Source: Clitopilus passeckerianus (Eukaryota; Basidiomycota; Agaricomycetes; Agaricales; Entolomataceae). Taken from it: 64,000 nt of DNA. The DNA lies in the NCBI GenBank assembly GCA_944990035.1, contig CALYLX010000084.1, forward strand, positions 124,001 to 188,000. Direction: 5' to 3'. This document shows, in pieces, positions 1-64,000 of the stretch (the stretch's first letter is position 1; each line of letters begins with the position of its first letter). A model generated the notes under the pieces. The model was not told where the DNA came from, did no database searches, and saw only the letters and a program-made list of their open reading frames with translations. Made by a program: the position numbers and the translations under genes.

Positions 1-2464
1 TTTTCCGTAATTGCCTATTAATTGATATTCTCCGCTCATATACTGAGCAACCTGCAAGTAGTCGAGGATGCATTGAGTATTCCTCTTTTGACCCAGCATA
101 AACCTTACTCAAAGATAGTCACCTCAATTGCAATGGCGTATCTGCGTGACGAAATGCTATTAGGCCTATCGCGGTGGATGAATGGGGAACTCTATGAGAT
201 AACGAGAATATATCCAGCGGGGGGTATCCATTTGCAGTAAAGAGGCAGATCCGAGGTGCAGCAAATTCCCCGCAGACCCCTCGATCGAACGGACTCCTGA
301 GGGTGCTGAAAGTGGTGAAGCTTGAAAAATGGTGCAATCGGCACCGTTGGTTAGCTGAGTCTCCTGAGGCCTTCATGCGACCATGACTCAGGAGGGGCCA
401 CCTTATCTTGTCGATGAATTACAGCGGTACTCAACCGGCTAGGAGAATCAAGGAGTAAAATATGAACCAGGTATGAGATAGCAGCGTTTTGTGGATTTTG
501 ACCATCACCACTAATCAGCGTTGAAACGTTGATGAATCCTCCGTGTGACGACCCGAGCTCGGGGAACGGGTATAATGCAAGTCGGTTTATCTCTTTTCTA
601 CTACCTCACGCGTGCGGAATTGTGTCAGATATCTCCTTTGATTAGAAACGACGCCGTCTATAATTACAGTCAATCCTTTCTTCAAGTTCGTCGTCCACAA
701 GCCTGATTCCATGTCTGGAGTCCACCTGAAAAAAGGCTTTCAAACGGGTTCAGGCGAGAAACAATCACGTAAAGCGTCACCATTGGCCATGTCAAACCCA
801 TAAACAGTTCATCGTTGCATGGTGGACTAGTGAGGAGAGCAATTCAGCCGACCACACGATCGAATGAGGGTCAGCACGGCATTTGGTTGGAGTTCTCAAA
901 GCCGCTTAGATCGACTCACCACGCTGAGAAACACTCATGTAGTTCAAGTTCTCGCTAGGGAATCTCCAGTAAATCCTCTTGGTTAGATTCGCACGTTGCT
1001 ATCCTAGCATAGGCATTTGACAGGCCCCAATGCAATTGAAATTATTGAATACATCGTCTCCCAATGTCAGCCATTAGATCGAGAGATTGGCCTGTTCCTC
1101 GAGGTAGACTTTTATTGTGAGGACCATTTTCTCAGGATGGTTGATAAAGATTTTGGAATGAGAACCGGACCCAGCGGTTCGTGGGCACATTTGATTCCGA
1201 GGAAACTTGGGTGAGCCTCGGACGCGACAGCCCGTCCTCGTCTGATCCCATCCCGACCTGGTCGTAGAAACGTACATGCTTGTCAAACTAGAGTCCGATT
1301 ATTGGGGTCATCACATTTATGACGTTCGTGCCTTGTTATTCTATCACACTTTCACGAGGCTCACCGCCGAGAAGATTTCTGCAGCTCGAGCTTAAGTCAA
1401 TCTTGGTCAATCCCGGGAGGTAAACCACTACACGGCTGTTTGCGACTTTGATACACCGCCGGCGGCCATACTACACCACGAGAAAGACATCATCGTATAA
1501 ATGGAGACATCCTGAACCGCACGGAAGAGGCGGTGAGATAACAATGTTAACAATGGTCAGTCCCTGCTACCACTGCAGTCAATGCGGTGTTTTGCCGCAT
1601 CATGATGTCACTTCCGCTCGATGTGGAGCCGGCCTTAGGCGGTTTGGACAGTAGATCCACTCGGGTCCGGCGTTTCGATGTCAAGATGTTGAGATCGGCA
1701 CTTGGATTCCCATGGATGCCAAATAAACGTGTAATGTGAGAAACTCACTCGTATATCTCGATAAGCTTCCGATCAAAATCTGGCTACACATTGTGCTTCA
1801 CACTGCCGACCAGATGTTCATGATTATGAACCGACCAATGCAGTAGTCTCCTCGTGAAACGCGTTATCAGTCAAAAAATTTCTGAAGCTCCGAATATTGC
1901 AAGCACACCCCGCTCGTGATGGTCATCAAAGCTAGGACGATTGACCTATCTTGCTCGCACCGTACAACCTTTCCCTGTTTTTACTAGGCGGCTTCAAATG
2001 TAGAAAAAATAGGGAGTACCCAGATTGTTTCCGATCGCCTAGAAGCTCCTATGCGCCTAAGCGCCAACGAATCCAGGCGGATAGCGATCTCACCGCTCAA
2101 CACCAAAGTTACCCGTCAATGCCTTTCAATATCTCTGCGAGTCCCGGCAAGGCGTTTCCTAGACATGAGCACAGTCGCTTACTCCTTGAAGTAAATATTA
2201 CAATGGTACGGTAGATGCGGAACTGTTTGTTCCAAAGCACGCTAGTTACTGTGCCTAGGCTTCCAAAAATGGTTCCTGACTCCCCGACATCGAATGAATT
2301 GAAAGTGTTTCTGCTCGCCACTCCTCGTGTATCCACTGACCCTGAGACGTGATGAGCCAAACAGCATCAACAGGAGGAGATCTCTCGCTGGTGGCTAGTC
2401 ATGTTGCGATCATGCAATACATCCGACAGGGTAGAATGGAGACATAGTGGTAATCGTCCTAGAG
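1..2464. other. no supportable gene
   Basis: I read both strands and found only short chance reading frames with no recognisable domain, splice pattern or repeat. It is upstream of the first cluster gene and may hold its distal promoter or mark the edge of the cluster. Confidence 0.5.
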
Positions 2465-2470
2465 TATAAA
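2465..2470 (+). promoter_or_regulatory. TATA box of the FAD-linked oxidoreductase gene
   Basis: A TATAAA hexamer lies about 60 bp upstream of the ATG at 2527, a typical spacing for a short fungal 5' leader. Confidence 0.5.
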
Positions 2471-2526
2471 AGAAGGCTCCTCGCGGACTGACAATCGGCA
2501 ACAGTCTCTTCCTTGGCTGAATAGTG

Positions 2527-4393
2527 ATGTTCAGTCTGTCCTTGCTGGTTTCCTGTCTGTCTCTGGTTGGGGTGGGGCGTGCCGTGCCTACGGCACCTGC
2601 GGGTCCATCGCAGCTTGCATGCCAGTTGATCCAATCCACTAGTTTGCAACCGCAGCTACTCTTTGCATTACCGGGCAGCCAACAATACCAGCAGGACACC
2701 ACTTTTGCGACGACTACAGTGCCCCAGAACTCAACTTGCACTGTAGAGCCCAGAAACGCGCAGGAACTGCTTGCTATCGTGGGTTATATCTACTAGGTCT
2801 ATAAATCATGATCGATGATCACTTACTCGACTTTGTAGATGAATCTCGTTAACCAAACACGCACTCCATGGGCGGTTAAAGGGAAAGGCCACAACTTCAA
2901 CGTCGGTTTCGCTTCAACTCCCGGTCTGCAGATCTCGCTTGCCCAAATGAACTCGGTTACCTACGACCAGGCAACTCAAACGGCATCTTATGGACCTGGA
3001 AATGCGTGGAGTGACATTTATCCTCAGCTCGATCAATACGGCGTGATGTGTACTGGAGGTCGAATTGTCGGTGTTGGTGCGTGATTCAGACGGTCACCAC
3101 ATTCCTCAGCTTCGTTTCTCATCCACTATCTTAGGCTCCTCGGGAGTGACGCTCGGTGGAGGGTTTGGTTACAAGACAAGCCAGTATGGGCTGACTAGCG
3201 ACAACGTCGTTCAATACGAACTCGTCACTTACACCGGTCAAATTCTCAATGTGACTGCGAAGTCTTACCCAGACCTCTTCTTCGGTCTTCAGGCATGTCA
3301 TTGTAACATGTAATCAATTCTCTGTTGCCAATCTCACCTCGTCGATTCTAGGGAGGCTTGAACAACTTTGGCATAGTTACGAAGTTCACAGTGAAAGTGT
3401 TCCCCCAGGATCGCGTACAGGTAAGCGCCCCCCCCTACATCATACTGCACCAATTCTCAACGATGATTTAGGGCGCTTTCCTGAAAGTTGACAAGCCAAA
3501 CTTCACAGCGTACTCACAGGCCATCGTCAAATATACACAAACCAACAAAGACCCTAAAGCCAGTGTCAACCCTCTGTTCGCTTATGCCGATGGCGAGGTG
3601 TGTCCATAATCAAAGTTGTCGCACCGCTTGCTGAACCTTGCTCTGTAGATTGTGGGCCTCGCATATCTAGTGTACGACGGTCCTACGCTCCCCAAAGGCG
3701 TCTTCGATGACTTCATCGCGCTTGGGGCTAACTTCAGTCAATATACCTATTCAGGCTACGTTGCTTGGTCTTCGGGTATTCTTGGGGCATCTACCCCTAC
3801 TCGGTGCGTCTATCATCAAATTGCTACCACTTACCGTCTTACGCTCTTTTCCAGTGAGCAATCCCACTCGACGCCGGTAACTGGCTATAATATGGACATT
3901 ATGAACTACTTGGTCCATATCACCGAGGTAATGCACGTCAGATCTGAATTGTGGCGCAGTACATTGACATCCATGACAGACTCTGGGTCAAGAGATTACG
4001 ACAACTCGCTCTGCACAGAGTTTGACGATTGCAGCGGAATATTTTCTCCCTAGCGCTTTCGCATACGGTGGTGATGTCGGTCGTCTGACTGCATACCCTC
4101 ACAGCAAGGCGCACCCCTGGACCCCTCTCTGGGTTGGCATCAGTTGGTCAGATCCCAAAGACGACGATTATATGGGCCGTCTCACTGTCAAGATCGCTGA
4201 GGACATCCAAGCCTTAGCAATCAAGTACAGGCTATCCAGCTCCAACGCCTTCCTCTATAATAATTACGCCTTCTGGGATACTCCGATGTCGAAGTTCTTC
4301 GGTAAGAACCTTGACATACTCACCAAAATTGCGAAGAAGTGGGATCCTTACAATCTTCGTGCGTTGACTGGTGGTTTCCTTTTCGCTCATTAA
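2527..4393 (+). CDS. secreted FAD-linked oxidoreductase (PCMH/berberine-bridge type)
   Basis: Flavin-dependent oxidoreductase that probably oxidises an alcohol or C-H bond of a cluster intermediate. I start at the ATG at 2527, which gives a signal peptide (MFSLSLLVSCLSLVGVGRA). Exon 1 is 2527-2778 and exon 2 starts at 2839. It carries GKGH, where the His should hold FAD by an 8-alpha bond. Then come GRIVGVG and, in the next exon, TLGGGFG of the FAD-binding fold. The Cys of bicovalent family members appears to be Arg here, so one-point attachment is likely. The last exons end in a typical BBE-type tail, with WDPYNLRALTGG just before the stop at 4391-4393. All exons join in frame, so the gene looks intact. 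One intron (after FGLQ, near 3290) seems to use a GC donor. In related clusters such enzymes do late oxidations. The substrate is unknown. Confidence 0.85.
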
Positions 4394-6230
4394 ATGAGGC
4401 ATGGGTTTTTGAAGCTAAGAAGCAATTATTTATCTACTTATACACGTATCTCTGCTCTCGTCTACCGACGGGTTGCTATATTTTTCAAAGTCTGAGACTA
4501 TAGTAATATTTGTGAACCACAAAATCTAACTGTTTTACACATTCAAGTCTTGGGGCCGGAATCAAATCAATAACTGGACCTCATAACCCAGCAAGTTACC
4601 GGTTCTACACGAAACTCTTGAAGAGTCGAACTGGTATGTGGATGCGCAACTCGAAGGCAATGGTGCCGCCATCTTCGCCTCTGATTCTTTGAAGGAAGCG
4701 CCCTTATTTCATGAGCCCCGTGAGAATTAGGTCAATGGTCCCAGTCAACGATAATGCTGCTTTCCATCTTAAACAAGGCTACGCCAGCTCACGCCCACAG
4801 TATGCTCTAGCTCTCCAAAACAAAAGAAAAAAGGCTGAGACTCGTATTTCACCTCTCTTGGAAAGTTCACTTTACTGGCTCGGCAGTTTTTCATGACACA
4901 AACAATTAGGGCCATCGCGTTGTTTGTGGGATCTACCGCCATGGGATCATTGCTTTTGGAAAGCCCTTTAGCCATGCCTGCTGAAGAGGGACTACTAGCG
5001 TATTCAAGCATACTGCGTGCTCACTCTGCAGTCTCTAGACCAAGCTCTAGACCATGTAAGTTCCCCCTTCACATGCGCCTTAGGGTTCAAGCGAAGCACC
5101 CTGTATCTGAGTAGAAGTTGAATTCTGAGGGGGGTATGATTGTTATGTTGTTCTCAGCTGTATCTTACACTCGATTAAGCAGCGAATCTCTGATTCAGGT
5201 GCTGTGAGAAGGACTATAGTGTCTCCAGCACGGGAAACTACCTGCTTTTCTCCCACCGGTTCCCCCATGTTGTCTGGAATAACATTCTTCGACTTGACAC
5301 CGAGAATTCCTGTAACCATGCCGAAGGGACTTTCCCATCTGCCCATCGCCGACCGCACGTGTTCAACCATCTGGAAAACTATCCTGATTACAGAATCCCA
5401 ACACTGCACACGAAGATCTGACTCAAAGGAGCGTCCGGGTGGATAGGAACGACTAAATGTTCAGGTCGGTTCACACCGGGTCTAGATGTGTCCCATTGTC
5501 AAGATCTTCCAGGTTATTGGCTTTCAGGTTGGTCCTGTGACTCGAGACCCTGAAGAAAACATTGGGGACGACCTTGAGATGATCATGATCCCACTACATC
5601 ATGAGCTATATTGCTCGAGCATTCAACTACTGGGATGGGGTTTCCGCATTTCACGGTGACACGCGTAACTGTGAACTCCACCCACAACAGAAGACAGAAT
5701 GCACTGGCAAGAGAGGTCCCCAGCTTATTCAACGACAGCGGTGTATAACATTGGGGGTCATAGTCTTCAAGTTGATATTCCTAGATTGGGATGGGCGATA
5801 GAATCTCCTCAGGGCATGCGTGTACCTTACGGCAAAATAGTCTTCTTCTTTGTTCCATTGCAACGAGCAAAAATGGCGGCAGGATGATGAACTTGTCGAC
5901 AGAATGTATTGCATAGTATCTTATACTCAAAGATCCGCCCAAACTTGTCAATATTCCTCCGAAGAACTCCACTGCTTTGCACGACTTATGTTTTCCTTAC
6001 CTCTTGATACTGGACTGACGTAGGGTACACGTACTATGATCTAGAGATACAATCGTTTGGTTTCATATTCAAGTGGTCTACTTACGTTGCAATGCCCTTC
6101 AATCGAGCATAGTAACGAGTCTATTTGTAGCTAAGAGGCCGGTCAAAAATACATATCCTTCCCTAGATCCTTGCTAGATCCTCAAAGAACATCCTTCGTA
6201 TGCACAGGGAGGCCAAGGCAACTCAACCAG
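4394..6230. other. intergenic, no supportable gene
   Basis: Only short unsupported frames. A 73-codon + frame at 4893-5114 starts with a hydrophobic stretch and is followed by a GTAAGT-like donor, but I could not extend it into a convincing gene. Confidence 0.45.
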
Positions 6231-7454
6231 TCATCGGGCGATTGTCGGGTGCTTTTCCACGTAATGCCTGTCAAGACGGTTTTGAGAAGCAAACAGGCGC
6301 GGGCAGTGTGAGCAGGTGAAGTCAGATTGGATCCCATGTTGACTCCATTCATGCCTCATGCGGTCATGTCTCCTCGTGAATTGCTCGCCACACTCGGGTA
6401 ATGAGCAGCGATGAACTATTCGGGAGGGAGCGGATGGCGGAGTATTGTTGGAGTTACGGGGCGTGGAATGTCGACGCTTGACATGATTGTTACGAGCATG
6501 ACCTCGCTTGAAAGTTTTCGTACAGCTGAGTTCTGAGCACGGGAATGTGCTGGTCGGCGATGAGCCCGAGGAGCTAGTTTGGTGATCTTCATCATCAGAA
6601 GCCGTACAATCGGAATGACTTGAGGGACTCGAAATGCCAGACGGAACAGCACCCTCTCGTGGTTGTTGCGTAGTCGTGTTAAAAGTGTAGTCAGAAGAGC
6701 TGAGCGTAGATGGGCCAGCAAGCGCATATTGTGAGGCTTCGAGCGGGTGCTGGGCGAGGGCATCAGATAGTTGTTGAAGGTTAGCTACTAGATAAAGAAT
6801 GTGAGCAATATATTCGTGTAATCTTATCAGGTGGACTCACTGGAGCCTTCAGGAGATGCCATCTGGGCGGGTGTGACATTCATTGGCAGGGGGCCGGTCG
6901 ACATGGTGCCGAGCAGGTCAGACATCTTCCAAGGGCTCCAGTCGTCTGTACAGACGTGAGGTTTATAAGTCTTGTGCTTCTATCTTTTGGTCTATATCTC
7001 ACCGATAGGGTGATTTGCCGCCGGCGCCGAGAAATCAAGAGGATAGGGAGGTCGCCCTATTCTGTCTGTTAGATTGAGTTGGGCTTCATCGGTGAGAAAC
7101 CGCACCCACCATTGGTTACATTAGGGTTGACGGGAGATGCAAGCACAGGCTCTTGAATGGGGACAGCACTCGGCAAGGGGAGGCCAGCCAATGAGATTTT
7201 CCATATTTCTTGGCCATTCTTCTCACAGGAGGAGATATGTATGAAGCCATACCCAAGCTGTTGCGATACTAAGACAAGACGTCAGGTCAAAAAAACTGCG
7301 AGACGAACACGTTCTCACCTGTATTCCGAACAGTGGGCGACGTGCAACATGCTTCGCCGGACTTAAGACAAAGGGAAACGTTGTCGGAGTTTGTGCGAGC
7401 GACTTGAAGCTCGAAATGCTCGAAGACACTCGTTGGAAAGGTAAATTGGACCAT
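6231..7454 (-). CDS. C2H2 zinc-finger transcription factor, five exons
   Basis: Putative DNA-binding regulator of about 338 residues, assembled by hand from exons 7319-7454, 7110-7268, 7003-7065, 6841-6945 and 6231-6784. All introns are GT-AG and 44-60 bp, and the exon lengths sum to 1017, a multiple of three. Three C2H2 fingers lie at the C-terminus: C-x4-C-x12-H-x4-H (6468-6536), C-x4-C-x8-H-x4-H starting CSLPECGEQF (6351-6407), and C-x2-C-x12-H-x4-H starting CSHCPRLF (6249-6314). The N-terminal half (MVQFTFPTSVFEHFELQVAR) is not a family I recognise. The middle is Ser/Thr/Pro-rich and acidic, as in activation regions. It sits between the flavoprotein and P450-1 genes and could be the pathway regulator. 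It could also be an unrelated neighbour. Confidence 0.85.
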
Positions 7455-10400
7455 CGTGGATGCAGATCGACAACGAATTTCGACTGAAGCTGATTATAAA
7501 GGTCTGTTGTTCACATACCACACGCAAGGAGGGTGCTTCTCCATCCCCGTAGCCAATATCATAATATACCCGGTGCATGGATTCCAAATGAACGGGGCCG
7601 TCATGTCGCTTCGTGTGATCAGCGATAGATGCTGTTCCAGGCATCCACCGGACACGTCGGTATCGAGTACTGAGTACTTGACAAGTGTAACCGAGCGATC
7701 TGCCTTTTTGGCACTGGAAGGTTGAGGGGAAATACAAATCGAAAACCCAGGCAGATGTAAGTCTATCTCTCTGTAAACTGACATATGCATCATGAGGTCT
7801 TCCTTCGGCTGTCAGTCTGCTAAATGGAACGAAGGAAGAGGCTTCTACGCGAGTCGGAATGCCACTCCCATCTTAGCTAAGCAGACTAAGTGCTTTCCTC
7901 ATTGTTAATCTACACCCGACCAATCATCCGCCGTTGACCTTAGTACTTCTACGCCAGTCTTCCGGAGAGAGGTGGTATGTCAAGAGCTTGACTCTCTAGA
8001 TAGCTATCACTGCTGGCGAGAAAACTCCACGATGCCATTTGGACTACGACATGAGAAGATGGGTGTCAATATCATATCTGATCGAGTCGATGCTTATTGC
8101 AATCTAGAAAGGACTCCAGTTACCACCCACCCTTAACAAACACCCCTGGAGCGGATTTCCTATCACGCAAGCTCGTGTTTATCAACTTCACTGATCTCAA
8201 GAACTTAACATCCACCACCTCCTTGTATCTCGGGGGCCGAAGATAGATATGATCTAGATGGTGTATTGTGGAGACCGATAAGATAAAGAGCTTAAGCGAT
8301 TGAAAGAGTCAATGTACAGGCCATCCTCATTCAACCCGGGTAGAAGGCTCAACCACCCATCCAGCCCTTATCTTCAAAACAAGCCGAGTGTCATATTGTA
8401 CGTTCTGATCCAGCAACTTTTGCCTATCGACCCCGCTGCGGGGGGAACATTTCAAAACCAGAACGGGTTATTGTTGAATGGCCCTCAAGCTGCAGCTGGC
8501 TTGGCACAATCCCAGCATGCGGATATGTGTGGCTCAACGCCTAATGAAAGAGCAGACGCGGAACACGACCTAGGACATTTTTCTGGCTGCCTGCCTCGCG
8601 TACCACTACGAGCATCGATATGATTTTCCGGATCTCCGTGCCCTCGCTGGAGGGGACCAATCAAAGCTGTCAATATCACAAGGGATAAATGAAGCTTCTT
8701 GCCTTCCTCTGAGAGGTTGACCAGCTAATGCATTTTGATGATGATGATTCTCGCAGCGCAAAACGGTATTTGAACTAGGCCGCCGCATCCACACCATGAG
8801 CTCATCAGCGAGACTGCCCGTCGGGATGCTCAGGATGCTTCCGTCTACCCTGCAGGTCCCAGGAACGGCCGAGCCAGCTCAGCATGACGCTGATCTGACG
8901 CTGATCATGAGATGTTTATATGTTCACTTGTGGTTTCTCACGCGAGGTTGCGCCCGCCAGTTGAAGTCCATAGCATGCAGCGCTCCATTAAATTGAGGCC
9001 TGTTCAGGCAGCCCAATGCACAGAGCGTGGCCCTTTGGTTTCAAACCCGTGCCATTGGTTCCATCAATGAAAAAGCCTTCGTGCGGCGTAGATCTGTAGC
9101 GTCTATACATGGCTTGGTGAGTGGTTCCCGGAGTGATGCTGCACTGGCAAGCGCTTGGCCGACCGACTCGGAGGAACCATGGCTTTCAGAGGGATTTATT
9201 GATCACTAGTCACAGTACGGAGAAGGCTGCCATCCCAACGGGATGGAGCGGGACACTGCGCTGGCTGTTATCTGGGTCCCTTGGAGTAAGTAGGTTATTA
9301 GCTAGATAAGAAGGATGAGAAATCATCCTTCGTTACACTTCTTTGAGCGTCCGAGCTGTAGATCTCACCGGACAGCTATGAAAGTGCTGCGAGCCTGACA
9401 AAAATAGATTATGCACCAGGTGCTCGTTGTCCGATCCATTCTACCGGCCGCCGAGCGTGAAAGGTCTTGTATGTTTGTCACTGAACACTGTTTCCTGATA
9501 CCAACCAAGGGGATGATCAGGTTGGACTAGCTGTCTTATGTGCCTTGTGTTCCAGTATCTTATCTCTATAAGATGCTCATGGCGACCACGACTTCCCATG
9601 AGCTCAACCTTCTCTGGAAACTACTTGTAGTATAGAATCATTGTTCCAAGACGGATGCAAATCTGCGCACATTGCACATGGATCTCCGATCCCACTTGCT
9701 TTGCTCTGTTGTTTTCCCGTATCAACTGTGCTGTCGCAAGATTCGCGAGCTCGCCCCAAGGCACCAGCGTCCAGCGTTTCACAATGATAACCATCGTGAA
9801 CTTACAGAATGTGTCTGATAGTCGCTGATAGTTGACAGGAAACAGACACACTGTAGATCCGTTGAGTATAATACTTCTTCAATGTCTCGTAACATGGTCC
9901 ATGTCGGGTCGATGAAAGAAGGTTTAGAAGCTCATTTACACGAAGTGAGAATTAAAACATCACTCAGGACACTTGCTTCGGTCGCCGTTGGTCTCTGTTA
10001 CTAGAATGAGCCAACATTTCCTATCTAGACCTTTATGCAACCTTTATGCAAAAACATCGTGGAACTAAAGCCAGATGACAGTGAGCCTGTTATTCTAATC
10101 CTTCTTTATGGAGCCAATCGAGAAAGGTTTTCGTAGCGCTTGGACTCGGAAGTAGTGCCGCGGCGGGCGGTGAGCAAGACGGACATATTGTACTTGTCTA
10201 TACTCACTGTTAGCCTTGGATACCCTGTTATTCTCTGGTAGTACGTGGCCGTGCGCGTAGCTGAACAACGTCAATGTAGCAGGTTTTCTCTTCCACAATA
10301 AGGTGATCTAATGTTCGCCGATTCGTATGTACAATTGCAGCGGCAAAGTTAGCAGTTTTCCTCGTTTCTTCTCATTTTTCTCCTTGCCCCCTTCTATGCT

Positions 10401-10593
10401 CTCCTGATGTTCTCTTCGCACTTTCCCTAGATCCAGTTATATTCATGCCTGTTTTTCGGAATTCTCGCTTTATATTCACTCGAGGAATATCGTCATTGTA
10501 TTCTAGATTGATCATAGCTGTATGCAAGGTAGCAATAGTGTTGTTAATCCGTCACGGAGGATCTCTGGGGCGCATAATGCCGGCCATAACCTT
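7455..10593. other. 3.1-kb gap, no supportable gene
   Basis: No exon chain with recognisable domains on either strand. It separates the regulator gene from P450-1, which run in the same direction. One CGGCCG hexamer lies at 9445-9450. It may hold the promoter of the zinc-finger gene or an unrecognised small gene. Confidence 0.4.
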
Positions 10594-12795
10594 TCACGTA
10601 TTGGCACGAACATCGGCGAGATAATTGATATCTTCTTGACTGAGATGTCTCTCGTATGGCTTGAACGCTGACTCCGTATTCCTGAATTCATGTCGAAGGA
10701 TTGTCTCGTGGTGCTGGCTACGAGGCTTGATGACAGCCTTGTATGACTGTGGGTTAAGGACCAGGCCCTAAGAGAGACGCTCAGTACCAAACGTCATCCT
10801 CATGCTTAAAGAGCCTTACATCGTTATAAGCGTCCAGGTCGGCGTTGATCTCTTTGCCCCATCGATCAACCGGTTTTGTGATATTAAAGCCCCAAACAAT
10901 GTTCATGGCGTTTATGAACTATGACATTAACGGTGAGCAAAAAATGCTGGAGGCTTATCAAGAGGCTTACGATGGAGTTCTTTGACAAATAAACGCCAAC
11001 GCAGAAACGCTGTAGACTCGGTCAGAAGAGTTTCTTATGGTCATGCACTCTTCACTCACTCTTCCACTACCGAAGACCAGGTCGGTCATCTTTTGAAGTT
11101 CCGGGTGTTGAACGAAGCGCTCCGGGTCGAACCTTTCAGGATGCTCAAAGACCTCCTCATTGTGGAAGATACCGTCTATGCGGTGATCAGATTATAGTAT
11201 CATGAACGCAAAGCCAATACGTACATGTATTCTGGAAGACCATGGTGTTCTTCGGGATGATGTATTTGCCATACTGGAATAAGAACGTAGTTAGACGGGC
11301 GATTCGACGACTTTCTAAGAGTATTCACTTACAGGTATATCGGCCGTCGTCACATGCGGCACACCAACCGGAGCTGCAGGCCTGAACCGATGCGTCTGAG
11401 GAGGGTGAGACCGAGCATACATCAAGTGGGTTCGAGTGCTTACCTCGCATAGTACTGCCTGAAGGTAGGGCAGGGCTGCAAGGTCGTCGAGGCGGGGCAT
11501 TCTGTCGGAGCCTACCACCCTATCCATCTCTGCCTGAGCCTTCTGAAGCACGTGTGGGTGCATGAGCATAAATAGCACGAAGTTTTGGAGGAAGACAGCA
11601 GTCGTATCCGACCCAGCCTGAACAATCATGGAACCAAGGTACCTATTCGCCGTCAGAATCAGGAATCAGTCTAGGCGATGTAAATCATAGACTCACAGTA
11701 TATCTTCTTTTTCCAAACCCCACTCAGCAGCTCTGTTGATGATATCCTCCATAAAGCAGCCAGTAGCGTCCCCTCTCGCCAGCCGTGATTCGACCTCTTG
11801 AACCAAGGGTACGAAGAGCTTGTGCTGCTTTTCTCGAATGCGTTTACATAATGACTTCCATCTCGCGAACCGTTCGGGAACGAGCTTGAACGCTGGGACA
11901 AGGTCAACAGGTGGATGCCTAGCAGGCGATGTAATATCCGTCATGTCGTCGGTCATTGAGTAAAAGTCCATGAGGAATTGAGTGCTTGTCCTCGGGATAC
12001 GCTTTCCATACATGACGGACATTATGACGGAGTGAGCGTAGCGTCGGATGTGGTAGAAGAAATCCTTGGGGAGGGATCAGCTATCTACACGATGGGCAGC
12101 GAACTCCGACCCACCTCTGGCTCGGTCAAGAGATTGAAGGACAAAGCGATGGCTTCAGCTTGCTGGACGTCGAGATGAGCCTTGCATGCCTTTGGCGAGA
12201 GAATCTCGTGGGCAGCCCTACGGGTCGATCTCCACCTGTCACCTACGGAAGTCATAGTTTGAGAGACCATTTCGACAGCCGAAAGGGAGAAACGCACCAT
12301 AGCGCAGCCTGTGGGACCGTAATGAGTCTCCCCGAAGACATGATTTAGAAAATGAAACACGTACATAACGATGTCTCGAACCTCTCCGCCTTCAATCAAG
12401 CTTATGAAGTAGTTCTGCGGCCTATCTGAGGATAGAGCCGAGTTCTTCTCCAAAATTTGATGGACCGCCTCCGTTGAGTTAAGGACAACCACGTTGGAGT
12501 TTGCCAACTTCACGCTGACGATCTCTCCGAAGTTCTTCGCCCATTCCGTAAATCTACACCGAAGATGATAAGAGGCTATTTCGTAGCAGAGACGAGAGAT
12601 TTCTCACTTCAAATGGGCATGCGTCTTCGGAAAGTCGAGCAAATTACCCAACACAGGTAGGGTTGGTGGCCCAGGAGGCAAATATGAATCACGTTGACCG
12701 GTTTTGCTAGCTTTATGCACCAGCCAGACAATACCCGTGATCGCGCTCAGCGACCAGATGTCTAGGGAAGGAATAGGCAAAGAGAAGACAGCCAT
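10594..12795 (-). CDS. cytochrome P450 (P450-1), multi-exon, apparently intact
   Basis: Membrane-bound heme monooxygenase, probably of the endoplasmic reticulum. The first exon has a hydrophobic anchor followed by the proline hinge LPPGPPTLPVLGN. Later exons carry LRYGDRWRSTRRAAHE (helix C region, joined across an intron), MSVMYGKRIPR, the I-helix oxygen-binding motif QAGSDTT near 11620, and the K-helix ExxR as ETHR across an intron. PERFDPERF comes next, and then the heme loop FGSGR-RFCVG, split by an intron near 11000-11050. The Cys ligand is present, with Val where Pro is common. The C-terminus ends at TGA 10594-10596. It is a close relative of the truncated P450 at 25813-27568, sharing VELVPERFARWKSLC-like blocks and the CVG heme loop. 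It is divergent from SDR-1 and probably shares that promoter. It is a likely tailoring oxidase of the terpene scaffold. Confidence 0.88.
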
Positions 12796-13126
12796 TCGTG
12801 TGGATCTTCCCTAAAATCAGCGTGCGGTATTTTAAGTCTTGGGAGCCTAATAACCGACTTTCCGCATCAACCTAACCGCCACCACGGGCCGCAGGTGGTG
12901 CTCTGGGCGGAATTTCGAGTTGACGAGGTCGACTGAATTGACATTGTTTGTGAATGTTGAAAAACCGGATTCTGACCAGAGTATTTGCTTCCGTTCAACA
13001 TGTTTCCATCCGAGGTTTGCTTATCTTGCCTCTCTTCCGTCAAGTACCTAGATGAAAACTTTGTTCTGAGGGCCTTTGACATTTTCCCTTGAGCCCATAG
13101 TGCTATGTGTCGAACACGGCCGGTGA

Positions 13127-13132
13127 CCGAAA
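13127..13132. promoter_or_regulatory. CGGCCG palindrome in P450-1/SDR-1 promoter
   Basis: Palindromic hexamer, the first of two in this divergent promoter. The same hexamer occurs in other promoter gaps of the cluster. A binding role is inference. Confidence 0.25.
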
Positions 13133-13213
13133 ACATACGTTCCAGTGGTTGTGATAGCAATCTGATAACATGGGAATTTGGCATGATACGTAATGACATC
13201 CTCTTTCAGAAAG

Positions 13214-13219
13214 CGGCCG
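13214..13219. promoter_or_regulatory. CGGCCG palindrome in P450-1/SDR-1 promoter
   Basis: Second palindromic hexamer of this gap, about 255 bp upstream of the SDR-1 ATG. A binding role is inference. Confidence 0.25.
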
Positions 13220-13473
13220 GCGGTTCCTTGAGGCTGCCAGGACGGAGAGACTTCGAGTCAATCTAAGTCCTAGATTCCGGCACAATTAGACCCATAAGTG
13301 TAGCAGCCAGTCGTAAATAGCCTTGTCCGCAAGATTAGACCAATTTGACGCCAACTCAGCGCGTTTCGGGTACCCTTCACAGCGGTACGCGTTTGCGGCA
13401 GAGATACCGCTAGATACATATACACCAATGGCCAAGAATGCGTGGAGAATCTTGATAAATCGCACCTCTGAAG

Positions 13474-14626
13474 ATGGTAAAGGTCGCAGGAAACACATTT
13501 GTCGTAACAGGAGGGTAAATCGTTATCCGTCTGTTCAAGCTAAACAAATATTCATTTGCATACGCTAGATCTGGTGGCTTAGGACTTGGAGTCACCACTC
13601 GCTTCGTCGAACAAGGAGCAAATGTCATCGTGAGTGTTTCTATCACTCCCGTACGTCACATTTACCGACTCCTGGTCAGATTCTTGACCTCTCAGCTCCA
13701 TCTATGTAAGCTTCAGCCATGTTTTCACGATGGACGAGCTAACAAAAAAACTACACCCTAAGCGCATCTGACAAAATCTTTTATCCCGGAAAGGTCGATG
13801 TAACCAACGAAGACCAAGTCCGAGACGCGATCAAACAAGGCATTGAGAAATTTGGTCAACTCTCGGGCGCAATCTTGTGTGCTGGGATTATGACAACTGG
13901 GCTGGTAATCTCCATATTATTTGACCTTCTCACACGCGTGCTTACGGGGCTCACAAGCTGGCAGCTCAGCCCGACAAGATAGGCCCATGGGGGATGGAGT
14001 CAGCGAAGACGTTCAGCCGGCTACTCAAGATCAACGTTGTAGGGAGTTTCAACGTCGCCCAGGTTGTTGCTCAGAGCATCATTGATGGAAAGGAGAAGGT
14101 CCGTACCCAACGCCGCCAATCTGATTCATTGACTTACCCTAGTATCACCCGTAGTCGTCAAAGCACGAGGATTTAGGCTCAATAATCCTGACCTCATCAT
14201 ACTGCGCCACGGACGGTCAGTCAGGAAGCATGGGGTATTCTGCTACAAAGGGTATAAGAACTCTACGATTTCTGTTGGAAAGCATACTAATATAAGCCGT
14301 TTAGGTGCACTCTCCTCTATGGTGCTCCCTATGGCACGGGATGTCGCGCCCTACAACATCCGAGTAAACGCGATCTCACCAGGAGTCTTCCGTACGTCTT
14401 CGACTCCCTCTTTCCATTTCTCCTCCCTTAGCTCAGAGACATCTGCACAGTGACCCCCATCAACAGCGCCTTCATCACCGAATCCTCGACCTGCGGTGAA
14501 TTCCCTCAGCGGCCAGGCCGACCGGACGAGTTCGCACACTTGGTGCAGGCGGTATGCGAGAATGAAATGGTGAATGGTGCTGTAATTAGACATGATGCTG
14601 GCTTGAGAGGGGCAATTACGATATAG
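13474..14626 (+). CDS. short-chain dehydrogenase/reductase (SDR-1)
   Basis: NAD(P)-dependent alcohol/ketone oxidoreductase of the classical SDR fold. Exon 1 (13474-13514) and exon 2 join to read VTGGSGGLG, the cofactor-binding glycine motif. DLSAPS follows the second beta strand, which suggests NAD preference. CAG at the NNAG position, an INVVGSFNV helix, then Ser and YSATKG give the catalytic Ser-Tyr-Lys set. The last exon begins LTPINSAF and the gene stops at TAG 14624-14626. The overall form resembles 3-hydroxyacyl-CoA dehydrogenase type 2-like SDRs (about 270 residues). Seven or so short introns all allow an open frame, so it looks intact. It is divergent from P450-1. A likely role is oxidation of a P450-made alcohol to a ketone. 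Confidence 0.85.
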
Positions 14627-15138
14627 GACTTCGTGTCTGCCGAGGAATCGCGAATGATAAAGGATGTACCGGTCTACGCTGAGAGTGAACTCCAAATCGC
14701 CCAAGACATTTTGAAGAGAAGTAAGCTTCATGGCTCAGTGCCCCCCGGCCCATCTTTCGCATTCTGCAATTGCTCATCAAACCTCCCAAAAGAGACTTCC
14801 CGGGTGACTGTCTCATTTCTACTCAGCCAATTTTGAACATTAATCGGTTTTGCACCTCTATCTCTTTATGATATGGGAGTCTCCAAATTCCGAAAGGATC
14901 GTGACAGTTTGTCTCATACTCGCAGGCGTTGTGCCCCTGGTCTGCTTGTTGCCTCGGAATTGTAAGGCTGACCCGTCGAACTTCTGGAGAGATGAAAAAG
15001 GGAACCAAAGCATTCCTCTTGATAATTTCGCCATACGGGTCACTCTTTAAATGATGCATATTCTCCAGCCAGAAACTATGATGACAACTTCCTAGATTCA
15101 TGATATACCCTTACAATTTACAATCTACTCTTATGCAG
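14627..15138. other. convergent intergenic region
   Basis: 3' ends of SDR-1 (+) and SDR-2 (-) face each other here. Nothing else recognised. Confidence 0.5.
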
Positions 15139-16259
15139 TCACTTCGCTAGAACATCCTCCACAATCTTCTCACTCGTCTTCCAAAGCTCAGTCGCCAGCT
15201 CCGGATTCTTCGCATCCGCAGACTCATCCTCCTCACTCGGCACACCAAACGGCATCAAATACTTGCCCGCATACTTGCCTTTCTCCTTCCTCACCTCCTC
15301 ACTCGTTCCAGCAAACAAGCTCGTCACGGCCCCTTGCAGCGGCGTCAATGCCGAATCAAGCATCGTCAAACTTCCACCGAGCTGGTTGACAATGAACCCC
15401 TCTGAGCCTGGTGTCCTGACTCCTCCTGGATGGAGGGAGATGGAGATGATGGAGGAGCCGGAAGCATCGAATTGGCGCTGCAGTTCCTTGGCCATGAGGA
15501 GGTTAGCGAGCTTGGATAGGCCGTAGCGCTGGATGTTGGCGGGCATGCCGTTGTCTTGGCCGAAGGAGATGTTGATATCGTCGAGGGAGGTGAAGCGCAC
15601 GGAGCCTGGGATCAGGGTTTGCGTGGTGCTGGAGAGGGTGACGATGCGGACGTCGGCGTTGGGGAGGGTAGAGGTTTTTTGCAGGAGGGGAAGGAGGGTG
15701 GTGGTTAGGACGAAGGGGGCAAAATGATTTGTGAGCATGGAGACGGAGATGCCGTTGGCGTCTTTGTCGAGTGGGCGGGCGAGGCTAGAAGAAGTAAAAG
15801 GTCAGTGTATAAATATAAGTGAGTTTGACGAAGGAATACGAACAGTCCGGCATTGTTAAACAACATATCCAGCCTCTCAAGCCGTCCAGCCAGCTCCTCA
15901 GCAGCCTTCTTCAGCGCCTTGAGATCGGAGAACTCGGCGATGAACGAGCTAAGGTTCTCCTGCTTGACGTGAGGAGAGTCCTTGAGGATGGCGTCAATGG
16001 CGGTTTGAGCCTTCTCGGCGGAACGGGCATGGATGATAACGTGGGCGCCCTTCTTGGCGAGCTCGTTGGCGGTATTCCAGCCGATACCGGTGGTGACGTT
16101 TGCGCCAGTGACTAGGGCGACTTTTCCAGTTTGGTCAGGGATGAGAGCGAGGTCCCAAATCTATCAAGGGAAAGGCAGAAAGTCAGTAATGTTGGAGGAG
16201 GGTTGCAAGGAACGTACAGGGCCACGGAGATCGTCACGTTTGGGAACCTTGTCAGTCAT
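15139..16259 (-). CDS. short-chain dehydrogenase/reductase (SDR-2), retinol dehydrogenase/WWOX-like
   Basis: NADP(H)-type SDR of about 330 residues in three exons. The ATG is at 16257-16259 (MTDKVPKRDDLRGP). The second exon has LVTGANVTTGIGWNTA (cofactor loop), then HARSAEKA, where basic residues suggest NADPH, and MLFNNAG. The large third exon (15139 to about 15785) has IVTLSSTTQ with the catalytic Ser, QRYGLSKLANLL with the catalytic Tyr and Lys, and SLHPGGVRTPG. The C-terminus ends EKIVEDVLAK. All catalytic residues are present. It shares a promoter with P450-2 on the other strand. It could reduce or oxidise a carbonyl on the sesquiterpene skeleton. The substrate cannot be read from sequence. 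Confidence 0.88.
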
Positions 16260-16685
16260 AGTCTCTCAACGTCGAGCTGAAGATTGTTTGTTGAGATTCT
16301 AGATGCCTGTCGTTCAGCGGTTATATATCTCGCAGGATAATATCCAGATACGTGTTTGTAATCCTCGCATTCCGCAATCTAGATAACAGCGTCCGCATGA
16401 TTCTTGTAGGTGGAGGACCTTCTCTTCTCGTTGACAGTTCGAAGATCGGGAAGCTGACGAAGGATCCGGCAGCCGGGTTCATCTCAACACCACGTTTCTC
16501 CGGTCCACATCTTCCCATCGTCACTCATTCCGCAAACTCGGTTCCTGCCTTCCTGCCCTACTGAACGCGGCCGTATTTCTAACGGAATCGTGATGGCTAA
16601 TAAAACTGTACATCGTCTAAAAGATTCATTCCTATTCAACCCGAACTAACCTTCGAAAACCCATCATTATCATTGAAGATTGAAG
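16260..16685. promoter_or_regulatory. divergent promoter between SDR-2 and P450-2
   Basis: This 426-bp head-to-head gap has one CGGCCG hexamer (16568-16573). No coding signal. Confidence 0.5.
16568..16573. promoter_or_regulatory. CGGCCG palindrome in SDR-2/P450-2 promoter
   Basis: Palindromic hexamer 113 bp upstream of the P450-2 ATG. Function inferred only from recurrence in the cluster. Confidence 0.25.
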
Positions 16686-18683
16686 ATGGGCCAGCTACAA
16701 AGTCTCTTCCTGGACCCAAACACTGGTGACATCTCTACCTCCAGATATGCAGCCGCTGCCGTTGGAACACTCTTGACCTACATCGTGTATAAACGCCTCA
16801 CCTCAAAGAAGGATCCTGCACCTCTGTTCCCTGGGCCAAAAGGTCTTCCTCTCATTGGGAATGCGCACCAGATTGGGAAAAACCAATGGATCACATACAC
16901 AGGTAAGCTTGGCTGAAGTTTTGCTCTGAAAGACGGTGGATTGATAGGGAATGGACAGATTGGCACAAGGAATTCGGTTCAGTCTACCGAATCAACTTTG
17001 CTGGACAAGAGGTCGTAGTCTGCGGCACCGCTAAATCAGCAGCAGACCTTCTCGAGAGGAGGGCATCGAACTACTCGGACCGACCCGTCAGTCCCGTCTT
17101 TATATGACCCCTTCCTTCTCTGAATCTGACATTTCTTCATCCCTTAGCGATTCATCATGGCTACAGAAATCCTAACGGGCGGGATGAACCTCGCATTCGC
17201 CCGATACGGCGATAGGTGGAGAAGGATGCGACGCGCCGCCAACGACGGGCTGTCGCTCAAGGCAGTCGAGTCGTACATGCCTCTTCAGGAACGCGAAGCC
17301 GTCTTACTCCTCCATGGGCTCTTGCACGAGAAGGGCAAGATCGATCCTCAGATTCGGAGGTAAGCCTCCCCTCCTCTCTTTTCAAGGACATTCTGTAATC
17401 GATTTTGCTCCTCCATCAGAACCGCAGCAGCCACCGTCCTCTCAGCAGTCTACGCCTACCCCCTAATCAGCACCAACGACCCCCTAGTACACAAAGTCGA
17501 AAACTACGTAGACCGGATGCTCAAAGCAGCCCTACCGGGGAACTACCTGGTAGACATCTTCCCATGGATGATGCACATCCCTACGTACCTAGCCAAATGG
17601 AAGAAAGAGGGGTACGCATGGTTCAAGAAGGATACGGACATGTTTATGGGACTTGTTGAGGAGACGAGAAGGGCGATTGAGAGTGGTGAGAGGAAGGAGT
17701 GTTTCGTTAAGAAACTACTTGAGAATGCGGGACAGTATGGCCTAGAGCCCACAGAGACGGCGTGGTTGGCTGGGATGATGTTGTATGTCCCTTTCTCCGC
17801 TCTTCCTTCTTGATGAGCTCTATCTGATGAAATTGTAGTGGTGCTGGTGCTGAAGCAATGGGCGCAACACTGAGCTTCTTCATGCTCGCCATGGTGCTCT
17901 ACCCCGACGTCCAAGCCAGGCTCAGACGCGAAGTTGACTCCATCACTGGTGGCGATAGGTTCCCAACGTTCAAGGATGTCAAAGAGATGCCCTACCTCAC
18001 CGCCGTCATCAAAGAGACTTTACGATGGAGACCCATGGGTCCCCTCGGTTCGTTCATCTCTCTCTGACGTAGCGAGCTCATAAGCTGACTTCTGTCGTCC
18101 ATCGATAGCCGTCCCACACAGATCCATAAACGACGATGTCTACGAAGGACACTTCATCCCCGCGGGCACCCTCATCTTCCCCAACGTGTGGGCCATCCAC
18201 CACGACGAGAAGGTCTATCCCGAACCTGACGTCTTCCGTCCCGAGAGGCACCTCCAAGCGGACGGAAAGACACCAGTGATATTCCCGGATACGAAGGAAC
18301 ACGGACATTTAACATTTGGCCTGGGAAGGAGGTCGTGTATTGGGTATCCGGTCGCTCTGTAAGTTTCCTTGGTTTCTTCGCGTTGGATGCGAACGTCGCT
18401 TATGGTGGACGATAGGAATGCGCTCAAGTTGAACGCGGCGAATATCGTAGGGGCATTCACCGTTTCGCCTGTCAGAGACGCGGCGACTGGAAAGCCCATC
18501 CTGCCAAACCCAGACGATCTGTTAGATGAGGGACTCGCTGTGTATGTCTCTCCTTTCGTTTTACTAGGGGCTCAGAGGCTGATTATATGTGATCATAGAC
18601 GACCTAAACCATTTGACTGCGAGATCGTACCAAGGTCAAAGAGGCATGCAGATTTAATTGAGAAGATGCACTCGCAGCTTTGA
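16686..18683 (+). CDS. cytochrome P450 (P450-2)
   Basis: Heme monooxygenase of about 500 residues in many exons, starting at the ATG at 16686 (MGQLQSLFLDP). It has an N-terminal anchor, the hinge PLFPGPKGLPLIGNAHQIG and the helix C block YGDRWRRMRRAAN. The PERF-type block is PERHLQ, the K-helix motif is ETLRWRP, and the heme loop is FGLGRRSCIG. The I-helix reads GAGAEAMGAT: the usual acid-Thr pair is Glu-Ala, so the proton-delivery Thr is missing or displaced. It ends at 18681-18683. It pairs closely with P450-4, which has the matching blocks EILTGG, PGxYLVxIFPWM and GAGAE. It probably oxidises the terpene scaffold. The unusual I-helix could alter the chemistry. Confidence 0.88.
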
Positions 18684-19582
18684 GAGAACGTATTAGAACG
18701 ATAGCAAAATGATTCAAACTTAGGTCACGTAGTCTTTGGTACATACACTTGGCTTATTCAGATCCATCTTGAACTTCCTCGAGGAAATTAAGACCGCACG
18801 CTGGTCGACAATGGGGGTTATTATATGAAGAACAAATACACACCCACAGCAACACCCTGTGTATTCTCACCATCCACCCCATACCTACTAGTGACACTAT
18901 GGCAAAAGTCGTCCAGAAGCCACGACGTCCTCCACACTTTTACTACGTCGATCAAGTTGGCAATCTCGAGTCGTACCTGCCAGGCTAGTTATACATTGCT
19001 AGCCTTGAATAGATCTCTGAACTGTCAACGAAGAACCCACCTTCATACCATGTCTCCGACGCTCCTCAATAACGATCACTTGACTTGGCCTTAAACGCCA
19101 AAGCCATACTGTATGTGTGATTTCTTTTTCTTTTTCTTATATATCTTACTTTAACGTCTCATTTATATTTCACGATATATTTCTCAGCGAGCCGACGACT
19201 GTTTGTTGGAACCCAACATGAGTTCCTACATTGGATTAATTTGGATTAACATTGGATCGGAATTCTGCAGGAACGAGCTCCCAAGTCGAGTCGAATCTAA
19301 TCCCAACATTATCTACAGTAATCCCAACATCGTATCATCTTATCAGAATCTGAAGATGTGATCTTGCCGGCCATCAAACGGTGCTAAATGCGGCCGCGTT
19401 TTGTCCGCAATTCCCATCATGCTTCTAGCTTGCGTTCAACGTCCTCCGCCGCCAAAGCTCCTGACTCTGACGGAAGAGTCGTACGGCGCTCTTTAACGGA
19501 ATGACCTCTAGTAGAATGATAAAATGTCTCCGCGTCCAGACCCGATGTCTTTCCTCGTCTCCTTCAAGTTTGCCAACCCACA
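18684..19582. other. intergenic region upstream of P450-3
   Basis: Nearly 900 bp with no supportable gene. It holds the P450-3 promoter, with one CGGCCG at 19391-19396, and two near-repeats of TTGGATTAA around 19233-19255. Confidence 0.4.
19391..19396. promoter_or_regulatory. CGGCCG palindrome in P450-3 promoter
   Basis: Part of the 8-bp palindrome GCGGCCGC at 19390-19397, 187 bp upstream of the P450-3 ATG. Confidence 0.25.
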
Positions 19583-21567
19583 ATGCCATTCCAGATATCG
19601 AATGAAGTCCTCGTACCTGTTTCTCTGCTTGTCGCTTTTTTGGTGACCAGGATACTTTCGTCAAAGAAGAATGGCCATCATCTTCCACCTGGACCAAGGA
19701 AGTTACCTCTGTTGGGCAATCTCCTCGATATGCCTAAGCCGTCGGATATCGACTGGGAGGTGTATCAGAAACACGCCAAGGAGGCTGGTGAGTGAATCCA
19801 TATGTTAGGAAATCGATGTTGAAATTGATTCATGATATTTCTCTCTTTGGACAGACTCGGACATCATCCACCTCAGCGCCCTCGGCCAGTCCATTGTCGT
19901 CCTGAACAGCTACAAAGTCGCACAAGACCTCCTGGATAAACGCTCTGCTCTATACTCCAGCAGGTACGCTACCGCTTCAAACATCTTGACCTCCTTTACT
20001 GACGCTAATTTGACGTTTTCAGGCCCCACTTCACCATGTTCCACGAACTGTCCGGCTGGGGCTTCCTCTTCAGCGTCTTCCCCTACGGCGAACGATGGCG
20101 TTCCTTCCGACGGACATTCACCAAACACTTCACACCTTCCAACACCTCGCTCAACCAGCCAAAGGATATACTTTACGTACGAAGACTTCTGAACGAGTTG
20201 TTGAAGAAGCCAGATGACTTTCTCGCTCATACGCGGACGTATGTACTCTCCTTCCATTCCCCAAATTTTCAACGTACTCACAGGCCTCCATAGCCTCGTA
20301 GCATCGACCACCCTATCAATGACCTACGGCATCAAAGTCCAATCTACATCCGACCCCTTCGTAACCATGGCCGAAACGGCCATATCCACCGCGGCCCCTC
20401 TCCTCGTCGCAGGCTCCTTCTTCGTCGACATTCTCCCCTGGATGAAACACATTCCCTCGTGGTTCCCTGGGGCAAAATTCCAACACACCGCCGCGCTCAT
20501 GCGAAGCCAAGCCAACCTCATGCGGACACTCCCGTTCAAAGCGAGTGAGGAGATGCTGAAAAGGGGAGAGTACGAGAGTGCCTTCGTCACTGATGCTCTT
20601 AGGGATATAGAGCATATGAGTGATGGGACGGAGAAGAGTGAGGAGGTGGAGACGATTAAGGATATTGCGGGGCAGGTGTTTGTTGCTGGAGCTGATACGA
20701 CGGCGAGTGCGCTGGGGACGTTTTTCCTTGCGATGGTGTGTCATCCGGAGGTGCAGAGGAAGGTGCAGGAGGAGTTGGATAGGGTTGTGGGAAAGGCGAG
20801 GTTGCCTGAGCACAGTGACTTTGCGAAGCTGCCATATTTGACGGCGGTGGTGTATGAGACTTATCGGTAAACGTTTCTTCGGGACTCCATACAGAGACTT
20901 GGTGCTGATTCTGAGTGCAGATGGAAGCCTGTTACGCCTCTTGGCGTGCCACACCAAATTGTGGCCGACGATACCTACGAAGGATATATCATCCCCAAAG
21001 GCTCCATTGTGATTGCCAACCAATCGTATGTCTGCTTCTTCTCCCATTGCCTATCCTCTTTCTGATCTTGCCATCAACAGGGCCATTCTTCACGACGAGA
21101 AAGACTACCCCGACCCATTCACATTCAGGCCTGAGCGCTTCCTAACCAAAGACGGTGAAATTGACAAAGTTGTCAGAAATCCTATGGACGTCGCGTTTGG
21201 GTTTGGGCGCAGGTTCGTTTCCTTCCTTCCTTCCCCCTCTCTCTGAGTTAAAGCTAAATGAATTGTACCATGTAGGATCTGCCCAGGCAAATACATTGCC
21301 CACTCGACACTGATGCTCTCCGCCGCATCCATCCTTGCCACATTCAACCTGCACAAAGCTAAGGACGCCCAAGGCAATGTTATCGAGCCGAGCAGGGAGT
21401 ATCATGAGACGCTCATTGTGTATGTATCGTTTGATTCTCTTCCTGTGAGAGTGCCGAGCTGACGACCAAAATGGGAGGATAGACAACTGAAGAACTTTCC
21501 GTGCGAGATCAGGCCGAGGTCTAAGCAGGCACAGGAGCTGATTGCTACTGCTACTGCTTTGGAGTGA
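19583..21567 (+). CDS. cytochrome P450 (P450-3)
   Basis: Heme monooxygenase with an N-terminal anchor (VPVSLLVAFLVTRILSS) and the hinge HLPPGPRKLPLLGNLLDMPK. Helix C is YGERWRSFRR, the I-helix is VAGADTTASALGTF and the K-helix is ETYRWKP across an intron. PERFL precedes the heme loop FGFGRRICPG, which is split by an intron at about 21212-21275. All canonical catalytic motifs are present. The stop is TGA 21565-21567. About eight introns. Its motif set is the most conventional of the P450s here, in the style of the CYP families common in mushroom secondary metabolism. It runs in tandem after P450-2 and converges on P450-4. Confidence 0.9.
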
Positions 21568-22172
21568 GGCACCGTTATTTACGGGAAGATGTAGATTGGA
21601 TGGAGAGAAAACGCAGTTGGGACGATGGTTGACAAAACACAGATAGTATCATAGGGTAACTTAATAAACTTACTGGCTTCTGATTCCGCTAGCGTGCTAA
21701 GATGGTGTGAGCAACTCGCCATTTGAGACAAATTACTGGTGCACACCCGGTTTGAAGTATGTTCTAATATCTGCGAAGAGGAGAAATAACTAAGCGATGA
21801 ATTTGTCATAAAGCAGCTAATATGAGTCCTCACTTCAGCGTTCTTTAATTGCTTTAACTTCCTCGATAAGCTGCGGGGACCTCTCTGGTGGGCCATCGTC
21901 TTTCACTTCGGAGCCAACAAATCTAGCATCGCTGCTGATAGCCTCAAGATAACCTGGTCCTGTGCTGGCACTGGATGGCACCTCGAAGACCTCACACCAT
22001 TCTCGAGGACACCAACCAATCTATCTGACTGGCTCCCAGAGGGTGTGTGAAGACTGCAAGCGACGGAAATTTGAGTGGAAGGAAGGAATTGATTATACTA
22101 TTTTACAAAGAGTGTACTCATATCCATAAAATCATCGCTGAAATATCCTGCGCTAGCCAACCAGCCTGACGA
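21568..22172. other. convergent intergenic region
   Basis: Gap between the 3' ends of P450-3 (+) and P450-4 (-). No coding or repeat signal recognised. Confidence 0.5.
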
Positions 22173-24382
22173 TCACCACATCTCTTCCAGCGTTTCTTTG
22201 ACCATCTTCAGTGCAGCATCAATATCCGGGGCGCGAGGCACGATTCGGCACTTGAAGGGCTCAGGGCGCCTACATCAACGACAAAATCAGCAACATTCCC
22301 AATGCCAGGGAAGAAACGGGTACGTACACCACCAAGCCTTCGTCAACACACGCCGTCCTGGAAGGCAGCTCCGGCTTGCCGTCAGCACCGATATATGGCT
22401 CGATGCTGACGGACCAGAGAATGGAAGCCATATCGATGAAGAGGGCGTTGTTGGCAACATGCATCCCAAGGCAGATGCGACGACCGAAACCTGTGCAGTC
22501 AAGGTGAGAGATAGTTCAAGGAGGTCAAGAAGGTGTACGAACCGTATGTGACATGTCCTTGACCGTGTGTGTCGGGTGGTACGACGTCATTGCCGTTGCC
22601 GTCCATGAAACGTTCCGGTCGGAATTCCTCGACGTCTTCGCCATAGATGCTGGTGTCACTGGAGGAACTCATGCGGTTAGTTTGACGGAGATTTTCAGCA
22701 TAGACCGTGTCGAGCTAACCGATTCATAGCCCTGGAATACTCTGTCAGCTAGTGTTCGATGAAATGGAGAGACCGGTCTTACCAGACGTTATTGATGACA
22801 ATTGTGCCCTTAGGAATGAAGTACCCTTTGTAAACGTCGTCCTGCATTTCATTGTCAGTACCTGCTGTCGTTTACCTAGAGAGTAGCGAACATACTTCAG
22901 TCGTGCGATGTGGCAGACCCAAAGGTCCAACAGGCCTCCACCTCAAGCATTCCCTAACCATTGCTCTCAGGTATGGAAGGTTCTGTCGGTCTTCGAAGGT
23001 AGGAAGACGGTTGCGTCCAACAACAGCGTCAATCTCGGCCTGAGCCTTGCGCATGACGTCGGGGTAGAGAGCCATGGCGAGCATGAATACGGAGAGGGAA
23101 GCAGCGGTTGTTTCTGCACCAGCACCACTGCCGATAGAAGCACCTCTTAGAACCTTGCGAGGTGAAGGCCTGGAAGGAAAAAACGTACAACATAGTTCCC
23201 GCAAGCCATGCAGCCTCATGCTTGGTGATCCCATGCTCCTCCCTCCTCTCAATAAGCGTAGTAGCGAAACATGCCTTCTGCTCCTCACCCTTGTCCATAT
23301 TCTCCTCAACCTTCTCATAGAACCCAGTAAACATCTTGCTGTCCTGCTCGTACCAGTACTCGCCGAACTTCTTCCAGGGTGCCATCCATGAGGGGAGCTT
23401 CTTCATCCAGGGGAAGATTTCGACGAGGTAGGCACCTGGCAGAGCGGCGCGCACGAGTCGGTGCATGAGGTCGTTGATACGGGAGATGAGAGGGTCATCC
23501 TTGGATGCAATGGGCTTCCAACCATAGACGGCGGAGAGGACAGTAGATGCAGAAGTTCTGGTGAAATTATGCATTAGGAAACTGATGGAAGCAAAGGGTG
23601 AGAGACATACCGCCTCATGTGGTCATCCCATGCTTCAGGGTCCTTGAGCATATCTTGCACTAAGGTGGCAGCTTCCAGCTCCTGGAGAGGGAGATATTTC
23701 TCAGCAGCACGGATGTTTAGGCCTTCATGCCCGGCTTTTCTCAGGCGACGCCAGCTGTCAGAAGAAAATGGTAAACAGCTCGAAGTCGTATAACGGAAAG
23801 AAAGGTGACGACGCACAGGTCCCCATAAACGGAGAAAGCGACGAAAATCCCACCAGTCAGAATCTCGCTTGCCATGATGAATCGTGGGCGAGAGCTATAG
23901 ACAGTAGATCTACGATCTGCAAGAAGCCAAGCGCGTCAGAGGGAAGAGTGAACATGGATGCTATCAGACTAACCGAGGAGATCTCCAGCGACTTTATGGT
24001 TATTAATGACAATGACAGGATTTCCTGCGAAGTTGAGGTAAAACAGGGGCCCTAGATAGGATAAAGTTAGAATCGCAGAACTGCATCTGCATCCATTTTA
24101 CGTACCATACTGGTCTTTCCATTCGGTGAATTTTAGCCACTGGAACTTCGGAATCTGAAAGATGTTGCCAAGGAGAGGAAGACCCTTGGGGCCAGGCGGG
24201 AGTGGTGTCGTCTCTTTCTTCTTGAACAGTAGTTGAGAAACGAGGTACGATGTGACCAAGCTCAGCAACGCCTGGTACACGGGAAGCGATGGCAGGGCAC
24301 CATACGATGGTAGAGGTCGGAAGAGAATATCCATGATGGTCTTGTTCAGCCAAACTTGACGGTGTAAAGAGGAATTCTGCAT
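22173..24382 (-). CDS. cytochrome P450 (P450-4)
   Basis: Heme monooxygenase. The first ATG is at 24380-24382; an internal Met (MDILFRPLPSYG) 16 codons on is an alternative start. Hydrophobic anchor, then PLPPGPKGLPLLGNIFQIPK. Exons join through FYLNFAGNPVIVINN, SRPRFIMASEILTGG and SWRRLRKAGHEGL. The I-helix is GAGAETTAASLSVF, intact. The K-helix is ECLRWRP, then PERFMDGNG and the heme loop YGFGRRICLG. It stops at 22173-22175 (LEEMW). Related to P450-2 by block structure and exon style, but with a normal I-helix Glu-Thr-Thr. It is divergent from the EthD gene. Confidence 0.9.
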
Positions 24383-24809
24383 TGTTGAGTGTAGATAGTT
24401 TTATTCATGTTGTATACCGCAGGGTGCGGAGCGCTCGTACGTATCATGAGAAGTTCTGCGTGCGGTTTGCGGAAAATAGAGTTTTGCGCCTGGTATTCGC
24501 CTCAGGTCACAGAGATAACGGCCCAGTGTAACTCCTTGAGATTCTCCTTGTTGATTTGGGGAGAAAATGCATGCTTGGTCCGCTAGCTGCCGGCGACCGT
24601 CGAAGTTGCGGAAAAGAGCTGAATTGGGGTCACATCATTGACCGCTTTCTGCAGGAAGCCACCATCCTTCGAATCTGTCAAGTTTGGCACTTTCGCCTGC
24701 ACATGGGTCAATCCGCTGATCTGCCTGGCGGAACCCAGATCTCTGACGTCGCTCTCCTCGTCGAATGAAGACCAACACTGGACATCAGTTATTCTCCCTT
24801 GCTCACCCG

Positions 24810-24815
24810 CGGCCG
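24810..24815. promoter_or_regulatory. CGGCCG palindrome in P450-4/EthD promoter
   Basis: Core of an 8-bp palindrome immediately upstream of the TATA box. Function inferred only from recurrence. Confidence 0.25.
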
Positions 24816-24824
24816 CAAGACTCG

Positions 24825-24830
24825 TATAAA
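24825..24830 (+). promoter_or_regulatory. TATA box of the EthD-domain gene
   Basis: TATAAA about 70 bp upstream of the ATG at 24896. Confidence 0.5.
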
Positions 24831-24895
24831 AACATGCTCGTCTACTACAGGAGTTGCAAACCCTCCGGTCATCCACTACCAAACCTTTGCCCTCC

Positions 24896-25374
24896 ATGAC
24901 GATTCGTGTTCTTTGCCTGATCAAGCGTCGCCCCGACCTCACCCACCAACAATTCAGCCAATACTGGGGCCAGAACCATGCTGCAATCTTCAGTAACCTG
25001 AAAGCTGTAAGGGAGAAGGTGGTCAAGTACAACCAGGTAAAGTTCTTCGTTCTTCCTTCGGTGCTTGACAACTGATAGACCCCTGAGTTCCACGTTCTTG
25101 AGGAGCAGTCCAAAACACTCGCTTCAATCGGGCTTCCAATAGCACAGTACGACGGTGTGGTGGAGTTCACTGTTGAGAAGCTCGAAGACCTGCTCGCTGT
25201 TTTTGGCGACGAGGAATATCTCTCCGTAAGTCGAGGTTATTATGCTCGTCCTAGGCAAATGTGCGAATTGAGGTTACACAGAATGCGGTACCGGATGAGG
25301 GCAACTTCCTCGACAGAACTGCAGTTCAGGTGTTGGTGGGCGAGGACCAGACGAAGTGGGTGAAGTCTCAGTAA
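24896..25374 (+). CDS. EthD-domain small protein (126 aa)
   Basis: Small dimeric alpha/beta-barrel type protein. Exons 24896-25036, 25079-25225 and 25282-25374 total 381 nt with clean GT-AG introns. The start MTIRVLCLIKRRPDLT, followed by QFSQYWGQNHAAIF, is the EthD hallmark: a long first strand, then a helix with a conserved W..NHA. The middle holds QYDGVVEF, and the C-terminus holds a DRTAVQVLVGEDQ strand. EthD-like proteins in fungal pathways act as cyclases, decarboxylases or accessory proteins of ring formation. Here it is flanked by P450 genes, so a role in isomerising, dehydrating or binding a reactive intermediate is possible. No catalytic mechanism can be read from the sequence. Confidence 0.82.
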
Positions 25375-25812
25375 AAGACCACAGCTTTGGATGTATAGAG
25401 TACAAGTCAATGGCATAATTTCAGAACCTCACATCTTCAGAATGTCCAAGGTGGTTCTCCTGAGGTTCTCATACCTATAGAACTAGAATATGTTTATATG
25501 CCGCTTTCGCCGTCAGGCTAATCAATTTCGGAGGGGAGGCTTCTCAGTCTGGCAAGTGCTAGGCTCTTTCGCCTTCTCAGAGCTAGGGCTGCTGAGTCTG
25601 GTCCTTTGCTCACAGCGAGGAATGTCCACCATCCGGAGGAATGCTTGTGCGAGTCATGGACTCAATGTCGTTCAGTCATCTTCTGTCTCTATTTCTGTCA
25701 GATATAGCTGTGCGATATGTAGCAATCCTAAGAAGACTAATGTACACAATTGATAGATAGTTTCTACGAGAACAACCAACCTCAGATGCATCGCCCTTCA
25801 CCCCTTGGAACC
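25375..25812. other. convergent intergenic region
   Basis: Gap between the EthD gene (+) and the truncated P450 (-). No feature recognised. Confidence 0.45.
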
Positions 25813-27568
25813 TCATGCGTTAGTCCTCACGTTAGCGACATACTGCTTATCCTCCTCGCTGAGAAGTCTCTCGTACGGCTTAAACGTATACTCCGTGTTC
25901 TTGAACTCCTGCCTGAGGATAGCCTCATGCTGCTGGCTGCGAGGCTTGATGGTAGCTTCGAATGGTAGAGGGTATGTCACCAGACCCTAGAGGATGCGTC
26001 AGCTTCGAGTGTCCAGTTCGGTTCTTTTCTGAGACTCACGTCTTCGTAGCAGCTCACGTCGGGTTCGATCTCGTTCCCTAATGAACCTCGTCCTTTCTCA
26101 ATGTTGAAGCCCCAGATGATGTTCATCGTGTTAATGACCTGGAGGGTTTTATGTTATATCGGAAGAAAAAACATGTAAACCTTCGCGTACTAGTGAGTTT
26201 CTAGCCAGGTTTATCCCGACACAGTATCGCTAGTTCGGAGGATAATCAGAGCAATTCACGAGAAGACATATTTGGACGATAGGCAACTAACTCTTCCAGC
26301 ACCGAATGCGCTGTCCGTCAGCTTCTCCAGTTCAGGGTGCTTGATGAACCGTTCGGGATCGAAAGCTTTCGGGTTCTCGAAGATATTTTCATCGGAGAAA
26401 ATCCCCCCTGAAAATAGTGATAAGGAACCTGACGGCAATGTAAAAGCAGTTGAAGATATACATATATTTTGGATGACCATCGAACCCTTCGGGATGACAT
26501 ACCCGTCGTACTGAAACAAACGTGAGTCCTAGGGGGTTTCGCCGCTGGGAGTTTACGCACCGATACATCAGCTGTTGTCATATGCGGTACCCCAATGGGC
26601 GTCGGTGGTCGCACTCTGAGAATCTGCAAAGGAGAGCAAAAGCCAATGAAGGGTATCAGAAGGTGAAAACAACGAACCTCTGCGACCAGCGCTCGAACGT
26701 ATGGCAAGCGCTCGAAGTCGTGTAGTTGAGGCATTCGGTCCGAACCAACCACCTTGTCCATTTCTTCCTGTGCCCTTTGCATGACGTGAGGGTATGCCAT
26801 CAAGTACAAGACGAGGCTCTGCAAGAAAACGGCGGTCGTATCGGATCCAGCTTGAACGATCATATATCCCAAGTATCTGGACGCACGTCAGCACTCGAAG
26901 GAAAATCTTTGCGAAGGTTTCTTTCACTGACAGAACATCCTCCTTATCCAACCCCCAATCGGCAGCTTTCATACAGATCTCTTCCATGCGGCACCCGATC
27001 GCCTCTCCGCTTGCCACCCTTGATTCAACCTCCTGAACAAGAGGGACAAAAAGCCTCCTCTGTGCGTCCCTGATGCTGCGGCACAGAGATTTCCACCTCG
27101 CAAACCTCTCTGGTACGAGCTTGAACAGAGGTATCAGATCCACAGGGGGGTGATTCGTAACGTTGGTGATGTCGACCAAGTCATCCGTCATAGCCCAGAA
27201 GTCGACCAGAAATTGGGTCTTGCTACGTGGAAGGCGCATGCCAAACATGACGGACATGATGACTGAATGAGCGTATCGGCGTATGTGATTGTAGAATTCC
27301 TGACTACCATAGTTAGAGTGAGATTCTCAGCGTACAAAGATAACACGGGTACGTTGGGTTCGGAAAGGAAGTTGAAAGCTAGTTGGACACCTTCTGCTTG
27401 CTGGACCTCGAGATGTGACCTGCATGCCTGCGGAGAAAGGGCCTCGTGTGCAGCTTTGCGAACAGCTTTCCATCGTTCATCTAACAATATGCGAGAGAAA
27501 GTTAGAGTTGCACAGACAAAAAAAATTCTGGACATACCATATCTCATCCTCCAAAGCGAATCAAACAT
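25813..27568 (-). pseudogene. 5'-truncated cytochrome P450, paralogue of P450-1
   Basis: P450 body without its N-terminus. Reading begins near 27590 with PPPNLMFDSLWRMRYG, joined to ERWKAVRKAAHEALSP. The I-helix QAGSDTTAVF, the K-helix as EILR across an intron, PKAFDPERF, the heme loop FGAGR-RYCVG (split by an intron) and a C-terminus ending NVRTNA (stop 25813-25815) all remain. Missing are the membrane anchor, the PPGP hinge and about 110 residues that P450-1 has. An in-frame TGA lies just upstream of PPPNLM. A TATATAA-like box at about 27658-27664 could still drive a short transcript. The catalytic core is intact, so a recent duplication followed by 5' loss is likely. An alternative is that the missing exons are too diverged for me to see. 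Confidence 0.75.
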
Positions 27569-27837
27569 CAGGTTCGGAGGAGGTCAGAATCCGCGAACAA
27601 TGTATGTTCCCTGAAAAGAAGACTCCAGACTTGTGAACAGCCATGCCGCAGTACTGGCTGCTACTCCCACATGTTATATAAAATTCCGCCCCACTATAAA
27701 TGCTGGCTTTTGCCGCTGATTGGTGGATATGGTTGCAAGCATTCTTTCCATCATGCTGGACAACACGGACCTGCTAGAGTAGCCACAAGGCCGCATGCCG
27801 ATCCACACATAAGTTCGGCGAGCAGTTATCAGGAATA

Positions 27838-28531
27838 GGGAAGTTCAAAGCTATTGTCAGGTTGTTGTTGTCGCGTCGTTGTCAGGTTTCGTTGTCGCAG
27901 ACCTCTGTCGTGAGAAGTCCCGACAACAACTTTTCGTTTTCACCATCAGCGGACAACAGAACGTCTTATGGTCGGCATCATGAGTGATTGCAGCTGATGG
28001 CGGAACAAATAGCACTTGAGTAGCACAGCAGTCTGCGCAATAGTTGGGCAGATGTTTTGTTGAGGGGGTTTCTTTTTGCATAGTGTCATTCGGAATATTC
28101 AGCTGCCATTGGCCCAAGATTGGATAAGATGCGCCTAAGGGGACCTGGATGACACTGGCAGGGACTCCTCGTCAACCGCTGAGCCGCCGAGTCCGTGCTC
28201 TTCAGCACTGCTGCCTCCGTTTCCAAAGGTCGGGCCCCAACGGCATTTTCCAGGGCATGAGGCGTGAACGAAGTGATGTTTTTCAAAGACCTACAGTGGT
28301 AGAACTAGTACAACTACAAGTAAATTATCGATATCGTCCGTGATGACGCTTGAAGCGGCTGCCGTTGATTGAAGCTAACAACGAGCAGCGAAAACGGTCT
28401 TGAGAACGAAGTTCAGGGCGGGGTGTCAAAGCTGACTACCGTTTTCGTCTGTTGTCGGTGTTTTCGGTCCACGACAACGAAAGCTGACAACGACGCGACA
28501 ACGACAACCTGACAATAGCTTTGAACTTCCC
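27838..28531. mobile_element. 694-bp non-autonomous TIR element (MITE) with TA target duplication
   Basis: The ends are inverted copies: GGGAAGTTCAAAGCTATTGT at the left is mirrored at the right (ACAATAGCTTTGAACTTCCC). The similarity runs inward for about 70 bp, imperfectly, to about 27906 and 28465. TA dinucleotides flank both ends (27836-27837 and 28532-28533), as in Tc1/mariner-type insertions. The interior has no coding capacity. It lies between the truncated P450 and the fusion terpene synthase. Confidence 0.75.
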
Positions 28532-28533
28532 TA

Positions 28534-28985
28534 ATAGCGACAAGCATCCAGCGCTGTGACTGTGAATCCATCTGGATATTTGACACTGCACAAAAGCCAC
28601 CTTGGTCCTCACTGGCAGATACTATATTCCCGAACAACTTGAAGCTTGCATCTCCTCCGTAACGCATGCCTTTAACGACAGAGAAAGCACCCCAGATGGT
28701 CAAATCTTGTCACTCTCATCATGAACACCCAGTGTTGCGCTCGGTTGCCGATATTCTGTAAAGGTCTTATGTGGTGCCATTACTAGTAGCGCAACAACTG
28801 CGTTCAATGATTTATCCGAGGTGCCATTTGTATTTTGCTTGGAACGAAAGATGGAGGGTCTAAATGTCGTCCAACTGATGCCTGTCGACAATTAATAAAG
28901 CGATCCAGAATAGCCAAGGATTTAGTCCGTGGTCAGAGAGGAAAGGTGTTCTTATAGATTGCTTTCTATGTCTATGTTAATACAT
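28534..28985. other. 3' intergenic region of the fusion terpene synthase
   Basis: No gene or repeat recognised. Probably 3' UTR and downstream spacer. Confidence 0.4.
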
Positions 28986-31847
28986 TTATGATTGCGTACG
29001 AAGTAAATAGGAAGATGCATTTCGGGAGACCATTCCACCTAATCCTAGTAATCCGGTCCAATGATTATTGGCGGTCACTTCAGTTATAGTGTTAAGGATA
29101 GGGCTACCTGGCGTAGGGGTAACAGGTTGGGTGGTGAGAAGCTCGAGGCGAGAGGCGAGGTCCATGTTGTCACGGATATACTTTGTGTCTCCACGAGTCT
29201 GGAGGACGAGGAACATGCTACCAGTCCTTGCACCGCAGTCAAACAACCCAATGCGCTTCTCGAAGAGGTCATAAGAAGGCACGGAATCAATGACGGAGGC
29301 AATGCAAGAGAAGAGGGAGCCATGGCCGGTCTTTCTGACGATGGAGAGGGAAGGCGTAACGCGCTTGTCGAAATCCCTGGCAGCAACGACAGGGGTGGAA
29401 GTTTTTCCAGGAGTAGATAGGACTGTCTTCTCATACTGTCAGGATTCATTAGTCAATTCGAGGTCCATATTATCAGTGATCGATGCCTACCAAGTTCCTG
29501 TGCGCCGCTCGTGCGACGTCGTCATTTGCGGCATTATAGATCAGGTAGTCGATACCGAGGAAAGTGGTAGCGGCATCAGTCACAAATGCATGACCCAGAA
29601 CGCTCTGGGAGACCTTTTCGTAGCGCTTCCACTGGTAGGAGTCAAAGGCAGCCTGTAGTGCTCCACTGAATGCTTTCTCAGGGTCAGTGACGCCAGTCGA
29701 GACGAAGTAATTTCCTCGAACGGCTGCACAGAGTAGACACAATTAGTTAATAGCCAATTGAAGGAATAATTAATACTTACGTTCGAGAACGAGAGGAGCG
29801 TCAGGGCCAATAAGGACTGCGGTACCACCTTGGTAGTCACCGACGTAGAGCAATGCATAGCGACCATTCCAGGTCGAGCTCTCAATCCAGCTGGAAGCGC
29901 TCATGAAAGCACCCATGGCATCGTTATGAGCGTCAGGGACGACGGTGCCTTCAAGGTCGACGTTACCGTAGCCGCGGAAGGTGTTGATGAGCCAGTCAGC
30001 CACGGTTTTGGCTGAGCGAGCAGAAGAGTCGACGGCAACATCAAGACGGCCGACCTTGCTGTGCGGGATACTAAAGCGATTGAGCATAGAAGAGACGGCT
30101 AGAACGGTTGTCAGAATTATAGCTCATGTAAGTTAAGAAAGCCAAAGACTCACTCATCCAGGCAATGGACTTGGCAGATTCGAGAACATCATCCGAAGAC
30201 TTGTGAGTAATGCCGGTCTGAAGAAGCCCCGTTAGAGTGGTCTTGATTCGGAGTGTATAAGGACTTACCGATCCAGGAATGTAGGGCTCAATTGCTATGA
30301 TACCAACATGCTCAGGACGAGGAGGCTTGGGGAGCTCAATGAGGTTGGATACAACGATTTGCGAGCTGTTCTTGGCCTTGTTGGAGCTACTCTCAATGGC
30401 TTCAATATCAAGAGCGAGATCGACCTCAGGCTCCTTGTCGACGTTGAAAATAACATCGCGAAGACGAGTTTCTTCGCTGTCGTCGGGAATTTCGTCTTCA
30501 GGAGTGGGCTCGGGGAAGAATTCGAGTTTGGGGAAGGGAACACCTCCTGGGAGGTCGCCAATGTTGTAACGTCCGCTCTGCAGAGCCATTTAACATCGGA
30601 AGGTTGTAGTCAAGCTGCGTCACGTACCTCTTGAGACCAAGCCATGTTTCCACCCATGCAGTAGGGGAGACATGCAATCCAGCGACGAACTTCGGGGTCC
30701 TTACCGAGCTCGGGGTGGTTGAGAACAGCCATCCCGGCGGGAATATAGTCGGCTTCCTTCTGTCGGATCTTGTCCTCGACAACTTTCTTGGCCTCTTCAA
30801 ACGTCAGACCTTCATGATCTTGCAGGATGCGGAGAATGTTGGTGTCGTCTGACTGAGTGAGCTTCTCTTTGGCGTAGGAGAAGTAGTCGTTGGTGAGGCC
30901 TACGTGGTCTAAGAAGGGGTATCAGCCGACGAATGGGAAGTCAAGCGAAAGGATACGTACCTGAGATAATGCCCTCAGCTTCACGCATGAGAGGATGGTT
31001 GACTTGCTCGTCAGTCAGGTTGATATCGAGCGTATATCGGAAGTATGCTAAAGAAAGGATCAGCAGCCGCTTATTTCAGAATACGATGTCTTCTCACAGT
31101 TGGCGAAGTACTGGGAAAAATCAACGAGTAGTTCAAATACGAGGCTGAAGCGATGCTTACCATGGCAATGTTCACGCGACGAACAGCAAGATACTGGTCG
31201 AGATTCTGAAACGGCTCGTGGATGTTGGAATCCCACCATTCGTGCGTACACTTTGTTAGTTGATCGAAAGTACGAGGATGAGAGGTAGCTTTGATAGCGC
31301 GGAAAACGATATCGTGACAGAGCTCGGCTCTATCTTCTGGGTGAAGAGGCTAAAGTTCGCGATCAGAGGGGGATAAGTCTAGGGCCGTATCTGAGAGAAC
31401 GTACTCCTGTGCCAGTAGCAGCTTTCTTGAAGCCCGGGATACGATCGAGCATTCGACCGCTGTCGATATAGTCATCGGCGAGGAAGAAGATGCTGGCCAT
31501 GATACCTCCCCAGACCATTCTGTCGAAGTCAGCGGCGGGTGCACCTAGCGGAAAAAAATGTTCAGACAATGCGACCTGGGATAGGGACAACAACACTTAC
31601 ACCATGTGCTGAAGCCAGCCAGGTTTCCGAAGGGAATACGCTGACGTTTCTTCTCACTGGTGAATGGCCAGTACTTCATCATCCATTCGTCGTTGAGGCG
31701 GTACAGTTCTGTAGGTTGGGTGAGTGGTTGAAGCAAGATTCAATCGGTCGTCATACCTTTCCATCGGGGATGGTTTCGAGCCGGAGGATAAGGCTGACCA
31801 GGAAGAGGTGGGAAAGGTGCAATTTTTCCAAGCTTGACTGTAGACAT
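28986..31847 (-). CDS. sesquiterpene synthase fused to a degenerate HMG-CoA synthase domain
   Basis: Core enzyme of the cluster, in at least ten exons, starting MSTVKLGKIAPFPPLPG at 31847. The N-terminal third is a class I terpene synthase. It has FLADDYIDS (DDxxD, 31462-31476) and NDYFSYAKE (NSE motif, 30865-30891), both for Mg-diphosphate binding. It ends in GGNMAWSQESGRYN as in basidiomycete enzymes. An acidic linker of about 90 residues follows. The C-terminal part matches HMG-CoA synthase: GRLDV, WIESSTWNGRYALLYVGD, AVLIGPDAPLVLER and KRIGLFDCGARTGS. The active-site Cys region reads PDAHNDAMGAF (29905-29938) without Cys, the His region reads YLIYNAAN, and the Glu position reads AVDSSARS. 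So acetoacetyl-CoA condensation is unlikely. From memory, a synthase of this architecture makes hirsutene in Stereum hirsutum. The product here is inferred, not shown. Farnesyl diphosphate is the expected substrate. Confidence 0.88.
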
Positions 31848-32829
31848 TGTGTTCTCGATGTAGTTGGCTGTGACTTGACGAAGCAGCTCCAGTCAGTTTA
31901 TAAAACAGAATCCTTCCGCAAAACGAAGATAACGCACGATTACAGCTGAAGCCTGAAAATGCGGACACATCGCGGAGGTCCTTGAAGTCAAATCAGATCA
32001 GGGGACGAACCGACCGCAAATCGTGCGGGAAACATCAGGTCCGCAAAAATCGAACCGAGCCAAAGCAGAATCTCCATGCTCAGAATGGCGACTCCTTTTA
32101 GAGTCAGATAATCCAATAGAACCAGTTTGTTACTGTACCCGAAGGCTGGGATTTCTTTAGGTCCGGTATCCAGGTCTGAGAGTGGCACGTTCTAGGAAGA
32201 AATGATAGATTTTCGGTACAATCGCCCCGCATCGTCCCAACCGCTTGAGAGGGGTGAACCTGGCGAGTCCTCAGTGTCCACGTTGTTCACTAGCCAACGA
32301 AACTAGTACTGTCCGGGACTCACAGGCAGGGTCAGATGTTCACTTCTCAGTTGCAGTAGGTCAAGGTGTCGCGCGGAGTAACTCAAGAGCAGTAGAACAG
32401 AGGCGTACCACCTCCGCTCCTGGCAAGTTTGTTCAAGGCTTGCCTTACGGTCTGTTGAACGAACCGCCGGCGGCGAAAACTTTCGTCCTGTTTGGCCCAA
32501 GGAGAAACCCTTGATAAACATGGCCAAACGGATCTGTTGCGGTGCTACTGACAGACGCGCAAGATGGGAAACGGGTTTACCACATCGCCACATACGCCCT
32601 CTAGGGTTCGTGAAGCGATAGGGAGAATGATTCCTTCAATAAGTTCCAGTTGTTGTCCAGTCGATACCCAAGAATGTCATTTCGAGACCCTTCAGTCAAC
32701 TTCGCGAGCACAACGGCCGCCGGACATCAAGTGGGAGTGGGCAATCCCCACCAGACCGCGAGCGGCTGTGGCTGTGTTACCTAAGCGACGCGACACATAT
32801 CCCGGCCGATTGAAGTGACCCAGCTAATT
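31848..32829. promoter_or_regulatory. upstream region of the fusion terpene synthase
   Basis: About 980 bp with no supportable gene. It includes CGCCGGCG near 32465 and CGGCCG at 32714-32719. It is the last segment with cluster-like composition before the AT-rich repeat zone. Confidence 0.4.
32714..32719. promoter_or_regulatory. CGGCCG palindrome upstream of the fusion terpene synthase
   Basis: Hexamer 867 bp upstream of the ATG, so far for a core promoter site. Weak evidence. Confidence 0.18.
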
Positions 32830-34668
32830 TGTGGTCGGCACATTGGGTTATCTGGGGGAGAATTTGCGCGATTTATCATAGATATGTATATACAACAGTT
32901 TTATACTGCTACAGTGGCAATACAGTGCTCAACCTTACCCATTGCGAAGTTCCCCAGCCAAATCAGGGTGTGAAAAGTACATCAAACTTGTAAGTTATAG
33001 ATCTCCTCAGCGAGTCATTGGATTGGAATGATGCAAGAAGCAAAATTGTAGTATTTTCAGAGCTCTACAATTCTCCATGACTCGTATCTTGATATCAGCT
33101 TGTCTTCATAGATTTTGCAATGATCTTTTACCACTAATTTGCCATTTTCCATCTTTTAATTGTCTTTATTCTAATTTTTAATCAATAGGAAGCGAAGTAA
33201 AAACATATCTGGACACTTTGCCCAGCAAAACCATCTGGCAAAACTCAGCGTACAAAAAGATCTATTCATTCCAAAATTTGCCGCACATCTTTGTTAGGTG
33301 ACTGCATGTCACCTGGGATCACCAAGCATGACACCACAGAGCCTCAAGGTCTCCCGGAAAATTGAGCACCACAATTGGGGGCCAAACACATTATTTGATC
33401 TCCTTTCACCTCTTAGACAACCCTCACGCACATATAACCCAGTAAATTCCAGTTTCTGTATGTGAATCCCAGCTTTACAGTGTTTTATCAGGCTGATTTC
33501 AAATTTTTGGTAATTTTGCTTAGTCACCACCTATTTCAAGTCATCAGAAATATCCAACATAACTTGTTCTGTCTTGACTAGGTCTTACCCAACTTATTGT
33601 ATCTTACACCTAATTAAGACACTCCAAAATACAAATAAGTTAGCTAAGATTGAACAATGCCATCAAGGTTGCATTACGAAAGTCAAGAAAAAATAGTAAA
33701 CCCTTTAAATAATATTATAATGTCTTGACATTGCTCTTATGGACCAAAATATATAGAATAATTATAGTCCTCTGGATAAGGCTAGGTCTTGTTAAGCAGG
33801 CAGGGAAGTGCAACTAACAGAGAGCGCTTACCTTGAGTGTAGAGACTAAGTGAGTACTAACTATGTAAGAACAAGTGGTAAAACTCTTATTATATTGTGG
33901 TACAGAATGTACACTATATGTATATACAAGTATAAAGTGCGCACAGACCATGTATGTGTAAGTGCATGGAATGATGTAGAACATTACGAAATGTGCTAAA
34001 TATAGTATGAAATAGAAGTGTATATATAGTAATAATGGTGTGTAATGGAATCATATGTGACGTAATGTACATAATATTGTATGAGTTATGGAATAACCCT
34101 AGACCTTAGTCACATGTTGTGTCAGGTAATATCATGTGATGTGTCACGTGTCCAGATGCGTCAATATTCCAACAGGTCTAAGTGGGTAATGTCTATAGTG
34201 GACACAAAATACAGATCATTGTCTGTTTCTGATAAGGTGGTGCCAGTCCGGTCAGACTCCAAATCAGGCTAAACGTTTCCTGTTGCCTCAAAAACTAAAT
34301 AGTTTGTGTATGTCGAGATAGCAGCAATAGATGGCTCTGCAAGAGGTGCAGACCAGCAGTTGCCAATACCAGAGGTAGGGGATGGGCTGGTCAGCCTAGA
34401 GGCCTTTATTCTGAAAGTTAGATAATGCTTTTTTTTGCAGATACATGTAGGTATTGCATTGTAGCACTTGTAGAAGTTCAATGCCACCTTTGTTACAAAT
34501 TTTTCGGGCACGAGTGTGGCCAGAACATGGCCACAGCACATCAGAGGGCAGTTTTTTGCGCCACTTTAACCACTATACAACCACTTTAAACATTTTTAAG
34601 GCATTACTTAACATGAGATACTCATTCTAAGTCTGCTACACATTTAATACCCTCAGAAAGCTAATGTC
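32830..34668. other. AT-rich region, no gene recognised
   Basis: Composition drops to clearly AT-rich with TA-rich runs (for example 33660-34080). Short frames only. Probably decayed repeat sequence, marking the change from cluster to transposon territory. Confidence 0.5.
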
Positions 34669-34997
34669 ATGATGAAGAAGGCTAAAAAAGTGAGATTTTT
34701 TTATGTGCACAGACCTCATATCTTATCTAATCTTTTATCTTACTTCTTTCAGATGCCAAGCAAGTTTACGGTTGACAGTACACGGTGGTGCGAGGATTGT
34801 GTCTTAGCAGTTCATATTGGCACAGAGGTCAAATCCAATTGGAATGCTCATTTAAAAAGTAGCAAACACAAGAAAAACACCTCGAAGCATGGCACAGGCA
34901 AAGCGGCAAGCATTACCAATTTCTTTCAAAAGAAGTCTGCAACGACGACGCCTAGCCTAGCCAATAATCCGTCCATCACGGTCCAACAAACTGCCGA
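34669..34997 (+). pseudogene. 5' fragment of a zinc-finger (probably transposon-encoded) gene
   Basis: A short exon (MMKKAKK, from 34669) is followed by a GTGAGA...TTTCAG intron and an exon starting MPSKFTVDSTRWCEDC. It has C-x2-C...H-x5-H (WCEDC then NAHLKSSKH), then ITNFFQKK. BED/U1-like zinc fingers with a following SITNFF-type segment are common at the start of fungal DNA transposases. That assignment is inference. The frame ends at the junction with the Tc1-like remnant. Confidence 0.45.
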
Positions 34998-36367
34998 GGC
35001 TTATAACCTTGTCCAGGCTCCCTTGGCTTTAGCTACTGCCTGAATCCTCCTAGGCATAGATTCAATCAAATTCTGACACACTTCCTTGGGTATCTCATTC
35101 CACAACTTGGCTACCCTCTCCCAAAGGTCTAAAACTCCACCAGGCAGGTGATCAAACTTTTTGAGCTCATTCTTGACATGAACCCAAAGGTGTTCAATAG
35201 GGTTCATATCAGGAGAATGTGCTGGCCATATGAGAACATTAATATCATGGTCTTCAAACCATTTCTTGGCCAGTTTGCTGGTGTGCTTGGAGTTGTTGTC
35301 TTGCTGGAATATAATGTCCTCAGGTTCGAGTTCATACCACTCCAGAGTTTGCCAGAGATCTTCATCTAAAATCTATGTGTAAAGTTGAGCATCCATATTA
35401 CCTTCAATTCTGGTAGCATATCTAACCCCCTCCCATCTCATACAACCCCACACTATGATACTTCCACCACTGTATTTAGTAGTTTCCTATACTGTGCGTG
35501 CATTAAGGCCCTCTCTCTCTCCTCTTTCCAGACCCATTGTGTCCCATCTGACCCCAAGCGGTTGATTTTAGTCTCATCAGACCATATAACATGCTTCCAG
35601 TCCTCCACAGTCCAGTGCAGATGTTGTTCTGCAAATTCCTTCCGAAGGCGCTTATGCTGTTTTTGAGTGCAGGCCTTTTCCTCTTCTTCACAGCTTTCCA
35701 ACCAGCGTTACGCAAGCCACGGCACACAGTCTGAGCTGACAGAGGTTGGTTGGTGATGTTACGTAAGGCCTGCGTAGCCTCAATAGCTGTAGAAAGCTTG
35801 CCCATGCGCATTGCACGTTTGGTGTAGTCGATGTTGGCAGAGATAAGCTTGGCTGGCCGGCCACCAGAAGACTTATCAAGGTCTGGAAGATGTTGATTAC
35901 GGATTCTAGAGATAGAAGCAAGGCCAACACCAGTGTCTCTGTTGATCTGGCGGACAGAGGCACCAGATTGAAGCAGTTCAACAACGCGGATAATTTGAGC
36001 CTTGGTAAGGGACTTTATAGCAGAGTTGGGGGTCTAGGATGGACCGGACAGCTACTTATATACTAATATCACACTCTAGTCACATGACCTTGTTGATTAC
36101 AATCAACAAAGTAGAGTGTCACATGACTTATTAGGTAATTCACAGTTTTCCATCAAGCAGTTACATAACTGTTCCAATAAGTTGCTGTTTTGTTTTGCTT
36201 ATATCATCCATCAAACTTCATTGCACAGCCTCATGCTTTTTCAGACTCAAGCCATGACCTTAAACTATATTGGGTAATATTTCGATGATTTTATCAATTT
36301 TATTTTCTGAGCTATTAAAGCATCTTTAGAAAAGTAGCAAACATTGGAACACTTTTGTTGCTTACTG
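34998..36367 (-). mobile_element. decayed Tc1-like transposon with one TIR
   Basis: Minus-strand transposase pieces in order: helix-turn-helix (GLASISRIRNQH, SGGRPAKL), then HWTVEDWKHVIWSDETKINR (first catalytic Asp), then MNPIEHLWVHVKNELKK (catalytic Glu). Frames shift between the pieces, so it is dead. The outer end at about 36180-36367 matches the TIR of the element at 47662-49268 and is followed by TA. The other TIR is missing: the sequence stops directly after the transposase stop codon, next to the zinc-finger fragment. Confidence 0.8.
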
Positions 36368-36369
36368 TA

Positions 36370-37677
36370 CCCTTCCTTCCATACTTACCACCTACATACC
36401 TTTACTACTACTTTGTAGTTAAATTCTTATATCAATTCATTTCACTTTGCACTAGTATCGTATACTATTGCTTCTTCCATTCTTACAATTCTATTGTATA
36501 TTCATACATTGGATATATAATTCAAGTATTTTTGCCCAATTCAAGCCTATCGATCTCTTCAATCAAGTGTGATCCAACTTCAATCTAATTCAAGTCAAAG
36601 CTCATTGTAATCTCAATTCATTTTCAATAATAGGCTTGAACCAACGTGGACTCAGTTATTATCCAGTCATCCTATCAACTCTCAATCTATCGGCCAATAT
36701 ACCTTCGCATCCTATCTATTCACATTCTATCGCCTTTCTCCACTTTGCAAACATAGCACGGACCAACTAGACGATATCTGTTCTACACTTGAAGTTCCGG
36801 TTAGTCTAGGCAATCAGTGTATTGCACGACACTGGAAGAAATTCCCTTACTACCAACACATGCTGAGCTTCAAGTTGCTGACATAGACCTTGCGCTGGAC
36901 TTGCCAAATTTGGGTGAAGCAGGTGGCCTGACATCCACTCATACATATGTCCCTTCTCCCAAGCTCGCCAACGGTTAGTGCCAGCTTGACGGCTGTAGCC
37001 TCGCCTAGGGCTTCATTAGAAAGTCTAATTCTAACTATCATTGTGCCGTTGCACAACACTACTCCAGCACTGCAGCCGTCCCTCTTGACCATCCTGCTGG
37101 TGAACAATCCTTATGTGCCACTAGCAACTATGGAGCCTGATGGCAACAACTACAAACAAGGCAGACTTAGCAAATATCAACACTGACCAACAAGGAGAAG
37201 AACAAGAATTTCATGGCCCTCCCACTACTCAATTCAGGATGGGCTTGAGTGTCACTGGCAGGTCTGCTAGCCCTCCTAACACTGCCACATATAGCCAAAA
37301 TATCTTGCCTATAGTGTCTGATTGGGAATCTCTGCATCAGGAAAATATATGCTAACTTGATATCAACTTGTGGGAACTTGATGAAACATTAAGTAAAGCA
37401 TTAAGTAGACGTAACTTGCAGCCTAACTTATAGCACTTATAGCTTACTTATGCATACTTATGAAAGTTATCAAGTACTGTGGCAATTCATGTTTTGGCCA
37501 AGTATGGCCAAGTTGGCATATATTTTCCTGATGTGGCAATGACAACACAGTACTGCCTACACTGCCCTTGTCCTTGGCTACTCACTCAGCCACTGGCACC
37601 ATACCTGCATCAGAGTCTGCAAAGACAGGATAAACAGGGATTGACCAGAGATGGTCAACATTTAAGATGAGGGGAGA
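36370..37677. other. probable degraded LTR-retrotransposon interior
   Basis: No recognisable gag or pol motif. The sequence leads into a purine run (GAGGGGAGA, 37669-37677) directly before a TG...CA segment, as a polypurine tract precedes a 3' LTR. Open frames are short. Confidence 0.3.
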
Positions 37678-38039
37678 TGTGAGGCTTGTAGCCCACATGC
37701 GCAAAGAATAAAGCATCAAGGTCTCGATTAAAGCCACTCCTTCATTTCATCATTTACTATCCAGCAATTCTCATACCGCTCATTCTGATACCTAACTACC
37801 GCTTTCTGTTACAGGTTTTGTTGGATTAATTATGGACCCACTGGAATATCCGTCTGAAAGCTATGTTCACTTTATTGTATATAAGATCTGTTAGTTTGTA
37901 TTCATTTCCTAGTTCATTCATTATTTGTATTTGTCGTGTATTTCAATTATATACCCTGTAAATACACTCTTTTACTTGCTATTTGACCAAGTAAGTATTT
38001 CAATGTGAAGTTGAGGACACCACCAAACTTGATTTTACA
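37678..38039. repeat. probable LTR (362 bp, TG...CA)
   Basis: Begins TGTGAGGCTTG after a polypurine tract and ends ATTTTACA, where LINE sequence resumes. It contains a TATATAAGATC-like promoter box near 37878-37886. No partner LTR was found, so this is a remnant or a 3' LTR. Confidence 0.4.
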
Positions 38040-38346
38040 GTGGAGATGCGCGTGGTCTTTGAATTGTTATCTCAAGACGGCTTAATAGCAGTTGCAACGG
38101 CACTAGTGCAGTGTTCAATTGCCTCTGCTGCTGTGAGACCAGTTGTGTCCAGTGCTCGCAAAGAAGAGAACAGTTCTTTCGGGAACTTTTCCTTTTGCTC
38201 ACTGCCTTTTGGCAGAGTGATGCACTCAGCAGCCAGCTGCACAGGCTGGATGGAGAGTGTGACAGTCAATGGAGCGTGGTCAGAGGGTCCTTTCTACGCT
38301 GTGACTATGCTGTGTGAAGTCCCTGCAGTGCGACCTACAAGGAGAA
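38040..38346 (-). mobile_element. LINE F1 fragment, ORF2 endonuclease region
   Basis: The reverse complement matches the F1 ORF2 stretch at about 58700-59020 of this window (for example HSVVTEWKGPSDHAPLT and EEEFLEELSSSL equivalents), with many changes and stops. Confidence 0.8.
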
Positions 38347-39600
38347 CTATGGGGAGTACTTCAGTCACTTCTGTGTCAAAATGCCACTACGTCGTCGCTC
38401 CAGCTTGCTTGAAAGCTGTGTATTCATTGTGCCAGCTCATTGCATGCATTAGCAAAAAAATACCTAGCTTACAGCTGCCTTGCCTTGGCTTACCAAAACT
38501 TGCAGTTGTCTTGCAGCACTCTGCAAGCCACTCAAGGTATGTACATAAGCGCTATAAGCTAGATTGGTGTCTTATGGTGTGGCTTGCGGTCAACTTACTT
38601 AAAGTTTTTGTGCTTTATTTTGTGCTAAAAGTTATTTTTAAATACTAAAAAGTTTTACAAAAATCTGCAAGTAATTTACAAGGCAGCTGCAAGACAGCCT
38701 TCTGCAAGTCCAGTGAAATTTTGCTGATGACCGACATGTGCGTGGTCTTCTTCAACTTCTGGGACTTAAAGTCTGGTACCACCCTCAAGTCCATTACCAA
38801 CAAGAGGATGTCCATTGGTGGTCGCCTCTGCAACATCTCCCCTGCTAGTGTTCATGCTGGCATCCCCCAGTGCCAGCGCTGTTGGGCTTGGAGGCATCCA
38901 ACTGCATCTTGCAGACAGCAGTACAATTCTTGCGTGCACTGTGGTTATGGCCATGACACGCAGAACCATCACAAGCTCTCCCACTGCTGCTGGGAGAAGC
39001 CTCATGCAAATCCCCCGGTGCCTGCCACTTCTGATGGTGAACTGTGTCCCCACGCACCGAGGTGCATCAATTGCTGCAACTACAGGGCTGACTTGTCCAA
39101 GTGTGCCTTCTTTTGTCAATGGTTTGACGCTGGCTGGATCCAGCACCGGTATGATGTTAACGATGTGATACGCTTCTCTGCTAGAGCACTGCAAAGTTAT
39201 GCTAACGTTCAACCACCCAGGAGGAGACCAATTCAGACGGGTCTGGGTGATTGTACTGCTTACGTTTAAATTACTTTATGCATTATAAACATGTATCCAT
39301 GCTTTGCCTCTGTTCACAAAATGTAAATAGAAATTATGATTTAGTGTCATCACTCCTGGAAGAGCGTAAGAATGACTTTGATGTTCTTCTGCTGCAAGAG
39401 CCTCCCTGGAGGCTTATCAACATCGCACTGTGTCCACTACCAACCCAGAAGGGAAGACAGTGATTGGTGCTCCCACTCACCCAGACTGGCTTGTCATGTT
39501 TAAAAAACCAGCATCTGATACTGACCGCCCACACATTATGACATTTGTGTATGGGCATCTTGCAGGCATGTGGCCTGCATTTCATACTGATCTTGCCAAT
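38347..39600 (+). mobile_element. LINE F1 fragment, end of ORF1 and start of ORF2, decayed
   Basis: ORF1 C-terminal CCHC knuckles are readable (PQCQRCWAWRHPTASCRQQY, HCGYGHDTQNHHKLSHCC), ending SYANVQPPRRRPIQTGLGD at about 39267. ORF2 then starts around 39293 with SQNVNRNYDLVSSLLEERK, part of the endonuclease, and breaks off at 39600. An insertion splits it near 38449-38728. It abuts a reverse-orientation F1 fragment at 38346. Confidence 0.82.
38449..38728. mobile_element. possible small TIR insertion within LINE F1
   Basis: About 280 bp interrupt ORF1 sequence that is continuous at 57490-57520 in another copy. The ends resemble short inverted repeats (TTAGCAAAA at the left, TTTTGCTGA at the right). 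The interior has several GCAAG/CTTGC motifs. No clear target duplication. Confidence 0.35.
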
Positions 39601-39605
39601 ACAAC

Positions 39606-40071
39606 TCTGTACATCTCTTTTGATCTGTTACCACCAGCATCACAGCCACAACAGGGATGCAAATTTGCCCTCAAGCAGCTTGCATACTGCTCAACTCTCC
39701 AGTATAACCACCTGTCTGTGCTATAAGTAGTGCAGGAGGCAGCAAGACTGGAATTGCATCCAGCGCCCTCCACTCCCCAAAAATTGCCAGGTTTAACTCT
39801 TGGCACATTTGAGGGTGAGATTACTCCTCGTGCCGCTGCTCCCAGCAGTAAGTGTCCTACTCCCTCTGAGGAAGAGGATAATGACTCTGATGAGGAGGAC
39901 AACACTCCCACATCTGCTCCTGCCTCTCTAGAGCATACGAAGAGGAAGGACACAGAACTGCCTCTAGAGCAGCCTCACCAACATTGAAGTTCACTTCTTT
40001 GTTTGCTGGCCATGACAAGCTTGTATCCTCTTCTTTGACGCTTCAGGCAACTCAGGAGGCTATCGGGGATT
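39606..40071 (+). mobile_element. LINE F1 5' end with decayed ORF1 start
   Basis: Matches the 5' leader and ORF1 start of the copy at 54060 (TTTGATCTGTTACCACC, then AGTAGTGCAGGAGGC). The start codon is ATA instead of ATG and the frame is broken early. It ends where a Tc1 terminal fragment joins. Confidence 0.75.
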
Positions 40072-40123
40072 TAAGTGATCTCTGAAAAAGTACCAAACAT
40101 TGGAAAGATTTTGTTGCCCACTA
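40072..40123. repeat. solitary terminal fragment of the Tc1-like family
   Basis: About 52 bp matching the outermost part of the TIR at 49217-49268 (AAGTGATCTCTGAAAAAGTA, GTTTGTTGCCCAC-like end) with three or so changes, followed by TA. A deletion or excision relic. Confidence 0.7.
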
Positions 40124-40136
40124 TAGCTTAAAGTAC

Positions 40137-41990
40137 TTAGGGCCAAATTAACTTACTGTATGACCCTCCTTTTGTCCTTCTGATCACCACCATCAGCCTG
40201 AAATATCTTGGCTTTGTCTTTCTATCCAATGACCCTTCCACTGCCAAATTTCTTACTAGCACTAGAACTCCCGGTTGAAACCAAAAATCTCTGAACCTTG
40301 TCCACAAATTCTTCTTCATCCGCCCAACCAAAGCCCATCTCGCTGCCGTAAGTTGCTGTCATGCCTTTTCAAGATCTTCCCCTCTCTTTTGAAGCTGAAT
40401 AGCACGTTATACAATAAATTCTTGAGTGGTGATAGGCAACTCAGGTGCTGGTAATAGATAAGTAGTCTCTTTAATGTTAAAAAGGAGGAGCAGCTCAGTG
40501 CCGTGAGCCATGAAGTATGGTGAGTAGCCTGTGAACTTTTGAATGGTGATGTGTTCCACCCAGAATACCGAGTGGCCAACTTGATACCACCAGCTTTCGT
40601 TACCACCTGCTACCTTGATGAGTGATTCACAAATATTGTAATATCTTCACTCCACTATTCCTTGAGCATGAGAATTGTATGGCAAGATCTTGATATGTCG
40701 GATGCCGTACTTGTCCACCACGTAGTCAAGAGCCTTGACAAATAGTGTACTATTGTTGGTAACTATTGTCTCCACTGCTCCCCATCTGCACAATATTTCC
40801 TCAAAAATAAAGACTCTTAATGTTCTTTCACTCTCCACCCTCAACTTCCTCCACTCCGGCCAAGAACTGAGCACGTCTCAAGTGTGGACCATATAGCAAA
40901 AGCCTTCCGCGCGAGGTATTAGAAAAGTGTTGGTGTGGACTTTGCAAAAAAGCAAAGGAGGGGTAGGGCCAGTCGGAGGTATAATTATCTTGAGCCTGGA
41001 ACAAACTTGGCAGTTGTGACACAGTTGTAAAAATTATTGTATGTTGTTGTCTATTAACAGCCACCAAAAACGATCTTGAAGGTGTAGTCATACCGAAAAG
41101 AACCCTTTATGGCCCAGCCTATTGTGACTCCCCCTTACTGTAGCAGCCTCAGTTGTTTCCCACTTCCATATACCACCAGTTTGTGCCTTCTTTTTGCGTC
41201 CCCTCCTCTAGAGTCTCGCTTCAAACATGAAATAATCTGCTGCCCGTCATACCAGCTGTTTGAATCCTTCATCATCTATATCTTCTGGCCTTTGCCAGGA
41301 ACTGCCTAACCTCTTGCAGCTCCTCTTCCTTCTTTGCTGCCTTTTCACCTCTCTGTGCTTCATATTCTTCCACCTCCACTCTCTTTGCTTCTCCTGCCAC
41401 TGCTGCCTCCCTTTCTCCCTGCGAAACTCTACCCAGATTCACTTTCACCATAAACCCATACACCTCATCCAGCCACTTGTCATGATTTCCATTCTCATCC
41501 ACATCTCCCTCTGCTCTGGCGTTCTTTGAAAGTCTATTCCCCAGTGAATGATCGCAGCTGGGTACATGATGGAGCTTGAAGTTGAATAAGAGGATTCCCG
41601 CTATCCAGCAGTTGATGGTATTGCTAGGCTGGAAATCAGTGTTGTTGATAATCCTCTTGATGTACTTAGCGTTGACTTTGACCACAAGATTTTCAATGCC
41701 AATGAAATAGATGTGTAGGTTGCGTAGAGCGCAAAATAGACCATAAAGCTCGATTTTAGGCTGTGAATAGCGCTGTTCTTGCTCGTTCCAGGTGATAGAG
41801 CCAAAGCAAAAGGGATACCGCTTGCCGTCTGAGCCTAGCTGTGAGAGAACAAAGCCAACTGCCTTCCAAGAGGAGTCAACTGTGAGGATAACTTTTCTGT
41901 CACAATGATAGTCTATAGCTCAAATGGTGGGGAAGTTATAGCCAGGTGTTTGAGCGTGTTCATGGCCTGCAACTGGGCTACCACTGGTAG
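40137..41990 (-). mobile_element. Ty3/Gypsy pol remnant (RNase H to integrase)
   Basis: Minus-strand pieces read in order. RNase H region: VILTVDSSWKAVGFVLSQLG near 41890, IELYGLFCALRNLHIYFIG, then NTINCWIAGILLFNFKLHHV. Integrase core: GAVETIVTNNSTLFVKALDY and LPYNSHAQGIVE, near 40650-40790. Integrase C-terminal region: WFQPGVLVLVRN near 40270. Stops and frame shifts separate them, so it is inactive. No LTRs were identified. Confidence 0.8.
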
Positions 41991-42010
41991 TAGCATTTAG
42001 CTAAACATTA

Positions 42011-42861
42011 TGGATGTAGCCACCCTAATTGAAGTCTGAAACACTAACTCTAGCCAGGTGGCTAGTACTTGTTGTTTGTCTTTCGCATGTCATATATCTC
42101 AATACAATTAGTCATTTAACACTGTAGATACAATGAAAAATTTGTTTATATATAGTAATTTTGCAAAAAATTATTACTATATTGGATTTTAAAATAGTTG
42201 TCTTATAAAGACAATAACTACCATATATGGTTATTTGTATAGTTACTATATTTAGAAATAATCTATATTGTCTTATATAGTTATTTTAAAATTATCATTT
42301 ATAGATATTGTAGAATTACTTTATATGGCAATTACTATATATAGATTTTGATCTGGTAAAACAGAAACATCAAAGTCCAGTCCCTTCATTTCTAGATGTT
42401 GTTCACTATTTTATACGGCCTCAAATCCTTGCATATGTATAATATGATGTGTCCTAGCTAATAGACATGACTAAATAGCCTTTGACAAGGAGGAGCAAGA
42501 TTTAGACCAAATCTGATCATCCATCAGATTATCTAAGTTCATTCAAAACTGTGAGAGAGTTTCTCTAAGTAAGATTAAATAATGATATATACTAATCAGA
42601 TTATATGTTCATTGGCTTTTGATTGTTATCTTATCTGATTAGATCTTTGATTATTTGTAATCTGATTAGATATGCACTTGATGACAACGACTTACGAAAA
42701 CATTTTTTTTTATCTTATTTAGGATAGCACACTGCAATTACACATTAATACAAAAATACACTACATGAAATGGCAATCATGCTATACAAAAGAAAAATGA
42801 CAAACACTAGCCAGCTGGCTAGAGTTAGTGTTTCAGACTTCAATTAGGGTGGCTACATCCA
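42011..42861. mobile_element. 851-bp AT-rich TIR element (MITE-like)
   Basis: Terminal inverted repeats of about 65-70 bp start TGGATGTAGCCACCCTAATT at 42011 and are mirrored at 42795-42861. The interior is very AT-rich, with many small palindromes (TATATAGTAA-like units, 42130-42350) and no coding capacity. No convincing target duplication (the flanks read TTA and GTA). It separates the Gypsy remnant from a LINE fragment. Confidence 0.72.
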
Positions 42862-42884
42862 GTAACAATGGGCTAAATTTTACC

Positions 42885-43030
42885 ACCATGGCTCGGCTCT
42901 GACCATTGTCAAGGCAATGATCATGCTTGGTAATTCGTCAAGGGGAATCACCCCTTTGCAGAAGCGGCTGCTCTACCATGCATGCGTCCTCCCAGTCGCT
43001 ACGTATGGTGTGAGCCTCTGGGTTTACAAT
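42885..43030 (+). mobile_element. LINE F1 ORF2 fragment (RT thumb region)
   Basis: Encodes IMLGNSSRGITPLQKRLLYH and VLPVATYGVSLWVYN, matching the reverse complement of about 61960-62090. Short and truncated at both sides. Confidence 0.78.
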
Positions 43031-43805
43031 GATTGGGAGAAGCTTCAGACTCAAAGCAGAGGTTGAGGTGTTCTACAGCCTGTTCAGGCGAGATGGGAAG
43101 AGGGACAGAAACAGCATTGTTCCCCTCACCCCTGGTGGCAAATACAAAGGACAGCTTGCGTGAAGGACCACGCGTAGTGGATTTCAGCTTCTCCTTCTTC
43201 TTTGATGGAGAAGCAGTAAAATGAGGAGGAGAGGACGCTGCCTTACACTTATTAGCGTTGGAGTTGTCTTTGAGGCGCACTACCTCATCCCAGGACAACT
43301 CAGGGAGGTGACGCACGAGTTCTGCAAGTTCTGCTCACTGCGCAGCACTCATGCTAGCTGATACCTCTGTAAAGGAGCGAGAGGTGGTGTTTGCAGTCTT
43401 CTTAGAGGCCTGTGATGCAACAGCAGCGTAGGACGCCTGTGGAGCGCGCTGATGCAGTGTGGAAGGTGGCTGCTGCTGCTGCAGAGCCTTGGTGGAGTAG
43501 TACTTGATGTGGTGACTGAAGGACAGCGACCGGTCAAAGTAAAATCCCAAGTAGCGCCAAACACTCTTGGGTCGAAGTGGCGAGTTGTCAGTGTGTGGAG
43601 CAAAGCCCAGGTCAATGGCAGGGTTGACATTGTTGTGCTTGCGAGAGAAGTGGAAGACCTCTGTCTTATCATGTTCTAAGACAAGGCCAAGTGCAGTAAC
43701 AAGCTTAATGTTCTCCCCAAAGGATGGCAACTGGACAATGAGTGAACCATCATCCACATACGACATAAATGTTGTAACAGCAAGGGGAATCCTGCGCTCA
43801 AAGAG
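43031..43805 (-). mobile_element. chimeric LINE F1 fragment, RT joined to ORF1
   Basis: Reading the minus strand from 43805, ORF2 RT sequence (SYVDDGSLIVQLPSFGEN, EHDKTEVFHFSRKH, WRYLGFYFDRSLSFSHH, YYSTKAL) switches near 43480, in the same frame, to ORF1 sequence (ASYAAVASQASKK, then LSWDEVVRLKDNSNANK and TTRGPSRKLSFVF). The element order is therefore inverted relative to a normal LINE: ORF2 before ORF1. Confidence 0.78.
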
Positions 43806-43859
43806 CGTACACTAAGTACGGCAGCAAATCAAGAGTGCAAATCTGAAATGGGCACATGG

Positions 43860-44489
43860 CTGCAAGTAGCGACTAGTGTCCAGCGGAGCCTGGTAGGGGT
43901 AAGGGGTGCATGGTGGAACGGCACCTGCATAGAGTATGGCGGCGTGTAAAGACAAGCGCTGGACGCCCAGGTGGACGTTGGCCTCGTGGCCCAGTCTGGT
44001 TAGACCCGATCACGGTGGTATCAACTGAGGATCCAGTTGATATTGAAGCAATTCTTCCAGAACACGCATTTGCGGTCCTTAGAAGAGTGATGCTTGCCAC
44101 AGTTGACGCACTTGGCAGAGTGAGGGCAGGGGGTCCCATCTGGGGTAGGAGCCACTGGGGGGGTAGCATTGGCATTGCCCTTGCAGCAAGACGCTAGACG
44201 ACGATGGAGAGCCACATTATGAGGCCCCCCGCAATGAGAGCAGACATGGCCCTTGACAGGGCATTTGTCGTCAGTATGACCAAAGTGCCAGCAGCGCCGA
44301 CACTGAGGGACTCCAGGCCTTTTCTCCGCACCGCGAAGTAGGCAGGAACGACCATAGACAAGGACACGTGTCCAGTCTAGGTCACGGAGGCGAGCACCCC
44401 GGCGGGTGTCCCAGACCTCAAAGAAGACAGTGCATGAGTCGGCCATCTTTGAGTTGCAAACAACTCGCGGAGGGGCGGCCAACTGTGCA
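43860..44489 (-). mobile_element. LINE F2, ORF1 C-terminal part (zinc knuckles)
   Basis: Second LINE family. It reads CTVFFEVWDTRRG, PQCRRCWHFGHTDDKC, VCSHCGGPHNVALHRRLASCC, CPHSAKCVNCGKHHSSKDRKC: several CCHC knuckles diverged from F1. Stops follow soon after NINWIL (TGA, TAA). It continues at 46161 on the far side of an inserted F1 copy. Confidence 0.8.
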
Positions 44490-46160
44490 CCTTTTTTTTT
44501 TTTTTTGGTCAAAGCCATACGCCCCCAGAGGGGGCTCTGACAATTTATATTCCGGCGCCCAATCGCAGTCCGGTCGCAAGTACCTAAATACATGCATTGT
44601 GTACTAACGTAAGTAAAGAACCGTGTTCGTCGAGTGAACTACACTGAATACGAGGTGCACCAAAGAGCAAGCTAGGGTGGCCCCCGAGGATAAATCTAAC
44701 AAGGAGTATGGGGGCGCGCAACACCCCACAGAAACAGCGAGAACCCTGGAGGCCAGGCTCACCGCTATATGAAGGATGGAGCACTGACGCCTATGCATGG
44801 TAAAACATGCCTGACGCTTCGGCTTTTTCTCTGCGAACAAATTGATGTGCACCCGGCACCCAGACAAGATCGTCCGGGCGCGGTGGTGCAGCGGAGCCTG
44901 TTACAGGCATTTGACGGCGATGGCCCCCCGTGGTGGGGAGAGCACTGCGAGGACGTGCGGGGGCCTTATCAGGCGGGCCACGTCGCCGTATCTTCCTGGG
45001 CTTAGGAAACGGCGGCGGAGGCTGCTGCGATGGAAACGCAAAAGCAGCGGGGTTGTTCTCAAGAAAGAACAAGAAGGACGACAGCTCCCAGCGCAAGCGC
45101 TGGTTAGGCCCTCGTTGGAAGTGCGCACACTGGTGAAGGACATGGTCCCTCGTTTCCAGGGTGCGCCAATCGCACACACACTCTGTCTCCCCATCAAGGT
45201 TGAAGCGCGCGCGGAATTCACCAATGGGTGCATGACCCAAGACTGCACGTGTGAGGCGTGCGGTGTGCGCATTGGAAGACCCAACGCGATGTAGCCAAGG
45301 CCCACCTTTGAGATGTGTGGGCCTTAGGGAAGCACCTTTGTGAGTAAGGCACAAGAAGTTGTTGCCAGAGTAGGAAGGCTGCTGCAGTAGACAAGTCCAC
45401 TCATGCAGCATTTTATCTACAGCGCGTTTCCGGGCATACCCAAGGGATGTCCGAGGTTTATTACTAGCACCCACCCGCAAGCCAGTGGCCGCCAAGTGAG
45501 CATGGTGGTGGATGTCCCAGTTGAGTCTTGAAGGGACATGAACAAAGTGGATGCGCCTGCTAGCGTCATCTGAAAACCAAGCCCGTAGCTTAGAGCACAT
45601 GGACAGTGAGTGCCCTTGCCCTGAATGAAGAGACGGGTCCAGTGCCAACCGAATGGCTCTAGTCGAGTCTGAGAGCACAACTATTTTGAAGCAGTTGTTG
45701 CGCAAGACAGCCTTGCTTATGGACAAGTCAATGGCTGCGAGTTCAGCATCGTCAGAGAGTACCCTGCCCGATGCCATTGTGTACTCTTCAGGCCCAAAAG
45801 CGCCATGAAGGAGGGAGCAGGCAGCCACCGCTTGGTGCTTCCTGCTTTTAGGAACAGATGCATCTGCTGCAACCAACACAGTAGTGTCAGACAGGTCAGC
45901 ATCCGCGCGGATCACATCCAGATGGGTGCGACGGGAGTCAAGGGCGTCCTTAGACGCTGCAATGATGATATCAAATGTAATCCTGCCAGAGTGCGTGTCC
46001 AACAGGCGCAGACCTGGGACCGCCTCAGCATGGACAGGATCGAGAGGCTCAGAGGCCCGTACAGCGTGCATATCCGAATCAACAACTGTGGAAAGCAAGT
46101 TGCCGCGTACGCGTTGCGACAAGTTGGAGAGAGATGAGGGAAGACGCATTGTTCCCTCAT
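44490..46160 (-). mobile_element. 5'-truncated LINE F1 insertion with 13-bp target duplication
   Basis: The 3' end is marked by a 15-base T run (44492-44506) and a hairpin (CGCCCCC/GGGGG). The body is ORF2 C-terminus: RNase H (LVAADASVPKSRKHQ, DDAELAAIDLS, LSDSTRAIRLALD) and the final C-rich knuckle (CVCDW then HQCAHF), open for at least 430 codons. The flanks are GGCCAACTGTGCA at 44477-44489 and again at 46161-46173. Inserted into F2 ORF1. Confidence 0.9.
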
Positions 46161-47657
46161 GGCCAACTGTGCAACGTGAAGGGTGTCACCTGCTGTGAGT
46201 ACAGACTCAATGGCAGGGCAAGATAGGGTGACCTCCTCCCCGTCGGCGTCAACAGAGAGGTAGGGGGCGTTGATGATTTTGAGGTAGGACCGCGACTGCG
46301 GTACCTCACAGGTGAAAGCGGGGGTGCCAGCTGGGAAGGCCTTGACCAGCCACTTGGAAACAATCTCAAGGTCGGCAGCGTTGGGGACCTGAGTGGTGTG
46401 CATGAAGTAGCCTCCCATGCCGAGGGAGGCAGTCTCAATGCGGAGTTTTGACCTCTTGGTGAGGCCGCGATTGACCGTCGCCACAATAGTCTCAAGAGAG
46501 ACAGAGGCATTGACAGTCGCGGAGGGGATAGCGATGATCCTCTTGCGAGAAGGACCACGTGTGGTGGACTGCACCTTAACCTGGGTAGGCTTGGGTGCAG
46601 GAGAAGGTTGGCCAGAGGCCTTCAAGTGAATGCGAGCAAGTTGCTCAGCATCCAAATTGGGATAGGCCCTAGCCAGAGCGGCCAGAGCAGTGATGTCACC
46701 ACCCACTTTAGCGCTAGAGTGCTTAATGGTGGGGGTGGAGGGAGCAGGCGCAGCAGCGGCTAACGCCGCTGCTGCGGTTGCGACAACGCGTGCAAAGGTG
46801 CCCTTGGGCAAGACCTTCATACGACCACCAGATGGAGCAGCACCTGCCACGTTGACAGGGCGCCCATAGGGACGAGCCGGGTTCCGGGGAGGGACGGGAG
46901 GAGGCACAGTCTTCCGACCCGGATTAGGCCGGGAAGATGCGGGAATGGGAGCGGGCAGAGCAGGAGCGCCACCCGGGGTAGGATTGGGGGTTGAGAAGGG
47001 TTGAGGGCCAAATTTGAGGAGCGTGCCCCCCAAATTGCCGAACCCCGCCTGAATGTTGGGATTGGCGTTAACCGCCACGCAAAGAAGGCCGCTAGCACCA
47101 GCCACACGGACAAGCCGAATAAGCGCAGCACCAACGTTGGCAGAAGCAGAGACCTCTAGAGAGAGGCCCTGCTCACGAATGGATTCAACTTGTGCAGAGA
47201 CAAGTTGAATGGTTTCCTCCACATGCTTCAAGGCGTCACCCACAGAGGGGGCGGAGGGAGTGGGAGGCGATGAAACTGAAGGACCAGGGACTAGTTCCTC
47301 AGTAGGAAGAGGGGCCTGCTGTTCCACAGACACTGGGGTGATGGTACCAGCCCGCTGTCTCTTTTCTGGAGAGCCAGCGCGCTCAGTGGGAGGGGAGGAG
47401 TCACTGTTCTTCTTGCGCTTGGCCTTGGCAGCAGCGCGAGAAGCAATCAGTGCTTCACCTTCAGCAATGCCCAGTGGCGCTCTAACGCGCGGGGGAGCAG
47501 TAGTGGGATGAGCGGGAACCTGTTGCTAGGGCGCTCCTTCAGAAATATTGAGTTCATTCTCCTCAGAGGACATCTCAACGTCCCGAGTGGGATCCGATAC
47601 GATCGGTGCAGATCGGGGGTTGGAGGCATAACAGCGAGCTCCAGAGGAACTCCCAGA
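46161..47657 (-). mobile_element. LINE F2, ORF1 N-terminal part
   Basis: Starts with ATG at 47655-47657 (MSGSSSGARCYASNPRS). It has one in-frame TAG (after NISEGAP) and then a long open frame: a basic stretch RAAAKAKRKK, a Pro/Ala-rich middle and STTRGPSRKR, ending TAGDTLHVAQLA at the F1 insertion. With 43860-44489 it forms one broken ORF1. The Tc1-like element sits immediately upstream of its ATG. Confidence 0.8.
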
Positions 47658-47661
47658 CATA

Positions 47662-49268
47662 CAGTGGGCAACAAAATCTTTCCAATGTTTGCTACTTTTT
47701 CAGAGATCACTTAATAACTCAAAAAGAAAAATAGGTAAAATCTTCGAAATAATATATAGTAAAGTTTGACATCTTGACTTGAATCTGACATAAGCCTGAG
47801 GCTGTGCAACTACTTTTAGAAGTTGTTTCACACACTTCAAAGTGGTCACTCATTGGAAAGGTTTTGTTGCCGCTGCTTACACAACCAATGTTTAGCTAAT
47901 AAGTCACATGATACTCAACTTTGTTGATTGTGATCAACAAGGTCATGTGACCAGTGTACCAACTGACAATATAAGCAGCTGTCCTGACTATTAGATCCCC
48001 ACCGCTGCATCATGCAACCTCTCACTAAAGCGCAAACAACCTGTGTTCTTGAACTGCTTGACTCTGGCATTTCTAGTGCAACTATCCATACAGAGACTGG
48101 AACAGGTCTTGCTTCTATTAGCAGAATACATAAACAACACCGCCCACACCTTGTCAAGTCCTCTGGAGGCCGTCCTTCCAAGCTTACGCCTGCCAACATC
48201 AAATACACCAAATTAAACATGCACATGGGCAAGATTTCCACAGCTGTTGATGCAGCCAGAGTTCTTCAAAATATTACCAACAACTCTGTTACACCTCAGC
48301 CAGTACGCAGGCACCTCAAAAATACGGACTAGAAGGCTGTGGTGAAGAGGAAACGCCCCGCACTCACCAAGGCGCACAAAAAGGCTCGACTGGAATTTGC
48401 GGAAAGGCATGCAGAGTGGACTATAGAGAACTGGAAGAGGGTCTGGTGGTCTGATGAGACTAAAATCAACTGTTTTGGGTCAGATGGGAGGGAAATGGTG
48501 TGGAAAGACAAGAATGAGGGGCTTAGCAAGCGGACGGTTAAAGAAACCAGAAAGTACGGTGGTGGAAGTATTATGGTGTGGGGCTGTATGGGGTAGAAAA
48601 GGGTTGGATATGCTACCAGAATTGAAGGTAACATGGATGCTGACCTTTACACAAGAATTCTAGATAATGAACTCCAAAAAACCTTCAAGTACTACAAGCT
48701 CAAACACCACGACATCCTTTTTCAGCAGGATAACGACTCCAAGCACACTAGCAGAACAGCTTGGGAGTGGTTTGAGGACCATGATATTGATGTTCTTATA
48801 TGGCCAGCACACTCCCCTGACCTTAATTCTATTGAACATCTTTGGGTTCATGTCAAGAATGAGCTGAAAAGGTACCCAGAGCCACCTGCTGGAATTTTTC
48901 AACTTTGGGAGCGGGTACAGGTTGTTTGGGATGCCATACCAGAGGAGGTGTGCCAGAATTTAATAGAGTCTATGCCTAGGAGACTTGAGGCAGTGATGAA
49001 GGCCAAAGGAGAGTGGACCAAGTATTAATATTTACATATTTCTGTTTTTGTAAATGCCGGCAACAAAACCTTTCCAATGAGTGACCACTTTGCAGTGTGT
49101 GAAACAACTTCTAAAAGTGGTTGCACAGCCTCAGGCTTATGTCAGATTCAAGTCAAGATGTCAAACTTTACTATATATTATTTCGAGGATTTTACCTATT
49201 TTTCTTTTTGAGTTATTAAGTGATCTCTGAAAAAGTAGCAAACATTGGAAAGGTTTTGTTGCCCACTG
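47662..49268 (+). mobile_element. full-length Tc1-like transposon, 1607 bp, TIRs about 215 bp
   Basis: Long terminal inverted repeats (47662 to about 47880 and about 49055-49268) start CAGTGGGCAACAAAA and are flanked by TA (47660-47661 and 49269-49270). One transposase frame lies inside. The element is otherwise complete, so it may be moved in trans by a relative. Confidence 0.92.
48012..49028 (+). pseudogene. Tc1-like DD34E transposase with two TAG stops
   Basis: Reads MQPLTKAQTTCVLELLDSGI, a helix-turn-helix (GLASISRIHKQH, SGGRPSKLT), WWSDETKINCFGSDG (Asp 1), LFQQDNDSKHTS (Asp 2) and SPDLNSIEHLWVHVKNE (Glu, 34 residues after Asp 2). The end is MKAKGEWTKY. Two in-frame TAG codons (48330-48332 and 48594-48596) replace Trp codons, judging from WKAVKKRKRP and CMRWEG in the relative at 34998-36367. 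No other break, so it died by two G-to-A changes. Confidence 0.9.
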
Positions 49269-49270
49269 TA

Positions 49271-49367
49271 GTTTGGTGTCGATCCGACAAGAATTGAGCG
49301 AGATATTGAGTGAATAGTGCGAGATCACCACTTTGATGGTGGTGGTAAGAGATCAAGAAGCGATGTT
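49271..49367 (-). mobile_element. LINE F2 5' leader remnant
   Basis: This segment continues F2 upstream of its ATG, on the far side of the Tc1-like insertion. The join CAAAC-TA-TGTCTGG recreates the uninterrupted site. The border with the next LINE fragment is near 49367. Confidence 0.5.
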
Positions 49368-49663
49368 GTTGCGAGCATTGGACACGACCGCTCTCACAAC
49401 AGCAGAAGCAATCGAATGCTGCACTGGCGCCATTGCAACTGCTATTAAGCAGTCTTGGGATAACAACTCAAAGACTGCTCGCATCTCCACCAAGTCAAAG
49501 TCCTGGTGGAATCCTGAGTGCTCTGAGGCTGTCAGAGTGTATCGCGCTTCCAGGGCGGTCGCTGATTACAAGGCGTTCCGCAGGACCACCAAGGTGGCTA
49601 AGCGCAAGTTCTTTGATAGTAGGATTCAGACAATTGCTACTACCAACAAGCGTCCATGGGATC
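49368..49663 (+). mobile_element. LINE F1 ORF2 fragment
   Basis: Matches 58905-59190 (ATAIKQSWDNNSKTARISTK, SKSWWNPECSEAVRVYRA, FFDSRIQTIATTNKRPWD). Cut at 49663 by the poly(T) end of another F1 copy. Confidence 0.85.
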
Positions 49664-52266
49664 TTTTTTTTTTTTTTTCTTGACCAAAGCCCTACGCCCC
49701 CAGAGGGGGCGTCTGACAATTTATATTCCGGCGCCCAATCGCAGTCCGGTCGCAAGTACCTAAATACATGCATTGTAGCTAACGTAAGTAAAGACCGTGT
49801 TCGTCGAGTGAACTACACTGAATACGAGGTGCACCAAAGAGGAAGCTAGGGTGGCCCCCGAGGATAAATCTATCAATGAGTATGGTAGCACGCAACATCC
49901 CGCAGAAGCAGCAAGAACCCTGGAGGCCAGGCTCGCCGCTATATGAAGGATGGAGCACTGACGCCTATGCATGGAAAACCATGCCAGACGCTTCGGCCTG
50001 TTCTCTACGAACAAATTGGTGTGCACCCGGCACCCAGACAAAGTCGTCTGGGCGCGGCGGTGCAGTGGAGCCTGTTACAGGCATTCGTTGGCGGTGGCCC
50101 CCCACAGTGGGGAGGGCATCGCAGAGGCGTGTGGGGGCCTTATCAGGTGGCCCACGTCGCCGCGTCTTCCTGGCTTTGGGAAACGGCGGTGGAGGCTGTT
50201 GCGAAGGAAACGCAAAAGTGGCAGGGTTGTTCTTGAGGAAGAACAAGAAAGACGACAGTTCCCGGCGCAAGCGCTGGTTGGGCCGTCGTTGGAAGTGCGC
50301 GCACTGGTGAAGGATGTGACCCCTTGTTTCCAGTATGCGCCAGTTGCATGCACACGCTGTCTCCCCACCCAGGTTAAAGTGTGCGCGGAATTCACCAATG
50401 GGTGCATGACCCAGAACTGCGCGTGTAAGGCGCGCGGTATGCGCATTGGAGGAACCAACGCGACGTCGCCAAGGTCCACCTTTGATGTGTGTGGGCCTTA
50501 GGGAAGCACCTCTGTGTGTAAGGTGCAAGAAGTTGTTGCCAGAGTAAGAAGGCTGCTGCAGTAGACAAGTCCACTCATGCAGCATTCTATCTACAGCGCG
50601 TTTCCGGGCATACCCAAGGGATGTCCGGGGTTGGTTGCCAGCACCCACGCGCAGGCCAGTGGCCGCCAAGTGAGCGCGGTGATGAATGTCCCAGTTGAGT
50701 CTTGAAGACACATGAACAAAGTGGACACGCCTGTCAGCGCCGCCCGAGAACCAAGCACGTAGTTTGGAGCAAATGGATAGCGAGTGTCCTTGCCCAGAGT
50801 GGAGAGACGGGTCCAAAGCCAAGTGTATGGCTTTAGTCGAGTCTGAGAGCACAACTATCTTAACACAGTTGTCGCGCAAAACAGCCTTGCTTATGGACAA
50901 GTCAATTTCCAAGACCAGGCCGAGTGCAGTAACAAGCTCTGTGATGACGGCATATGCTTGTTGGAGTAGGGTGATGTTTTCCCCAAAGGATGGCGACTGA
51001 ACAATGAGCGAACCATCATCCACATACAACATGAGTGTTGTAACGCCAGGAGCAATCCTGCGCTCAAACAGCCTCATTCCCGGCACCAAATAGAGTGCAG
51101 AGAGAAGAGGAGATAAAGCGGATCCTTGGCCAACGCCAACATCCGCAGAGTACTTGCTGGACTCCTTGCTGTTCCAGCTGTAGTGCAAGCATCTTCTCAA
51201 AGAGTTTCCCCAGCGTGTTGAGCAACACAATAGGGCGGAACATCTTGGGAGTTGAGTAGTGCGGTTTGCCAGCTTTGGGAACGATGGCAGAGCGCGACTC
51301 CTTGAAGGGAGAGGGCCAGTGACCCACCCGAAGGCAGGCATTAGCAATCTCGACGAATTTGGTAGCGATGACAGTGTCGGCCACCAAGGATTTGAGCTGA
51401 TACCATGTGAGGTGATCAGGCCCTGGAGCAGAAGTGTTGGAACACTTTGTCAGTTCTTCTCTGAGTTCATTAACGCCAAAGTCCCACCACTCGCACGGAG
51501 GAGACTGAGGCACATCGTTGAGCACAGAGGGGTCAACAGGGCGGTCAGACGCCGAGTTGTATGTTGAGTCAAGAGCAGCCCAGAGCGACTCAAGAGAATT
51601 GCAAGGTTCGCCATTATGGCGAATTGCTTCATGTGTAGGGAGCTCGCGCTGTTTGGCCCAGCTCATAAGATCCCATGGACGCTTGTTGGTAGTAGCAATT
51701 GTCTGAATCCTACTATCAAAGAACTTGCGCTTAGCCACCTTGGTGGTCCTGCAGAACGCCTTGTAATCAGCAACCGCTCTGGAAGCGCGATACACTCTGA
51801 CAGCCTCAGAGCACTCAGGATTCCACCAAGACTTAGACTCGGTGGAGATGCGCACAGTCTTTGGGTTGTTATCCCAAGACTGCTTAATAGCAGTTGCAAT
51901 CGCCAGTACAGCGTTTGATTGCTTCTGCTGTTGTGAGAGCAGTTGTATCCAATGCTCGCAAGGAAGAGGACAGTTCCTTCAGGAACTCTTCCTCTTGCTC
52001 ACTGCCCTTGGGCAGAGTGATGCGCTCAGCAGCCAGCTGCACAGGCTGGATACGGAGCGTGGTCAGAGGGTCCTTTCTACTCTGTGACCACGACGTGTGA
52101 AGTCCCTGCAGTGCGACCCACAGGGAGGAAGAATAAGTCGATGACTGAAGGCCTGAGGCTACCAGCATGCGGGAAGTGAGTAGGAGTGCGTTCTGGTAGA
52201 ACGCTGACCTCCAAACCCAGGTCATGTGCAACATCACATAGCTCAGTTGCAACATGATTTGTAGAG
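49664..52266 (-). mobile_element. LINE F1 copy A, internally deleted
   Basis: The 3' end is at 49664 (T run, then the CGCCCCC hairpin). Minus-strand order: endonuclease remnants to 52266, an RT N-terminal frame (51064-51855: WWDFGVNELREELTKCSNTS, FRPIVLLNTLGKLFEKML) and a frame from 51347 to 49965. Two internal deletions show against copy E. About 280 bp are lost near 51180 (within RT) and about 980 bp near 50906, fusing ALGLVLE of RT directly to IDLSISKAVL of RNase H. YVDD and the RNase H end remain. Not autonomous. Confidence 0.85.
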
Positions 52267-54058
52267 TTTTTTTTTTTTTTTGTATCAATGCCCTACGCCC
52301 CCAGAGGGGGCGTCTGACAATTTATATTCCGGTGCTCGTACGCAGTCCAGTCGCAGGTATCTAAGTACATGCAGTATATGCTAACGTAAGTAAACCGTGT
52401 TCGTCGAGTGAACTACACTAAATACGAGGTGCAACAAAGAGAATACCAGGTCGTCCCCCGAGGATAAATCTATCAATGAGTATGGTTGCATACCACACCC
52501 CGCAGAAGCAGCAAGAACCCTGGAGACCAGGCTCGCCGCTATATGCAGAATGCTGTACTGACGTCTAGCCAAGGAAAACCATGCCAGACGCTATGGCTTG
52601 TTCGCGGCGAACAAATTGGTGTGCGCCCAGTACCCAGACGAGATCGTTAAGGCATGGGGGTGCAGTGGAGCCGGTGGGCAGCTGTCGAAGGTGATGGGCT
52701 CCAGCAGTGGGGGCATCAACGCGGCGTTGGGGTCTGGCCTTGTCAGGTGGACCGCGTCGCCGAGGTTTCCTTGCTTTAGGAAATGGCGGGGGTGGCTCTT
52801 GCAATGAGAATGCAAAAGCGGTGGGGTTCCTTTTCAGGAAGACGAGGAAGGTGGACAGCTCATCCCTGAGGGAACGACACTGTCGGCGATGATAGTGCGC
52901 ACACTGGTGCAGGATTGTCATGACCCACCTTTTAGGGGGTTCTTACATCGATCCCCATCGCTCTAGAACCCCCGCATTTTGCCTAGAACCATGTATCCAT
53001 GTTCCATGGACTCCCTGGTTACCCCCTAGCGATGCACAGTCATGCACAGTTCTTGGTTGTCCCCCAACTGTCCCCCCATGACTCTACCTGACTCACTTAC
53101 CTCCCTGACTCTTACTGACTCATATGGCCTCTAGTAGAGTATTCTACAGTATATATACCATCTCTAGACATCGTATTTCCTTACCCTTGATATACTAGTA
53201 AACCCACCTGTCTTGTTCTTGTCTTTTTTCTCTCCTCTCGCTTTTCTGCACAGCCACAGCATCGGAGGTCTTCTACCTTCGCTTTGGCACACTGTATACT
53301 ATCTAGAACACCCAATAGACCCCCGGATCTGGTGTCAGACCATTTCCCTTTGTATTCCACCGCTTCCCAGACCCCCTAGAAGGTTCTACAACCCCTAAAC
53401 CCCCCAAAACTCCGGTCACTTCCTGCATACCTGCCTAGTGGGATCTCTCAGAAGGTCTTGTCTATCCAGGAATAGTCGGGTCCTTACAAGGATGTGATCC
53501 CAAGTCTCCAATATGCGCATGCAGTTTCCCCTCCCAGGGCAAACCGAGCGTGAAACTCACCAATAGGTGCATGGCCTAGGATAGCACGTGTGAGGCGTGC
53601 TGTGTGCGTATTGGATGATCCAACACGACTGAGCTAAGGTCCTCCTTTGATGTGGGTGGGCCGAAGGGAAGTGCCTTTGCGCTTGAGGCGCAGAAAGTTG
53701 TTGCCAGAGTAGGTGGGCTGACGGAGCAGACTAGTCCACTCATGCAGCATCCTATCCACCGCGCGGGTCCGGGCATACTGCAGAGATGTCCGGGGGTGTT
53801 GACCACTCCCAATGCGCAAGCCAGTGGCTGCCAAGTGGGCACGGTGGTGGATATCCCACTGCAGACGCGATGGGACATGAACAAAGTGAACGCGCCATGC
53901 AACGTCGTTCGCAAACCAAGCACGAAGTTTAGAGCAGATGGACAGTGAGTGTCCTTGCCCCGAATGAAGAGACGGATCGAGCGCCAACCGGATGGCCTTG
54001 GTCGAGTCTGATAGCACAACTATTTTGAGGCAGTTGTTGCGTAAGACAGCTTTGCTGA
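52267..54058 (-). mobile_element. LINE F1 copy B, 5'-truncated, split by a solo LTR
   Basis: 3' end at 52267 (T run 52267-52281, then hairpin), inserted within copy A's endonuclease region. It encodes only the RNase H to C-terminal part: ILHQCAHYHRRQCRS near 52900 and, beyond the LTR, AISKAVLRNNCLKIVVLSDS to PTHIKGGP (54055-53640). It joins the + strand copy C at about 54058. Confidence 0.82.
52916..53488. mobile_element. solo LTR, 573 bp, with 5-bp target duplication
   Basis: Begins TGTCATGACCC and ends GGGTCCTTACA (TG...CA). It is flanked by AGGAT at 52911-52915 and 53489-53493. Removing it and one AGGAT restores continuous LINE sequence, as at 50296-50330. It contains a TATATATACC promoter-like box near 53151-53160. 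Formed by LTR-LTR recombination. Confidence 0.85.
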
Positions 54059-54059
54059 T

Positions 54060-54680
54060 TGCCATCCTCTTTGATCTGTTACCACTACCATCACAGCCAC
54101 AACAGCGACGCAAATTCGCCCTCAAGCACTTGCACACCACTCAACCCTCTAGTTTTCGCGCCTGTCTGCACTATGAGTAGTGCAGGAGGCACCAAGAAGA
54201 ATACCCGGCCGCCGGACCCGCCTCCAACGCCCTCCACGCCTCAGAAGGGCCATGGCAGTAGCTATGGCGCGTTTGATGGCGAAGAAACACCCCAGGGCCC
54301 CTCTGGCGCTCGAAACAAGCGTCCTACTCCAGCAATGGATGAGGATGATGGTTTTGAAACAGACGAGAGCCCTGCTCTCTCTGCACCTTCCTCCCCTGAA
54401 CACAAGCACAGGAAGGACGCCTCTGGTGCTGCTGTTGCGCAGCCCAAGTCCAGAACCGCCTCCAGGGCAACTTCACCAACGCAAGGGTTCTCTCCTGCGT
54501 TCCTAGGACATTCAGAGTATGATTCCGTGGGTTTGCAGGTGCAGGCCACGGATGACGCGGTCGAGGAAGACATAGACGCGATCACTGACTCTCTTGTCAC
54601 ATTCAAGGAGTGGCTCAACCGTGCCCCTTCTGCTGCCAGCGATGAGGAACACTCTCACACTCTTGCAGACAGCGGGGCCA
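54060..54680 (+). mobile_element. LINE F1 copy C, 5' leader and ORF1 start
   Basis: Leader from about 54062, then ORF1 ATG at 54173: MSSAGGTKKNTRPPDPPPTP, an acidic/Ser-rich stretch (MDEDDGFETDES), then VTFKEWLNRAPSAASDEE. F1-like sequence fades at about 54680, where a non-coding GC-rich block begins. This gives the best view of the family's 5' end. Confidence 0.75.
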
Positions 54681-55765
54681 CTTGGCTCAACTGCTAAGTG
54701 GACCCAGAGCTGTGTGGCAGGCAGCGGCAAGGTCGAGGGTTCGATCCTCACAGGTCGCAACTTTTGCATTGCGGGTCCTGAAGTCTGCAGCTTCGTCACA
54801 TGACTACTGGTTCAACCCTGTGACATGACAGGAGCACGTGACATGAGTCCTCCCTTGGTAAAGGAGGTTCGCAGCTGATTATCAGCGCTCTAGGCACGGC
54901 CACGGCGTGATGGTTCCACCTGACCGTGGGAAAACCTTAAGTAAGCACGGTGGTCATGTGACTTTGCCCGCAAGGGACCGAAAGGATAGGGGACGATAAG
55001 TGTGGGTATGGGGATGAAAACAAGCCAAACGGCCTGGGTTTACTCCCTAATTGGTTAGCTCTCCGGTTAAGTTGGTACCGGGAGCAGATATGTGGTCACC
55101 AGGTCCAGGTCACCCACCCCCTAGTAATAGGGCGTTAGTCATCACTGTGCAGGGCGTACGGATATGTCCACCCGTAGACTGCCGAGAACAACTCCCACAG
55201 TGAGAAACTCTCACGGTGCCATGTGGGTAGGGTGATGGCGAGACAGAGACTGAGGACAGATTGGGGATCCGCGCCAGTTGGCATCAAGCGAACCATCTGC
55301 CTTGGAACGGGAAAGTTGTGCCGGGGGTCGCGCCCCGGACCTCAACTGGGCCGTAGCAGGATGGGGCAGTCCCCCTACCCTGGCTCGAGAGGACTAATCC
55401 TCTGTCGGCTCCCCCGGAAGTAATAAGTCCGGGTCGGAGTTTAAGTTGATTCCGGAGTGTTGGTCTGCTCAGTAGATCCATGCACCATACGTGGAAGACG
55501 GCCTCGCCCAATGTGGAAGGCTTAGTCAACATGCCATAGTGGGAGTTCTATACCCAGTCGGAAGGCCAATGTGCCGTGTAAGCCGCGTAAGCCGATAAGG
55601 GTGCGGTACCCAGGGAGAATGGGTGCAGTACTCCGCAGCCCGACACCAATTGGGAAGGTCTACGGGCCGCTGCAACCACTTAGAGGCGACACCAGTATGG
55701 GAGGGCAATGTCCCGACGCTGAAGAGGCCGGACCTACTAGCAATCTCAGGGCCCTAAACTTCGCA
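54681..55765. repeat. 1.1-kb GC-rich non-coding insert with a tRNA-like head
   Basis: It lies between two overlapping LINE ORF1 copies. The first 70 bases have an A-box-like TGGCTCAACTG (54683-54693) and a B-box-like GTTCGATCC (54739-54747), spaced as in an internal Pol III promoter with a long variable arm. The T-arm folds with one mismatch, but the acceptor stem does not pair well. The rest has many short GC palindromes and no coding frame. It may be a tRNA-derived SINE-like element, or the leader of an unrecognised retroelement. Confidence 0.4.
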
Positions 55766-55913
55766 GGGCCCCTCTGGCGCTAGAAATAAGCGTCCTACTC
55801 CAGCAATGGATGAGGATGATGATTTCGATGCAGATGAGAGCCCTGCTCCTTCCGCCCCTTCCTCCCCTGAGCACAAGCGCAGGAAGAACACGTCTGGTGC
55901 TGCTGTACCGTAG

Positions 55914-58055
55914 CCCAAGTCCAGGACTGCCTCCAGGGCAGCCTCCCCCACCCAAACAGAGTTCAAGTCTCTGTTTCCTCGTCATGATGAGAAGGACTCT
56001 TACACCCTGTCTTTACAGGCTACAGAGGCGGCCGTCAGGGATGATGTAGCGGCCCTTACCGATGCTCTAGTGACGATGCAAGGATGGATGGACCACTGTC
56101 CTCCTAGCGCTGTTGATGAACTTCAAGCGAAGTACATTGCAGACGCCCTTGTTGCAACAGTTGCGCATGCAGCAGCTGTTCATATCACAGACTACCTCAG
56201 TGCGGATGAGGGGTCTCTAGCCCAAGTGCGACGCGCTAGGGACGCTTTGAACGCTGTCCTGCCGTCCCCTCCCTCCCAGCAGCGCCCTGTGCGCACCGCT
56301 GCTCCCAAAGGTGCTGCAAAGGCGGCATCTGCTCCTTCCACTGCTGCTGCAGGTGGGCATGGTGTAGCACCGGCCTCTTCTGCCCCAGCAGGCGCCCCCT
56401 CCTCCTCCAGCGTCTCCCAAGGCGCCAGGACCCAGGTTACCCCTCCCCGACCCGCGGAACACACTGCCACTGGTCACAAATCTCCGGCTCCCATGGAGGG
56501 ACAGGAGTCCACAGCAACATCTCAGCAACCTAACAACCCGGTCCCTGGACTGGACTCAGGTGTTGCTACAGGTGCTGCCCCTTCCCAACCGCAACCAGAG
56601 CGGATCCATTCGGGTAACTGGATGCAATTCCAGCGCCGGTTTGCCCGCCCCCCTCCCCAGGCGCCTGCTACACCGCGTAGAGCGCCTAATCCGCATGCTG
56701 TGCGTGCGCCAAAGCCTGCTAATGCGTCTCAGCAGCAGCAGCAGCAACCGCAACAGCGTCAGCGCGCTCCCAAGGCGTCCTACGCTTCTGTCGCTTCGCA
56801 GCCGCCTAGGAGGCCTGCAAACGCCGCCCCTCGCAGTTTTGCAGAGGTTACTGTTGGCATGACTGCGCAGCAGTGCGCAGAACTTGCTGAACTCGCGCGT
56901 CATCTCCCTGGACTGTCCTGGGATGAAGTAGCGCAACTTAAGGACAATTCTAACGCCAACAAGCGCAAGGCAGCCTCCTCTCCCCTCCCCTCTGCTCCCT
57001 CTCCTTCAAAGAAGAAGCAGAAGCTCAAATCCACTACGCGCGGCCCGTCACGCAGACAGTGCTTCATTTATGTGCGCAGAGGCACTGGCAGCGATGCTAT
57101 CCCTGCCCCTCTTCCCATCTCGCCTGAACAGGCCGTCTCCACCCTCAACCTCCGTTTATCAAATGGTGGTTCTCGCAACAACGCCATCCATGCAGAAGTT
57201 GGCAGGGGTGACGCTATCATTGTCCACTTCAGTGACACACCCACCCACGGCGATCTGGGCATTATCCGACTCGCTGTGCAGCGTGTCTGGTACCCTCTCA
57301 CTGAGGGTGGTCAGCCTATCGTCAACGTGAATGTAGAGGTTCCTGCATCGCGTTCTTACGCTCGCATCACTGGCGTGCCCTACTTCACATTTGGTGCGGT
57401 TGGGAGCACTCCAGTCACTCCTGACACCATGGAGGCACTCCTGCGTCAAAATGCCACTACGTCGTCGCTCCAGCTTGCTGGTAAGCCGCGTATTCATCGT
57501 GCAAGCAGCTCGCATGACATGTGCGTTGTTTTCTTCAACTTCTGGGACACTAGGTCTGGTACTGCCCTCAAGTCTATTACCAACAAGAGGATGTCCATTG
57601 GTGGTCGCCTCTGCAACATCTCCCCTGCCAGTGTGCACGCTGGCGTCCCTCAGTGTCAACGCTGTTGGGCCTGGGGACACCCAACTGCGTCCTGCAGACA
57701 GCAGTACAACTCCTGCGCGCATTGTGGCTATGGCCATGACACGCAGAATCATCGCAAGCTCTCCCACTGCTGTTGGGAGAAGCCTGATGCGAATCCCCCG
57801 GTGCCTGCCACTCCTGATGGCGAACCGTGCCCCCATGCACCGAGGTGCATCAACTGCGGCAAGGCGCACACAGCGGATTCATCCAAGTGTGCCTTCTCTC
57901 GTCACCGGTTTGACGCTGGCTGGATCCAGCGCCGGTATGATGTCAACGATGCGGTACGCTTTTCTGCTAGAGCACCGCAAAGTTATGCTAACGTTCAACC
58001 ACCCAGGAGGAGACCGATTCAGACGGCTCTGGGTGATCGTACTGCTCACGTTTAA
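55914..58055 (+). CDS. LINE F1 ORF1 (gag-like, CCHC knuckles)
   Basis: Open from 55914; the first Met in frame is at 56076. The N-terminal half is Ala/Pro/Gln-rich with a run of Gln near 56736-56760. Then come LSWDEVAQLKDNSNANKRKA, a basic TTRGPSRRQCF, a conserved fold with ISPEQAVSTLNL, and VVFFNFWDTRSGTALKS. The C-terminus has CCHC knuckles: QCQRCWAWGHPTASC, CAHCGYGHDTQNH, then CPHAPRCINCGKAHTADSSKC. It ends at TAA 58053-58055. Such proteins bind LINE RNA. The earlier TAG at 55911 separates it from the N-terminal segment at 55766-55910. Confidence 0.88.
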   Translation, partial: PKSRTASRAASPTQTEFKSLFPRHDEKDSYTLSLQATEAAVRDDVAALTDALVTMQGWMDHCPPSAVDELQAKYIADALVATVAHAAAVHITDYLSADEGSLAQVRRARDALNAVLPSPPSQQRPVRTAAPKGAAKAASAPSTAAAGGHGVAPASSAPAGAPSSSSVSQGARTQVTPPRPAEHTATGHKSPAPMEGQESTATSQQPNNPVPGLDSGVATGAAPSQPQPERIHSGNWMQFQRRFARPPPQAPATPRRAPNPHAVRAPKPANASQQQQQQPQQRQRAPKASYASVASQPPRRPANAAPRSFAEVTVGMTAQQCAELAELARHLPGLSWDEVAQLKDNSNANKRKAASSPLPSAPSPSKKKQKLKSTTRGPSRRQCFIYVRRGTGSDAIPAPLPISPEQAVSTLNLRLSNGGSRNNAIHAEVGRGDAIIVHFSDTPTHGDLGIIRLAVQRVWYPLTEGGQPIVNVNVEVPASRSYARITGVPYFTFGAVGSTPVTPDTMEALLRQNATTSSLQLAGKPRIHRASSSHDMCVVFFNFWDTRSGTALKSITNKRMSIGGRLCNISPASVHAGVPQCQRCWAWGHPTASCRQQYNSCAHCGYGHDTQNHRKLSHCCWEKPDANPPVPATPDGEPCPHAPRCINCGKAHTADSSKCAFSRHRFDAGWIQRRYDVNDAVRFSARAPQSYANVQPPRRRPIQTALGDRTAHV

Positions 58056-58063
58056 ACTACTTT

Positions 58064-60056
58064 ATGCGTCACAAATATGTATCTATGCTTCGCTTCTACT
58101 CACAGAATGTGAATAGAAACTATGATCTTGTGTCATCTCTCTTGGAGGAGCGTAAGAATGATTTCGACGTTCTCCTGTTACAAGAGCCTCCCTGGAGGCT
58201 TATACGTCGCACTGTGTCCACTACCAACCCAGAAGGGGAGGCGGTGATTGGTGCTCCCACTCATCCGGACTGGCTGGTCATGTTTAGACGTCCAGCATCC
58301 GATACTGACCGCCCACGTGTTATGACGTTTGTACATAGGCGTCTTGCAGGCATGAGGCCTGCATTTCGCACTGACCTCGCCAACCACAATGATGTGTTGG
58401 TCACTACGTTGTATGGGAGCACAGGTGCTCAAATACACTTTGCCAATGTCTACTCCAGCCCAGGGGATGGTACTGCCATTCGCTGGTTGTGTGACAATGC
58501 TCCTCGTCTCCCAAGCATGCTCTGCATGGCAGGGGACTTCAACTGCAAGTCGTCAGTCTGGGATCCGGACTATGACTCTACAAATCATGTTGCGACTGAA
58601 CTATGTGATGTTGCACTTGACCTGGGTTTGGAGGTTAGCGTACTACCAGTACGCACTCCTACTCACTTCCCGCATGCTGGCAGCCTTAGGCCGTCAGTCA
58701 TTGATCTATTCTTCCTCCCTGTGGGTCGCACTGCAGGGACTTCACACAGCGTGGTCACAGAGTGGAAAGGACCCTCTGACCACGCTCCCTTGACCGTCAC
58801 GCTCCGTATCCAGCCTGTGCAGCTGGCTGCTGAGCGCATCACTCTGCCCAAGGGCAGTGAGCAAGAGGAAGAGTTCCTGGAGGAACTGTCCTCTTCTTTG
58901 CGAGCATTGGACACAACCACTCTCACAACAGCAGAAGCAATTGAACGCTGCACTGGCGCCGTTGCAACTGCCATTAAGCAGTCCTGGGATAACAACTCAA
59001 AGACTGCTCGCATCTCCACCAAGTCAAAGTCCTGGTGGAATCCTGAGTGCTCTGAGGCTGTCAGAGTGTATCGCGCTTCCAGGGCGGTCGCTGATTACAA
59101 GGCGTTCCGCAGGACCACCAAGGTGGCCAAGCGCAAGTTCTTTGATAGTAGGATCCAGACAATTGCTACTACCAACAAGCGTCCATGGGAGCTTATGCGC
59201 TGGGCCAAACAGCGTGAGCTCCCTACACATGAGGCAATTCGCCACAATGGTGAACCTTGCAATTCTCTTGAGTCGCTCTGGGCTGCCCTTGACTCGACAT
59301 ACAACTCGGCGTCTGACCGCCCTGTTGATCCCTCTGTGCTCGACGATGTGCCCCAGTCTCCTCCGCGTGAGTGGTGGGACTTTGGCGTTAACGAACTCAA
59401 AGAAGAACTAGCAAAGTGTTCAAACACTTCTGCTCCAGGGCCTGATCACCTCACATGGTATCAGCTCAAATCCTTGGTGGCCGACACTGTCATCGCTACC
59501 AAATTCGTCGAGATTGCTAATGCCTGCCTTCGGGTGGGTCACTGGCCCTCTCACTTCAAGGAGTCGCGCTCTGCCATCGTTCCCAAGCCTGGCAAACCGC
59601 ACTACTCAACTCCCAAGATGTTCCGCCCTATTGTGTTACTCAACACGCCGGGGAAACTCTTTGAAAAGATGCTTGCAAACCGGATGCAGTTTGAGGCGCA
59701 GAAATTCGGTGTGTTCCACCCCAACCAGTTTGGAGGTGTGCGCCAACACTCTACTGAGGATGCGGGTGTTTATCTCACTCACATAGTCAAAGCCGGTTGG
59801 GCTAGAGGGTTGAAGACAAGCGTGGTTGCATTTGACCTTGCTCAGTTCTTCCCCTCTCTTAACCATGACATGCTGTTACGCATACTGCGCAGACTAGGCT
59901 TCGCGCCGGAGGTCTGCAATTTCTCTGCTTCCTACCTTGTTGGGAGGCATACTTCCTACAGCTGGAACGGCGAGGAGTCCAACAAGTACTCTGCGGATGT
60001 CGGCGTTGGCCAAGGATCTGCTTTATCCCCTCTTCTCTCTGCGCTCTATTTGGTGC
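58064..60056 (+). CDS. LINE F1 ORF2, endonuclease and partial RT (3' part lost)
   Basis: ATG at 58064, 8 nt after ORF1. The endonuclease/exonuclease/phosphatase domain shows SQNVNRNYD, LLQEPPW, MAGDFNCKSSVWD and GPSDHAPLT (catalytic Asn, Glu, Asp, His landmarks). RT follows: KCSNTSAPGPDHLTW, SRSAIVPKPGKP, FRPIVLLNTPGKLFEKMLANR, VVAFDLAQFFPSLNHDMLL, VGQGSALSPLLSALYL. It is cut at 60056 before YVDD by the poly(T) end of copy E. The frame then reads into poly-Phe. Confidence 0.9.
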
Positions 60057-63000
60057 TTTTTTTTTTTTTTTTTTTTTGGTCAAAGCCCTACGCCCGGGGG
60101 CGTCTGACAATTTATATTCCGGCGCCCGATCGCAGTCCGGTCGCAAGTACCTAAATACATGCATTGTATACTAATGTAAGTAAAACCGTGTTCGTCGAGT
60201 GAACTACACTAGATACGAGGTGCACCAAAGAGCAAGCTAGGGTGGCCCCCGAGGATAAATCTCCTAAGGAGTATGATAGCGTGCACCCCCCCGCAGAAGC
60301 AGCAAGAACCCTGGAAACCAGGCTCGCCGCTATATGAAGGATGGAGCACTGACGCCTATGCATGGTAAAACATGCCAGACGCTTCGGCTTGTTCTCTGCG
60401 AACAAATTGATGTGCACCCGGTACCCAGACCAGATCGTCTGGGCGCGGTGGTGCAGTGGAGCCTGTTACAGGCATTCGTCGGCAGTGGCCTCCAGCAGCA
60501 GGAGGGGTACCACGAACGCGTGTGGCTGCCTTATCAGGAGGGCCACGCCGCCGTGCCTTCCTGGGCTTAGGAAATGGCGGTGGAGGCTGTTGCGATGGAA
60601 ACGCAAAAGCAGCGGGGTTGTTCTCAAGAAAGAACAAGAAGGACGACAGCTCCCGGCGCAAGCGCTGGTTAGGCCGTCGTTGGAAGTGCGCACACTGGTG
60701 AAGGACATGGTCCCTCGTTTCCAGGGTGCGCCAATCGCACACGCACGCTGTCTCCCCATCTAGGTTGAAGCGCGCGCGGAACTCGCCAATGGGTGCATGA
60801 CCCAGGACTGCACGGGTAAGGCGTGCGGTGTGCGCATTGGAAGACCCAACGCCATGTAGCCAAGGCCCACCTTTGAGATGTGTAGGCCTCAGGGAAGCGC
60901 CTTTGCTTGCAAGGCGCAGGAAGTGGTTGCCAGAGTAGGATGGCTGCTGGAGCAGACAAGTCCACTCGTGCAGCATCCTGTCTACAGCGCGTTTCCGGGC
61001 ATACCCAAGGGATGTCCGGGGTTTGCTACCGGCGCCCACCCGCAAGCCAGTGGCCGCCAAGTGAGCGCGATGGTGGATGTCCCAGTTGAGTCTTGAATGG
61101 ACATGAACAAAGTGGACGCGCCTGCTAGCGTCATCCGAGAACCAGGCCCGTAGCTTAGAGCAGATGGACAGTGAGTGCCCTTGCCCAGAATGAAGAGACG
61201 GGTCCAGTGCCAACCGAATGGCTCTAGTCGAGTCTGAGAGCACAACTATTTTGAAGCAGTTGTTGCGCAAGACAGCCTTGCTTATGGACAAGTCAATGGC
61301 TGCGAGTTCAGCATCGTCAGAGAGTACCCTGCCTGATGCCATAGTGTATTCTTCAGGCCCAAAAGCGCCATGAAGGAGGGAGCAGGCAGCCACCGCTTGG
61401 TGCTTCCTCCTTTTGGGAACAGATGCATCTGCCGCAACCAACACAGTAGTGTCAGACAGGTCTGCATCAGCGCGGATCACATCCAGGTGGGTGCGACGGG
61501 AGTCAAGGGCGTCCTTGGACGCTGCAATGATGATATCAAATGTAATCCTGCCAGAGTGCGTGTCCAACAGGCGCAGACCTGGGACTGCCTCAGCATGGAC
61601 AGGATTGAGAGGCTCAGAGGCCCGCACAGCGTGCATATCCGAATCAACAACTGTGGAAAGCAAGTTGCCGCGTACGCATTGCGACAAGTTGGAGAGAGAT
61701 GAGGGGAGACGCATTGTTCCCTCATACCGTTGGTGCTTGTCACTGATCAGTGATAGCGTAGGGTGATTGCTTATCAGGGTGCCAATACGCGCCTGGCCGC
61801 GTTCGACCAGTTTCCTGATGTGCAGATGAATGGGGGGGAGACCAGCAATAGACTCGGTCCCCCCGCCTGGCGATGTGCGAAAGGCACCGGTTATCCACCT
61901 GGCAGCCTTGTGTTGCATAGTGCGCAAGTGCGACATAGCAGTCTTACACCTAGCACCTTTGTAGAACCAGAGGCCCACACCATACGTAGCGACCGGGAGG
62001 ACACATGCACGGTAGAGCAACCGCTTCTGCATAGGGGTGATACCCCTTGATGAGTTACCAAGCATGATCATTGCCTTGACAGTGGTCAGAGCCTTGGTGG
62101 AGTAATACTTGACATGGTGGCTGAAGGACAGCGACCGGTCAAAGTAGAAGCCCAAGTAGCGCCAAACGGCCTTCGGTTGAAGTGGCGAATTGCCAGTGTG
62201 TGGAGCAAAGCCCAAGTCAATAGCAGGATTGACGTCGTTGTGCTTGCGAGAGAAGTGGAAGACCTCTGTCTTGTCATGTTCCAAGACGAGGCCAAGCGCT
62301 GTAACAAGCTCTGTGATGACAGCATACGCTTGTTGGAGGAGGGTGATGTTCTCCCCAAAGGATGGCGACTGGACAATGAGCGAGCCATCATCCACGTACG
62401 ACATGAGTGTTGTGACGCCAGGAGCAATCCTGCGTTCGAACAGCCTCATCACTGGCACCAAGTAGAGCGCAGAGAGAAGAGGGGATAAAGCAGACCCTTG
62501 GCCAACGCCAACATCTGCGGAGTACTTGCTGGATTCTTCGCCGTTCCAGCTGTAGGATGTGTGTCTCCCCACAAGGTAAGACGCAAAGAAGCTGCAGACC
62601 TCTGGCGCAAAGCCCAGTCTGCGCAGTATGCGTAGCAGCATGTCGTGGTTAAGTGAGGGGAAGAACTGAGCAAGGTCAAAAGCGACCACACTAGTCTTCA
62701 ACCCTCTAGCCCAACCGGCTTTGACGATGTGAGTGAGGTAGACACCTGCGTCTTCAGTCGAATGTTGGCGCACACCTCCAAACTGATTGGGGTGAAACAC
62801 ACCGAATTTCTGCGCTTCGAACTGCATTCTGTTCGCAAGCATCTTTTCAAAGAGTTTCCCCAGTGTGTTAAGCAACACAATAGGGCGGAACATCTTTGGG
62901 GTGGAATAGTGCGGTTTGCCAGGTTTGGGAACAATGGCAGAGCGCGACTCTTTGAAATGAGACGGCCAGTGGCCAACCCGAAGGCAGGCGTTCGCAATCT

Positions 63001-64000
63001 CGACGAATTTGGTTGCAATGACACTGTCAGCAACCAGGGATTTGAGCTGATACCATGTGAGGTGATCAGGACCGGGAGCAGAAGTGTTGGAGCACTTTGC
63101 AAGTTCTTCTCTGAGCTCATTGACGCCAAAGTCCCACCACTCACGCGGAGGAGACTGGGGCACATCGTCGAGCACAGAGGGATTAACTGGGCGGTCAGAC
63201 GCCGAGTTGTATGTGGAGTCAAGAGCAGCCCAAAGCAACTCGAGAGAATTGCAGGGTTCACCATTGTGGCGAATTGCTTCATGTGTAGGGAGCTCACGCT
63301 GCTTGGCCCAGCGCATGAGGTCCCAGGGGCGCTTGTTGGTAGTAGCAATGGTCTGGATTCTACTATCAAAGAACTTGCGCTTGGCCACCTTGGTGGTCCT
63401 GCGGAACGCCTTGTGATCAGCGACCGCTTTAGAAGCGCGATACACTCTGACAGCCTCAGAGCACTCAGGATTCCACCAAGACTTTGACTTGGTGGTGATG
63501 CGAGCAGTCTTTGAGTTGTTGTCCCAAGACTGCTTGATAGCAGTTGCAATGGCGCCAGTGCAGCGTTCAATTGCTTCTACTGTTGTGAGGCCAGACGTGT
63601 CTAGCGCTCGCAAGGAGGAGGACAGTTCCTTGAGAAACTCTTCCTCATGCTCACTACCTTTCGGCAGAGTGATGCGCTCGGCAGCCAGCTGCACGGGCTG
63701 GATGGGGAGTGCGGCAGTCAGAGGTGCGTGGTCAGAGGGTCCCTTCCACTCTGTGACCACGCTGTGTGAAGTCCCTGTGATGCGTCCCACAGGGAGGAAG
63801 AATAAGTCGATGACTGACGGCCTAAAGCTGCCAGCATGCGGGAAGTGGGTGGGAGTGTGTTCTGGAAGAACACTAACCTCCAAACCCAGGTCAAGCGCAA
63901 CATCACACAGTTCAGTTGCAACATGGTTTGTAGAGTCATAGTCCGGATCCCAGACTGATGACTTGCAGTTGAAGTCTCCTGCCATGCAGAGCATGCTAGG
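60057..64000 (-). mobile_element. LINE F1 copy E, runs off the right edge
   Basis: 3' end at 60057 (T run 60057-60077), then a shortened 3' hairpin (CGCCCGGGGGCG) and 3' UTR. Open ORF2 covers nearly all the rest. Inserted antisense in copy D. The 5' part lies outside the window. Confidence 0.92.
60356..63994 (-). CDS. LINE F1 ORF2 polyprotein (endonuclease-RT-RNase H), 5' partial
   Basis: At least 1212 codons without a stop. It begins inside the endonuclease (LCMAGDFNCKSSVWDPDYDS, GPSDHAPLT). RT: NTSAPGPDHLTWYQLKSL, AIVPKPGKPHYSTPKMFRP, VVAFDLAQFFPSLNHD, GQGSALSPLLSALYL, SYVDDGSLIVQ (catalytic Asp pair near 62391-62402), HDKTEVFHFSR, WRYLGFYFDRSLSF. RNase H: VLVAADASVPKRRKHQAVAA, DDAELAAIDLS, VVLSDSTRAIRLAL, NWDIHHRAHLAAT. 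A C-terminal knuckle (CVCDW, HQCAHF) ends the protein near the stop at 60356. The domain order fits I/Tad-like non-LTR elements of fungi. The best candidate for an active element here. Confidence 0.93.
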   Translation of the reverse strand: MLCMAGDFNCKSSVWDPDYDSTNHVATELCDVALDLGLEVSVLPEHTPTHFPHAGSFRPSVIDLFFLPVGRITGTSHSVVTEWKGPSDHAPLTAALPIQPVQLAAERITLPKGSEHEEEFLKELSSSLRALDTSGLTTVEAIERCTGAIATAIKQSWDNNSKTARITTKSKSWWNPECSEAVRVYRASKAVADHKAFRRTTKVAKRKFFDSRIQTIATTNKRPWDLMRWAKQRELPTHEAIRHNGEPCNSLELLWAALDSTYNSASDRPVNPSVLDDVPQSPPREWWDFGVNELREELAKCSNTSAPGPDHLTWYQLKSLVADSVIATKFVEIANACLRVGHWPSHFKESRSAIVPKPGKPHYSTPKMFRPIVLLNTLGKLFEKMLANRMQFEAQKFGVFHPNQFGGVRQHSTEDAGVYLTHIVKAGWARGLKTSVVAFDLAQFFPSLNHDMLLRILRRLGFAPEVCSFFASYLVGRHTSYSWNGEESSKYSADVGVGQGSALSPLLSALYLVPVMRLFERRIAPGVTTLMSYVDDGSLIVQSPSFGENITLLQQAYAVITELVTALGLVLEHDKTEVFHFSRKHNDVNPAIDLGFAPHTGNSPLQPKAVWRYLGFYFDRSLSFSHHVKYYSTKALTTVKAMIMLGNSSRGITPMQKRLLYRACVLPVATYGVGLWFYKGARCKTAMSHLRTMQHKAARWITGAFRTSPGGGTESIAGLPPIHLHIRKLVERGQARIGTLISNHPTLSLISDKHQRYEGTMRLPSSLSNLSQCVRGNLLSTVVDSDMHAVRASEPLNPVHAEAVPGLRLLDTHSGRITFDIIIAASKDALDSRRTHLDVIRADADLSDTTVLVAADASVPKRRKHQAVAACSLLHGAFGPEEYTMASGRVLSDDAELAAIDLSISKAVLRNNCFKIVVLSDSTRAIRLALDPSLHSGQGHSLSICSKLRAWFSDDASRRVHFVHVHSRLNWDIHHRAHLAATGLRVGAGSKPRTSLGYARKRAVDRMLHEWTCLLQQPSYSGNHFLRLASKGASLRPTHLKGGPWLHGVGSSNAHTARLTRAVLGHAPIGEFRARFNLDGETACVCDWRTLETRDHVLHQCAHFQRRPNQRLRRELSSFLFFLENNPAAFAFPSQQPPPPFPKPRKARRRGPPDKAATRVRGTPPAAGGHCRRMPVTGSTAPPRPDDLVWVPGAHQFVRREQAEASGMFYHA

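Follow-up and report, generated by a model that had tools for sequence, protein, structure and literature searches.

The gene at 28986..31847 on the minus strand of the window, which is the whole 64,000-nucleotide stretch of Clitopilus passeckerianus DNA analyzed here, appears fairly likely, from its predicted sequence, to encode a probable hirsutene-type synthase with a C-terminal pseudo-HMGS (an HMG-CoA synthase domain lacking its catalytic residues) that is kept as a folded structural module. An earlier sequence-only reading of the locus had proposed a pseudoenzyme under selection, and this was supported by the lack of catalytic motifs, by a dN/dS of about 0.28 over the core of the domain and by the degenerate domains of its relatives.

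The model of this gene (gene A) consists of 12 exons encoding 760 aa, separated by 11 introns of 48 to 57 nt, all GT-AG, and a scripted check of the exon model found no internal stops. The predicted protein matched three Pfam families, PF19086 at residues 84 to 262 (83.2 bits against a cut-off of 23.7), PF01154 at residues 416 to 516 (58.9 bits) and PF08540 at residues 611 to 710 (32.2 bits), the latter two also being over their curated cut-offs, such that a sesquiterpene synthase and an HMGS are predicted to share one ORF, as in an STS-HMGS fusion. All features of the gene lie on the minus strand. Exons 1 to 7 encode the synthase half (30628..31847; residues 1 to 303) and are placed by the exon model at 31847-31757, 31708-31601, 31544-31405 and 31349-31161 (exons 1 to 4) and at 31110-31098, 31047-30961 and 30908-30628 (exons 5 to 7). 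The junction between the two halves is written inside exon 8 (30269..30577), a single open exon of 309 nt that runs from the final residues of the synthase through an acidic linker into the HMGS; a similar linker was seen in proteins of Hebeloma, Somion, Cerrena and Tetrapyrgos. The pseudo-HMGS core (29163..30334; residues 385 to 702) comprises the end of exon 8, exons 9 to 11 (30217-30154, 30098-29781 and 29723-29491) and the start of exon 12. Intron 8 (30218..30268), which is 51 nt long, in phase 0 and preceded by YIPGS, is stop-free and a multiple of three in length; if retained, it would insert 17 residues without shifting the frame.

Two separate genes were rejected as an interpretation of the locus, because one exon bridges both domains. 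The broader alternative of a gene-model artefact, in which other splicing restores the catalytic residues or the halves are separate genes, draws on the open frame through intron 8 and on the sequence-based nature of the model. It is nevertheless very improbable: besides the single exon spanning the junction, a second copy of the gene (copy B) has the same exon borders and GT-AG introns, database proteins of four other fungi cross both halves, and a search for 11 catalytic-motif patterns in all six frames of positions 28501-32500, introns included, returned none. A corrected model restoring Cys, His and Glu, which the sequence-only reading had named as one result that would overturn it, was likewise rejected, as no frame of this region holds the catalytic motifs.

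The synthase half bears the features of a class I sesquiterpene synthase, namely, the aspartate-rich motif DDYID (exon 3), the NSE motif NDYFSYAKE (exon 7) and the PF19086 match. Both motifs were present in the spliced protein, intact as first described. In a tree built from 21 rows of synthase halves, with stars on 8 of its 18 inner branches, gene A fell in no well-supported group. Two hirsutene-making STS-HMGS fusions have been published, from Stereum hirsutum and Steccherinum ochraceum, according to an excerpt of one review (PMC9501842), and the statement in the sequence-only reading that hirsutene is the product of such a fusion in Stereum hirsutum is in line with excerpts of two reviews (PMC9501842 and PMC7409058). 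By analogy with these two fusions, the product of gene A is probably a hirsutene-type cyclase, which would be expected to act on farnesyl diphosphate. It resembles HS-HMGS of Stereum hirsutum in having a sesquiterpene synthase followed by a C-terminal HMGS domain, and it resembles the chimeric fusion A8411 of Steccherinum ochraceum (Wang et al. 2022), which makes hirsutene in Aspergillus oryzae as stated in the excerpt of PMC9501842. A search with the synthase half gave 32 matches, including a Stereum hirsutum model (P0012) of 277 aa that is synthase only, is 72% identical to the synthase half of gene A and may not be HS-HMGS. The HMGS half of the Stereum fusion was not found among the protein-search matches, and no Steccherinum protein was among the matches listed in the full-length, synthase-half and domain-profile searches.

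The HMGS domain was compared, by alignment, with four canonical HMGS, one of them the organism's own. In gene A, the catalytic Cys is replaced by His, the catalytic His by Asn and the catalytic Glu by Asp. The sequence-only reading had taken the Cys, His and Glu positions to read HNDAMGAF, IYNAAN and VDSSAR; these strings were found (IYNAAN in exon 11, the other two in exon 10), and its view stood for Cys and His but less so for Glu, which is changed only to Asp and is retained at the aligned place in copy B. The YTIGLGQ and GNARPTGG segments that it had reported absent were indeed missing from the domain and from the six-frame scan. The loss goes further than had been claimed, in that the YDFYKP segment and the Asn of GNMY are deleted and Ala takes the place of Ser in the GSG turn. 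The conserved C-terminal end of canonical HMGS is lost as well, and of the 174 columns invariant in the four canonical HMGS, gene A keeps 63 and is gapped at 37. As predicted from the gene, the domain would therefore hold neither the Cys nor the His of an HMGS enzyme, with Asp in place of Glu, and would not be a competent HMGS of the kind stated for the Stereum fusion. Since Cys and His are replaced, active-site segments are deleted and no frame hides the motifs, there is a strong case that the domain would be unable to make HMG-CoA.

Membership of the HMGS family is nonetheless indicated by PF01154 and PF08540, both over cut-off, and by shared introns, and a four-domain profile matched HMGS of the PDB at 2.2e-39. 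The organism has an intact HMGS gene in two copies, 96% identical over 3.7 kb, which we read as alleles of two nuclei. The first three introns of this gene coincide with introns 8, 9 and 10 of the fusion, in the same phases. Introns 9 and 10 (30099-30153 and 29724-29780) match canonical introns 2 and 3 by alignment column and phase, whereas the match of intron 8 rests on the preceding residues (YIPGS versus canonical YFPRR), the alignment being gapped there. Canonical intron 4 and fusion intron 11 do not match, leaving three of four positions in common. Because intron positions and phases are shared, the fused domain would descend from an intron-bearing HMGS gene rather than from a processed copy or from bacteria. 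The domain is thus like canonical eukaryotic HMGS (PDB 2wya, 2p8u, 2f82 and 7cqt) in family and in three intron positions shared with the organism's own gene, and it may resemble them in fold, which a structure model of the Hebeloma relative (mean pLDDT 65.9; low values in the linker and at residues 531 to 640) predicts to be kept in that protein. It is unlike them in lacking Cys, His, the substrate-site segments and the conserved C-terminal end.

Copy B was found on the same contig, 36 kb away (C84:117033-119916), as a complete gene of 767 aa with no stop. No further fusion copies beyond A and B were among the best-scoring candidates of a DNA search of the assembly, and the best-scoring candidates of Pfam HMGS searches were limited to copies A and B and the near-identical pair of intact HMGS genes. 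The synthase halves of A and B are identical in protein, with 0 nonsynonymous and 12 synonymous differences over 306 codons, and exon 8 has 1 mismatch in 309 nt. The HMGS core showed 37 synonymous and 30 nonsynonymous differences over 318 codons, giving a dN/dS of about 0.28 (0.31 at a kappa of 4), and each half of the core was significantly below neutral by itself. As a control, the two intact HMGS copies showed 34 synonymous and 0 nonsynonymous differences over 467 codons. Selection was measured between this one pair of copies, the cross-species data being proteins without coding DNA. The core ratio, set against the absence of nonsynonymous changes in the control, indicates that the dead core is under purifying selection, far weaker than that on a working HMGS; the dN/dS check called for in the sequence-only reading thus supports, for this pair, its statement that the domain is under selection. 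The C-terminal tail beyond the core (28986..29162) is apparently unconstrained, with a dN/dS of about 1.8 over 41 codons, which is not below neutral, and small indels leave the C-terminal ends of A and B in different frames.

Divergence between the copies was uneven. Introns 1 to 7 differ at 8 of 361 sites and introns 8 to 11 at 19 of 218, and the exons of the HMGS half, with 87 differing sites out of 1059, are roughly as divergent as its introns. Synonymous divergence was about 0.05 in the synthase half, 0 over 67 linker sites and 0.16 in the HMGS core, a step that would fit gene conversion across the synthase half.

The main rival to a structural role is slow, neutral or near-neutral erosion, according to which the HMGS was functional in the ancestral fusion, is redundant with the cell's own HMGS and is now decaying, the domain remaining because truncation would harm the upstream synthase or has not yet occurred. 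The unconstrained tail fits such decay, as does the similarity of exon and intron divergence in the HMGS half, which also argues against a structural role. A further point against that role is that selection comes from one copy pair, in which the synthase half shows signs of conversion. Erosion is opposed by the significant constraint on both halves of the core and by the lack of stops in both copies, and we consider it unlikely overall, the comparison with other fungi bearing on it from both sides.

A full-length protein search gave at least six matches among the best 7998 candidates by common words. Relatives matching across both halves were found in Hebeloma cylindrosporum (62%), Somion occarium (55%), Cerrena zonata (55%) and Tetrapyrgos nigripes (44%); the Hermanssonia and Phlebia models from this search end short of the domain. 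From the synthase-half search, one partial protein of Collybia nuda extends into the HMGS part. A domain-profile search gave at least seven matches among the best 7995 candidates, namely, four pieces of the degenerate type and three canonical HMGS. Ten fusion-type rows were aligned, comprising copies A and B, five other fungi and three metagenomic pieces (P0037, P0038 and P0040) whose attachment to a synthase is not established. P0037 was trimmed to the part that matches, both it and P0038 stop short of the Cys column and Collybia stops short of the His column; P0043, which is partial and bears a foreign Pfam domain, was excluded from the alignment, and P0004 and P0005, which end before the domain, were left out of the counts. 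Cys was present in none of the eight rows covering its column and His in none of the nine covering its own. The alignment with HMGS and other fusions that had been asked for thus found both residues missing in gene A and in its relatives, and extends the pseudoenzyme reading to degenerate domains of other fungi: catalytic loss is not peculiar to gene A and is common to the relatives found.

The degree of wear varied. Tetrapyrgos is the least worn, keeping 69 of the 174 invariant columns and the Asn of GNMY despite the loss of Cys and His, and Cerrena is the most worn. That Pfam reports no HMGS domain in Cerrena, and that PF08540 is below its cut-off in Hebeloma and Somion, counts against a structural role. 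So does the speed at which the dead domain evolves: between distant fusions, the synthase halves are 80 to 88% identical and the HMGS halves 27 to 42%, and in the close pair of Somion and Cerrena these identities rise to 96% and 69%. Slow erosion would account for this faster divergence, for the many blocks deleted in most relatives and for a Cerrena domain beyond the reach of Pfam, and perhaps also for the Hermanssonia and Phlebia database models, which end before the HMGS domain, possibly through annotation. Erosion does not sit well with the segment VPSYxLFEKR, in which P and F are found in all six fusion-type rows compared and in none of the four canonical HMGS (the S in between also occurs in one canonical row). 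These two residues offer a lead for a candidate fusion-specific contact.

In a further alternative, the chemistry of the domain has changed: it would still bind a ligand, either a CoA ester or a prenyl diphosphate, and would serve in regulatory sensing or in new catalysis. Consistent with such a role are the HMGS fold predicted for the Hebeloma relative and the invariance, across the six fusion-type rows compared, of the GP-AP segment and of a D-T pair close to the end. However, YDFYKP, the GNARPTGG loop and the Asn of GNMY (except in Tetrapyrgos) are deleted or replaced, and the Cys column holds H, Q, S, Q, N, K, T and N in its eight rows, so that replacements vary by species and none is conserved; we therefore find changed chemistry quite improbable.

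The structural reading would work as follows. The HMGS domain would be unable to make HMG-CoA, which would come instead from the intact, ordinary HMGS encoded at another locus, and the pseudo-HMGS would be retained as a folded module supporting the synthase half. Canonical HMGS is a homodimer. The most likely role of the module would be to hold two copies together; alternatively, it may stabilize or position the synthase. The roles put forward in the sequence-only reading, namely, stability, oligomerization or tethering, are thus candidates.

For the genomic setting, 40 of the 85 listed open frames of the window were scanned with Pfam, together with 10 open frames upstream, the latter giving no matches. 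Matches over cut-off, all on the minus strand, were obtained for cytochrome P450 exons at 11318-12603, a short-chain dehydrogenase exon at 15708-16160 and a marginal second P450 match at 26571-27326. The HS-HMGS cluster includes P450s and oxidases, as given in an excerpt of PMC8705726. The cluster is duplicated on the contig in mosaic form, at window positions 10324-32510 and at C84:95862-120580; a single block is direct at 99.7%, three are inverted at 93 to 99% and the fusion genes are direct at 92%. From the edge of the fetched sequence, C84:81699-95016 is syntenic with C142:464347-477831 at 92 to 96%, the synteny ending just before the duplicated cluster, and window positions 6200-8700 have no close second copy in the assembly. 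Since the synteny stops there, that segment has no second copy and no further fusion copy was found, the cluster may be confined to one of the two nuclei; an incomplete or collapsed assembly is the alternative. Several reverse-transcriptase and RNase H pieces of mobile elements were seen at 41275-64000 of the window.

Yeast complementation was reportedly described for HS-HMGS of Stereum hirsutum by Flynn and Schmidt-Dannert in 2018. One source, seen as an excerpt and at second hand, states that this fusion forms HMG-CoA (PMC12667498), which counts against reading the domain as dead; gene A is unlike HS-HMGS, known here by description, in lacking the catalytic residues, and the Stereum fusion may differ from it in HMGS competence. 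In the tree, the Tetrapyrgos fusion groups with the Stereum synthase model (support 89/85, or 95/90 with Pluteus added). Because Tetrapyrgos lacks Cys and His while the Stereum fusion is said in that excerpt of PMC12667498 to make HMG-CoA, catalytic activity may have been lost more than once among the fusions. The same excerpt reports several uncommon fusions without apparent functional advantage over independent domains. In the literature searched, no text on a dead HMGS domain in STS-HMGS fusions was found, and the primary papers (Flynn 2018 and Wang 2022) may discuss it. The STS-HMGS fusion itself is already known; what appears to be new is that the dead state of its HMGS is common to the fusions compared.

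Plant class I terpene synthases carry a vestigial beta domain. The fusion would work in a like manner, with a dead ancestral domain kept on a live class I synthase, and is unlike the plant case in that the domain is unrelated, lies at the opposite end of the protein and belongs to another kingdom. Tentatively, and as a proposal that falls a little short of being likely, we suggest that a whole mushroom lineage of hirsutene-type synthases carries a dead HMGS, turned from a catalyst of the mevalonate pathway into a structural part, as a fungal counterpart of the plant beta domain. The STS-HMGS fusion has been puzzling in that its two enzymes do not catalyze consecutive steps. If the domain is dead yet selected in many species, the supply of HMG-CoA cannot explain why the fusion is retained there, and the reason for the fusion would become directly testable by truncation. 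The C-terminal half should then not be counted as an HMGS in annotation, and in hirsutane engineering it would be treated as a possible structural part.
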